Source: a virus
Reading direction: 5' to 3' (one strand)
Virus record (IMG/VR): IMGVR_UViG_3300025133_004861
Span: 1 to 41,379 of that record
Length of the DNA stretch: 41,379 bases
Below the pieces are notes generated by a model. That model made no database searches and was not told the origin of the DNA. It was given only the letters and a program-made list of their open reading frames with translations. Shown here in pieces: positions 1 to 41,379 of this stretch. Each line of letters opens with the position of its first letter. The stretch's first letter is position 1. A program made the translations under genes and the position numbers.

Positions 1-1
1 T

Positions 2-544
2 GCTTCTGTTGCAGATTTTTACAATACCAAAACTTATAGGGGAAATCCATTCTTTTCCGAAACAAACACTTACGAGATATTCCAAGAAGGATCAGAAGTC
101 ATCCACATCAACCCAGACTTTAAAAAGTACAAAGGAAAGTTGGATCTCATATTTACCTCCCCGCCGTATTTTAATAGAGAGGCGTATAGCGAAGATGAAA
201 ACCAATCCTATAAAAAGTTCGGATCATCATACGACTCATGGCGCCACGGGTTCTTAGCACCCACGTTAGAAACATGTGCAAAGTATTTAAAGTCTGGAAG
301 ATTTTTGTTATGGAATGTGGCAGATGTTTTAGTTAGCGGAAAATATCTACCAATAGAGCAAGATAGTATTGACATTTTGGAATCATTTGGTATGGTATAT
401 AAGTACAAGTTGAAGATGGGACTGGAAGGAATGCCAGGACAAAATAGAGTGGGTGAAGATGGAAAACCTAAATGTAAGAATTTCTGTCAAGTTGATGATA
501 AATATTTAAAATACGAACCAGTTTTCGTATTCTGGAAACCATGA
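2..544 (+). CDS. DNA methyltransferase (N4-cytosine/N6-adenine type), 5'-truncated by window edge
   Basis: The reading frame is open from the first bases of the window, so the N-terminus is missing; 180 codons are visible. The motif TSPPYF, preceded by the hydrophobic strand LDLIF, is the catalytic motif IV (D/N/S-PP-Y) of amino-methyltransferases. Downstream come a strand-like FLLWNVADV and a closing YEPVFVFWK, which resembles the end of many phage N6/N4 methylases. The SAM-binding FxGxG motif is not visible here and would have to lie upstream if the protein is complete. The likely role is methylation of DNA bases, either for protection from restriction or for regulation. Specificity cannot be inferred. 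The family is recognised with good confidence, the exact subclass is not. Confidence 0.8.
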   Translation, partial: ASVADFYNTKTYRGNPFFSETNTYEIFQEGSEVIHINPDFKKYKGKLDLIFTSPPYFNREAYSEDENQSYKKFGSSYDSWRHGFLAPTLETCAKYLKSGRFLLWNVADVLVSGKYLPIEQDSIDILESFGMVYKYKLKMGLEGMPGQNRVGEDGKPKCKNFCQVDDKYLKYEPVFVFWKP

Positions 545-559
545 AAAAGGAAAATAAAA

Positions 560-2014
560 ATGGCATGTAAATGTGGAAAAAATAAAGATTGTAAATGCGG
601 AAAGAGTGAACTTCTTTATATCATGAACCCCCGTTGTGGTTGGTGTACAAAATCTGATCCAGTAGTTGAAGAACTCATCAAGGATGGTTATAAAATCACA
701 ACTCTTGATGTTCAGAACGAGGAAGATAGAGACAAAGCAAATAGTATTAAAGAGAAGCATAATGTTCAATGCGGAACTCCGTTCTTTATCGATGCTTCTA
801 ATGGAAATAGTGTATGTGGGTTTAGGGAGAAGGATATATTAGAGAAGTGGGCAAATGGTGAGGAGATTCCTGCTCCCCCGAAGAGATCTCCAGTAGATAA
901 CAACCCACAACAACAAAAACAACCACCAATTCAGTTGATGAAGTTTGAATATATTTGGTTGGATGGTGGAGAAACCAAGAGAATTAGAAGTAAAGTTAGA
1001 TACATTGAAGTAAACACGGCAATGCTTCAATCACCAAATCATCTAATTAAGATGGCACCAGAATGGTCTTTTGATGGTTCTAGTACAAACCAAACAATTG
1101 ATAATATCAGTGATCGTATTTTAAAACCAGTGAAGATTGTTGCAAATACTATCGAAAGGGCAAGAACTCCTTCTTGGATTGTTTTGTGTGAAGTATATGA
1201 CAATGAAGGAAATCCCGATCCATCAAACACTAGGCATAAATTAATTGAAAATATTAAGAATTCATATAATCCAAAAACACTAAATGAAACTCAATTTGCT
1301 ATTGAGCAAGAATATGTTATTTTTGATGCTATGAATCATAAACCACTGGGATGGGATCAATATGGATCAGATCCTCCGCCACAGGGTAATTATTATTGTG
1401 GTACTGGTTCGGATGTAGCACAAGGTCGTGATTTAGCAGAATCACATGCCATGGCATGTAACAATGCAGGTGTTGTTTTATATGGAACCAATGCAGAGGT
1501 TATGCTTTCACAATGGGAATATCAAACAACACCTAAAAATGCAATTGATTCTTCTGATGATCTTTGGATAAGTCGTTTTATTCTACAAAGATTAGCAGAA
1601 AGAATGAATCTGTATATATCATACGATCCAAAACCAGTTCAGGGTGATTGGAATGGTTCTGGCGCTCATATTAATTTCTCAACAAAAGAAATGAGAGAAA
1701 ATGGAAATATGGTTATTATGAATCTATTGTGTGCCAATTTAAAGAGTACACACGAAGACGCATTAAAGGTTTATGGTGTTGGTAATGATAGAAGATTAAC
1801 CGGAGAACACGAAACATCAAGTGCATCTGAATTTACTTGGGGTGAAATGGACAGAAGTTGTTCTATTAGAATTCCAGTTCATACTGTCAATAATAATGGA
1901 AAGGGATATTTAGAAGACAGAAGACCTTCTTCTAATATGGATCCATATGAAGCATTAGATTATATTCTAAATAGTGTAGCGAATATAACGGAAGAAGTTT
2001 TGGAATTGGTGTGA
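560..2014 (+). CDS. Glutaredoxin-like domain fused to type II glutamine synthetase
   Basis: A 484-residue two-domain protein. Residues about 17-105 look like a thioredoxin-fold redox domain, with C26-G-W-C29 as the active site and a T73-P74 cis-proline motif. A short Cys cluster (C3, C5, C11, C13) precedes it and a Pro/Gln-rich linker (about 104-125) follows. Residues about 126-484 are a full eukaryotic-type GSII: YIWLDGG (131-137), WSFDGSS (169-175), E249-Q-E251, NAEVM and QWEYQ (311-322), GDWNGSGAH with H370, RRLTGEHET (411-419), the R432-R437 stretch, and E452-DRR. All the usual metal, glutamate and ATP ligands appear present. The GS domain would make glutamine from glutamate, ammonia and ATP. 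The redox domain might regulate it or act separately. I infer an auxiliary metabolic gene that supports nitrogen or nucleotide supply during infection. The fusion looks genuine, since no stop or internal start site splits the domains. Confidence 0.93.
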   Translation: MACKCGKNKDCKCGKSELLYIMNPRCGWCTKSDPVVEELIKDGYKITTLDVQNEEDRDKANSIKEKHNVQCGTPFFIDASNGNSVCGFREKDILEKWANGEEIPAPPKRSPVDNNPQQQKQPPIQLMKFEYIWLDGGETKRIRSKVRYIEVNTAMLQSPNHLIKMAPEWSFDGSSTNQTIDNISDRILKPVKIVANTIERARTPSWIVLCEVYDNEGNPDPSNTRHKLIENIKNSYNPKTLNETQFAIEQEYVIFDAMNHKPLGWDQYGSDPPPQGNYYCGTGSDVAQGRDLAESHAMACNNAGVVLYGTNAEVMLSQWEYQTTPKNAIDSSDDLWISRFILQRLAERMNLYISYDPKPVQGDWNGSGAHINFSTKEMRENGNMVIMNLLCANLKSTHEDALKVYGVGNDRRLTGEHETSSASEFTWGEMDRSCSIRIPVHTVNNNGKGYLEDRRPSSNMDPYEALDYILNSVANITEEVLELV

Positions 2015-2021
2015 GTAAATT

Positions 2022-2360
2022 GTGGCAAAAATAAAAGAAAACATTTCTGGACTTAGTAAAGTTTCAAATCTTTCATATGAGAAATACTTGAAATCAGCAC
2101 TTGGTATAATTTCACCCCATCTGTCTATTAGGGTCTATAAGGTAGGTCCCAAAAAGGATTATCCTATTTTTGAGAGGGGAAGGGATATCCGGGTTAAGAT
2201 ATTTTGGAAAACTGAAGAAAAGTATGAATTTTTGGTTGAGAAGTTATTTTTTTATCAAAGCAATACTAATAAAGAAGACAGAAATCATATGAGAAGATGG
2301 GCAGATGATAAAATACAAATGATAAAAGACGCAATGATAACAGGAAAGAAGAATGTATAA
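2022..2360 (+). CDS. Hypothetical protein, 112 aa
   Basis: I do not recognise this family. The protein is small, basic and soluble-looking, with no membrane segment or signal peptide. It starts with GTG, seven bases after the upstream stop, and its end overlaps the start of the next gene by eight bases, which suggests translational coupling. The middle alternates charged and hydrophobic residues in a beta-like pattern (RVKIFW, YEFLVEKLFF) and the C-terminus is a charged helix. It is accepted as a gene because it fills the space between two convincing genes in a tightly packed co-directional run. Function is unknown. Confidence 0.7.
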   Translation: MAKIKENISGLSKVSNLSYEKYLKSALGIISPHLSIRVYKVGPKKDYPIFERGRDIRVKIFWKTEEKYEFLVEKLFFYQSNTNKEDRNHMRRWADDKIQMIKDAMITGKKNV

Positions 2361-2664
2361 TTTCGTCGGTACATTTGAGATTAAAAATTCTCAAGGAAAA
2401 CCTATTGTTTACAATAAAGGTGATGTTGTTGAGAAAGAAGGAAGAAAATATATTGCATCTAGAAGGGTTGAAGGTATGTCTCCCGAACATGGGGAAAAGG
2501 CAGGCTGGAAGAAATTGGACGAAAATAGAATGGAATCATTTTCCTATTCAATTTCTCCGCCAGAAAAATCTGTACATGGTGATGAATGGATCGACAGTGA
2601 TTCAGGAAAATTATATAGGTATATAAAAAATGATAATGGGATTTCACAATGGGTGGAATTTTAG
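2353..2664 (+). CDS. Small protein with carbohydrate-binding-like and fibre-C-terminal-like modules
   Basis: A 103-residue protein made of two short modules. The first (about residues 17-55) has the spacing GDVVEKEGRKYIAS then GWKKL, reminiscent of small chitin/carbohydrate-binding modules (V..G..Y.A....P....W). The second (about 72-103) reads GDEWIDSDSGKLYRY and closes with QWVEF. It closely resembles the last 30 residues of the collagen-like fibre encoded at 27671-28723. These modules suggest a virion surface or fibre-associated accessory protein, but its place among early replication genes is odd. Its start overlaps the upstream gene. That it is a gene is fairly secure; the function is inference. 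Confidence 0.75.
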   Translation: MYNFVGTFEIKNSQGKPIVYNKGDVVEKEGRKYIASRRVEGMSPEHGEKAGWKKLDENRMESFSYSISPPEKSVHGDEWIDSDSGKLYRYIKNDNGISQWVEF

Positions 2665-2668
2665 AATA

Positions 2669-2674
2669 GAGAGG
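2669..2674 (+). promoter_or_regulatory. Unusually close Shine-Dalgarno of the RNase H gene
   Basis: GAGAGG lies one base before the TTG that must start the RNase H gene, because an in-frame stop sits at 2667-2669 and the family alignment needs the first residues. This spacing is shorter than usual. Together with the TTG codon it suggests weak or coupled initiation. Confidence 0.4.
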
Positions 2675-2675
2675 T

Positions 2676-3530
2676 TTGAAAATTATTTTACTTGATAATA
2701 ATCAATTAGTAATTGCTAGTTTGTTTCAATCGTTAAAGATGGGTTCCGAAATAAACAAAGATGTGATACGACATCTTGTTCTTAACACATACAGAATATA
2801 CAGAAATAAATTCCATTCCGAATATGGGGAATTGGTTATTTGTCATGATGGTGGTATGTGCTGGAGAAAGGATATTTTCTCAAACTATAAAGCAAACAGA
2901 TCCAAAAAAAGGAAGAACTCTGATTTGAATTGGGATGAGATACATCAGATAATGGATGATATCTACCAAGAAATAAAAGAAAATTTCCCATATAAGAATA
3001 TTAAAATAAAAGGCACAGAAGCAGATGATATCATTGCAATCCTGTGCAAAGAATATTATTCTAAAGAAAAACTTATGATTGTTTCTAGCGATAAAGATTT
3101 CAAACAGTTGCAAAAATATTCAAATGTTTTTCAGTTCAGTCCCCTAACAAAAAAGCATATTGTTTGCGAAGAACCCGATACATTTTTGGTTGAGCATATA
3201 ATAAAAGGAGATGCATCAGATGGTATTCCAAATATTCTTTCTGATGATGATACCTTTGTGGTTGAAGGGAAAAGACAAAAATCTTGTGGAAAGTTAAAGA
3301 TAGAAGGGTATAGAGTCGCTTATGAGATGGGTGAAATGTACGACCACAACATCCAAAAGAATTGGATCCGAAATGAGAAAATGATTAATTTTGAATACAT
3401 TCCAGAAAATATTAGAAAATCTATCATAGAAGAATACGAAAAGGAAATAACAGGAAGCAGAAATGGTCTTCTTGATTATTTTATAAACAATAAACTTAAA
3501 CAATTAATTTCACATATAGAGGAGTTTTAG
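2676..3530 (+). CDS. rnh: RNase H (T4 Rnh-like 5'-3' exonuclease)
   Basis: A 284-residue member of the FEN-1/T4 RNase H family, which removes RNA primers and flaps from Okazaki fragments during phage replication. The N-terminus (LLDNNQ, D7) matches the first metal-ligand strand of T4 Rnh. Further on come WRKDIFSNYKANR, the acidic GTEADDI, the strongly diagnostic SSDKDFKQL and SPLTKKH segments, and GDASDGIPNI, which corresponds to the T4 GDKKDN ligand region. The C-terminus ends in IEEF, like T4 (INEF). It starts with TTG; an in-frame stop just upstream leaves no earlier choice. It lies directly upstream of a small gene and gp45, as part of the replication module. Confidence 0.93.
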   Translation: MKIILLDNNQLVIASLFQSLKMGSEINKDVIRHLVLNTYRIYRNKFHSEYGELVICHDGGMCWRKDIFSNYKANRSKKRKNSDLNWDEIHQIMDDIYQEIKENFPYKNIKIKGTEADDIIAILCKEYYSKEKLMIVSSDKDFKQLQKYSNVFQFSPLTKKHIVCEEPDTFLVEHIIKGDASDGIPNILSDDDTFVVEGKRQKSCGKLKIEGYRVAYEMGEMYDHNIQKNWIRNEKMINFEYIPENIRKSIIEEYEKEITGSRNGLLDYFINNKLKQLISHIEEF

Positions 3531-3533
3531 ATT

Positions 3534-3731
3534 GTGAACGACACAAATAGAGAGTATAATAATACAGAAGGAGATAACAAAAATGAACCACGACAGCGTA
3601 TTCAAACCAGCAGTATGAGAAAACAAAAGAGAAAAAAAAGAAGAAATATAGATAAAAAAAATCTAAATGATCTTTTGAATGGTGAAGTGGATCCTGATTT
3701 ATACGATGATCTTCACGGTGAAAATTGGTGA
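3534..3731 (+). CDS. Small basic protein, 65 aa
   Basis: Not recognised. A GAGGAG Shine-Dalgarno sequence at 3519-3524 sits nine bases before the GTG start, which supports translation. The protein has three zones: a polar Asn/Glu-rich N-terminus, a strongly basic centre (RKQKRKKRR), and an acidic C-terminus ending in LHGENW. The basic centre suggests nucleic-acid or protein binding. The position between RNase H and the sliding clamp suggests an accessory replication protein, which is inference only. Confidence 0.65.
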   Translation: MNDTNREYNNTEGDNKNEPRQRIQTSSMRKQKRKKRRNIDKKNLNDLLNGEVDPDLYDDLHGENW

Positions 3732-3750
3732 TACCAAAAGGAATTATATT

Positions 3751-4452
3751 ATGACAACTAAAGTTGCAGCAGTTACTAAAATATCAAAAACAACACTAAA
3801 TGTTCTAAAGAATTTTTCAACAATCAATTCAAATATCTTGGTAAGACCAGGCAGTGTTTTGAAAACAATTTCTCCAGTAAAAAATGTTATGGCAGAATGT
3901 GTTGTATCAGAAGATTTTGATGTTGAATTTGGTATTTGGGACTTGCATAAATTTTTAGGTACAGTTTCTTTGTTTACTGATCCTGATTTTGAATTCAATG
4001 AGAAATATGTACTTATTAAAGATGATTCTGGAAAATCAGAAGTCAAGTATTACTATTCTGAACCAAGATTATTGACTACTGTAAACAAAAACATAGAGAT
4101 GCCTGATCCTGTTGTGGTGTTTGATCTAACAGAATCGCATTTTACTGAATTGCAAAGAGCCTCTTCTGTTTTACAATTACCTGATTTGGTTCTTCGGAGT
4201 GATGGAAACTCTCTTGAACTTTCGGTGGTGGATAAATCTGATCCTAGTAGCAATTATTATTCAATAGAAGTTGGACAATTACCGCATGATGATCACGATT
4301 TTGAGTTTTATTTTAAAGTGGAAAATTTAAAAATGATATCTGGGAATTATGAAGTTTCTATCAGTGATAGATTCATTAGTAATTTCAAGAAGGATAATCA
4401 AGATCTTAATTATTGGATTGCTTTAGAATCAGATTCTAAATACAACGGGTGA
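3751..4452 (+). CDS. 45: DNA polymerase sliding clamp gp45
   Basis: A 233-residue protein, close to the 228 of T4 gp45, the trimeric clamp that tethers the polymerase and activates late transcription. The hallmark N-terminal pattern (TLNVLKNFSTINSNILVRPGSVLKTIS) and the central IWDLHKFLGTVSLF and later SDRFISNF segments match the gp45 family. The start is placed at the ATG preceded by AAGGA about nine bases upstream. A longer frame reaches back to 3679, but this would overlap the small basic gene without a better ribosome site. It is followed, unusually, by nucleotide-sugar genes before the clamp-loader gene. Confidence 0.92.
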   Translation: MTTKVAAVTKISKTTLNVLKNFSTINSNILVRPGSVLKTISPVKNVMAECVVSEDFDVEFGIWDLHKFLGTVSLFTDPDFEFNEKYVLIKDDSGKSEVKYYYSEPRLLTTVNKNIEMPDPVVVFDLTESHFTELQRASSVLQLPDLVLRSDGNSLELSVVDKSDPSSNYYSIEVGQLPHDDHDFEFYFKVENLKMISGNYEVSISDRFISNFKKDNQDLNYWIALESDSKYNG

Positions 4453-4455
4453 TAA

Positions 4456-5355
4456 ATGAATACATTAGTGACTGGTGGAAGAGGACTTGTTGGTTCTTCT
4501 ATAGACTCTGAATTTAAACCGACAAGATATGACGTAGATTTAATGAATTTAGATTCTGTCGTGAATTATATTACGGAGAATCAAATTGATTCTATTATTC
4601 ATTGTGCTGCGAAGGTTGGTGGTATCAAAGCCAACTCGGAACATCTTGGGGAATTCTACTACGAGAACATGGTGATGAACACCAACGTTCTTGAAGCAGC
4701 GAGGGTTGCAGGTGTAAAGAAGGTTGTGTCATTTTTATCAACTTGTGTGTTTCCAGACGATGCAATTCATCCACTCACTTCGTGTCAGATTCATCTTGGA
4801 GAACCCCATCCCTCTAATTATGCATATGCTTACGCGAAGAGAATGTTAGAGGTTCAAAGTCGAGCATATCGGGACCAGTACGGATGCAATTTTGTCACAA
4901 TAATACCTTGTAACATCTACGGTCCACATGATAATTACAATTTGGATTCTGGACATGTGATTCCCTCTTTAATTCATAAGTGTTATATAGCAAAACAGAA
5001 CAACACAGATTTTGAAATATGGGGGACAGGAAAACCTTATCGTGAATTCATTTACTCAAAGGATGTTGGTAATATTACACAATGGGTGTTGGGGAATTAT
5101 GATGATCCTGAACCATTAATCATTTCTCCAGACGAAGAGATTAATATTGCAACAATTGCACAAGAGATTGCATGGAGAATGGAATTTGAAGGTAATATTA
5201 TATTTAATCAACGAATGGATGGACAGTTAAGAAAACCGTCAAATAACATGACACTAAAAGGTCTTCTTCCTGATTATAAATTTGTTCCTATTGAAATGGG
5301 TTTACAGAAAAGTATAGATTGGTTTATTGAAAATTACGAGGACGCAAGAAAATGA
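4456..5355 (+). CDS. fcl: GDP-L-fucose synthase (GDP-4-keto-6-deoxymannose epimerase/reductase)
   Basis: A 299-residue extended short-chain dehydrogenase. Visible features are the NADPH-binding TGGRGLVGS (6-14), CAAKVGGIKAN (50-60), the S-T-C catalytic segment LSTCVFP (94-100), Y124-x3-K128, and NIYGPHDN followed by HVIPSLIHKC, all specific to the GDP-fucose synthase branch. It converts the product of the neighbouring dehydratase into GDP-L-fucose using NADPH. Its 3' end overlaps gmd by four bases (ATGA), so the two are probably co-translated. The order fcl-gmd is the reverse of E. coli gmd-fcl. The pair sits between the clamp and clamp-loader genes, an unusual insertion point. Confidence 0.93.
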   Translation: MNTLVTGGRGLVGSSIDSEFKPTRYDVDLMNLDSVVNYITENQIDSIIHCAAKVGGIKANSEHLGEFYYENMVMNTNVLEAARVAGVKKVVSFLSTCVFPDDAIHPLTSCQIHLGEPHPSNYAYAYAKRMLEVQSRAYRDQYGCNFVTIIPCNIYGPHDNYNLDSGHVIPSLIHKCYIAKQNNTDFEIWGTGKPYREFIYSKDVGNITQWVLGNYDDPEPLIISPDEEINIATIAQEIAWRMEFEGNIIFNQRMDGQLRKPSNNMTLKGLLPDYKFVPIEMGLQKSIDWFIENYEDARK

Positions 5356-6356
5356 AAAAAGCACTGATCACAGGAATCAATGGCCAAGATGGGTCATACC
5401 TATCAGAGTTTCTTTTGGAGAAGGGATATGAGGTTCATGGTATTCTCAAGAGAAATTCGGTGGCAGAAAATCAAACAGCAAGACTTGATTCTGTATTTGA
5501 TAAATTACATTTGTATTATGGTGATTTGACTGATTTATCATCACTGATAAGTATTATACAAAAAGTTGAACCAGACGAAGTATACAATTTAGCGGCGCAA
5601 TCACACGTTCGTATCAGTTTTGATATTCCAATCTATACTGCTACTACCACTGGACTTGGTGTTCTGAATGTTCTTGAAGCATGTCGCCTTGTTTGTCCAG
5701 ATGCTAGAATTTATCAAGCATCTTCTTCTGAAATGTTTGGTAATTGTATTGATGATGATGGGTTTCAAAGAGAAACTACACCGATGCGTCCCGTGAGTCC
5801 TTATGGTTGTGCTAAGGTGTTTGCTTATAACATTGCAAGAAATTATCGTCATTCTTATGACATGTTTATATCAAATGGTATTTTATTCAACCACGAATCG
5901 CCTCGAAGAGGTTCTAATTTTGTGACGAGTAAAGTAGTCAAAGGTGCATGTGCAATCAAGATGGGTGAGCAAAAAGAATTAGCAATGGGAAACCTTGACG
6001 CAAGCCGTGATTGGGGTCACGCGAAAGATTATGTTGAGGGAATGTGGATGATTCTTCAACACACTCATGCAGATGATTTTACCTGTGCAACTGGAATCTC
6101 TCATACTGTTCGTGATCTTTGTAGATATACGTTTGATACTCTTGATATGAATTATGAAGATTATGTTGTTCTTGACGAAAAGTATCTTCGTCCAGAAGAA
6201 TTAGAAGATTTAAAAGGTGATTCTACAAAACTCCGAGAAAAGTTGGGCTGGAAGCCTAAATATTCTTTTGAGACTATGATCAAAGAAATGATTGACGAAG
6301 AACTTCGGAACACTTATAATGTGTCTTTGGATTTTTGGAGAACATTATATGAATGA
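5352..6356 (+). CDS. gmd: GDP-mannose 4,6-dehydratase
   Basis: A 334-residue short-chain dehydrogenase with the family signatures TGINGQDGSYL (7-17), NLAAQSHV (79-86), SSSEMFG (124-130), Y151-x3-K155, NGILFNHESPRRG and the SRDWGHAKDYV box. Each matches bacterial Gmd almost residue for residue. It makes GDP-4-keto-6-deoxy-D-mannose from host GDP-mannose, the precursor both for GDP-fucose (Fcl, upstream) and, plausibly, for GDP-perosamine (the aminotransferase at 19120). The last eight bases overlap the start of gene 44, so clamp-loader translation appears physically coupled to this sugar gene. Confidence 0.95.
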   Translation: MKKALITGINGQDGSYLSEFLLEKGYEVHGILKRNSVAENQTARLDSVFDKLHLYYGDLTDLSSLISIIQKVEPDEVYNLAAQSHVRISFDIPIYTATTTGLGVLNVLEACRLVCPDARIYQASSSEMFGNCIDDDGFQRETTPMRPVSPYGCAKVFAYNIARNYRHSYDMFISNGILFNHESPRRGSNFVTSKVVKGACAIKMGEQKELAMGNLDASRDWGHAKDYVEGMWMILQHTHADDFTCATGISHTVRDLCRYTFDTLDMNYEDYVVLDEKYLRPEELEDLKGDSTKLREKLGWKPKYSFETMIKEMIDEELRNTYNVSLDFWRTLYE

Positions 6357-7293
6357 TGCGAAAGAATATCTTTGGGTAGAGAAGTATCGTCCAAGGATTA
6401 TAAATGAATGCATTTTACCAAAATCCATAAAAACTATGTTTGTGGATATGGTGAAAAATGGGAATTTACAAAATCTACTTTTGTCTGGTGGTGCAGGTTG
6501 TGGTAAAACCACAATCGCAAAGGCTCTTTGTAATGAATTGGACGCAGAGTATATTATGATTAATTGTTCAGAAGATGGAAACATCGATACTCTACGAACA
6601 AGGATTCGTAATTTCGCAAGCACAGTTTCTATGTCTGGACAAAAGAAGGTTGTCATTTTAGATGAGTTTGATTATTCAAACGCTCAATCTACACAACCTG
6701 CATTGCGGGGGTTCATTGAGGAATTTAGTGAAAATTGTAGGTTTATTCTTACTTGTAATTTTAAAAACAGAATCATAGAACCTCTACATTCAAGATGTAC
6801 CGTGATAGAATTTAAAATTCCAAGCAAAGAAAAACCTTCTCTTGCAACAGAACTTCTTGGAAGAGTGAGTGATATATTAAATTCTGAGGAAGTTTCGTTT
6901 GAAGAGCCAGTTTTGGCAGAATTAATAAATAAACATTTTCCTGATTTCAGAAGGATTATCAATGAACTTCAAAGATATTCTGTTGCAGGAACAATTGATG
7001 TTGGCATTTTAACCCAAATTGGTGAGATTCAAATTAAAGATCTTATCAGTTTTATGAAGTCTAAGGATTTTTCATCGGTTAGAAAATGGGCAGTTTCCAA
7101 CATAGACAACTCACCGTCCGAATTGTTCAGGAAGATATATGACAATTTATATGAATATATGGAATCGTCTTCCATACCCCAAGGAATCCTAATTTTAGGG
7201 GAATATCAATACAAGTCTGCATTTGTAGCAGATCTTGAAATAAATTTAGTGGCATGTTTAGTAGAACTTATGATGGAGTGTGAATTTAAATGA
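6349..7293 (+). CDS. 44: Clamp loader large subunit gp44 (AAA+ ATPase)
   Basis: A 314-residue protein against 319 in T4. It has WVEKYRP (9-15) at the start, Walker A GGAGCGKT (47-54), Walker B LDEFD (104-108) and the SRC arginine-finger motif (148-150). It forms a complex with gp62 that opens and loads the gp45 clamp at primer-template junctions using ATP. The ATG chosen overlaps the gmd stop and places the conserved YLWVEKYRP near the N-terminus; a longer in-frame reading from 6292 would be buried in gmd. The gene ends with a four-base overlap with the GroES-like gene. Confidence 0.94.
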   Translation: MNDAKEYLWVEKYRPRIINECILPKSIKTMFVDMVKNGNLQNLLLSGGAGCGKTTIAKALCNELDAEYIMINCSEDGNIDTLRTRIRNFASTVSMSGQKKVVILDEFDYSNAQSTQPALRGFIEEFSENCRFILTCNFKNRIIEPLHSRCTVIEFKIPSKEKPSLATELLGRVSDILNSEEVSFEEPVLAELINKHFPDFRRIINELQRYSVAGTIDVGILTQIGEIQIKDLISFMKSKDFSSVRKWAVSNIDNSPSELFRKIYDNLYEYMESSSIPQGILILGEYQYKSAFVADLEINLVACLVELMMECEFK

Positions 7294-7595
7294 GCAAAGT
7301 ATTAGCACAAGGTAATTATTTAATTTTAGAAAAAGTGGATTATGAAAAGGAAGAAATTACAGAGAGTGGTATCATTGTTAAAATGAGCCAAGTTTTGGAC
7401 AGTTCCTTTGCAGAATCAAAGATATTGTCAATCGGACAAGGAATTCCTGATTCTGATGGTAATGTCCCACCGGTAAATTATAATGTAGGTGATTCTGTAC
7501 TTTATGATGCTCGTTCTAGAATTGGCACTCATGCAGATTTTGATGTGATTCGCAGAGAAGATGTAGTTGCAGTGGTTCATGATGAAACTGACTGA
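7290..7595 (+). CDS. groES: GroES-like co-chaperonin
   Basis: A 101-residue protein with the chaperonin-10 pattern: the N-terminal strand GNYLILEKV, then TESGIIV (the mobile-loop neighbourhood), KILSIGQGI, a proline-containing turn, YNVGDSVLYDA, and the C-terminal REDVVAVV. GroES-type proteins cap GroEL rings. T4 uses gp31 in this role to fold its capsid protein with the host GroEL, so a similar role is inferred here. The length is typical of a single Cpn10 domain. It sits between gp44 and gp62, overlapping both neighbours (ATGA-type at the 5' end, 14 bases at the 3' end). Confidence 0.82.
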   Translation: MSKVLAQGNYLILEKVDYEKEEITESGIIVKMSQVLDSSFAESKILSIGQGIPDSDGNVPPVNYNVGDSVLYDARSRIGTHADFDVIRREDVVAVVHDETD

Positions 7596-7971
7596 TTATC
7601 TCAATAGCATAAACCACACAAAAGAACCTCTCATGGATACTGAAGATGAGACTATCGAGAGAGGCTATAGTCCATTCGTTATCAACAGATGTTTGTCTTA
7701 TTTTCCAGATACTCTTTTTCATGCAAATGTAATGAACAAATTAAACAATCTCAACAATAAGTGTCAGTTTGATTATTTAAGAACATCATTAAGGAAAAGA
7801 AAAAGATTCAGTAAGTGGTTGAAGAATGAAATAAATGATGACTTTCTTATTGTTCAGAAATATTATGATTATTCTAAGGCAAAAACAAGAGAAATATTTG
7901 ACATTCTCACAGAAGATCAAATTAAAGATATCAGAAGAATCCTTGATATTGGAGGCGTAAAGAAGCATTAG
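7582..7971 (+). CDS. 62: Clamp loader small subunit gp62
   Basis: A 129-residue protein placed by sequence and order. The stretch YSPFVINRCLSYFPDTLFHANVMN corresponds to T4 [22 protein letters not shown], and FDYLRTSLRKRKRFSKW to the T4 FNYLMAAVPRGKRYGKW. It is shorter than T4 gp62 (187), lacking most of the C-terminal part. It works with gp44 to load the clamp. Either of two adjacent ATGs (7579 or 7582) could start it, since neither has a strong ribosome site; an upstream TTG in frame is less likely. It overlaps the end of the GroES-like gene. Confidence 0.85.
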   Translation: MKLTDYLNSINHTKEPLMDTEDETIERGYSPFVINRCLSYFPDTLFHANVMNKLNNLNNKCQFDYLRTSLRKRKRFSKWLKNEINDDFLIVQKYYDYSKAKTREIFDILTEDQIKDIRRILDIGGVKKH

Positions 7972-8012
7972 GTATACATAAAGTGTAATTATGTAGAGAA
8001 AGAGTAAATATT

Positions 8013-8417
8013 ATGTCTGATGAGAATTTGTTTAGGGATTTGGGGGTAGAAGTTTCTTTAAAGAATGATGATGATTTTTTAAAAATAAAAGAAACATTAA
8101 CCCGAATAGGAGTCTCTTCAAGAAAAGAAAATAAATTATACCAATCATGTCACATCCTCCATAAAAGAGGAAGATATGCTATAATGCACTTCAAGGAAAT
8201 GTTTGAGATGGATGGCTTAGAAAGCAACATTTCAGATAATGACATTGAAAGAAGAAATACTATCGTTGATCTTCTTGAGGAGTGGGAACTTTTAGAAATT
8301 GTTGGACCGGAATTCCCTGAAGAGTCTATGGCAAGTTTAAGACAGATAAAGATATTATCATACAAAGAAAAAGATGACTGGGAGTTGATTCCCAAATATC
8401 ATATTGGTAATAGTTAA
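8013..8417 (+). CDS. regA: Translational repressor RegA
   Basis: A 134-residue protein against 122 in T4 RegA. The match is strong: FLKIKETLTRIGVSS, LYQSCHILHKRGRYAIMHFKEM, MDGLE, LLEEWELLEIV and the ending WELIPKYHIGN each line up with T4 segments. An extra N-terminal dozen residues precede the T4-like start. RegA binds start regions of early mRNAs, including its own and those of genes 44 and 45 in T4, and blocks ribosome entry. Here it may therefore also repress the many co-transcribed genes. It follows gp62 as in T4, but gene 43 does not come next: the glycan island is inserted after it. The 41-base gap upstream is AT-rich (TATACATAAAG) and could hold a promoter. Confidence 0.95.
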   Translation: MSDENLFRDLGVEVSLKNDDDFLKIKETLTRIGVSSRKENKLYQSCHILHKRGRYAIMHFKEMFEMDGLESNISDNDIERRNTIVDLLEEWELLEIVGPEFPEESMASLRQIKILSYKEKDDWELIPKYHIGNS

Positions 8418-8432
8418 TTATGAGATTTTATT

Positions 8433-9071
8433 ATGAACACAGTTTTGATAAGTTTCTATAGTGATATAGAAGATAAAACATATTATAGTGATAATGCTTC
8501 TCGTTTAATACAGGAATGTGAGGAGTTAGGTATACCATATGATATTAGAGAGAAAAAAACTCTAGGATCATATCAACTGAATTGCCTAAGTAAACCCCAA
8601 TATATCTTAGACACTTTGAATGAGTTAGATAGACCATTAATATGGATGGATATCGATAGTAAATTACATAAGAAAATTGATATTTATGATCAGTTCAATG
8701 AAGGAACGGATGTTGTTGTTACGACTTCAAATACTAAACTATCTGGAATAAAAGCCTCTCCTTTATATTTCGGTAACACAACAGGAGCAAGAGATTTTAT
8801 CTCTTCTTGGATTGATACCACTAAACAAATTATTGAAAATGATGCCGGAGTTTTTGATCATGAACCTCTATTTAATGTGGTAAATGAATATGTCAAAAAA
8901 ATTAATGTTAAATTTGTAGGAGCAGAGTATTGTACTTGGCCTGGTTATACAAATGAAAACACATATATCACGATGGGATTAACTGATTCCGAGTGTAAGA
9001 AAGAGTCTCTTAGAAAATTAGGATTCTCTGAAGAGGTTATAGAATGGCAATCACCGGGAGATATACAATGA
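8433..9071 (+). CDS. Putative glycosyltransferase, nucleotide-diphosphosugar fold
   Basis: A 212-residue protein. RPLIWMDIDSKL (67-78) has a hydrophobic strand followed by D73-x-D75, the metal/nucleotide-sugar binding DxD of GT-A enzymes. Downstream are a substrate-loop-like SPLYFGNTTGARDFISSW and FDHEPLFNVV, which match the layout of Nucleotid_trans (PF03407-like) proteins. It is the first gene of the glycan island, 16 bases after regA, and its end overlaps the following fucosyltransferase-like gene by four bases. Donor and acceptor are unknown. Confidence 0.7.
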   Translation: MNTVLISFYSDIEDKTYYSDNASRLIQECEELGIPYDIREKKTLGSYQLNCLSKPQYILDTLNELDRPLIWMDIDSKLHKKIDIYDQFNEGTDVVVTTSNTKLSGIKASPLYFGNTTGARDFISSWIDTTKQIIENDAGVFDHEPLFNVVNEYVKKINVKFVGAEYCTWPGYTNENTYITMGLTDSECKKESLRKLGFSEEVIEWQSPGDIQ

Positions 9072-10102
9072 GTACAGAATTACCATCGTTATGCGGAATA
9101 GGATTACCATTCAGCGCACACCAATCTTCTTGTTCCAGCAGAACACCAAAAACTTTTAAATGGATTAATGGATATGGTGGTGTTGAACCCATAGAAGTTT
9201 GGGTAGATAATGCAATGCTACATTCAGCATCGGTTGAACGGGCTAGAGGACAAAAAAGATATGGGTGGATATGCGAATCAAGGGCAATAGTGACGCAACT
9301 TTATGAAGCATTAGAAAACCCAATTATGCTTGACGAAATATTAGATTCATTTGATGCAATATTTACTTGTGATATGGATTTAATAAACAAACATGATAAA
9401 ATTCATTTTTGTTTGTCTGGTAGTAACTTACCTTGGATTTCGGAAAATCTAAATGAAAATTTCCAATCGGGCGGATGGATAGATAAACAATCAATTTGTT
9501 CTATTATAGGTTCTGCAAAGAAGTTTGCACCGGGACATAGAATTCGTCACCAGTATCACGAAGGTTTAATTTCAGGATATGAACAGACCTATGATTTGAG
9601 AAATAAATTTAAACGTGAAATTGTATCTATGGGTAGGAAAGGTGATTATGGTTCCAACCACACCTCCCGGACCGGGGGGATCCATGCATATGGTTCAATG
9701 ACTGGTAGATCTTTTGGACATGCAATAGGCTGTCATATGAAAGGAAACGAGAAAGGGGGATGGCACAGAAAAGAATCAGCGTTACTTCCATATTATTTTT
9801 CAGTGGTTATTGAAAATGATAAGTATGATGATTACTTTACTGAGAAAATAACAGATTGTTTTGCGACTGGTACAATTCCCATCTACTGGGGAACCAAAAA
9901 TATTGGTAAGTATTTTGATACTGATGGTATAATTCAAATTTTATCCGACGAACCAATAAAGGAAATAGATTCTATTACAAAGATGTTGACATCTCATATG
10001 TATTATGATAGAATAAAAGCAGTGAAAAATAATCTCGAAAGAGTAAAAACCATGCAATCTGCTGATGATATGTTATTTGAAAAGATAAAGGAATTATCGT
10101 AA
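9068..10102 (+). CDS. GT10-like fucosyltransferase
   Basis: A 344-residue protein whose C-terminal half holds the GT10 alpha-1,3-fucosyltransferase signature: FSVVIEN (244-250), DYFTEK (255-260), GTIPIYWG (268-275) and then NIGKYFD (278-284). This matches the family pattern F-x-x-x-EN...DY-x-TEK...G-x-VP-x-x-G. The family transfers fucose from GDP-fucose, which the phage-encoded Gmd and Fcl could supply. The ATG used overlaps the upstream stop (ATGA) and is preferred over an in-frame upstream start at 9044 inside the previous gene. The N-terminal half is not recognised. It is related to the first domain of the gene two positions downstream. Confidence 0.8.
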   Translation: MSTELPSLCGIGLPFSAHQSSCSSRTPKTFKWINGYGGVEPIEVWVDNAMLHSASVERARGQKRYGWICESRAIVTQLYEALENPIMLDEILDSFDAIFTCDMDLINKHDKIHFCLSGSNLPWISENLNENFQSGGWIDKQSICSIIGSAKKFAPGHRIRHQYHEGLISGYEQTYDLRNKFKREIVSMGRKGDYGSNHTSRTGGIHAYGSMTGRSFGHAIGCHMKGNEKGGWHRKESALLPYYFSVVIENDKYDDYFTEKITDCFATGTIPIYWGTKNIGKYFDTDGIIQILSDEPIKEIDSITKMLTSHMYYDRIKAVKNNLERVKTMQSADDMLFEKIKELS

Positions 10103-10887
10103 TGGATTATGTTACATTTACAAATGCTGGCTCTTTGGAGTTGTGTAGAAATTTTTTAGTAAGTGCAATCAATGTTGGTATAGACGAAAATAATTTAATC
10201 GTATATTGTCTTGATAAAAAAACATATGATGTTTTGGATTCCGAGTTCAACTGTCAACTGAATATGTTTGGAGATGAAATAGAAGAAGAATATTCATCCT
10301 ATGGGACAGACGAATTCAAGATAATTATGATGAAAAAACTAAAGATAATTTTAGAAGAGTTGAAGACAAAAAAATCATTCATCTATAGTGATTCTGATAT
10401 AGTCTTTCTTAAAAATCCAACAGATACCATTAAAGAGATAGTAAATATCATATCAGAAGATACCAATTTAAATGCAATATTTGCTACCGATGCAATCCCA
10501 CCCCAAGATGAATTGAAAACAATTTGTGCTGGTTTTGTTTATATCCGAAATATTGAAGGGACACAAGAATTGTTTGAAAAGGCGTGGGAAGTTTGTGATC
10601 ATCACATAAAAGATCCTTCAAGACATGAAACTGATCCTTATGGTGATTATTGTGATCAGCAAGTTATCAGAAGTTTGTTGTCTATTGGTGCTGTTCCTAA
10701 TTTTATATATTCAACCTTCAATATGGAATTTGTCAAAAATGGAAATCAATTTTTCCCAGACCCAGGACCTGGTCGTAGTGGAAAAGAATTTGTGGTTCAT
10801 GCAAACTTCAGACCTGGAGTGGAAAGAAAAATAAAAGATATGAAAGAACAGGGAGTTTGGTTTTTGAAAGAAGAGATGAGTTCATGA
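10102..10887 (+). CDS. Putative glycosyltransferase (Nucleotid_trans/GT77-like)
   Basis: A 261-residue protein. FIYSDSDIVFLKNP (93-106) carries D97-x-D99 in the setting (YxDxDxxxxxxP) typical of the PF03407 Nucleotid_trans/GT77 family. ICAGFVYIR follows at the expected distance, then YCDQQVIRSLL and a late ...VVHANF histidine motif. The fold should be GT-A with a metal-bound nucleotide sugar. It starts on the last base of the upstream gene's stop and overlaps the next gene by four bases. Sugar and acceptor are unknown. Confidence 0.75.
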   Translation: MDYVTFTNAGSLELCRNFLVSAINVGIDENNLIVYCLDKKTYDVLDSEFNCQLNMFGDEIEEEYSSYGTDEFKIIMMKKLKIILEELKTKKSFIYSDSDIVFLKNPTDTIKEIVNIISEDTNLNAIFATDAIPPQDELKTICAGFVYIRNIEGTQELFEKAWEVCDHHIKDPSRHETDPYGDYCDQQVIRSLLSIGAVPNFIYSTFNMEFVKNGNQFFPDPGPGRSGKEFVVHANFRPGVERKIKDMKEQGVWFLKEEMSS

Positions 10888-12458
10888 AAGCAATAACATT
10901 TAATTCTGATTATTTGTTTGATAAAGATTATTCAGATTATGATTTCCCAGTAGAGATTCATGTTTCTAGATTTCACAATAACCAAATAATTGTTCATCCC
11001 AACTGGGTAGAAAATTTTCCAACATACACTATCCCATTTGATGATCCTTCTGCATTTAAGGTTTATATAAATTCCAATGAACCTCTCACTTCTCCTAATA
11101 GGGAAATGTTAGAAGTGGTGATTGCTAATCATAAACAATATGATTTAATATTAACTTCAGATAGACAATTATTAAATTCTTGTTCAAATGCAGTGTTTTT
11201 TCCTTATGGAACTACTTGGTTAAATACTGGAAAGATAAATCATCCAGATAGTATTGGGGAATATGATTCTTCAAAAATAGATAAACTACACAAATCAAAA
11301 GATTTTTCTGTGAGTTTTGTTTATTCAAACCATACTAGATCTATACAGGGTTATAAATTAAGAAAAGCAATTTGGACATATTGTATGACATCTGATGGAG
11401 ATCCGTTAAGAGATGAAATTGATCCTTATGATTATGATTTGAAGCCTACATTCCCAAGGAAATTTTATAGCAGCACAAGACACCCCCCGTTCTTCCCGCG
11501 CGGCATTCAGGGTGGTGAATTTCTACCAGATGATAATAAAGAAAATTTGTTTAACTCGCAATTTCATATTGCAATTGAAAGTAGTTCTATAGAAAATTAC
11601 TTTTCTGAAAAATTAATTGATGCGTTAATCACAAAAACTGTTCCTGTGTATTGGGGATGTCCTAACATCGGAGAATTCTTTGATACAAGAGGAATGATAT
11701 TGGTGGATGGTGCAGAAGATGCGATTGAAAAATGTAACAAAATATCATCAACGACTTATGAAGAAATGCTTCCGTATGTAGAGAAAAATTTTGAGACAGC
11801 AAAAGAATATGCCAGACCTTTTGAAGAAAGAGTTAAAGAAATGGTAACAGAAAACAAAAAAATCAAAGATAAAGAAAACAAATTACTCACCATAGGAATT
11901 TGCACATTAGAAGAAAGAAAAGATTTTTTGAATAGACTTCTTGGTTTTATAAACCAACACACAGATTCAGAAACTATACAGTCCGTAGAAGTGATTGTAA
12001 ATTCTGATAACGGGGAAAAGAGTGTAGGACAAAAAAGAAATGAAATTATAAGTGCTGCAAGAGGAAAGTTTGTTTCTTTTGTTGATGATGATGATTTGAT
12101 AAGCGAAGAATATTGTAAATTGATTGTTGATGCAATTAAATCGGATGATGATTTAGATTGTATTGGTTTTGCTGGAATGTATTATGTGAACGGTATAGAA
12201 AGAATGGTGTTTAAACATGCAAATGCTTATGGTGGACATTTCAAAGATAATGATGGGATCCAATATCGCCCAATAAACCATTTAAATCCAGTACGATCTG
12301 AAATTGCAAAACTGATAGGATTTCCAGACAAGGATTTTGGAGAAGATAGTGATTATTGTGACAGACTATTTAAATCCGGTTTGTTGAAGAAAGAAAAAAT
12401 CATAGATTCAATAATGTATCATTATTATTGGGCCCAAGAAGTAACAAGGACACACTAG
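10884..12458 (+). CDS. Two-domain glycosyltransferase: GT10-like fucosyltransferase plus GT2-like domain
   Basis: A 524-residue fusion. Residues about 1-320 are GT10-like: FHIAIES (227-233), NYFSEK (238-243), TVPVYWG (252-258), NIGEFFD (261-267). A Lys/Glu-rich linker (about 315-333) follows. Residues 334-524 are a GT2-like domain: LLTIGICTLEER, then GQKRNEIISAARGKFVSFVDDDD (382-404) with the acidic DDDD as DxD equivalent, and a late FGEDSDYCDRL that resembles the GT2 ED catalytic motif. Such a protein could add fucose and a second sugar in succession. The start ATG overlaps the previous stop (ATGA). The first domain is paralogous to the GT10-like gene at 9068. Confidence 0.82.
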   Translation: MKAITFNSDYLFDKDYSDYDFPVEIHVSRFHNNQIIVHPNWVENFPTYTIPFDDPSAFKVYINSNEPLTSPNREMLEVVIANHKQYDLILTSDRQLLNSCSNAVFFPYGTTWLNTGKINHPDSIGEYDSSKIDKLHKSKDFSVSFVYSNHTRSIQGYKLRKAIWTYCMTSDGDPLRDEIDPYDYDLKPTFPRKFYSSTRHPPFFPRGIQGGEFLPDDNKENLFNSQFHIAIESSSIENYFSEKLIDALITKTVPVYWGCPNIGEFFDTRGMILVDGAEDAIEKCNKISSTTYEEMLPYVEKNFETAKEYARPFEERVKEMVTENKKIKDKENKLLTIGICTLEERKDFLNRLLGFINQHTDSETIQSVEVIVNSDNGEKSVGQKRNEIISAARGKFVSFVDDDDLISEEYCKLIVDAIKSDDDLDCIGFAGMYYVNGIERMVFKHANAYGGHFKDNDGIQYRPINHLNPVRSEIAKLIGFPDKDFGEDSDYCDRLFKSGLLKKEKIIDSIMYHYYWAQEVTRTH

Positions 12459-12459
12459 C

Positions 12460-13341
12460 ATGAGTAAAAAAATTATTAGTTATAGTTTGTGGAGCGACAT
12501 TCCGATGTATAATGTCGGAGCAATTCGTAATGCTGAACAGGTCAGTGAATTTTATCCTGATTGGATTGCTAGATTTTATATTGGTAGTGATGTTCCAGAA
12601 GAAACTGTAAATAAAATTTCACAACAAAAAAACACAGAAGTTGTTATGATGGATGAAGACAATGACTGGCAAGGAAGTTTATGGAGATTTTACGCAGTTG
12701 ATACTAACGAGGATGTAGATGTTGTTATATTCAGAGATACCGATTCTCGTCTTTCTCATAGGGAATATGAAGCAGTAAGAGAGTGGTATCAGTCTGATAG
12801 ATGTCTCCATATAATGAGAGATCATCCATATCACAGTGAAACAATTATGGCTGGAATGTGGGGATGTAGAGTTAAACCTCTACTGAATATCATCAATGAA
12901 AATGTATACGATAAATTTGGGTTAGAATCAGTTTCAAATTTACAGACAGTAATTGACGATTGGTTAAAAAACGAACATAGACGGACGCAAAATAAAGAAC
13001 CAAATTGCCTGAAACCAGAACATTTTGTGACGAAGGGTATCGATCAACGATTTCTTCGTGACTTTCTTTATAAGATGATGGGAAAGAATAAAATATTGAA
13101 TGATGATGCATGGATTCACGATAGTTATCCCATGTATAATTGTTATTCTGGTAGATTTGATGTTCAGAGATTCCCCGGAATAAAAGAATTAAGCACGGGG
13201 TTCCCTACAATTCTCAATGAAGATTGGAATGGATTCATCGGACAAGTGTTTGACGAAAATGATAAACCCAATGAAGATTATGCAAGGTTGATTCGTGAAC
13301 GAGATGAATGCATTTATCAAGACTGGAAAAAGAAAGACTAA
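12460..13341 (+). CDS. Putative glycosyltransferase, first of three tandem paralogs
   Basis: A 293-residue protein. The N-terminus (IISYSLWSD) and the block SLWRFYAVD...FRDTDSRLSHRE (73-102), with D93-x-D95, are shared with the next two genes, as are HIMRDHPYH, AGMWG, and KGIDQRFL. The DTDSR motif after a hydrophobic strand and the later DQ-x-FL motif suggest a GT-A type enzyme. It is not assignable to a named CAZy family by eye. Unlike its two neighbours it lacks a cysteine cluster and carries a longer middle region (about 155-200). It ends sharing one base with the next start codon (TAATG). Confidence 0.72.
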   Translation: MSKKIISYSLWSDIPMYNVGAIRNAEQVSEFYPDWIARFYIGSDVPEETVNKISQQKNTEVVMMDEDNDWQGSLWRFYAVDTNEDVDVVIFRDTDSRLSHREYEAVREWYQSDRCLHIMRDHPYHSETIMAGMWGCRVKPLLNIINENVYDKFGLESVSNLQTVIDDWLKNEHRRTQNKEPNCLKPEHFVTKGIDQRFLRDFLYKMMGKNKILNDDAWIHDSYPMYNCYSGRFDVQRFPGIKELSTGFPTILNEDWNGFIGQVFDENDKPNEDYARLIRERDECIYQDWKKKD

Positions 13342-14225
13342 TGGGAAAGAAAGTAATAAGTTATAGCCTTTGGGGCGATGGTTTAGTTTATACTATAGGT
13401 GCGGTTGCAAATGCAGACGTAGCAAAAAAATATTGGCCTGGATGGATATGTCGTTATTATGTTTCACCAACAGTTCCAAAGAATGTAGTAAATGATCTTG
13501 CGTCAAAAGATAATACTGAAGTTGTGATGATGCAAGAAGACATGGGATTTCTAAACAGTTTATGGAGATTTTATGCTGCGAGTGATCCAGAAGTTGATAT
13601 TATGCTTTCTAGAGATGCCGATTCTCGCATCGGTCCTGGCGACAATAAACATGATGGAACTGGTTTAAGAGAAAAAGAAGCAGTAGATGAGTGGTTAACG
13701 AGTGATAAAGATTTTCATATTATGAGAGATTCTTGTCAACATGGAAAACCAATGGCAGCAGGGATGTGGGGATTGAGGAATGGTTTGTTCCGAAACATGG
13801 TTGATATGATTGATGATTTTTTTAAGAATCATGAAGAGTGTACGGATTTCTTCGGCGTTGATCAGAAATTTTTAGAGAAAGTCCTATATGCACAAGCAGT
13901 TCCTTTTGTGTATTCGCACGATGATTGGTTTATTAATAATTTTAGAAACGAGGAAAAACATCCCTTTCCTACTCCAAGAATGAGGGGAGATGGTTGGTGG
14001 AAAGAAGATTTTCCAGATTGGCACAATCGATGGGAAAACGAAACACCTTGGGAAGATAATTTCTTCCATGATGAAAATTGTCAACCACCGGATTGTTGTA
14101 ATGTTGCTCCTTGTTGTAACAAATATCACGATAATGATTATATTGGTCAGAAGATACAAGGAAATGGAAGATTTGAAAGGGAACTTCAAAAATATTCTCA
14201 TCTAGTTCCAGAGGAGGCGAGATGA
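13341..14225 (+). CDS. Putative glycosyltransferase, second tandem paralog, Cys-rich tail
   Basis: A 294-residue paralog of both flanking genes: VISYSLWGD at the start, SLWRFYAAS...SRDADSRIG with D92-x-D94, FHIMRDSCQHGKPMAAGMWG, and FFGVDQKFLEKV. The C-terminal part contains RMRGDGWWKEDFPDWHN, also found in the next gene, and a cysteine cluster (C247, C252, C253, C258, C259) before KYHDNDYIG. The cluster may bind zinc. The ATG at the TAATG overlap is used instead of an earlier in-frame codon inside the upstream gene. Function beyond glycosyl transfer is unknown. Confidence 0.72.
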   Translation: MGKKVISYSLWGDGLVYTIGAVANADVAKKYWPGWICRYYVSPTVPKNVVNDLASKDNTEVVMMQEDMGFLNSLWRFYAASDPEVDIMLSRDADSRIGPGDNKHDGTGLREKEAVDEWLTSDKDFHIMRDSCQHGKPMAAGMWGLRNGLFRNMVDMIDDFFKNHEECTDFFGVDQKFLEKVLYAQAVPFVYSHDDWFINNFRNEEKHPFPTPRMRGDGWWKEDFPDWHNRWENETPWEDNFFHDENCQPPDCCNVAPCCNKYHDNDYIGQKIQGNGRFERELQKYSHLVPEEAR

Positions 14226-15127
14226 AAAAAATAATATCTTTTTGTTTATGGGCTCAACCTGATTGGTGGAAAGAGGGAAGGCAGTTAATAGCCACTTATA
14301 TTATGGGAGCATTGGCCAATGCCGACATAGCAAAAAAAGAATGGCCAGATTGGACCTGTAGATATTACATAGACAAAAGTACCATAGACACTTCAATTAT
14401 AAACGAATTAAAATCAAGAGATAATGTAGAGGTTGTTTTGTTTGAAAACCACGAAGGATATTTTTCTACTCTTTGGAGATTCTATGCATTTGCAGATAAT
14501 GATTCAGATTATATAATAAGCCGCGACATAGATTCTCGGTTGTCTCCGAGAGATAAGGCCGCTGTTGATGAATGGTTAGAAAGTGGAATGGATTTTCATA
14601 TTATGAGGGATAGTTGCCAACATGGGGTTCCTATTTCTGCTGGTATGTTTGGCGTCAGAGGTAATGCTATTGATAATATATCTAAGGTTATAGATGTGTA
14701 TAGAGACTTTGCAATTCGGGAAGACAAATATAATTGGTTTGGTGTAGATCAACATTTTTTGGAAAAGATCATATATCCACAAACAAAAGGAAAATCTTTA
14801 GTTCATGATGACTGGACACCAAATCAATCAAGATTTGCAGGAGAGGACAGAAAACCATTTCCAATTCCTCGTTTAAGAGGAGAAGGTTGGTGGGAAAAAG
14901 AACTCCCAAAGTGGCATAATGCGTCTTTTGATAAAAAAACATGTAGCAATCCAGAATGTAAACTAGGGTGTTCAGTTTCTTGGTGTACTAGAACACCGTG
15001 TCCGGGGTGTGGAAAATATCACGATAACGATCATATAGGAAAGATCATAGAAGGAGTCGGGAAGGAAGAATTAGAAAAGTATTTAGAAAAACATTCACAT
15101 TTGGTTTCAGAGGAAGAGAAGAAGTGA
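14222..15127 (+). CDS. Putative glycosyltransferase, third tandem paralog, zinc-ribbon-like tail
   Basis: A 301-residue paralog. It shares SLWRFYAF-type and SRDIDSRLSPR (D102-x-D104) blocks, FHIMRDSCQHGVPISAGMFG, WFGVDQHFLEKI and RLRGEGWWEKELPKWHN with the upstream gene. The tail has six cysteines (241, 246, 250, 255, 260, 263) ending CPGCGKYHDND, more regularly spaced than in the second copy and suggestive of a small metal-binding knuckle. It starts in an ATGA overlap. Gene duplication clearly produced the three-gene array; divergence suggests different acceptors rather than dosage. Confidence 0.72.
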   Translation: MKKIISFCLWAQPDWWKEGRQLIATYIMGALANADIAKKEWPDWTCRYYIDKSTIDTSIINELKSRDNVEVVLFENHEGYFSTLWRFYAFADNDSDYIISRDIDSRLSPRDKAAVDEWLESGMDFHIMRDSCQHGVPISAGMFGVRGNAIDNISKVIDVYRDFAIREDKYNWFGVDQHFLEKIIYPQTKGKSLVHDDWTPNQSRFAGEDRKPFPIPRLRGEGWWEKELPKWHNASFDKKTCSNPECKLGCSVSWCTRTPCPGCGKYHDNDHIGKIIEGVGKEELEKYLEKHSHLVSEEEKK

Positions 15128-15963
15128 AAGTTTTAACGATTCAAGAAAATGGTAGACACGATGCAAACAGAAAATTTAGAGAATGCTTTTCTCTCCAGAG
15201 GGCTTTTTCTAATTTGGGACATTCTTGTGATGTGTGGGGGCTCGGACACAACAACTATGAAACCCCCCCGGATTTTAATTCATATGATTTAATTTTTAAT
15301 TTAGAAAATTATACAGAAGAGTGGTTGCCAAATTTATCACAAATAAAAAATCCAATGAAAGTTACATGGTCTATAGATGCACATGTTAGAGGAGAGGAAG
15401 TTTTTGAGGACATTTTCAAAAAGTCCAAGTATGATTATCTGTTACATTCGACAGTAGATTTCGTGAAAGATAAACATCATATTTGGTTTCCAAATGCATA
15501 TGATGATTTTTTGATTAAACCTTTGAACATAAAAAAGACGACAGAGTTTGGCTTCTGTGGAAATTATGTCAACCGAAAAGAATTGTTGATGTGGTTGAAA
15601 GACAACTTCAATTTACATTTGGATATCTTTGTGATAGGAGATGATATGGTGGAGGCAATAAATTCATATAAGTGCCACTTTAATTTAAATATAGCAAATG
15701 ATATCAATTACAGGTCTTTTGAAACTATGGGATGTAAAACTTTGTTAATGACAAACAAAAATCATCAATATGATAAACTGGGATTCGTTGACAATGAGAA
15801 TTGTCTCATATTTAATAATATAACAGACATTCAGGATAAGATTAATCAGTTTAGAGAAATGTCTGATGATGAAATTGATAATGTGGCAAATAAAGGTTAT
15901 GAGTTTATAAAAGAACATACCTACACTAAAAGAATTGAAAAACTATTAGGTGATTTGAAATGA
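15124..15963 (+). CDS. Glycosyltransferase, GT-B fold (CgeB/Glyco_trans_1_2-like)
   Basis: A 279-residue protein. The C-terminal half shows the GT-B donor-binding signature: CHFNLNIANDINYRSFETMGCKTLLMTN, where a conserved E follows the R-x-F of PF13524 proteins, then a closing helix region (YEFIKEHTYTKRI) typical of that family. The N-terminal domain contains a Rossmann-like start (VLTIQENGRHDANRKFRECFSLQRAF). GTG start in a GTGA overlap with the previous gene. It probably transfers a sugar in the same pathway; the donor is unknown. Confidence 0.75.
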   Translation: MKVLTIQENGRHDANRKFRECFSLQRAFSNLGHSCDVWGLGHNNYETPPDFNSYDLIFNLENYTEEWLPNLSQIKNPMKVTWSIDAHVRGEEVFEDIFKKSKYDYLLHSTVDFVKDKHHIWFPNAYDDFLIKPLNIKKTTEFGFCGNYVNRKELLMWLKDNFNLHLDIFVIGDDMVEAINSYKCHFNLNIANDINYRSFETMGCKTLLMTNKNHQYDKLGFVDNENCLIFNNITDIQDKINQFREMSDDEIDNVANKGYEFIKEHTYTKRIEKLLGDLK

Positions 15964-16541
15964 AAAGGGTGTTTAGATTCGATGACATTTGCGTTAACGC
16001 AGACATGAAAAATGTTAATGCTATGGTTAATTTTTTAAAGAAAGAAGTGCCAGGATGTGAAATTATTTTATGTGTTTCTCCTTTAGTTCATGACATGTCT
16101 TCCGAGGAAGGAAAAGATAAAGAGAGAATATTTCCCAAAATATTAAATGCACATAGTGATTTTAGAAAGTTCTATCTAATAGATTCTTGTGGTGTTCCTG
16201 AATTGCCAGACAATGTAACAAGAGCAGGACATGGACTTATTCACGTTGATCATCGGCTTCTTTCTAAGGAAGCACAAGAGATGAGTATTTTGACAAGTTG
16301 TAGTATAGCAAAAGCAAGAACTTTTGTTCCACCTTTCAATAAGTGGAATTCTGATACTCAAGAAATTTGTAAAGAACATCAAATTAGTTTAGTGAAATTT
16401 GAAGATGGTTGGAAATGTGTGGAGTATAATACTTACGATCCAAAACATAACTTATGGTATTTGCACCACAGAGAGTTTACGTTAGAACAATTTAAGGAGT
16501 GGTTTCAATATGAAATTCACAGTAACCATACCAACATATAA
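15960..16541 (+). CDS. NodB-like polysaccharide deacetylase family protein
   Basis: A 193-residue protein. FRFDDIC (5-11) matches the family motif (F/T)DD with the catalytic base and metal aspartates D8-D9. GHGLIHVDHRLL (90-101) supplies H91 and H95, a variant of the H-x3-H metal motif, and FVPPFNKWN (122-130) matches the R/P-x-PPF/Y block. Enzymes of this fold remove N- or O-acetyl groups from sugars using a metal ion. In this context it may trim acetamido sugars of the glycan being made. Starts in an ATGA overlap; its 3' end overlaps the next gene by 32 bases. Confidence 0.72.
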   Translation: MKRVFRFDDICVNADMKNVNAMVNFLKKEVPGCEIILCVSPLVHDMSSEEGKDKERIFPKILNAHSDFRKFYLIDSCGVPELPDNVTRAGHGLIHVDHRLLSKEAQEMSILTSCSIAKARTFVPPFNKWNSDTQEICKEHQISLVKFEDGWKCVEYNTYDPKHNLWYLHHREFTLEQFKEWFQYEIHSNHTNI

Positions 16542-17211
16542 TAGATATGATAATTTTTTATCCTCCACTATAGACCAACTTTTGGGGTATGAGAACATAG
16601 AAAGAATAGTAATAGTAGATGATGATTCTGGTGATTATGATAAACTAGTTTCAAGAAATTGGGATAGGGTAGAAGTATACAAGAATGAAAAGAACTTAGG
16701 ATGCTATCTCAACAAGTTAAAAACTTACACATACTTAAAAGAAGATGAGTGGTGTATAATTCTAGACTCAGATAATATGCTTAGGCCAGAATATATTGAA
16801 GCAATATTAAAAGAAGATGAGATAAATGGGCTGAACAAAAACACTGCATATTTACCAACTGCTGCATTACCACATTTTAATTATGATCATATGAGCGGTG
16901 TTTTAATTACTCCTGAAAATTTTAATGAAATATTTGTTCCTTGTATTGCAGAGTGGAATACTTGTAATTTTCTTTTACATTCTTCTCTCGCAAGAAATCT
17001 ATTAAACACTAAGAAAGAATTTTTTAATGATCTTCTACCATATAATCGAGATGCCTGTTTTATTAATTTTCTTATTGCGAAAGGCAAGGGAAATATAAAG
17101 TTCCTTCCAGGCATGGCGTATGAACACAGAGTTCATGGTTCCGAATGTAACTGGTATATAGAAGATGGTCCGGGCGAGGAATTTTTTAATAATTTTGATT
17201 GGAAAATATGA
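16510..17211 (+). CDS. GT2 family glycosyltransferase
   Basis: A 233-residue GT-A enzyme with the textbook GT2 layout: VTIPTYNR (5-12), IERIVIVDDDS (30-40), ILDSDN with D86-x-D88 (84-89), and EYIEAIL after it. A later LPYNRDACFINFLIAKGKG segment and a YEHRVHG motif replace the usual catalytic ED region. The ATG follows GGAGTGG about six bases upstream, inside the end of the deacetylase gene. Donor and acceptor are unknown. Confidence 0.85.
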   Translation: MKFTVTIPTYNRYDNFLSSTIDQLLGYENIERIVIVDDDSGDYDKLVSRNWDRVEVYKNEKNLGCYLNKLKTYTYLKEDEWCIILDSDNMLRPEYIEAILKEDEINGLNKNTAYLPTAALPHFNYDHMSGVLITPENFNEIFVPCIAEWNTCNFLLHSSLARNLLNTKKEFFNDLLPYNRDACFINFLIAKGKGNIKFLPGMAYEHRVHGSECNWYIEDGPGEEFFNNFDWKI

Positions 17212-18065
17212 AATTTGATAATGAAATAATTTCCTATAATTGGATGCCATGTGTTGCAGATTTAATATTCGATCATGATGATGACTATTATAGATCATGT
17301 GGTGTTAGTCAGAGATGCAAGAGAGATAATATTACTGATGAATCTATAGAAAACATGAAACCTAATGACATAATTTTTATTAAAACTGATTTCATAAAGG
17401 AAGGTTTATTTTCTCGTAAAATTTTACCTCTAATAACAGTTCCTTTCATTTTGGTTAGTGGTGTATCTTCCCATTCTATAGAAAACTATGAGCATATTTT
17501 AAATTCTCCTTTGTTGGTGAAGTGGTATTGTACCAACCCGCCGTGTAAACATGAAAAAATAAAACCCTTACCGATTGGTTTTGAGGAACGGGAAAGAGTC
17601 GGTGGTGATCAAGAATTGTTAAAGGAATATTATAATAAGGTGTTTGGAGACAAGAGCGAAAAACTTCTGATGCCATATCATACTGTCGGAAATAATCCAG
17701 TGAGAGATGAGCATATAAAATATCTCCGAACTTTACCTTTTGTTGATGTTCAGGAATCAAGGCTACCCTTTCCCGAGTATTTGGAACAATTGTCAAAATA
17801 TAAGTATTGTATATGTTTGGAGGGTGCAGGATGGGACACTCATAGGAACTATGAGTGTTTGTTGACTCAAACTGTTCCCATTATGTTAAAAAGTAATATA
17901 AAAATGATCTACGACAATGATAATCTTCCATGCGAATTTATCAACGAGTGGAAAAATCTGAAGCAAGATTTTTATGATTATATTAGAAAACAACATTATA
18001 ATTTCTCCAGTTCTAGGAAATTTTTGCTAACTCAAACTCATGCAGATAGGATACTGAATGACTAA
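17208..18065 (+). CDS. Putative exostosin-like glycosyltransferase
   Basis: A 285-residue protein. The most informative block is FPEYLEQLSKYKYCICLEGAGWDTHRNYECLLTQTVPIML in the C-terminal half. It follows the GT47/exostosin-like pattern S-x-(F/Y)-x-(L/I)-C-x-x-G...D-x-(H/R)-x-x-E...G-x-x-P. The N-terminal half (LPIGFEERERVG after WYCTNPPC) is typical of related O-antigen glycosyltransferases. ATG start in an ATGA overlap; an upstream in-frame TTG is less likely. A role as a glycosyltransferase is likely, the family assignment tentative. Confidence 0.65.
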   Translation: MKFDNEIISYNWMPCVADLIFDHDDDYYRSCGVSQRCKRDNITDESIENMKPNDIIFIKTDFIKEGLFSRKILPLITVPFILVSGVSSHSIENYEHILNSPLLVKWYCTNPPCKHEKIKPLPIGFEERERVGGDQELLKEYYNKVFGDKSEKLLMPYHTVGNNPVRDEHIKYLRTLPFVDVQESRLPFPEYLEQLSKYKYCICLEGAGWDTHRNYECLLTQTVPIMLKSNIKMIYDNDNLPCEFINEWKNLKQDFYDYIRKQHYNFSSSRKFLLTQTHADRILND

Positions 18066-18741
18066 ATTATTACTTCACCAGCATCTAGGCCTTGGGGATC
18101 ATATTGACTGTAATGGTATGGTTAGACATATACTAAAACATAAAGATTATGATTGCATAGATTTATTTGTGAAAAAGAACAATGTCAAAATGGTTTCTTT
18201 CATGTATAGGGATGATGAAAGAATTAAAATCATTCCAATTGAAGGTAATGAGTATGATTATGTAATAGAGTATGCAGAAAAACAAATTGATTATCATTTA
18301 TTAAAAGTAGGACATGAGTTTTATGACCATCAGGATGGTAAAAATTGTTGGGAAGTATTCTATGAGCAGTTGGATTTACCCCATGATGTTAAATTTGATG
18401 AATTCTATATCGAACCTGATCCAGAAGAAGAGGAAAGAGTTTTCAATAAACTAAATCCATCAGGAGAGGATTTTATCTTCGTTCATGATGCATCTTCTGT
18501 CATTAAACGTGATTTAAATCACAGAAAAGATTTAATCATTGTTGGAAACGACACATCCGAAAATATTTTTCATTTTGTAAAGATAATCAAAGAAGCAAAA
18601 GAAATTCATTTAATAGAGAGTTCTTTCAAGTCAATTGTGGATCACTTACCAACTGACGGTAAATTGTTTTTTCATGATTTTTTCGGGGCCCACCCCTTTG
18701 GTAAAACTAAAAAGGAATGGGAGGTAGTAAATGAAAGTTGA
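18058..18741 (+). CDS. Putative glycosyltransferase-associated protein (LGLGDHI type)
   Basis: A 227-residue protein. It opens with LLLHQHLGLGDHIDCNGMVRHI, a motif similar to the start of heptosyltransferase-like (GT9/GT-B) proteins that recur in marine phage and O-antigen clusters. Near the end HLIESSFKSIVDHL corresponds to the donor-site ESSF-type motif of such proteins. At this length it is a compact single unit rather than a full two-lobe GT-B enzyme. Its start overlaps the previous gene by eight bases and its end overlaps the next by 11. Glycan-related function is inferred from motif and context. Confidence 0.6.
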   Translation: MTKLLLHQHLGLGDHIDCNGMVRHILKHKDYDCIDLFVKKNNVKMVSFMYRDDERIKIIPIEGNEYDYVIEYAEKQIDYHLLKVGHEFYDHQDGKNCWEVFYEQLDLPHDVKFDEFYIEPDPEEEERVFNKLNPSGEDFIFVHDASSVIKRDLNHRKDLIIVGNDTSENIFHFVKIIKEAKEIHLIESSFKSIVDHLPTDGKLFFHDFFGAHPFGKTKKEWEVVNES

Positions 18742-19108
18742 AGTTTCAGTAGGTGAATATTTTGATAAGTTTTCCATTTTACAAATTAAAGAAGAAAAGT
18801 TGGAAGATCCGTTAAAATTGATACATGTGAAAAAAGAAAAGGTTTATCTTGAATCTATCATGATTGGTTTTGAGGATGTATTAGAAACAGATTCTTATCT
18901 AAATCTTCATAAGATAAATTTATCTCTTTGGGACATTGAGGATAGGATTAGGGAGAAGGAATATTTAAAAGAATATGATGAAGAATTTATTGAATTGTCT
19001 AGAAAAATTTATATAATGAACGATGAGAGATTTAATTACAAAAATGAAATAAGTAAAATGAAATCATCGGAATATATGGAACAAAAGAGCCATAAAAATT
19101 GCAGATAA
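18731..19108 (+). CDS. DUF6165-like protein
   Basis: A 125-residue, mostly helical, charged protein. The opening EVSVGEYFDKFSILQIKEEKL matches the DUF6165 pattern, a family of unknown function commonly found beside surface polysaccharide genes. The rest (INLSLWDIEDRIREKE, IYIMNDERFNYKNEI) also fits that family. No catalytic motif is apparent. Its place after the LGLGDHI-type gene is in line with usual DUF6165 neighbourhoods. Family match is by memory of the pattern. Confidence 0.7.
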   Translation: MKVEVSVGEYFDKFSILQIKEEKLEDPLKLIHVKKEKVYLESIMIGFEDVLETDSYLNLHKINLSLWDIEDRIREKEYLKEYDEEFIELSRKIYIMNDERFNYKNEISKMKSSEYMEQKSHKNCR

Positions 19109-19119
19109 ACTAGATTAAT

Positions 19120-20193
19120 ATGATTCCCATCTATAAACCATATCTCAATAATGAAATATTAAAGTATGCCCATGACGCTTTAGATAGTGGGTGGATTTCT
19201 TCTATTGGAAAATATAAAGATCTTGCTTCTGAGTTATTGTGTGAAAGGACAGGTACGGAGTATTCATACCTCACTTGTAATGGTACTGTATCTTGCCATT
19301 TAATGTCAAAGGTTCTTGAAAAGTTTCACCCAACAAAAACGAAAGTAATAGTTCCTAGCAATTGTTATGTCGCTGCTTGGAATAGTTTGTTGTTTGATAA
19401 AAGGTCTGATTTGGAAATTTTTCCTGTTGATGCAGATCCCAACACATGGAATATGCACATTGGGGATGTCGAAGGGGATGTTTTTTATGTTGTTCACAAT
19501 CTTGGTAATGTAGTGAATGTTCCTGAACTAAAACGAAAATATCCAAATGCAATTTTCGTCGAGGATGCTTGTGAAGCATTATTTGGTAGATATGAGAATA
19601 ATTTAGTGGGTTCTGCTTCTTTGTGTTCTGCTTTTTCTTTCTTCGGAAACAAAAACATATCTGCCGGAGAAGGAGGAGCAGTAGTTACCAATGACTCCGA
19701 TGTATATGATTATATTAAACACACATCTGAACAATCTCAAATAAGCAGATTTGTGCATGATGATATTGGTTATAATTATAGGATGTCCAATGTTCATGCC
19801 GCCTTGCTATATGGTCAGTTGAAACATTCAGATGAAATAATGGAAAATAAATATAGGGTTTTCAATAGATACTCTCTTGGACTAAAAGATGTTGGGGTAG
19901 AGGTTCAAAAAGAGAACAACAACACAAATCATGCATGTTGGTTATATGGTGCAAAATTTAAAGATAAGAAAACAAAAGAGAAGATTAAAAATAAATTAGA
20001 TTCTCTTCTAGTTGATACTAGACCTATGTTTTATCAGATAAATAAACATGAACACCTGTCAACTTTTGAGTCATATCCTGTTTCTCAAAATTTATCAGAA
20101 AGGTGTTTACTATTGCCAAGTTATCCTGAATTGACAAACGACGAAATTGATTTTATAGTTAACAACATTAAACAAATAACACTAAACACATGA
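19120..20193 (+). CDS. DegT/DnrJ/EryC1-family PLP aminotransferase, GDP-perosamine synthase-like
   Basis: A 357-residue sugar aminotransferase. Diagnostic motifs are the substrate segment GWISSIGKY (24-32), the PLP-ring residue in VEDACEALFG (147-156, D149), and FSFFGNKNISAGEGG (172-186) with K178 as the Schiff-base lysine. The SFFGNK...GEGG form is the one found in GDP-perosamine synthases. Those enzymes act on GDP-4-keto-6-deoxymannose, exactly the product of the phage Gmd, so GDP-perosamine synthesis is a reasonable prediction. A UDP-linked 4-keto sugar is the alternative. It is followed by a 21-base tandem duplication at its 3' end. Confidence 0.88.
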   Translation: MIPIYKPYLNNEILKYAHDALDSGWISSIGKYKDLASELLCERTGTEYSYLTCNGTVSCHLMSKVLEKFHPTKTKVIVPSNCYVAAWNSLLFDKRSDLEIFPVDADPNTWNMHIGDVEGDVFYVVHNLGNVVNVPELKRKYPNAIFVEDACEALFGRYENNLVGSASLCSAFSFFGNKNISAGEGGAVVTNDSDVYDYIKHTSEQSQISRFVHDDIGYNYRMSNVHAALLYGQLKHSDEIMENKYRVFNRYSLGLKDVGVEVQKENNNTNHACWLYGAKFKDKKTKEKIKNKLDSLLVDTRPMFYQINKHEHLSTFESYPVSQNLSERCLLLPSYPELTNDEIDFIVNNIKQITLNT

Positions 20194-20216
20194 TGAATAA
20201 CACTAAACACATGATG
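20175..20216 (+). repeat. Perfect tandem duplication, 2 x 21 bases
   Basis: The 21-base unit AATAACACTAAACACATGATG occurs twice head to tail. The first copy includes the last codons and stop of the aminotransferase gene and the second fills the gap to the FkbM gene. It looks like a recent slippage or recombination duplication. Each copy carries an ATG that could weakly affect translation. Confidence 0.95.
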
Positions 20217-20228
20217 GAGGATTGAATC

Positions 20229-20876
20229 ATGATTATCCCGTTAGACAAAATGATAGTAGAGTATGGTATGAAGATAGAGGGCGTTATGCATATTGGTGGA
20301 CACACAGGTCAGGAGGTGGAAAAGTATCAAAATGCCGGAATACAAAATGGTATATTTTTTGAACCTCAAAAAGAGGCGTTTGCAGCATGTTGCATTAAGT
20401 CTAGTCAGGCCGGATATGTAACATATAATCTTGCTTTAGGAAATGAATCGCGTAAGATAGACATGTACACAGCAGTTCCATATTATGGTATGTCCTCTTC
20501 AATCCTGAAACCTGCCAAACATTTAGAACAATATCCACAAATTAATTTTGAGGGAACAGAGGAAGTTGACATGACAACTCTTGATTCCTTCATAGAAGAA
20601 CGCGACATAGATCTTAGCAATTATAATTTCATAAACATAGATGTTCAGGGTTATGAATTAGAAGTGTTTAAAGGAGCAAAGAAAACTTTAGAAACTATAG
20701 ATTATGTTTATGCAGAAGTAAATAGAGATGAAGTTTACGAGAATTGTGCAAGAGTTGAGGAGTTGGATTCGTTTTTATCTGAGTATGGGTTTACTAGGGT
20801 GTTGACAGAGTGGAGCGGAGACACTTGGGGTGATGCTCTTTATGTAAAACAAATTGATGAAAGTAAATTAAAATGA
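20229..20876 (+). CDS. FkbM family methyltransferase
   Basis: A 215-residue SAM-dependent methyltransferase. GVMHIGGHTGQEVEKY is the SAM-binding motif I in the FkbM style (D/H-x-G-x-x-x-G). FFEPQKEAF follows, then the family-typical TTLDSFIEE and NFINIDVQGYELEVFKGA blocks, and YVYAEVN. FkbM enzymes O-methylate sugars or natural products. Here it is likely to methylate a sugar of the island's glycan. A GGAGG ribosome site lies just upstream of the ATG. The last four bases overlap the next gene. Confidence 0.9.
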   Translation: MIIPLDKMIVEYGMKIEGVMHIGGHTGQEVEKYQNAGIQNGIFFEPQKEAFAACCIKSSQAGYVTYNLALGNESRKIDMYTAVPYYGMSSSILKPAKHLEQYPQINFEGTEEVDMTTLDSFIEERDIDLSNYNFINIDVQGYELEVFKGAKKTLETIDYVYAEVNRDEVYENCARVEELDSFLSEYGFTRVLTEWSGDTWGDALYVKQIDESKLK

Positions 20877-21388
20877 CTGAATTGAATATCCCCTTTGGTG
20901 GTTCTGGTATGGTGCAAGAATGTTATGACTGGATATCTGATAACATAGAAGAAGGAAAAAACATATTGGAAATTGGTGCTGGTAAAGTAAGCACTTACCA
21001 TCTCTCTCGAAAATGGAATCTTTACAGCATCGAAACCGATAGAGAATGGGTTAATTGGTACAAAGAAGCAAACTATATTTACTGTTCAGAAAAAAATGAA
21101 AAGGAGTATATGGAATGTATTCAGAATCAGTTACCAGACAACTATGATTTACTAATAATTGATGGTCTTCTTTTTAACAGCAGAAAAAAAATATGTGAGT
21201 ATCATAAAATGTTTAAAATTAAAGACATACCAGTTATTGTTGATGATACTTGGAGAGAAAGTGAAGCAGAGATTGCAAATTGGATTTGTGAAACTTACGA
21301 TAAAAAAGTGATACTTATTGCCACCGACCCACATGGATCACAACCCACTGTCAACGGCGTGAGGGAACAGTCACGGGTGCTTCTGTGA
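20873..21388 (+). CDS. Putative class I SAM-dependent methyltransferase
   Basis: A 171-residue protein with a Rossmann methyltransferase core: KNILEIGAGKVSTYHLS (motif I), an acidic SIETDREW end of strand 2, and DLLIIDGLLF (motif IV region). A conserved IPVIVDDTWRE then follows. It starts in an ATGA overlap with the FkbM gene and ends in a GTGA overlap with the GT11 gene, so it is likely co-expressed with them. The substrate is unknown; a sugar hydroxyl or a nucleotide sugar is plausible. Confidence 0.7.
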   Translation: MTELNIPFGGSGMVQECYDWISDNIEEGKNILEIGAGKVSTYHLSRKWNLYSIETDREWVNWYKEANYIYCSEKNEKEYMECIQNQLPDNYDLLIIDGLLFNSRKKICEYHKMFKIKDIPVIVDDTWRESEAEIANWICETYDKKVILIATDPHGSQPTVNGVREQSRVLL

Positions 21389-22167
21389 TAAGTTCAATAG
21401 ACCAACCAAATACAATTCAAATGTCATCTTTAGGCAATAACGGAAGATTTGGAAATCAATTATTCCAATATGCATTTGCTAAATCTTATGCAGATAAGTA
21501 TAATTGTGTTCTGGAAATACCAAGTGATTGGATAGGGAGAAAGATATTCAAAATTGAAGATAATGTCCTAACAAATCCTTTACCTATGACTGATGGGGAT
21601 GAAATTCAATTCGGTGAAATTAATATCGATATGTTTGGTTTCTTCCAACATCAAAAGTTCTTGGACATCATGGACATAAAGAAAGTTAAAGAGTGGTTCA
21701 CCTTCAAAGAAGAAATTGTAGATCTATTTGTAAAACCAAAAGATTTTTATGTCGCCGCACATCTCAGACATGGTGATTTTGTTCACGCAAAACAGTTTTG
21801 CACTATAACTCATGAGTGTTATGTTAATACCTGTTTGGAAAATGGGTACAACAAAGAAGATATAATTGTAGTTAGTGAAGAGATTATGCAACCAGCAGAT
21901 TTAGGAAGAATGGATATTGAACATAAAGGAGAGAATTGGGATTTTTTGTATGATTTCCTTGTTTTGATGAATTCAAATGTTTTATATAGATCCAATTCTA
22001 CATTTGGTTGGTGGGCAGGAGTTTTAGGAAATCATGAAAAGGTATATTCTCCAGTGGTTCAGGGGAAACAAGGAGAACACATGATTTGTGTTGACTTCGT
22101 TGAAGGAAATCACCCATGTCACATGGAGATAGATAATAATAGACATAGCGATTTGTATCTTGTTTAA
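21385..22167 (+). CDS. GT11 alpha-1,2-fucosyltransferase
   Basis: A 260-residue protein with three GT11 motifs: GRFGNQLFQYAFAKSYA (20-36), the GDP-fucose-binding AAHLRHGDF (124-132, variant of H-x-R-R-G-D-Y), and YRSNSTFGWWAG late in the protein (S-N-S-T-F-x-WW). This family transfers fucose in alpha-1,2 linkage. With two GT10-like genes upstream the phage has at least three predicted fucosyltransferases plus its own GDP-fucose route. GTG start in a GTGA overlap; a downstream ATG at 21421 would place the first motif nearer the N-terminus as usual and remains possible. Confidence 0.9.
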   Translation: MISSIDQPNTIQMSSLGNNGRFGNQLFQYAFAKSYADKYNCVLEIPSDWIGRKIFKIEDNVLTNPLPMTDGDEIQFGEINIDMFGFFQHQKFLDIMDIKKVKEWFTFKEEIVDLFVKPKDFYVAAHLRHGDFVHAKQFCTITHECYVNTCLENGYNKEDIIVVSEEIMQPADLGRMDIEHKGENWDFLYDFLVLMNSNVLYRSNSTFGWWAGVLGNHEKVYSPVVQGKQGEHMICVDFVEGNHPCHMEIDNNRHSDLYLV

Positions 22168-22715
22168 TGATAGTATCAATACACCAACCTAATTTTATGC
22201 CTTGGTATCCGTTCTTTCAAAAGATAGAACAATCTGATATTTTTGTTATCATGTGTAATTGTCAATTTGAAAAGAATAATTTTCAAAATCGTTTTAATAT
22301 GAACAACAAATGGAATACGATGAGTGTGAATAAAGGATTAGAACCTATTGTGGATAAGAAATATCTCTCTCCTGAAAAAGATTGGAATAAGATAAAGGCA
22401 AATCTTTCAGAGTATTCTGACATACTTAAAAATTTTGATGAATGTATTGATGAAAGTTTAACAGAAACAAATGTAAGCATAATAAGAAAAGTTTGCAAGA
22501 TGTTAAATATCACAACAGAGATAGTATTAGATCATCCCACAGAACTAAGAAGAACAGAGAGGCTGGTGGATATATGTAAGCACTATGGGGCAACAGAATA
22601 TCTTTCCGGCCCGAGTGGTAAGAAATATCTTGACTTATCTTTATTTTCTAGTAAAATAAAAGTTGCATATCAAGAAGATCAATCCAAGAGCCCAATTTTG
22701 GAGGTATTATATTAA
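22167..22715 (+). CDS. WbqC-like family protein
   Basis: A 182-residue protein starting IVSIHQPNFMPWYPFFQKI, the unmistakable opening of the WbqC family (PF08889: H-Q-P-x-x-x-P-W-x-x-F/Y-x-x-K). The end contains GATEYLSGPSGKKYLD, also typical. It appears shorter than a full WbqC domain, which usually continues past 200 residues. WbqC proteins accompany sugar aminotransferases in O-antigen clusters and are proposed to modify amino sugars; the biochemical role is not settled. It shares its first base with the upstream stop and its last with the next start. Confidence 0.85.
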   Translation: MIVSIHQPNFMPWYPFFQKIEQSDIFVIMCNCQFEKNNFQNRFNMNNKWNTMSVNKGLEPIVDKKYLSPEKDWNKIKANLSEYSDILKNFDECIDESLTETNVSIIRKVCKMLNITTEIVLDHPTELRRTERLVDICKHYGATEYLSGPSGKKYLDLSLFSSKIKVAYQEDQSKSPILEVLY

Positions 22716-23662
22716 TGTTACTGTATAGAGATAACCCATTTTGTCCTTTATCAAACTATCCCATATATCCCCCGTATGCTAATGGTGCATATTTAGAGGA
22801 TTATTTTGCAATGAGATTTGTTGCAGAGGGTAGACAAAATGACATAGAAAGAAAATACATTCAAGTTCTTTGGACTCCCTATTATATTGAAAGAAATATA
22901 ACCCACGGAAGATATCGTGATGGTATTCCCGATGAAGAACCATTGCAATCCGAGTTAAACTCAATGGACCCAAATAAACAATATTTTGTAGTCAGTCAAC
23001 ACGACGATGCACCAATGCACAGATTGCCCGAAAACACATTGGTTTTTTCTGCTGGTGGAAATTATGATGGACCAAATACATGTATACCAATCCCTCTCAT
23101 ATGTTCAAAAATTCCAAACCACCTTATACCAGATATAGAAGAAAGAGATATTCTTGTTTCTTTTATTGGTTCAGAAACACATCCGGTTAGAAGACGAGCG
23201 ATTGATTCTATAAACGGAAATGACCGTGTGGTTGTAGAGAGTCGAGAAGAATGGAATGAAAATGTTCCAATGAATGATCTTATAGAATTTTTAACTATCA
23301 CATCTAGAAGTGAATTCTGTTTATGTCCACGGGGTTATGGTAAATCAAGTTTCAGACTGTATGAATGTATGCAAATGGGAACAATTCCAGTTTATGTTTC
23401 TGGTGAAACTTGCCCGGAACTTTCTGATGAACATTATTTACCGTGGTCAGACGAATTGGACTGGAATGAATTTTGTGTCTTAGTGAATCAAGAAGAAATA
23501 CCCGACATTTACAATCGACTCAATTCAATGACTGAAGAAACAAAAAAACAAATGAGAAATAAACTTGAAGAAGTTTATGACAAATACTTTAGTCTTAGTG
23601 GAATGTATGATAACATTATGAAACGTGTGGAGAATATCCAAATGTCAGAGAGTATTACCTAA
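22715..23662 (+). CDS. Exostosin-like (GT47-type) glycosyltransferase, paralog A
   Basis: A 315-residue protein. The donor-binding block is SEFCLCPRGYGKSSFRLYECMQMGTIPVYVSG, matching exostosin/GT47 (F-C-L-C-P-x-G-x-x-x-x-R-x-x-E...G-x-IPV). Upstream blocks YPIYPPYANGAYLEDYF, NTLVFSAGGNY, and DILVSFIGSETHPVRR recur in the gene at 25461, so these are duplicates. The start ATG overlaps the WbqC stop (TAATG). Donor sugar cannot be inferred; the known family uses UDP-sugars in GT-B fold. Confidence 0.82.
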   Translation: MLLYRDNPFCPLSNYPIYPPYANGAYLEDYFAMRFVAEGRQNDIERKYIQVLWTPYYIERNITHGRYRDGIPDEEPLQSELNSMDPNKQYFVVSQHDDAPMHRLPENTLVFSAGGNYDGPNTCIPIPLICSKIPNHLIPDIEERDILVSFIGSETHPVRRRAIDSINGNDRVVVESREEWNENVPMNDLIEFLTITSRSEFCLCPRGYGKSSFRLYECMQMGTIPVYVSGETCPELSDEHYLPWSDELDWNEFCVLVNQEEIPDIYNRLNSMTEETKKQMRNKLEEVYDKYFSLSGMYDNIMKRVENIQMSESIT

Positions 23663-23675
23663 TAAGGAAAGATAA

Positions 23676-24551
23676 ATGAGTGAAGTACCGTTTGATAAAG
23701 TAGTTTTAAGTTGTGATGAAAATCCACTGTTCCTTCCGTTTGTTCCATTAATAGCAAAAGCATGGCATAAATTTTTCCCAGAAGTTGGCATTGAATTGGG
23801 GTTTGTTTGTGAAGTAAATCCTGAGACTGGTCTACCTCTTGATTCAAGAGTATACCAATATATGCGTACTATGGCAGAAAGATCTAAAGTTAATTTAACA
23901 TTTTTACCTTTGGTTGAGGGGGTAAGCCCTTGCAATCTAGGAAAGGTTGGTAGACTTATTGTTGCCGCAGAACAAGGTGATGCAGTGTGCCTGCTTCATG
24001 ATGTGGATAGTTTACCCCTCCAAAGAGAATATTTTATTAAATTAGTTGAACAAAGGAAAAAGGACACCATGTTGTGTGTTCATGTTCCCGAAGTATACGG
24101 AGGTTCGCCGTATGGTAGATTCCCAATGGCACCCACTACCGCAGAAGGGTATCTATTTAAGAGAATTATCAATCCAGAAAATTTATCATATACTGAATTA
24201 ATAAACAGTTGGAAAAATTTGCAGGTATATGATACAAACGAATCAATAAACAATAAACCAGATCCATTTGCTGGAGATAATATCTATTTTTCGGATGAGT
24301 CCTTGTTGCGTGTTCTTATGAATCGTTTCAGAGAAGAAAGATTGTCGATGACGACAAATGTTGTTCGTCATGTAGCAAACATTCATTATGATTGGGTAAA
24401 TTCTACAAACGTTCCAAACGGGCCCGCTTGGGGCGAATGGGACAGGGAAGCCCTTACTACCGGTGGAATGATAGAAGCAAATCTTCTAAGACCTTCGTGG
24501 GTATATGAAGAAGAGTTGAAAGAAATTATAGATTACATTAACGAGGATTGA
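23676..24551 (+). CDS. Putative glycosyltransferase, GT-A type
   Basis: A 291-residue protein. After a hydrophobic strand, VCLLHDVDSLPL (104-115) carries D109-x-D111, the expected GT-A metal motif, and GRFPMAPTTAEGYLFKRI and DPFAGDNIYFSDESLL resemble acceptor-side blocks of uncharacterised O-antigen transferases. No family name can be given with confidence. AAGGAAA lies about seven bases upstream of the ATG. It sits between two exostosin-like duplicates and directly before the epimerase gene. Confidence 0.62.
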   Translation: MSEVPFDKVVLSCDENPLFLPFVPLIAKAWHKFFPEVGIELGFVCEVNPETGLPLDSRVYQYMRTMAERSKVNLTFLPLVEGVSPCNLGKVGRLIVAAEQGDAVCLLHDVDSLPLQREYFIKLVEQRKKDTMLCVHVPEVYGGSPYGRFPMAPTTAEGYLFKRIINPENLSYTELINSWKNLQVYDTNESINNKPDPFAGDNIYFSDESLLRVLMNRFREERLSMTTNVVRHVANIHYDWVNSTNVPNGPAWGEWDREALTTGGMIEANLLRPSWVYEEELKEIIDYINED

Positions 24552-24552
24552 T

Positions 24553-25479
24553 ATGAAAATAGTAGTTACAGGTGGTGCGGGATTCATTGGTTCAAATTTA
24601 GTTGATAGACTAGTGGATGATGGGCATGAAATTCTTGTTATTGATAATCAATCATCAGATGCACATGAAAGTTTTTATTACAACGACAAAGCAAAATATT
24701 ATCCGTGGGATGTGGGTGGAGTCTATTCGGGATATGATCTGATAGAAAGATTATTAGAAGGTGTAGACTATGTGTTCCATCTGGCAGCAGAATCAAGAAT
24801 TCAACCTACAATCGAAGACCCCGTTCTTGCAGTAAAAACAAATGTTCTTGGTACTTGTAATATATTACAGGCTGCAAGAAAGAATGGTGTGAAGAGAGTT
24901 ATATACTCTTCAACATCTTCTGCATATGGTTTGGTAAATCCAATCCCAAACAAAGAAGATATGAGGAAGGATTGTTTAAATCCATATTCAGTTTCAAAAA
25001 CATCTGGAGAAGAACTCTGTCAGATGTACACGAAGTTGTTTGGGTTAGAGACAGTAACTTTTAGATACTTCAATGTTTATGGAGAAAGACAACCAACCAG
25101 TGGACAGTATGCACCAGTTATTGGTCTTTTTCAAAAACAACATGCAAACGGAGAACCAATGACAGTGGTCGGTGATGGTATGCAACGAAGAGATTACACT
25201 CATGTTTCTGATGTGGTAGAAGCAAATATTTTGGCAGCATTTACAGATAATAAGGATGCTATTGGTGAAATATTTAATATCGGTTCGGGAACGAATCATA
25301 ATATCCATGACATTGTTCGCCTAGTTGGAGGAGAAGATGCAGAGTTTGTTTATATTCCTGACAGGCCTGGAGAGTCAAGGGAAACACTTTCCGATTGTTC
25401 AAAGGCACATGATATTTTAAAATGGGAATCTTCTGTGGTGTTAGAGGATTGGATTGATAAATGCAAACAATTAGCATAG
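24553..25479 (+). CDS. NAD-dependent nucleotide-sugar epimerase (UDP-glucose/GlcNAc 4-epimerase-like)
   Basis: A 308-residue extended SDR. It shows VTGGAGFIGSNLVD (5-18) for NAD binding, HLAAES (76-81), STSSAYG (120-126), the Y145-x3-K149 catalytic pair within NPYSVSK, RYFNVYGERQ, and a later GDGMQRRDYTHVSDVV block. This pattern is that of UDP-hexose 4-epimerases of the WbpP/GalE branch. The product would be a UDP-galactose or UDP-GalNAc type donor; specificity cannot be decided by eye. Its 3' end overlaps the following gene by 19 bases. Confidence 0.88.
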   Translation: MKIVVTGGAGFIGSNLVDRLVDDGHEILVIDNQSSDAHESFYYNDKAKYYPWDVGGVYSGYDLIERLLEGVDYVFHLAAESRIQPTIEDPVLAVKTNVLGTCNILQAARKNGVKRVIYSSTSSAYGLVNPIPNKEDMRKDCLNPYSVSKTSGEELCQMYTKLFGLETVTFRYFNVYGERQPTSGQYAPVIGLFQKQHANGEPMTVVGDGMQRRDYTHVSDVVEANILAAFTDNKDAIGEIFNIGSGTNHNIHDIVRLVGGEDAEFVYIPDRPGESRETLSDCSKAHDILKWESSVVLEDWIDKCKQLA

Positions 25480-26363
25480 ATGAAATATTAAGACCAAAAC
25501 CATCGTATCCAACATACCCACCATATCATTCTGGTTTGTATTTGGAAGAATATTTCCTTGATTTTGCAGAAAGAAATCAAGAAAGGTTTTCTAAACTAAA
25601 ACGAAAATATATGCCTGTTTTCTGGACTAGTTGTTATAATAATGGTTTATATCCAGAGTGGGAAGATAACATTGATCGCGGTTCAAGAATTCATTATATG
25701 CAAGAAATTTTTAATGCAGTTAATCAAGAAGATGAATATTTTACAATATGCCAATATGCAGATGCTCCTCTTCATAAAGTTCCCAAGAATACTTTAATAT
25801 TTTCTGCTGGTGGTAATTACTCTGGTACATGTTCTGTTGTTCCAATACCCCTTGTTTGTGGAAATATACCAAAAACAGAAACAAAAGAAAAAGATATTTT
25901 AGTTTCATTTGTGGGTTCAACAACTCATCCTGTTAGAGAAGAAATAGTCAACACATTAACACAAGAGGATGTCATAATAAAAGACAAGGGTGGGTGGAAT
26001 ATTTCAGTTGGAGATGATGATTTAAAAACTTTCATTGATACAACAAACAGAAGTAAGTTTGCGTTGTGTCCTAGAGGATATGGACCTACAAGTTTTAGAC
26101 TATATGAAGTTATGCAGTTGGGTGCAATTCCAGTCTATGTTAGTAATGATTTATATCTACCTTGGAGTGATGAATTAAATTGGGAAGAGTTTAGTGTTTT
26201 GGTTTCTGAATCTGATATAAATAATTTATATGACAGATTGAATAATATTGATGATGAGGAATATATGAAAATGAAGAATAAATTACAAGAAATATATGAT
26301 AATTACTTTACCCTCGAAGGAACATGTGAGAATATTCTAAAGAGATTAGAAAACGGTATTTGA
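25461..26363 (+). CDS. Exostosin-like (GT47-type) glycosyltransferase, paralog B
   Basis: A 300-residue protein sharing blocks with the gene at 22715: YPTYPPYHSGLYLEEYF, NTLIFSAGGNYSG, DILVSFVGSTTHPVRE, and FALCPRGYGPTSFRLYEVMQLGAIPVYVS. The closing region (NLYDRLNNID, IYDNYFTLEGTCENILKRLE) also corresponds. The two copies differ throughout, so the duplication is not recent. The start lies inside the end of the epimerase gene, in another frame. It probably adds a sugar different from the one handled by its paralog. Confidence 0.82.
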   Translation: MQTISIDEILRPKPSYPTYPPYHSGLYLEEYFLDFAERNQERFSKLKRKYMPVFWTSCYNNGLYPEWEDNIDRGSRIHYMQEIFNAVNQEDEYFTICQYADAPLHKVPKNTLIFSAGGNYSGTCSVVPIPLVCGNIPKTETKEKDILVSFVGSTTHPVREEIVNTLTQEDVIIKDKGGWNISVGDDDLKTFIDTTNRSKFALCPRGYGPTSFRLYEVMQLGAIPVYVSNDLYLPWSDELNWEEFSVLVSESDINNLYDRLNNIDDEEYMKMKNKLQEIYDNYFTLEGTCENILKRLENGI

Positions 26364-26364
26364 T

Positions 26365-27651
26365 ATGAAGAAAACACCAAAAGATAAAACAATCACACTC
26401 TGTATGATTGTGAAGAATGAAACTCATATTATTAAAGACTGTCTTGAGTCAATGATACCATACATTGACCGATATGATGTCACAGACACAGGTTCTGATG
26501 ATGGTACACCAGAACTAATAGAACAGTTCATGGAAGAACATGGTATTCCGGGTGAAGTATATCGTTCTGATTGGAAGGGATTTGGTGATCATGCTGGAAA
26601 CATAGGAAGTCGAACTGAAGCACTCAGGAATTGTGATGGTAAAGCAGATTACGCTTGGATGATTGATGCTGATGATTATATCAGTGGTGATTTTAATTTT
26701 CCTGAAAACATGAATGCAGATGCATATAGTCTTCGTTTGGGTAGGGATGATTTTAGTTGGTGGAGGACACAAATTTTCAAGACGGGAATTGGTTGGAATT
26801 ATATTGGGGTTCTTCATGAATACGCAGAATGTGGTGGAAGAACACCAAACACAGATAAAGTTGTTGGTGAATATTCCATAACCGCTAGAACGGAAGGTGC
26901 TAGAAATGTAGGCATCACCACTAAAGAAAAATACACTAAAGATGCTAATCAACTCGAAGAAGCGTTGAAAACTGAACCGGATAATTCTCGGTATCAATTT
27001 TATCTTGCACAAAGTTATTTTGATTCCCAGCAATACGAAAAATCATTAGAAGCATATTCTAAAAGAACACAAATGGGTGGTTGGGAAGAGGAGGTTTATT
27101 ATTCTTACTTTCGTGTTGCAATATTAAATGCACTTCTTGATAAAACTTGGCCAGAAATACAACAAGCATTTTTAAATGCTTATGATTATAGACCAGTCCG
27201 AGCGGAACCTCTTTATCAGATTGCTAGGTTATATCGTCAGGTACATGATAAACCAAGATTGGCATATCTTTTTGCAAGAATGGCTTTAGAGATACCATAC
27301 CCCGAACATGATATACTTTTCATCAGCGATGATGTTTATCGTTGGCAAATTCTAGATGAAGTTGCTGCAACGGCATATTATGCTGGAAAACCTCATGTTG
27401 GGTATCATGCATGTAAAAAACTTTTGGAGGACAATTTAGTTCCAGAAGAACATCGTCAGAGAATAATAGATAATTTTAAACAATATGAAGAAATTGTTAT
27501 GAAAATTCAATCTGAAGCCGCCCAAATTGAATTATCAAAGAAGATTGAAGAAAAAGATAAAAAGAGGCAAAAAAAGATAGAAAGCAGAACTAGGGAAAAG
27601 AAAAGCACAAAGATTAATCAAAACAATAACTCGAAAAAAAGAAAGAAATAA
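26365..27651 (+). CDS. GT2 glycosyltransferase with TPR-like repeats and basic tail
   Basis: A 428-residue protein. The N-terminal GT2 domain reads LCMIVKNETHIIKDCLESM, DVTDTGSDDGTPELI (38-52) and AWMIDADDYISG (97-108, D101-x-D103), the layout used by TPR-containing GT2 proteins of phages and bacteria. Residues about 190-300 look like tetratricopeptide helices (LEEALKTEPDNSRYQFYLAQSYFDSQQYEKSLEAY). The last 50 residues are a coiled-coil-like, strongly Lys-rich tail. TPRs commonly hold protein acceptors, so this enzyme could glycosylate a protein. The next gene, a collagen-like fibre, is a tempting but unproven substrate. Confidence 0.88.
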   Translation: MKKTPKDKTITLCMIVKNETHIIKDCLESMIPYIDRYDVTDTGSDDGTPELIEQFMEEHGIPGEVYRSDWKGFGDHAGNIGSRTEALRNCDGKADYAWMIDADDYISGDFNFPENMNADAYSLRLGRDDFSWWRTQIFKTGIGWNYIGVLHEYAECGGRTPNTDKVVGEYSITARTEGARNVGITTKEKYTKDANQLEEALKTEPDNSRYQFYLAQSYFDSQQYEKSLEAYSKRTQMGGWEEEVYYSYFRVAILNALLDKTWPEIQQAFLNAYDYRPVRAEPLYQIARLYRQVHDKPRLAYLFARMALEIPYPEHDILFISDDVYRWQILDEVAATAYYAGKPHVGYHACKKLLEDNLVPEEHRQRIIDNFKQYEEIVMKIQSEAAQIELSKKIEEKDKKRQKKIESRTREKKSTKINQNNNSKKRKK

Positions 27652-27656
27652 GATAC

Positions 27657-27664
27657 TATAAATA
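27657..27664 (+). promoter_or_regulatory. T4-type late promoter-like motif (TATAAATA)
   Basis: This is an exact match to the T4 late promoter core TATAAATA. Transcription would start about six bases downstream, practically at the ATG of the collagen-like gene at 27671, giving an almost leaderless mRNA; no Shine-Dalgarno is visible. It lies in the only gap before the virion-like genes, which fits late expression, and late transcription in T4 depends on the gp45 clamp also encoded here. Confidence 0.55.
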
Positions 27665-27670
27665 ATTATT

Positions 27671-28723
27671 ATGGGTAGAATACGACGATTTATAGATTAT
27701 TCTCAAAACGATGAGATATATGAGGATGAGAATGTTGTAGAAGAAACAACAGATTCTGTACCCACGCATAAACCAATTTCTACTGAAAATAAAGAAATCA
27801 GAGGACCAAGGGGGTATATAGGACATCCCGGTGAAGTGGGGGATCAAGGATCACCAGGCATTCCCGGCCAAATTGGTGAGCAAGGTCCAATAGGACTTCA
27901 GGGTGAAGTTGGATCCCAAGGTGAACAGGGGTTACAAGGTGAAGTTGGACCCCAAGGAACACAAGGTGAACAGGGGTTACAAGGTGAAGTTGGACCCCAA
28001 GGAACACAAGGTGAACAGGGGTTACAAGGTGAAGTTGGACCCCAAGGAACACAAGGTGAAATTGGACCCCAAGGAACACAAGGTGAAATTGGACCCCAAG
28101 GAACACAAGGTGAAATTGGACCCCAAGGAACACAAGGTGAAAGAGGGCAGAAAGGTGTAAAGGGCGAAAGGGGAAATTTAGGAACAGAAGGAAAAAGAGG
28201 ACAGAAAGGAATAAAGGGAGATAGAGGTATTCCCGGTAAGGTCGGACCACCCGGAATCGTGGGTAAAGATGGAAAAGATGGTGAAGATGGTAAAGCGGGA
28301 GAGATTGGTGACGATGGAATTGTAGTTGCACAATTTCCATTAAAATATGATAAAGACAGAAAGAAAATAAGTGTAGATACAAAGGTTCTACAGAAAATGC
28401 TTAGTGTTCCTCCAGCACAAGCACAAAATATAGATTGGGTTGCACTTGCAGGTGGTGGTGCTGTTGGTGTACGAGATAGAACTGAATCTAATGATATTTA
28501 CTTATTGAAATCGGTTTCAGACCTAATCTTTAAAGGTAGTGGAGTTGCCTTAGAAAGAAAAGGAAAAGATATAGAATTAACATTCACGGACACAGGAACA
28601 TTTACAGAAGCAGGAAAATCTGGCCAACCGACGAACCCATCAAACGGTGATAGATGGCACGATGTGGATACGGGAAAGTTATTTACATATTCTGATGCTC
28701 AATCTTCGTGGATAGAATTTTGA
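27671..28723 (+). CDS. Collagen-like fibre protein
   Basis: A 350-residue protein with about 57 uninterrupted Gly-X-Y triplets (residues about 44-217), framed by a charged N-terminus and a C-terminal globular region. The triplet zone first has perfect repeats ([15 protein letters not shown] x3, then GEIGPQGTQ x3), next a charged GERGQKG/GKRGQKG zone, then [14 protein letters not shown]. Collagen triplets form trimeric helices and occur in phage tail fibres. The last 30 residues read [16 protein letters not shown] and SSWIEF, a module shared with the protein at 2353. No Shine-Dalgarno is seen, but the ATG immediately follows a late-promoter-like motif. Late structural or host-binding role is inferred. 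Confidence 0.9.
27920..28054 (+). repeat. Three perfect 45-base tandem repeats in the collagen-like gene
   Basis: Three identical 45-base units, each encoding [15 protein letters not shown], at 27920, 27965 and 28010. Perfect identity including wobble bases means recent expansion or gene conversion, and unit loss or gain would keep the reading frame. Confidence 0.97.
28055..28135 (+). repeat. Three perfect 27-base tandem repeats in the collagen-like gene
   Basis: Three identical 27-base units, each encoding GEIGPQGTQ, at 28055, 28082 and 28109, directly after the 45-base repeats and derived from the end of that unit with one codon change. The array as a whole is likely length-variable. Confidence 0.97.
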
Positions 28724-28729
28724 TAAATA
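28722..28729 (+). promoter_or_regulatory. Possible late promoter-like motif (GATAAATA)
   Basis: GATAAATA, one base off the T4 late core TATAAATA, overlaps the collagen-gene stop and lies 18 bases before the next ATG. A TATAAAG follows at once. An AAAGAGA purine stretch between motif and ATG could act as the ribosome site. The second late-like motif within 1.1 kb supports late timing of this block. Confidence 0.4.
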
Positions 28730-28747
28730 CTATAAAGAGAAACACAT

Positions 28748-30619
28748 ATGTCTATTAGTTTTCCAACATCACCAACATTAAATCAGACTTACACTTACAT
28801 AGACAAAATATGGAAGTGGAATGGTGTTGCATGGGAAAGAAGTGCTGCTACTGAAACTGGTAATGTAGAGGGACTTACTGGTGAGATTGCATATTATTAT
28901 GAAAAAGGTTCCAACATTCAGGGTGCTACTGCCTTTTTCTATGCTGGAGATAAAATTGGAATTGGAACCTCTGGTCCAACAGAAACTTTAGATGTTCGTG
29001 GGGGTATTACTGCAAGTGGAAGATTGTATGCTGCCGGCGGAATAACAAGTGGTGATGACATAACTGTAGGTGATACAATTATAGAAACTGGTGGCGTCTT
29101 TAAGTCTGCGAGTGGTATTAGTCTCAAAACTGATGGTAATATAACAGGAGTGATTGATGGTAACACAGAATTATTCATGTCTGGAGCAGAGTCAATATTC
29201 AATTATGATACTTCTTCTGGCCACAATTTTAAAGTAAGAGGTCCTTCCGGCTTATATCCTATTTTTGCAAATGATTCTGGTGTTGGAATCAATGTCAATA
29301 CCCAAGGCCCCCAAGAACTTTTCCATGTTGCAGGAGGAATGTCTGCTGGTGGTGCAACATTTGATGAAGTAACTGTTCATGGTGGGATCACTGCTTCTGG
29401 TGCATTATATGCTGCTCAAGGAATAACCAGTGGTGGCCACATCGTGTTACAAAATAATGATTACATCAGTAACCCAAGTGCCTACAATGTCAGGATGATG
29501 CCAGAGGGAACAAGTGCCACTGATTACGGACTCAACTTTGACTTCAGTAGTTGGGGATATGGAGTCAAGATTGATACAGTAAAGGCTTCTGATGATTCTG
29601 GTGGGTCTAATGTTCTGTTTATGTCTGACTTAGGAGTCAACAATGATCGAGATATCAACATGGGAAGTAGTTCACATTCCAAATTCAGACATTGCACCAC
29701 AGGGAATAACACACTTCAAGTAGGAGTGCAGCCTGGTGATGTAACTGACGATTGTGCTGGTGCCTTTGCACTAATACATTCCAGTCATATAGGAACGTCG
29801 TTTAGATGCCCTGGCGTTACTCACGCCAATCCAAATTTTTATGTGTATACCGGTCAAAGCAATGATGCAGACAAGTATATCAGAATTGAACACGATGCGA
29901 CCGATGCTAACATCGTGACAGGTGCAGGTGACATTTCTCTGCAACCCTCAAGTGGAGTTGTGGGTGTTAGTGGTGGAAGATTGTATGCTGATCAAGGAAT
30001 AACCAGTGGTGGTGATATTCATCTTGATGGTGATATTATCATGACAGATCAAGGTTACATCAAAGTTGAAGGTGACACCGAATCAATTTATATGAATGCA
30101 AGTGGTGGACAAATCAAATTAGGTGCAACCGCCATTGATATCAAACAAAAACTTCGACATGCTGAAGATACTGATACTTACTTAGAATTTACAACTAACA
30201 ATATTTCCTTACAAGCAGGCGGTACAGATGTTCTCAATATAACATCAACTGGGGCAAACTTTGCGGATACTGATGTTGTAAGACCAAACCTTAAAGATTA
30301 TTCTGAAACTGTAAACGCAATTGGAACTATAACTGATGATAGAACCATCGCACATGATGACGGCAATGTTCAGACTGTAACTGTTGGTGGTGATTGCGAA
30401 ATTGACTTTGACACTTGGCCCGCATCTGGTAAATCAGGAACAGTTACTCTTATTGTTACAAACGGTGGCGCACACACATTAACATGGCATTCCGCAGTAA
30501 AATGGCCGGGTGATAATGCTCCTGCACTCACAGCATCTGGTGTGGACATTCTTTCGTTTATGTCAATCGATGCAGGAACAACCGTTTATGGATTTGTTGG
30601 TGGGATCAACTTCTCGTGA
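28748..30619 (+). CDS. Tail-fibre-like structural protein
   Basis: A 623-residue, Gly/Ser/Thr/Asp-rich, cysteine-poor protein with beta-structure composition. It begins SISFPTSPTLNQTYTY then WKWNGVAWERS, a small module frequent at the start of phage fibre and baseplate-associated proteins. Three internal repeats read GGITASGRLYAAGGITSGDDI (about residue 85), GGITASGALYAAQGITSGGHI (about 212) and SGGRLYADQGITSGGDI (about 408). The C-terminal third resembles a beta-rich tip (TVTVGGDCEIDF, SGTVTLIVTNGGAHTLTW). A trimeric fibre or spike is the natural reading. Its stop overlaps the GTG of the following Gly-rich gene. Confidence 0.82.
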   Translation: MSISFPTSPTLNQTYTYIDKIWKWNGVAWERSAATETGNVEGLTGEIAYYYEKGSNIQGATAFFYAGDKIGIGTSGPTETLDVRGGITASGRLYAAGGITSGDDITVGDTIIETGGVFKSASGISLKTDGNITGVIDGNTELFMSGAESIFNYDTSSGHNFKVRGPSGLYPIFANDSGVGINVNTQGPQELFHVAGGMSAGGATFDEVTVHGGITASGALYAAQGITSGGHIVLQNNDYISNPSAYNVRMMPEGTSATDYGLNFDFSSWGYGVKIDTVKASDDSGGSNVLFMSDLGVNNDRDINMGSSSHSKFRHCTTGNNTLQVGVQPGDVTDDCAGAFALIHSSHIGTSFRCPGVTHANPNFYVYTGQSNDADKYIRIEHDATDANIVTGAGDISLQPSSGVVGVSGGRLYADQGITSGGDIHLDGDIIMTDQGYIKVEGDTESIYMNASGGQIKLGATAIDIKQKLRHAEDTDTYLEFTTNNISLQAGGTDVLNITSTGANFADTDVVRPNLKDYSETVNAIGTITDDRTIAHDDGNVQTVTVGGDCEIDFDTWPASGKSGTVTLIVTNGGAHTLTWHSAVKWPGDNAPALTASGVDILSFMSIDAGTTVYGFVGGINFS

Positions 30620-31326
30620 GTTTAGGTGCAGGCAGAGCAGCAAGCACAAGAGAGTATCAACTAATTGATACAGGAACCATCACTTCTACAGGAGGTCAAC
30701 TTTATGACATTCCCGCAGGCACACGCTATCTTGAAATTGAAATGTGGGGTGCAGGCGGTGGTGGTGGTGGAACTAAAGCAGTAGCCTCAGGCAGAGGATA
30801 CACTTACAGGGCAGGCGGCGGTGGCGGTGGTGGAGCATACCTCAAGAAAACTTATTATGGTGATGCGGACATGCAAGAAGGTGATAAATTGGCAGTCTCT
30901 GTCGGCGCAGGTGGGGGTGGAGGTGCTGACAATACAGCAGGTTCAGCAGGTGGAGATACAACACTCAGCATACACTCACGGGGATTGTCTACCATTACAA
31001 CATTTAGTAGTGTAGTCGCAGGTGGCGGTGGTGGTGGAGAAAGTGAGAGCAACTCTGCGGGAGGTGCAGCAGGAGCGGCAACCAACGGAGACACAAACAC
31101 AAGTGGAAATGCTGGCGGAGACAAGAGTGGGAGCCAAGGCGGTGATGGGGGTGATGGTGCTGATCCAAATGGAGGATCAGGCGGGAACCACGGTTCTCCA
31201 CTTGGCGCAGATTCTGACAACGGAAACTCACCAGGCGGTGGTGGTGGTGGAGCAAACGGCCAGTCAACGAATCCCGCTTCAGGAAGTGGAGCAGACGGAA
31301 AAGTTATTGTAAAGGCGTATGGATGA
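30616..31326 (+). CDS. Glycine-rich adhesin/tip-like protein
   Basis: A 236-residue protein of which over a third is glycine. It starts with a short beta-domain (IDTGTITSTGGQLYDIPAGTRYLEIEMWGAGGGGGG) matching the glycine-rich domain seen at the ends of many phage fibres and continues as a series of GGGGGG stretches separated by variable loops. T-even gp38 adhesins also use polyglycine sandwiches with exposed variable loops, so a receptor-binding tip placed after its fibre gene is plausible. GTG start in a GTGA overlap. No transmembrane or catalytic feature. It is richer in GC than its neighbours, as its glycine codons demand. Confidence 0.75.
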   Translation: MSLGAGRAASTREYQLIDTGTITSTGGQLYDIPAGTRYLEIEMWGAGGGGGGTKAVASGRGYTYRAGGGGGGGAYLKKTYYGDADMQEGDKLAVSVGAGGGGGADNTAGSAGGDTTLSIHSRGLSTITTFSSVVAGGGGGGESESNSAGGAAGAATNGDTNTSGNAGGDKSGSQGGDGGDGADPNGGSGGNHGSPLGADSDNGNSPGGGGGGANGQSTNPASGSGADGKVIVKAYG

Positions 31327-31333
31327 GTATAAT
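31304..31333 (+). promoter_or_regulatory. Possible sigma70-type promoter upstream of dut
   Basis: TTATTG (31304-31309) and a perfect TATAAT (31328-31333) are separated by 18 bases at the end of the Gly-rich gene. The following 41 untranslated bases contain AAGGA nine bases before the dUTPase ATG. This is a logical place to restart early or middle transcription after the late-like block. In AT-rich DNA chance matches are frequent. Confidence 0.35.
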
Positions 31334-31374
31334 AATTGAAAGAATTTCAGTGAGTTAGAAAAGGATCTTATATT

Positions 31375-31923
31375 ATGTTAAAATACTACAAATTATATGA
31401 AGATGTCATTGCGCCAGAATTTGCGACTCATGGTGCAGCCTGTTTTGACATTTATGCACACCTCGGAGAGAAGATCGTTTCATCACGACCTAATCCAAAG
31501 GTGGTGGTTTATACGATGGACAACAAGAAGGAAGAACGAGAGGTCAAGATGTGGGCCGGTGGTGGTGGTACGTTCTATACTGGCGTTGAACTTCATCCAG
31601 CAGAAAGAGTGCTTGTTCCAACAGGACTCATCTTTGACATCCCAGAAGGATATTCTGTTCGCCTCCATCCCCGGTCAGGTGTGTCTCTCAAGCAAGGATT
31701 GATTATGCCAAATAGTGAGGGGATCATTGATTCTGATTACTATCACCAGACATATGTGATGCTCTATAACGCCAGTGCCGATATGATTCGTATCAAACAT
31801 GGAGAGAGGATAGCACAAGGGGAACTCCAGAAAACACTTGACTATTCTCTAAAAGAGACTACAATACAACCTGAGCAGACTACCGAACGTATCGGTGGTT
31901 TTGGTAGCACCGGAGTGACTTGA
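31375..31923 (+). CDS. dut: dUTP diphosphatase (dUTPase)
   Basis: A 182-residue trimeric-type dUTPase. Motif 1 is AACFDIYAH (21-29), motif 2 HPRSGVSLKQG (98-108), motif 3 NSEGIIDSDYY (113-123), motif 4 GERIAQGEL (143-151) and motif 5 ERIGGFGSTG (171-180). It hydrolyses dUTP to dUMP, lowering uracil in DNA and feeding thymidylate synthesis by ThyX at the right edge. A longer-than-usual insert (about residues 35-68, including a run of four glycines) separates motifs 1 and 2. An AAGGA ribosome site precedes the ATG. It opens the block that leads back to the replication genes. Confidence 0.94.
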   Translation: MLKYYKLYEDVIAPEFATHGAACFDIYAHLGEKIVSSRPNPKVVVYTMDNKKEEREVKMWAGGGGTFYTGVELHPAERVLVPTGLIFDIPEGYSVRLHPRSGVSLKQGLIMPNSEGIIDSDYYHQTYVMLYNASADMIRIKHGERIAQGELQKTLDYSLKETTIQPEQTTERIGGFGSTGVT

Positions 31924-32102
31924 TGGTGAAAAGAGAATCAAAACCTTGGGGAATCTGGGTGATGTCTTTAGAGAAATGGATGATGGACTCACCGACCAGA
32001 AAGTCAAGATTTAGATTACGCCGTGATGCAGCAAAAGAAGCAGACGAAATGAACCGAGCCTGGAAAGGCAGGAAACATGATTATGAAGCAAGGAAAATAT
32101 AA
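31923..32102 (+). CDS. Small basic hypothetical protein, 59 aa
   Basis: Not recognised. It starts at an ATG overlapping the dUTPase stop and ends one base into the next start (TAATG), so it sits in a coupled series of three genes. The product is rich in Arg and Lys, with Trp residues near the N-terminus (PWGIWVMSLEKW) and a helical charged C-terminus. No membrane segment. Position suggests a nucleotide-metabolism neighbour, nothing more. Confidence 0.6.
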   Translation: MVKRESKPWGIWVMSLEKWMMDSPTRKSRFRLRRDAAKEADEMNRAWKGRKHDYEARKI

Positions 32103-32422
32103 TGAATCGTAAAGAATTGTTTGAGCATCACAAGAAACTTTGTGATGAAGCATTGTCGTTAATGGAAAAGAAAAATCATGATTATGCAGGAGAAGGTGGG
32201 GACACTCCTTTTGCAAATTTTACTCGTTCAGAGGATATGGGAATCTGTAGCACGGAGCAAGGATTTCTTGTACGGGTTTGTGATAAATTGTCAAGACTTT
32301 CAACGTTCACATCTGCTGGGACCCTGAAGGTTGACAACGAAAGTTACCACGATGCGGTGGTTGATATTATTAATTATATGGTTTTGTTTAGTGGATATCT
32401 GAAAGACAAAAATGAGGGATAA
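32102..32422 (+). CDS. DUF1599-type nucleotide-modification-associated protein
   Basis: A 106-residue, helical protein. The line KKNHDYAGEG, FANFTRSEDMG, GFLVRVCDKLSRL and DAVVDIINYMVLF matches the DUF1599 pattern (K-N-x-DY...F-N-F...R-x-x-DK-x-x-R-L...D-x-x-D-x-x-NY). Members are widespread in phages beside nucleotide-metabolism genes, and a role in nucleotide handling or modification is only predicted. It follows dUTPase closely. Its stop overlaps the next gene by 11 bases. The family match is by eye and fairly convincing. Confidence 0.78.
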   Translation: MNRKELFEHHKKLCDEALSLMEKKNHDYAGEGGDTPFANFTRSEDMGICSTEQGFLVRVCDKLSRLSTFTSAGTLKVDNESYHDAVVDIINYMVLFSGYLKDKNEG

Positions 32423-33416
32423 GAAACGTAAATTAACAATTGGTATGTGTACCTATGATGATTTTAATGGGACGTATTTTACCATTCAATCGATTCGTTT
32501 GTATCATTCTGATATAATGGAAGATGTTGAATTTCTTGTTATTGACAACAACCCCAAATCAAAAGACGGAAGAATGACTAAGAAATTCATGAAAGAATCT
32601 GTACCTAATGGTAGGTATATTACGTTTGATGAATATACTGGTTGTTCTATTCGGAATAAAATCTTTGAGAATGCAAACACACCATATGTTCTTTGTGTTG
32701 ATTGTCACGTTATGCTTTATCCTAACTCTTTACATAGATTGATAGAATATTTTGACAATAACCCAAACACGAAAGATTTGTTACATGGTCCGCTTCTGTG
32801 GGAACAACTTTCAAATAAAATGAAATTAAAATCTGGGGAATATGTTAACAACATCAGCACCCACATGGAAATGAGATGGCGGGGAGGTATGCTCGGAACG
32901 TGGGCAAGCCATGACAATTTAGGTTATAATGTTGATGATGAACCATTTGAAATTCCCGCACACGGATTAGGTTTGTTTGCCTGTAAAAAGGATGAATGGT
33001 TAAGTTTCAATGAAAAATTTAGAGAGTTTGGTGGGGAAGAAGGATACATCCACGAAAAATATAGAAAAGAAGGAAGAAAGGTTTTATGTCTTCCTTTCTT
33101 GAGATGGATGCATAGGTTCTATAGATGTGGTGGTATTCCATATAATTTGTCTACAAATAGTAGAGTTAGAAATTATTTCATAGGACATATGGAATTAGAT
33201 CTACCGATAGATCCTATTCTGTGGCATTTCTGTTATATTAAGAACAAGGACAATAAAAAGAAATTTGATAAATTTCTCTTGGGAGAAGATGAAATTAAGG
33301 ATATACTATACAAAACTATAGAGGAAACAGAATATATTCCATCGTTTAATGATCCCGACCTTGCAAAATATCTAGATTTTTATATTGGACCTTCTGCTGG
33401 TAAAGTTTTAATGTAA
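32412..33416 (+). CDS. Glycosyltransferase, GT2/GT-A type
   Basis: A 334-residue protein. LTIGMCTYDDFNGTYFTIQSI, VEFLVIDNNPKS, SIRNKIFENANTPYVLCVDCHVML (D-x-H in place of the usual D-x-D), and FGGEEGYIHEKYRKEGRKVLCLPFLRWMHRF follow the GT2/GT27-like order: donor strand, nucleotide aspartate, metal motif and the late GGE catalytic block. The metal motif CVDCHV resembles the D-x-H of polypeptide GalNAc-transferases. This lies outside the main island, between dut and gene 43. Acceptor unknown; protein glycosylation is possible but unproven. Confidence 0.8.
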   Translation: MRDKKRKLTIGMCTYDDFNGTYFTIQSIRLYHSDIMEDVEFLVIDNNPKSKDGRMTKKFMKESVPNGRYITFDEYTGCSIRNKIFENANTPYVLCVDCHVMLYPNSLHRLIEYFDNNPNTKDLLHGPLLWEQLSNKMKLKSGEYVNNISTHMEMRWRGGMLGTWASHDNLGYNVDDEPFEIPAHGLGLFACKKDEWLSFNEKFREFGGEEGYIHEKYRKEGRKVLCLPFLRWMHRFYRCGGIPYNLSTNSRVRNYFIGHMELDLPIDPILWHFCYIKNKDNKKKFDKFLLGEDEIKDILYKTIEETEYIPSFNDPDLAKYLDFYIGPSAGKVLM

Positions 33417-33417
33417 T

Positions 33418-35985
33418 ATGACATTCTATACTAATGTAACACAACGAGGAAAATATATTCTCTATCGTGGTATCGATGAGGATGGTAACTGTTTTCAAAG
33501 ACAAGAACAATTCCATCCTACTATGTTTATTCCTGCAAAGGAAAAGAGCAAGTTCAGAACACTCGATGGTCTTTATGTAGAACCAATCAAACCGGGAAAT
33601 ATTCCAGAGACTAGAGAATTCATTAACCAATATCAGGGTGTTGGGGGTTTTGATATATTTGGTAATAGTGATTTTGTTTATCAATTTATCGGTAGTAATT
33701 ATAAAGGAGAAGTTGATTATGACTTTTCTAAAATTAAAGTTGCAAATATTGACATCGAATGTGAATCTGAACATGGATTTCCTCGTCCAGACGATGCAGA
33801 CGAGAAAATTAATGCAATCACCGTAGATTTTAATGGATGGATTTATGTGTTTGGTTTAGGAAAATTCAATCTTGCAGAGTCACCATATGACGGAAAACTG
33901 AGACAGTTTCAGTTTGAAACGGAAGAAGAGTTGCTTGAGTCTTTTCTTTCTACATGGGAGTTTGAATCACCTGATATTGTAACAGGTTGGAATGTTCGTT
34001 TTTTTGATATTCCATATCTTGTCAATCGTATTACTAAGGTTCTTGGAAAGACATCAGCAAAACGTCTATCACCTTGGAAGTTTCTTAAAGAGAGAAACGT
34101 CAAGAAGATGAATCGTGAGAATCAAACTTATGAGATTTCTGGTGTTTCTACTCTTGATTATTATGAACTTTACCAAACATTCACATATGTCAACCAAGAA
34201 TCATACCGTCTTGATCATATTGCATTTGTGGAGTTGGGTGAAAATAAATTATCATATGATGAGTATGATAGTATGTCAACATTTTACAAAAAAGACTTTC
34301 AGAAGTTTATAGAATATAATGTCAAGGATGTTGAACTCATCAGCAAACTTGAAGATAAGATGAAGTTGTTAGAACTTGCAGTATCACTTGCATATTCTGC
34401 CAAAGTAAATTACATGGATGTGTTTGGACAGGTTCGAACTTGGGACTCTATCATCTACCATTATCTCATGGAACACAACATTGTCATTCCACCCAAATCA
34501 GTAGGAAAGAAAGATTCTCAATATGCAGGTGCATATGTGAAAGAACCAATTGTTGGGATGCATGATTGGGTTGTGTCGTTTGACCTAAACTCACTTTACC
34601 CACACCTTATTATGCAGTATAATATTAGTCCAGAAACAAAAATTGATATGGATCAGCAGTATGGAATTACACCAAATTCAATTATGAGTGGTAGTGATGT
34701 TGGAAGGGAAACACTAGAAAGATGTAAGAAAAATAATTATTCAATTGCAGCAAACGGAACCTGTTACACAAAAGAACACCAAGGATTTCTTCCTGCACTC
34801 ATGGGAAAACTTTACAAAGATCGTAAGATGTATAAGAAGAAGATGATTGAGTGTCAGAAGAAGAGACAGGAAGTTGTAAAGTCCAATACAGTAGCAATGG
34901 GCAAAGGATTGATGTGTCAGAAACTTGATAAGGAGATTGCGAAGTATAACAACTTCCAGTTGGTTCGTAAGATTCAGTTGAACTCTGCTTATGGTGCAAT
35001 TGGTAATGAATGGTTTCGTTATTATGATGTTGCAATGGCAGAAGCAATTACTTTATCAGGACAATTGAGCATCCGATGGATTGCAGATAAACTTAATAAA
35101 TTTTTGAATAAAACAATTGGAACGGAGGATTATGATTATGTTGTCGCTAGTGATACAGATTCTGTCTATTTGCGTCTTGGGAATCTTGTGGACAAAGTGG
35201 TTCCCGCTAAAACCGAGCAGGAGGTGGTCGAATTCCTCAACAAATCCTCAGAAGAAATCATCCTCCCATTCATCAAAGAGAAATACGACGAACTCGCAGA
35301 ATTGATGAACGCATATGAAAATAAGATGGTGATGGACAGAGAGTGCATTGCAGACAAGGGGGTATGGACTGCAAAGAAACGATACATGATGCGTGTGCAT
35401 GATTCGGAAGGTGTTCGTTATGATCCACCGAAGCAGAAGATCATGGGTATTGAAACGACTCGCAGTTCTACACCACAAGTTGTTCGTGATTCATTGAAGG
35501 AAGCAATTAAGTTAATTCTTACGACAGACGAGGATACAGTGATTGAATTCATTGAAGGGTTTAGAGAGAAGTTTAAGACGTTTACACCAGAAGATATTGC
35601 ATTCCCCCGAGGGGTAAATGGGATGGATAAGTATTCTGATATGAGAAGCATTTATAAAAAATCAACACCAATAGCAGTGAAGGGAAGTTTAATTTACAAT
35701 TATTACATAGATAAATTTGGATTGGGTAAGAAGTATCGTAGGATTATTGATGGGGATAAGATTAAGTTTTTACATCTAATAAAACCAAATCCTCTTGGGG
35801 GGGTTGCAGGACAGGATCATATAATTGCATTCCCGAACAGTCTTCCTAGAGAGTTTAATCTTGGAGAATTTGTTGATTATGACGTTCAGTTTGAAAAATC
35901 ATTCCTTGAACCAATCAATCGTATCCTAGAAAAGATCGGATGGAATTGGAAACATATCAACACACTGGAAGGATTTTTTGCATGA
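33418..35985 (+). CDS. 43: DNA polymerase gp43 (family B)
   Basis: An 855-residue replicative polymerase (T4: 898). Exonuclease sites: D112-x-E114 at the same residue numbers as T4, NVRFFDIPY with D197, and YNVKDVE with D304. Polymerase sites: DLNSLYP (389-395, motif A), KIQLNSAYG (518-526, motif B) and SDTDS (578-582, motif C). The thumb ends in a short clamp-binding-like tail (HINTLEGFFA). It copies the phage genome with gp45 and gp44/62 encoded upstream. No intron or inserted gene interrupts it, unlike some relatives. A stretch near 35190-35310 has more C-ending codons than the rest. Confidence 0.97.
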   Translation: MTFYTNVTQRGKYILYRGIDEDGNCFQRQEQFHPTMFIPAKEKSKFRTLDGLYVEPIKPGNIPETREFINQYQGVGGFDIFGNSDFVYQFIGSNYKGEVDYDFSKIKVANIDIECESEHGFPRPDDADEKINAITVDFNGWIYVFGLGKFNLAESPYDGKLRQFQFETEEELLESFLSTWEFESPDIVTGWNVRFFDIPYLVNRITKVLGKTSAKRLSPWKFLKERNVKKMNRENQTYEISGVSTLDYYELYQTFTYVNQESYRLDHIAFVELGENKLSYDEYDSMSTFYKKDFQKFIEYNVKDVELISKLEDKMKLLELAVSLAYSAKVNYMDVFGQVRTWDSIIYHYLMEHNIVIPPKSVGKKDSQYAGAYVKEPIVGMHDWVVSFDLNSLYPHLIMQYNISPETKIDMDQQYGITPNSIMSGSDVGRETLERCKKNNYSIAANGTCYTKEHQGFLPALMGKLYKDRKMYKKKMIECQKKRQEVVKSNTVAMGKGLMCQKLDKEIAKYNNFQLVRKIQLNSAYGAIGNEWFRYYDVAMAEAITLSGQLSIRWIADKLNKFLNKTIGTEDYDYVVASDTDSVYLRLGNLVDKVVPAKTEQEVVEFLNKSSEEIILPFIKEKYDELAELMNAYENKMVMDRECIADKGVWTAKKRYMMRVHDSEGVRYDPPKQKIMGIETTRSSTPQVVRDSLKEAIKLILTTDEDTVIEFIEGFREKFKTFTPEDIAFPRGVNGMDKYSDMRSIYKKSTPIAVKGSLIYNYYIDKFGLGKKYRRIIDGDKIKFLHLIKPNPLGGVAGQDHIIAFPNSLPREFNLGEFVDYDVQFEKSFLEPINRILEKIGWNWKHINTLEGFFA

Positions 35986-36164
35986 TAGAATATAAAGTAA
36001 AAATTTTTATTAGAAAAATTTTAAGAGAGAAACTAGAGTTAGACAAGAGACTCTTGATCTCTCAGCAAAAAGATAAAGAATGTCCTGAACAAATTTATCA
36101 AAAAACACTAGATAGATGCACAGAATTAAATTATGCCCTAAAACAAATGGAAAAAGAATTATGA
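35982..36164 (+). CDS. Small coiled-coil protein, 60 aa
   Basis: Not recognised. It begins in an ATGA overlap with the polymerase stop and hands over to the next small gene by another ATGA overlap. The sequence is a highly charged helix ([31 protein letters not shown]) with heptad-like leucines. Coupling to the polymerase suggests early expression. It is kept because both junctions are tight. Function unknown. Confidence 0.6.
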   Translation: MIEYKVKIFIRKILREKLELDKRLLISQQKDKECPEQIYQKTLDRCTELNYALKQMEKEL

Positions 36165-36286
36165 TTGAAATTTTTGTTGAACAATTAACCTTTTCTTTTA
36201 TGGATACACATGATAGTAGACAGATGTGGTTTCCTTGGTTCTATGAAAACATGACGGAAGAAGAAGTTAACGAGTTTTTGGATTAG
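36161..36286 (+). CDS. Very small protein, 41 aa
   Basis: Not recognised. It spans 41 codons from an ATGA overlap to a TAG just ten bases before the uvsX ATG, filling an otherwise empty gap. The protein is acidic at its end ([11 protein letters not shown]) and aromatic in the middle (MWFPWFY). Its stop lies next to the GGAGAAAAGG ribosome site of uvsX. Coding nature is likely given the perfect fit between neighbours, but is not provable by eye. Confidence 0.5.
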
Positions 36287-36296
36287 GAGAAAAGGA

Positions 36297-37346
36297 ATGA
36301 GTGATTTTTTAAAGGACATCATCAAAAGTTCAGGCAACGAATATGCAGGTGTTGCTTCTGATGGAATAGAAGGAAGCGATGTCACAGGTTTTATTGATAC
36401 TGGTTCATATGCATTCAATGCTTTGTTATCTGGTTCACTATATGGTGGTATTCCAAACAACAAAATTATGGCACTAGCAGGTGAGTCCGCAACAGGAAAG
36501 ACATATTTTGCATTAGGAATGGCAAAGAAGTTTCTTGATGATAATCCAGATGGTGTCATTCTATACTTTGATACTGAGTCTGCTGTTACATCAGATATGA
36601 TTTCAGAACGAGGTATGGACCCGTCAAGAGTTGCAGTATTCCCTGTTGCTACGGTAGAGACTTTCCGATATCAAGCAATCAGCATCGTTGACAAGTATAT
36701 TGAAACGAAAGATAGCAAACCAGTGTTTGTTATTCTTGATTCGCTTGGTATGCTTTCCACCGAGAAGGAAATGAATGACACCGCAGAAGGTAAGTCCACC
36801 CGTGACATGACCCGCGCCCAAGTTATCAAAGCAACATTCCGTGTTCTTACATTGAAACTTGGTAAAGCAGGAATTCCTCTTATTATGACAAACCATACCT
36901 ACTCAGTTGTTGGTGCATATGTTCCGATGAAGGAGATGGGTGGTGGTTCTGGTCTTAAGTATGCCGCATCTACGATTGTCTATCTTTCAAAGAAGAAAGA
37001 GAAAGACGGAACAGATATTGTTGGTAATATTATTAAGTGTAAATTATTTAAGGGTAGATTTACCAAAGAGAACAAAGAGGTAGAAGTGCGGTTGAATTAT
37101 GACACTGGACTTAATCCTTATTACGGTTTAGTACCAATTGCAGTCAAGTATGATATATTCAAGAAGGTTTCTACTCGAATTGAATTACCAAATGGAAAGA
37201 CTGCATTTGAAAAGTCAATCAACAGTGAACCTGAAAAATATTTTACTGAAGATGTGATGATTAAATTAGAAGAGGCGGTTGAAAAGGAATTTAAGTATGG
37301 TAATATAATTGAAGAAACGCAGGAGGATGAAAACAATGATAAGTAA
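36297..37346 (+). CDS. uvsX: Recombinase UvsX (RecA-like)
   Basis: A 349-residue recombinase (T4: 391) with Walker A GESATGKT (62-69), the acidic FDTESAVT strand following, [11 protein letters not shown] as Walker B region, MTNHTYS and the mobile [16 protein letters not shown] (L2-like). It drives strand exchange in recombination-dependent replication and repair in T4-type phages. It is immediately preceded by a strong Shine-Dalgarno sequence (GGAG/AAGGA). A segment around 36782-36825 has unusually GC-rich codons. Its tail overlaps the next gene by 11 bases. Confidence 0.95.
37321..37326 (+). promoter_or_regulatory. Shine-Dalgarno AGGAGG deciding the start of the dehydrogenase
   Basis: A perfect AGGAGG lies nine bases before ATG 37336 but touches an upstream in-frame ATG at 37327, which therefore cannot use it well. 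This supports 37336 as the start, giving an N-terminus just ahead of the dinucleotide-binding motif. Confidence 0.7.
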
Positions 37347-38211
37347 AAATACAATCGGAATTGTCGGCAATGGGTTCGTTGGTGGTGCCATTGTAAATGG
37401 GTTCACAACATATCGTGATCTTTTTGTATATGATAAAGATATTAAAAAAAGAGTCAACACCCTAAAGGAAACTTTAGACGCTGAATATGTTTTTGTTTGT
37501 TTACCAACACCTATGACTTTAGCAGAGGGTGGAGAAGCAGATTTGTCTATAATGCACGATTTCTTCTCAACAATTTCTTACAGAAAGGATCAGGTATTTA
37601 TTATAAAATCTACTGTTCCGGTGGGAACAACAGAAAAATTATCTAGACTTTACGGTTTACCTAACCTTGTCCATTGCCCAGAATTTTTAACTGCTAGAAC
37701 AGCAAATTCTGATTTTATTTGTTCAACTAGAAATATCTTGGGTGGTGTTGATGGGCAGAATAAATACACATCTCAGGTGAGGGAATTATTAGAAGATAGA
37801 TTTCCAGGCACACCCGTTTATGAAGTGCATTCTAATGAATCTGAATTAATAAAATATTCTGCTAATTGTTTTTTTGCAACAAAGATTATGTTTTTCAATG
37901 AGTTGTGTCTGTTAGTAAACAAAATTGATAATGTTGAATGGGAAAATATAATGTCTGGAATGGTGAGTGATGGTAGGATAGCACAATCGCATATGCAAGT
38001 TCCAGGTCATGATGGAGAATATGGTTTCGGTGGTGTATGTTTTCCAAAAGACATAAACGCATTAATTTCAACAATGGAAAATCACGGAATCAATCCTATA
38101 ATCCTAAAATCTGTTTGGGAACAAAATAAAAAAGTGAGAGGTGATTGGGATTGGTCTAATAACGAGTCTTCAGTTTCTAGAAGGAAGCACACAAATGACA
38201 GCAAAATATGA
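37336..38211 (+). CDS. UDP-glucose/GDP-mannose dehydrogenase-like protein, lacking the C-terminal domain
   Basis: A 291-residue protein of the UGDH family. It contains the NAD motif [10 protein letters not shown] (8-17), CLPTPM (55-60), KSTVPVGTT (91-99), CPEFLTA (114-120), K173-YSANCFF with N177, and [10 protein letters not shown] (230-239) with catalytic C235. Family enzymes are about 390-450 residues long; this one stops soon after the central helix domain ([13 protein letters not shown]), so the UDP-binding C-terminal domain is missing. It could still bind NAD, but sugar-nucleotide oxidation to UDP-glucuronate is uncertain. It sits between uvsX and gene 41, outside the main glycan island. 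Start decided by the Shine-Dalgarno above. Confidence 0.9.
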
Positions 38212-38503
38212 ATATGATGAGAGTCAAAATGTCGCCGGTGGCGAAGAGCAGAAATATACTGTTCCAATAACAATATTGGACGGTAAGTATATTGATACTA
38301 CTTTTACTTTTGGTAAAGTTAATTTTAGAGAAGTTGATGATGATGTTCAATGTAATTTTACCTATAAGATAGATAATAAACCAGAGGGGCTACAAGAAAA
38401 TCAAGAGTTTATTAATTGTCTTGGTGATATTTTGGTTGATGTTCTTTCAAAAGAAATAGAAGAAGTTGAGGGTGATTTTCTAAATGGATCAAAGACGAAT
38501 TGA
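38195..38503 (+). CDS. Small acidic protein between uvsX and gene 41
   Basis: Not recognised by sequence. A 102-residue acidic protein (VAGGEEQKYTVPITI, FREVDDDVQCNFTYKI, SKEIEEVEGDF), beta-rich in the first half. AAGGAAG lies about seven bases before the ATG. Its end overlaps the helicase gene by 20 bases. In T4 the corresponding position between uvsX and 41 is occupied by gene 40, but I see no sequence resemblance that would justify that name. Confidence 0.7.
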   Translation: MTAKYEYDESQNVAGGEEQKYTVPITILDGKYIDTTFTFGKVNFREVDDDVQCNFTYKIDNKPEGLQENQEFINCLGDILVDVLSKEIEEVEGDFLNGSKTN

Positions 38504-39905
38504 ATCTGTAATATTGGAAAATTTATTATTCAATGATGAATATTCCAGAAAAGTTGTTCCTTTTATTCAATTAGAATATTTTTCTAATGGAGTAGATAAA
38601 TTAATATGTTCTATCATAAAAAAGTTTATTATAGAATATAATACGCTTCCTTCTATGGAAGCAATATCAATTAGTTTAAATAAAGATAATAACCTAACTG
38701 AAGATGAATATAAAAATGCTACTGAATTAATTTCTTCGTTGAACAAGAAGGATAAGTTTCCAGATTTAAATTGGTTGTTAACAGAAACAGAACAGTTTTG
38801 TAAAGATAAGGCGGTGTATAATGCCATCATGGAATCCATTCACATCATCGATGGGAAGTCGGCGTCAAAGACAGAGACTGCAATCCCACACATCCTTTCG
38901 GACGCCCTCTCGGTCTCATTTGACACCCACATCGGACACGACTACATCGAAGACTCAGATAAAAGATACGAATTCTACCACAAAGTTGAACAAAAAGTTT
39001 CCTTTGATTTAGATTTCTTCAATAGAATTACGGGTGGTGGGACTCCACAAAAAACACTAAACATAGTAATGGCAGGAACTGGTGTTGGTAAGTCTTTGTT
39101 TATGTGTCATCATGCAGCAAATTGCTTGAGTCAAAATTTGAATGTGTTGTATATCACATGTGAAATGGCAGAAGAAAGAATTGCAGAACGAATTGATGCA
39201 AATCTTATGGATATTACAATGGACGATCTTAAGGATCTTCCAAAGCAAATATATGATAAAAAATTAAATACAAAGACTGCTGGAATCACTGGTAAATTAA
39301 TCATCAAAGAATATCCAACTGCAACAGCAAATTCAAATCATTTTAGGATTTTGTTGGATGAACTTACAATGAAAAAGAAATTTAAACCAGATATCATTTT
39401 TATTGATTATCTGAACATTTGTGCATCTTCTAGGTTGAAGAGTGGTGGTAACATAAACACATACCAATATGTCAAGTCTATTGCGGAAGAACTCCGGGGA
39501 CTTGCAGTGGAGTATAATGTCCCCATTTGGTCTGCAACACAAACAAATCGTTCTGGTTTTTCAAGCACCGATGTGAGTCTTGAAGATACTTCAGAGTCGT
39601 TTGGACTTCCCGCTACTGCGGACTTTATGTTTGCGTTGATTGCAACGGAAGAACTGGATGAACAAAATCAAGTTCTTGTGAAGCAATTGAAGAATCGTTA
39701 CAACGATACTGCGTTAAATAGGAAATTCATACTTGGCATCAATCGCGCCAAGATGAAATTATATGATGTTAAGAAAGATCAACAATTTGGATTGGTTCAA
39801 TCAAATCAAAGTAGCACATCAACTTTGGGTTCTGGATTTGATGGTGAAAGTTTTGATGAAAAGTTTAAGGGGTCTAAAGAAAAATTCAGTAGTTGGAACA
39901 TATAA
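38484..39905 (+). CDS. 41: Replicative DNA helicase gp41
   Basis: A 473-residue DnaB-type helicase (T4: 475). The N-terminal domain precedes GGGTPQKTLNIVMAGTGVGKS with Walker A at 198-204. Later come YITCEMAEERIAERIDANL (H1a-H2 region), FIDYLNICASSR (Walker B), a WSATQTNRSGF segment (motif H3) and the IGINRAKMK-like end. It unwinds DNA ahead of the polymerase as a hexamer and works with gp61. Codons 112-158 (38817-38957) are markedly richer in G and C than those on either side. The stop shares one base with the primase start. Confidence 0.95.
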   Translation: MDQRRIESVILENLLFNDEYSRKVVPFIQLEYFSNGVDKLICSIIKKFIIEYNTLPSMEAISISLNKDNNLTEDEYKNATELISSLNKKDKFPDLNWLLTETEQFCKDKAVYNAIMESIHIIDGKSASKTETAIPHILSDALSVSFDTHIGHDYIEDSDKRYEFYHKVEQKVSFDLDFFNRITGGGTPQKTLNIVMAGTGVGKSLFMCHHAANCLSQNLNVLYITCEMAEERIAERIDANLMDITMDDLKDLPKQIYDKKLNTKTAGITGKLIIKEYPTATANSNHFRILLDELTMKKKFKPDIIFIDYLNICASSRLKSGGNINTYQYVKSIAEELRGLAVEYNVPIWSATQTNRSGFSSTDVSLEDTSESFGLPATADFMFALIATEELDEQNQVLVKQLKNRYNDTALNRKFILGINRAKMKLYDVKKDQQFGLVQSNQSSTSTLGSGFDGESFDEKFKGSKEKFSSWNI

Positions 39906-40960
39906 TGAGTACATTCATAGACAAGAAATTCATCAATATGATTTCACCACAACTGGAAAGATTTGCATGGAAGAAAGATAATCTTGCAAATACTAGATGT
40001 CCGATCTGCGGAGATTCAACAAAGAACAAGAACAAAGCGAGAGGTTATTTCTACCAAAAAGGTAATGATTTCTTTTATAAATGTCACAACTGTGGGGTGG
40101 GTTTGAGTCTATATAATTTCTTAAAGGAAGTTTCACCTTCTCTCTGTAAAGAATATTCTCTAGAGAGATACCGAAACGGTGAAAACGGTAGATCAAATTA
40201 TAAGAAACCCAAGGAAGAAGAATTGTTCGGATTTAAAGACTCAAAACCAAAATTCAAGAAGAAAGATAAAATCTTAGAGTCGTTGGATTCTCTCAATAGT
40301 CTTCCAGAAGATCATCCTGCCGTGCAGTTCGCAAACATACGAATAATTCCAAAGCAACATTGGAAGTATCTCTATTACACTGCCGACTTTGGTACGTTTA
40401 TGAAAGAGTTGGATCCTGATTGTCTTGCTGTCGGTGCAGAACCAAGATTAGTGATTCCATTTTTCAATAGTCACGGAACGGTGGTGGGCGCACAGGGTCG
40501 TGCATTAAATATGGCAGATGAGAACAATGCAAGAAACACCCTAAAGTATATTACGGTAAAAGGCGACAAAAGTATTGAGCGGTTGTGGTATGGAATGTGG
40601 AGAGCAGATCCCAAGAAGCGAGTGTATGTGGTAGAAGGACCAATCGATTCTATGTTCCTCCAGAACTGTGTTGCAATCGTCGGTGCAGGTGCGTTGAAGA
40701 ATATCCCTGCACGGTTCGTAGATTCCGAGATGACTTGGTGTATGGACAATGAACCACGCAACCGACAAGTGATTGCATACGTTGAGAAGTTGATTGAAAT
40801 GGGAAGAGATGTGTTCATCTGGCCAGACAACATTGACGAGAAGGACATCAACGACCTTGCATACAAAATGTCCACCCGTAAAATACAGAAGATGATTAAT
40901 GAGAACACATTTAGTGGATTAAAAGCAACACTGAGATTTCGTGATTGGAGAAAAGTATGA
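39905..40960 (+). CDS. 61: DNA primase gp61
   Basis: A 351-residue primase (T4: 342). An N-terminal zinc-binding motif is C32-x2-C35...C60-x2-C63, within RCPICGDS and KCHNCGVG. The Toprim part has the YVVEGPIDSMF motif (E244, D248), VGAGAL, then the CMDNE aspartate (D281) and WPDNIDEKDINDL (306-318). It makes RNA primers on the lagging strand in complex with gp41. The ATG at the TAATG overlap is used; an in-frame upstream extension from 39893 lies in the helicase gene. Confidence 0.95.
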   Translation: MSTFIDKKFINMISPQLERFAWKKDNLANTRCPICGDSTKNKNKARGYFYQKGNDFFYKCHNCGVGLSLYNFLKEVSPSLCKEYSLERYRNGENGRSNYKKPKEEELFGFKDSKPKFKKKDKILESLDSLNSLPEDHPAVQFANIRIIPKQHWKYLYYTADFGTFMKELDPDCLAVGAEPRLVIPFFNSHGTVVGAQGRALNMADENNARNTLKYITVKGDKSIERLWYGMWRADPKKRVYVVEGPIDSMFLQNCVAIVGAGALKNIPARFVDSEMTWCMDNEPRNRQVIAYVEKLIEMGRDVFIWPDNIDEKDINDLAYKMSTRKIQKMINENTFSGLKATLRFRDWRKV

Positions 40961-41127
40961 ATGAAAAAAGATTGAAGGAAGCGTTGGGTGCAGTGTTGCA
41001 ATATGGATGGTTGTGGGGACATCCAAAACACATCAGTAGAGAAGACTGGGGAATTATTGCTGAGTCGTATCGTGATTTGAATGGTGGTAAAGATTTCAAA
41101 CCAGACAAGAACAAGAGAGCGACATGA
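40957..41127 (+). CDS. Small hypothetical protein, 56 aa
   Basis: Not recognised. It starts and ends in ATGA overlaps between the primase gene and thyX. The product is soluble and charged with a Trp-rich centre (YGWLWGHPKHISREDWGIIAE). The ordered fit suggests a real, co-expressed gene. No function can be offered. Confidence 0.6.
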   Translation: MNEKRLKEALGAVLQYGWLWGHPKHISREDWGIIAESYRDLNGGKDFKPDKNKRAT

Positions 41128-41379
41128 AAGTATTAGACCACGGACACGTTGAGTTGGTTGATCACATGGGTAGCGACCTGACTGTATGTAACGCTGCCAG
41201 AGTTTCGTTTGCCAGTGAGTCCGAATGGGGAATTGATGAGGCTGCTAAAAAAAGATTAGAAGAATCTGGTTCTCACTTTAGCAACGAGTGCATAAAACAA
41301 CTCAAAGAAAAAGATGTCAAACTCATCAAGTATCTTGCCAAGCACAATCACTGGACACCGTTCGCACATCCGCAGATTA
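41124..41379 (+). CDS. thyX: Flavin-dependent thymidylate synthase ThyX, 3'-truncated by window edge
   Basis: The first 85 codons are visible. VELVDHMGSDLTVCNAARVSFAS corresponds to the ThyX N-terminal block (V-x-x-D-x-M-G-x-D-x-x-x-x-x-A-R-V-S). KLIKYLAKHNHWTPFAHPQI matches the conserved YL...H-x-TPF-x-H block that precedes the ThyX signature. The signature RHR-x7-S itself would lie beyond the window. ThyX makes dTMP from dUMP with FAD and methylene-tetrahydrofolate, following dUTPase in the same pathway. The start is an ATGA overlap with the previous gene. Confidence 0.9.
   Translation, partial: MKVLDHGHVELVDHMGSDLTVCNAARVSFASESEWGIDEAAKKRLEESGSHFSNECIKQLKEKDVKLIKYLAKHNHWTPFAHPQI

Follow-up and report, generated by a model that had tools for sequence, protein, structure and literature searches.

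What a phage gains from a glutamine synthetase (GS) joined in one frame to a redox domain is the question raised by the gene at positions 560..2014 of IMG/VR record IMGVR_UViG_3300025133_004861. The whole stretch of DNA that was analysed, 41,379 nt, is called the window here. The open reading frame starts with ATG, encodes 484 aa, is free of internal stops, and is preceded at 545-549 by an AAGGA that, on direct reading, resembles a Shine-Dalgarno (SD) sequence. The complete fused gene encodes a redox module, a linker, and a type II GS (GSII); the gene, all features within it, and its neighbours up to position 4452 are on the plus strand. The upstream neighbour is a DNA methylase gene, represented by its 3' portion (1..544) and kept in the fused relatives and in most of the same-locus unfused relatives. 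The conserved downstream context (2022..4452) comprises two small ORFs, a T4-type RNase H (2676-3530), and the gp45 sliding clamp (3679-4452), and most contigs with the fusion have the order methylase, fusion, two small genes, RNase H, gp45, and gp44. The original prediction of a T4-like phage was borne out by RNase H, gp45, gp44, DNA polymerase B, UvsX/RecA, and a DnaB-type helicase. With 58% identity, the clamp loader matches its counterparts in Melnitz (an OM43 phage) and in Mosig and HTVC008M (Pelagibacter phages), which suggests, but does not prove, a streamlined marine host for the window phage. The region upstream of gp45 in HTVC008M and Melnitz is occupied by other genes, with no GS annotation there. 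A search for a glutamine riboswitch near the fused gene returned none.

Several further genes were seen in the window. A GDP-mannose dehydratase gene and a fucose-synthase-like gene lie at 4456-6356, and a Cpn10 (GroES-like) co-chaperonin gene (7290-7595) immediately follows gp44. Between gp44 and the DNA polymerase, glycosyltransferase genes and sugar-nucleotide genes make up a long island (7300-33416) that includes GT10, GT2, exostosin GT47, a DegT aminotransferase, and an epimerase. One ORF (27671-28723) carries collagen triple-helix repeats; the next (28748-30619) resembles a tail fibre only weakly and in part, and after it comes a Gly-rich ORF (30616-31326). An RT-6 RNA match inside the DNA polymerase gene (34248-34313) scored 28.7 bits against a cut-off of 46.7 and is probably due to chance.

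The predicted fusion of a redox domain to GSII in a T4-like phage was upheld, as the same fusion turns up on a further 27 IMG/VR contigs, drawn from 22 metagenomes. Informative pairs gave dN/dS values of about 0.07-0.16 for the module and 0.01-0.21 for GS, most pairs falling at about 0.1-0.2, indicating purifying selection on both halves. In nine of the 26 fused genes, start codons are lacking around the GS boundary, and GS must there be translated as part of the fusion. Translation of GS on its own, starting internally at the TTG/ATG of codons 127/128 in the window, was considered and rejected, as no SD-like sequence was found there by eye.

The GS half spans aa 127-484 (938..2011). Using a profile search, aa ~127-474 were matched to NF041605 (GlnII) with an E value of 1.2e-98, and solved GSII structures matched this half with E values of about 1e-85. 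The NF041605 score of 330.3 bits lies below the curated cut-off of 500 for the cellular GlnII equivalog, and in the GS tree the phage GS clade branches apart from the cellular GSII that were sampled. An AlphaFold2 monomer model of the fusion had a mean pLDDT of 92.8 with a low-confidence linker, and its GS half aligned to Streptomyces coelicolor GSII (4bax) with a TM-score of 0.93 by target length and an rmsd of 1.9. The phage protein has the same fold as 4bax and maize GS1a (2d3a), shows about 42% identity in the fold search to the Streptomyces enzyme, and differs from cellular GSII in its added N-terminal redox module and linker. The claim of intact active-site motifs held, with all 16 catalytic and substrate positions that were checked against maize GS1a identical in the window. 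These are D172, S175, and N311; E249 and E251 in EQE (1304..1312), corresponding to maize E129/E131; E313 and E320 in NAEVMLSQWEYQ (1490..1525), corresponding to maize E192/E199; N365, G366, and H370 in NGSGAHINFS (1652..1681); R412 and E418 in RLTGEHET (1793..1816); and R432 and R437 with E452 and R454 of EDRRP (1853..1927). Conserved residues for metal, ammonium, glutamate, and phosphate are present, and the active-site positions are invariant across 106 GSII sequences with one exception, N311, replaced by H in seven fused rows. From the active site seen in the sequence we infer GS activity and decamer assembly; the C-terminal two-thirds of the protein is a GSII with an intact active site that would form a ring-shaped decamer and, during infection, convert glutamate and ammonia to glutamine.

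The redox module (aa 1-107; 560..880) is followed by the Pro/Gln-rich linker (881..937), which was found as predicted and has low model confidence. The modelled elements of the module are strands at 18-22, 46-50, 75-78, and 84-86 and helices at 27-41, 54-66, and 91-98. The modelled fold is thioredoxin-like and most similar to B. subtilis thioredoxin (9bxs_E; 79 residues aligned at rmsd 1.8, Z 10.1), with the CGWC motif opening the helix at 27-41 and P74 preceding the strand at 75-78. Profile matches to thioredoxins had E values of about 0.003-1, and the PF00085 (thioredoxin) score of 16.0 bits is under the gathering cut-off of 23.5, short of membership. The Pfam glutaredoxin profile PF00462 did not match the window, and its best score among the relatives was 19.4 bits against a cut-off of 22.9. 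The domain had been called glutaredoxin-like; a redox domain with CGWC is present, but given the thioredoxin fold match and the lack of a glutaredoxin match, the term should read thioredoxin-fold. Compared with B. subtilis TrxA (9bxs/2gzy), the phage module shares the CxxC, a predicted cis-Pro loop, and 27% identity, and it differs in a shorter N-terminus, two extra invariant cysteines, and a Pro-rich C-terminal tail with passengers.

The predicted CGWC and cis-Pro are both in place, at aa 26-29 (635..646) and in CGTP at aa 71-74 (770..781), where the extra cysteine C71 stands beside the predicted cis-proline P74. The CGWC cysteines, C71, and the fourth cysteine C86 (815..817) are invariant in 62 aligned modules, the third CGWC position being W, F, or Y. 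The CxxC and both extra cysteines are kept across 80 module proteins down to ~47% identity, with a C71-C86 spacing of 15 in all 80 and a C29-C71 spacing of 42 in 77. The family is apparently an uncharacterised phage redox domain. A Cys-x-Cys cluster before CGWC had also been pointed out; it is present in the window as CKCGKNKDCKC (aa 3-13; 566..598) but in just 15 of 26 fused proteins and in 1 of 54 non-GS module proteins, and is thus not a general part of the module. Its enrichment in GS-fused forms could reflect some GS-specific role.

The module family was found at 98 or more IMG/VR loci. The module precedes a helical 'WQEAKQ' tail in 13 proteins and Pro-rich 'W-Y-W-HLPN' tails in 41, the latter ending in a coiled coil or a Lys-rich stretch. 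At annotated loci the 'W-Y-W-HLPN' group lies directly upstream of genes for a gp32-type SSB, UvsX, exonuclease, and helicase. No GSII was detected in the phage records with non-GS passengers (records of up to 157 kb, possibly incomplete). With the module placed ahead of other passengers in phages lacking a detected GSII, it is a portable N-terminal domain, and the sequences indicate that uncultured marine T4-like phages reuse it on at least three passenger types, GS among them. Loci L056-L092 (e.g., L081:5917-6717 and L062:5941-6687) encode a large family of proteins in which the module is joined to several copies of a 'PRPK..PP.PP...W..EY..W..EN.HLPNLQP' unit, with a coiled coil at the C-terminus; their genes adjoin gp32, uvsX, and gp41 where annotated. 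In L015/L026, L024, L036, L041, L044, L045, L052, and L053, from phages without detected GSII, the module is followed by a short helical domain that ends in 'P-T-x-x-I-x-x-E-A-x-K-I-x-x-F-V'.

GSII itself also occurs without the module. Thirteen phages of the same GS clade encode an unfused GSII of ~353-381 aa, ten of them at the same locus and three (L101, L102, and L104) with the methylase ~1.2 kb downstream of GS. Whole-record six-frame searches of the unfused-GSII phage records, which may be incomplete, found no module elsewhere. Fused and unfused sequences are intermixed in the GS tree, with five label changes, at least three of which are forced by well-supported branches; the window sits in an all-fused clade of 21. 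Same-locus GSII without the module and the mixed tree together imply repeated gain or loss of the fusion. Resolution of the module tree is poor, and a single origin of the GS-fused modules (p-AU 0.42) was neither shown nor rejected. Median dS among five close relatives was 0.49 for the methylase, 0.64 for the module, 1.58 for GS, 1.55 for RNase H, and 0.26 for gp45. The jump in divergence at the linker in these five genomes indicates a mosaic gene that probably recombined at the linker, differing constraint on synonymous sites being an alternative cause. In the same-locus unfused GSII of L100, L107, L112, L114, and L118 the sequence deviates from HETS beside the catalytic glutamate; CETQ replaces HETS in L100 and L112, and other active-site residues are conserved.

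Related unfused phage GSII are stand-alone proteins of about 335-380 aa. With relatives of GSII encoded at over 550 viral loci, the enzyme is itself widespread among phages, and the fused form represents a variant inside a single T4-like clade. Viral GS auxiliary genes have been described from ETSP viromes (reviewed in PMC9083009), Antarctic viruses (PMC10721903), and moraphages (PMC12619734). The available portions of these three sources have in common with the present gene a phage-encoded GS, with presumed glutamine supply, and do not mention a redox fusion. Among the 80 nearest cellular GSII, none of the 75 that could be parsed has a CxxC N-terminal extension. The fusion was not found on plasmids, a pattern-based search of cellular genome contigs gave no confirmed match to the module, and a search of 370 genomes of two phyla, run without a positive control genome, found no module. 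The proposed check for the fusion in cellular organisms thus returned none in the nearest cellular GSII, plasmids, and genomes searched. The INPHARED annotated phage records contain no module match; GSII matches in annotated phage records were limited to four huge uncultured phages, and the match stops short of the module. No description of a redox-GS fusion was found in open-licence papers, and the expectation that the fusion was undescribed apparently holds for that literature and the annotated phage records searched. Phage GS has already been reported; the fusion and the module family appear to be new.

The reading that we favour, with modest confidence, is that GSII is tethered to a portable thiol-exchange module acting on a partner or locally, and not to a GS-specific regulator. 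The protein would be bifunctional. Its N-terminal third is, by sequence and model, a portable thioredoxin-fold module with a CxxC, two further invariant cysteines, and a flexible Pro/Gln linker; it is not dedicated to GS, as phages recombine it onto at least three passenger types and can lose it from GS. Most likely, the module would exchange thiols and disulfides with one partner shared by all the passengers, or would reduce whatever lies close by, and it would bring GS to the common partner or keep GS reduced. An on/off switch built on the cysteines of GS itself would be less likely than a role as partner-directed or local reductase. As a tentative and somewhat doubtful reading, the portable four-cysteine module, C-x2-C-x41-CGTP-x11-C, recombined through Pro-rich linkers onto unrelated passengers, may be a common thiol adaptor that during infection brings each of them to a shared host or phage partner.

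It is rather unlikely that the module reads the redox state of the cell and toggles or protects GS by disulfide exchange with GS cysteines. The halves are covalently tethered and both under purifying selection, the N-terminal CxC cluster occurs more often with GS than with other passengers, and PMC8219043 (citing Choi et al. 1999) reports that plastid GS2, also a GSII, is redox-modulated via two cysteines, with thiol-responsive activity; this modulation in trans implies that GSII can respond to thiols. For GS2, the same text reports thioredoxin acting in trans and the two cysteines in the plastid isoform only, whereas the phage module is in cis and no column of the GS alignment holds a fused-specific cysteine, an absence that weakens the case for a dedicated intramolecular disulfide switch. 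Cysteines C210, C280, C300, and C391 of GS occur at similar frequency in unfused phage GSII and in cellular GSII, and S420 is the only position separating fused from unfused GS. As the module also serves non-GS passengers and same-locus relatives manage without it, the suggested regulation of GS by disulfide exchange gained no support.

Two independent enzymes, with GS supplying glutamine for purine and CTP synthesis and the module reducing ribonucleotide reductase (RNR) or similar, are improbable. The fused gene does lie among replication genes, and the best module match is a B. subtilis thioredoxin modelled with RNR; however, the large RNR subunit was unmatched in two long, possibly incomplete fused-phage records (G017, 123 kb; G018, 85 kb), and one phage with the module on another tail encodes RNR together with an ordinary thioredoxin. 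Thioredoxin domains are known solubility partners, and the fusion is dispensable at the locus, as would suit a module that acts passively as a tag for solubility or assembly and has no redox chemistry; the invariance of the CxxC and the two extra cysteines over the 80 module proteins makes such a tag very unlikely. An assembly or sequencing join in the linker, in favour of which nothing was found, is ruled out by the further contigs, where the halves have the same order, and so is a chance occurrence.

The tethering of GSII to a portable thiol-exchange module thus remains the preferred reading. Glutamine is a central nitrogen donor in the cell. The host genes glnA, gltBD, and amt are upregulated in two pelagiphage infections (PMC12753301), which fits a glutamine demand during infection. 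Phage control of nitrogen assimilation, with the fused gene as an auxiliary metabolic gene, is plausible, as had been proposed. Close relatives with and without the module at the same locus make its effect testable in natural pairs. In infected cells, a phage GS physically coupled to a redox module would tie nitrogen assimilation to thiol chemistry.
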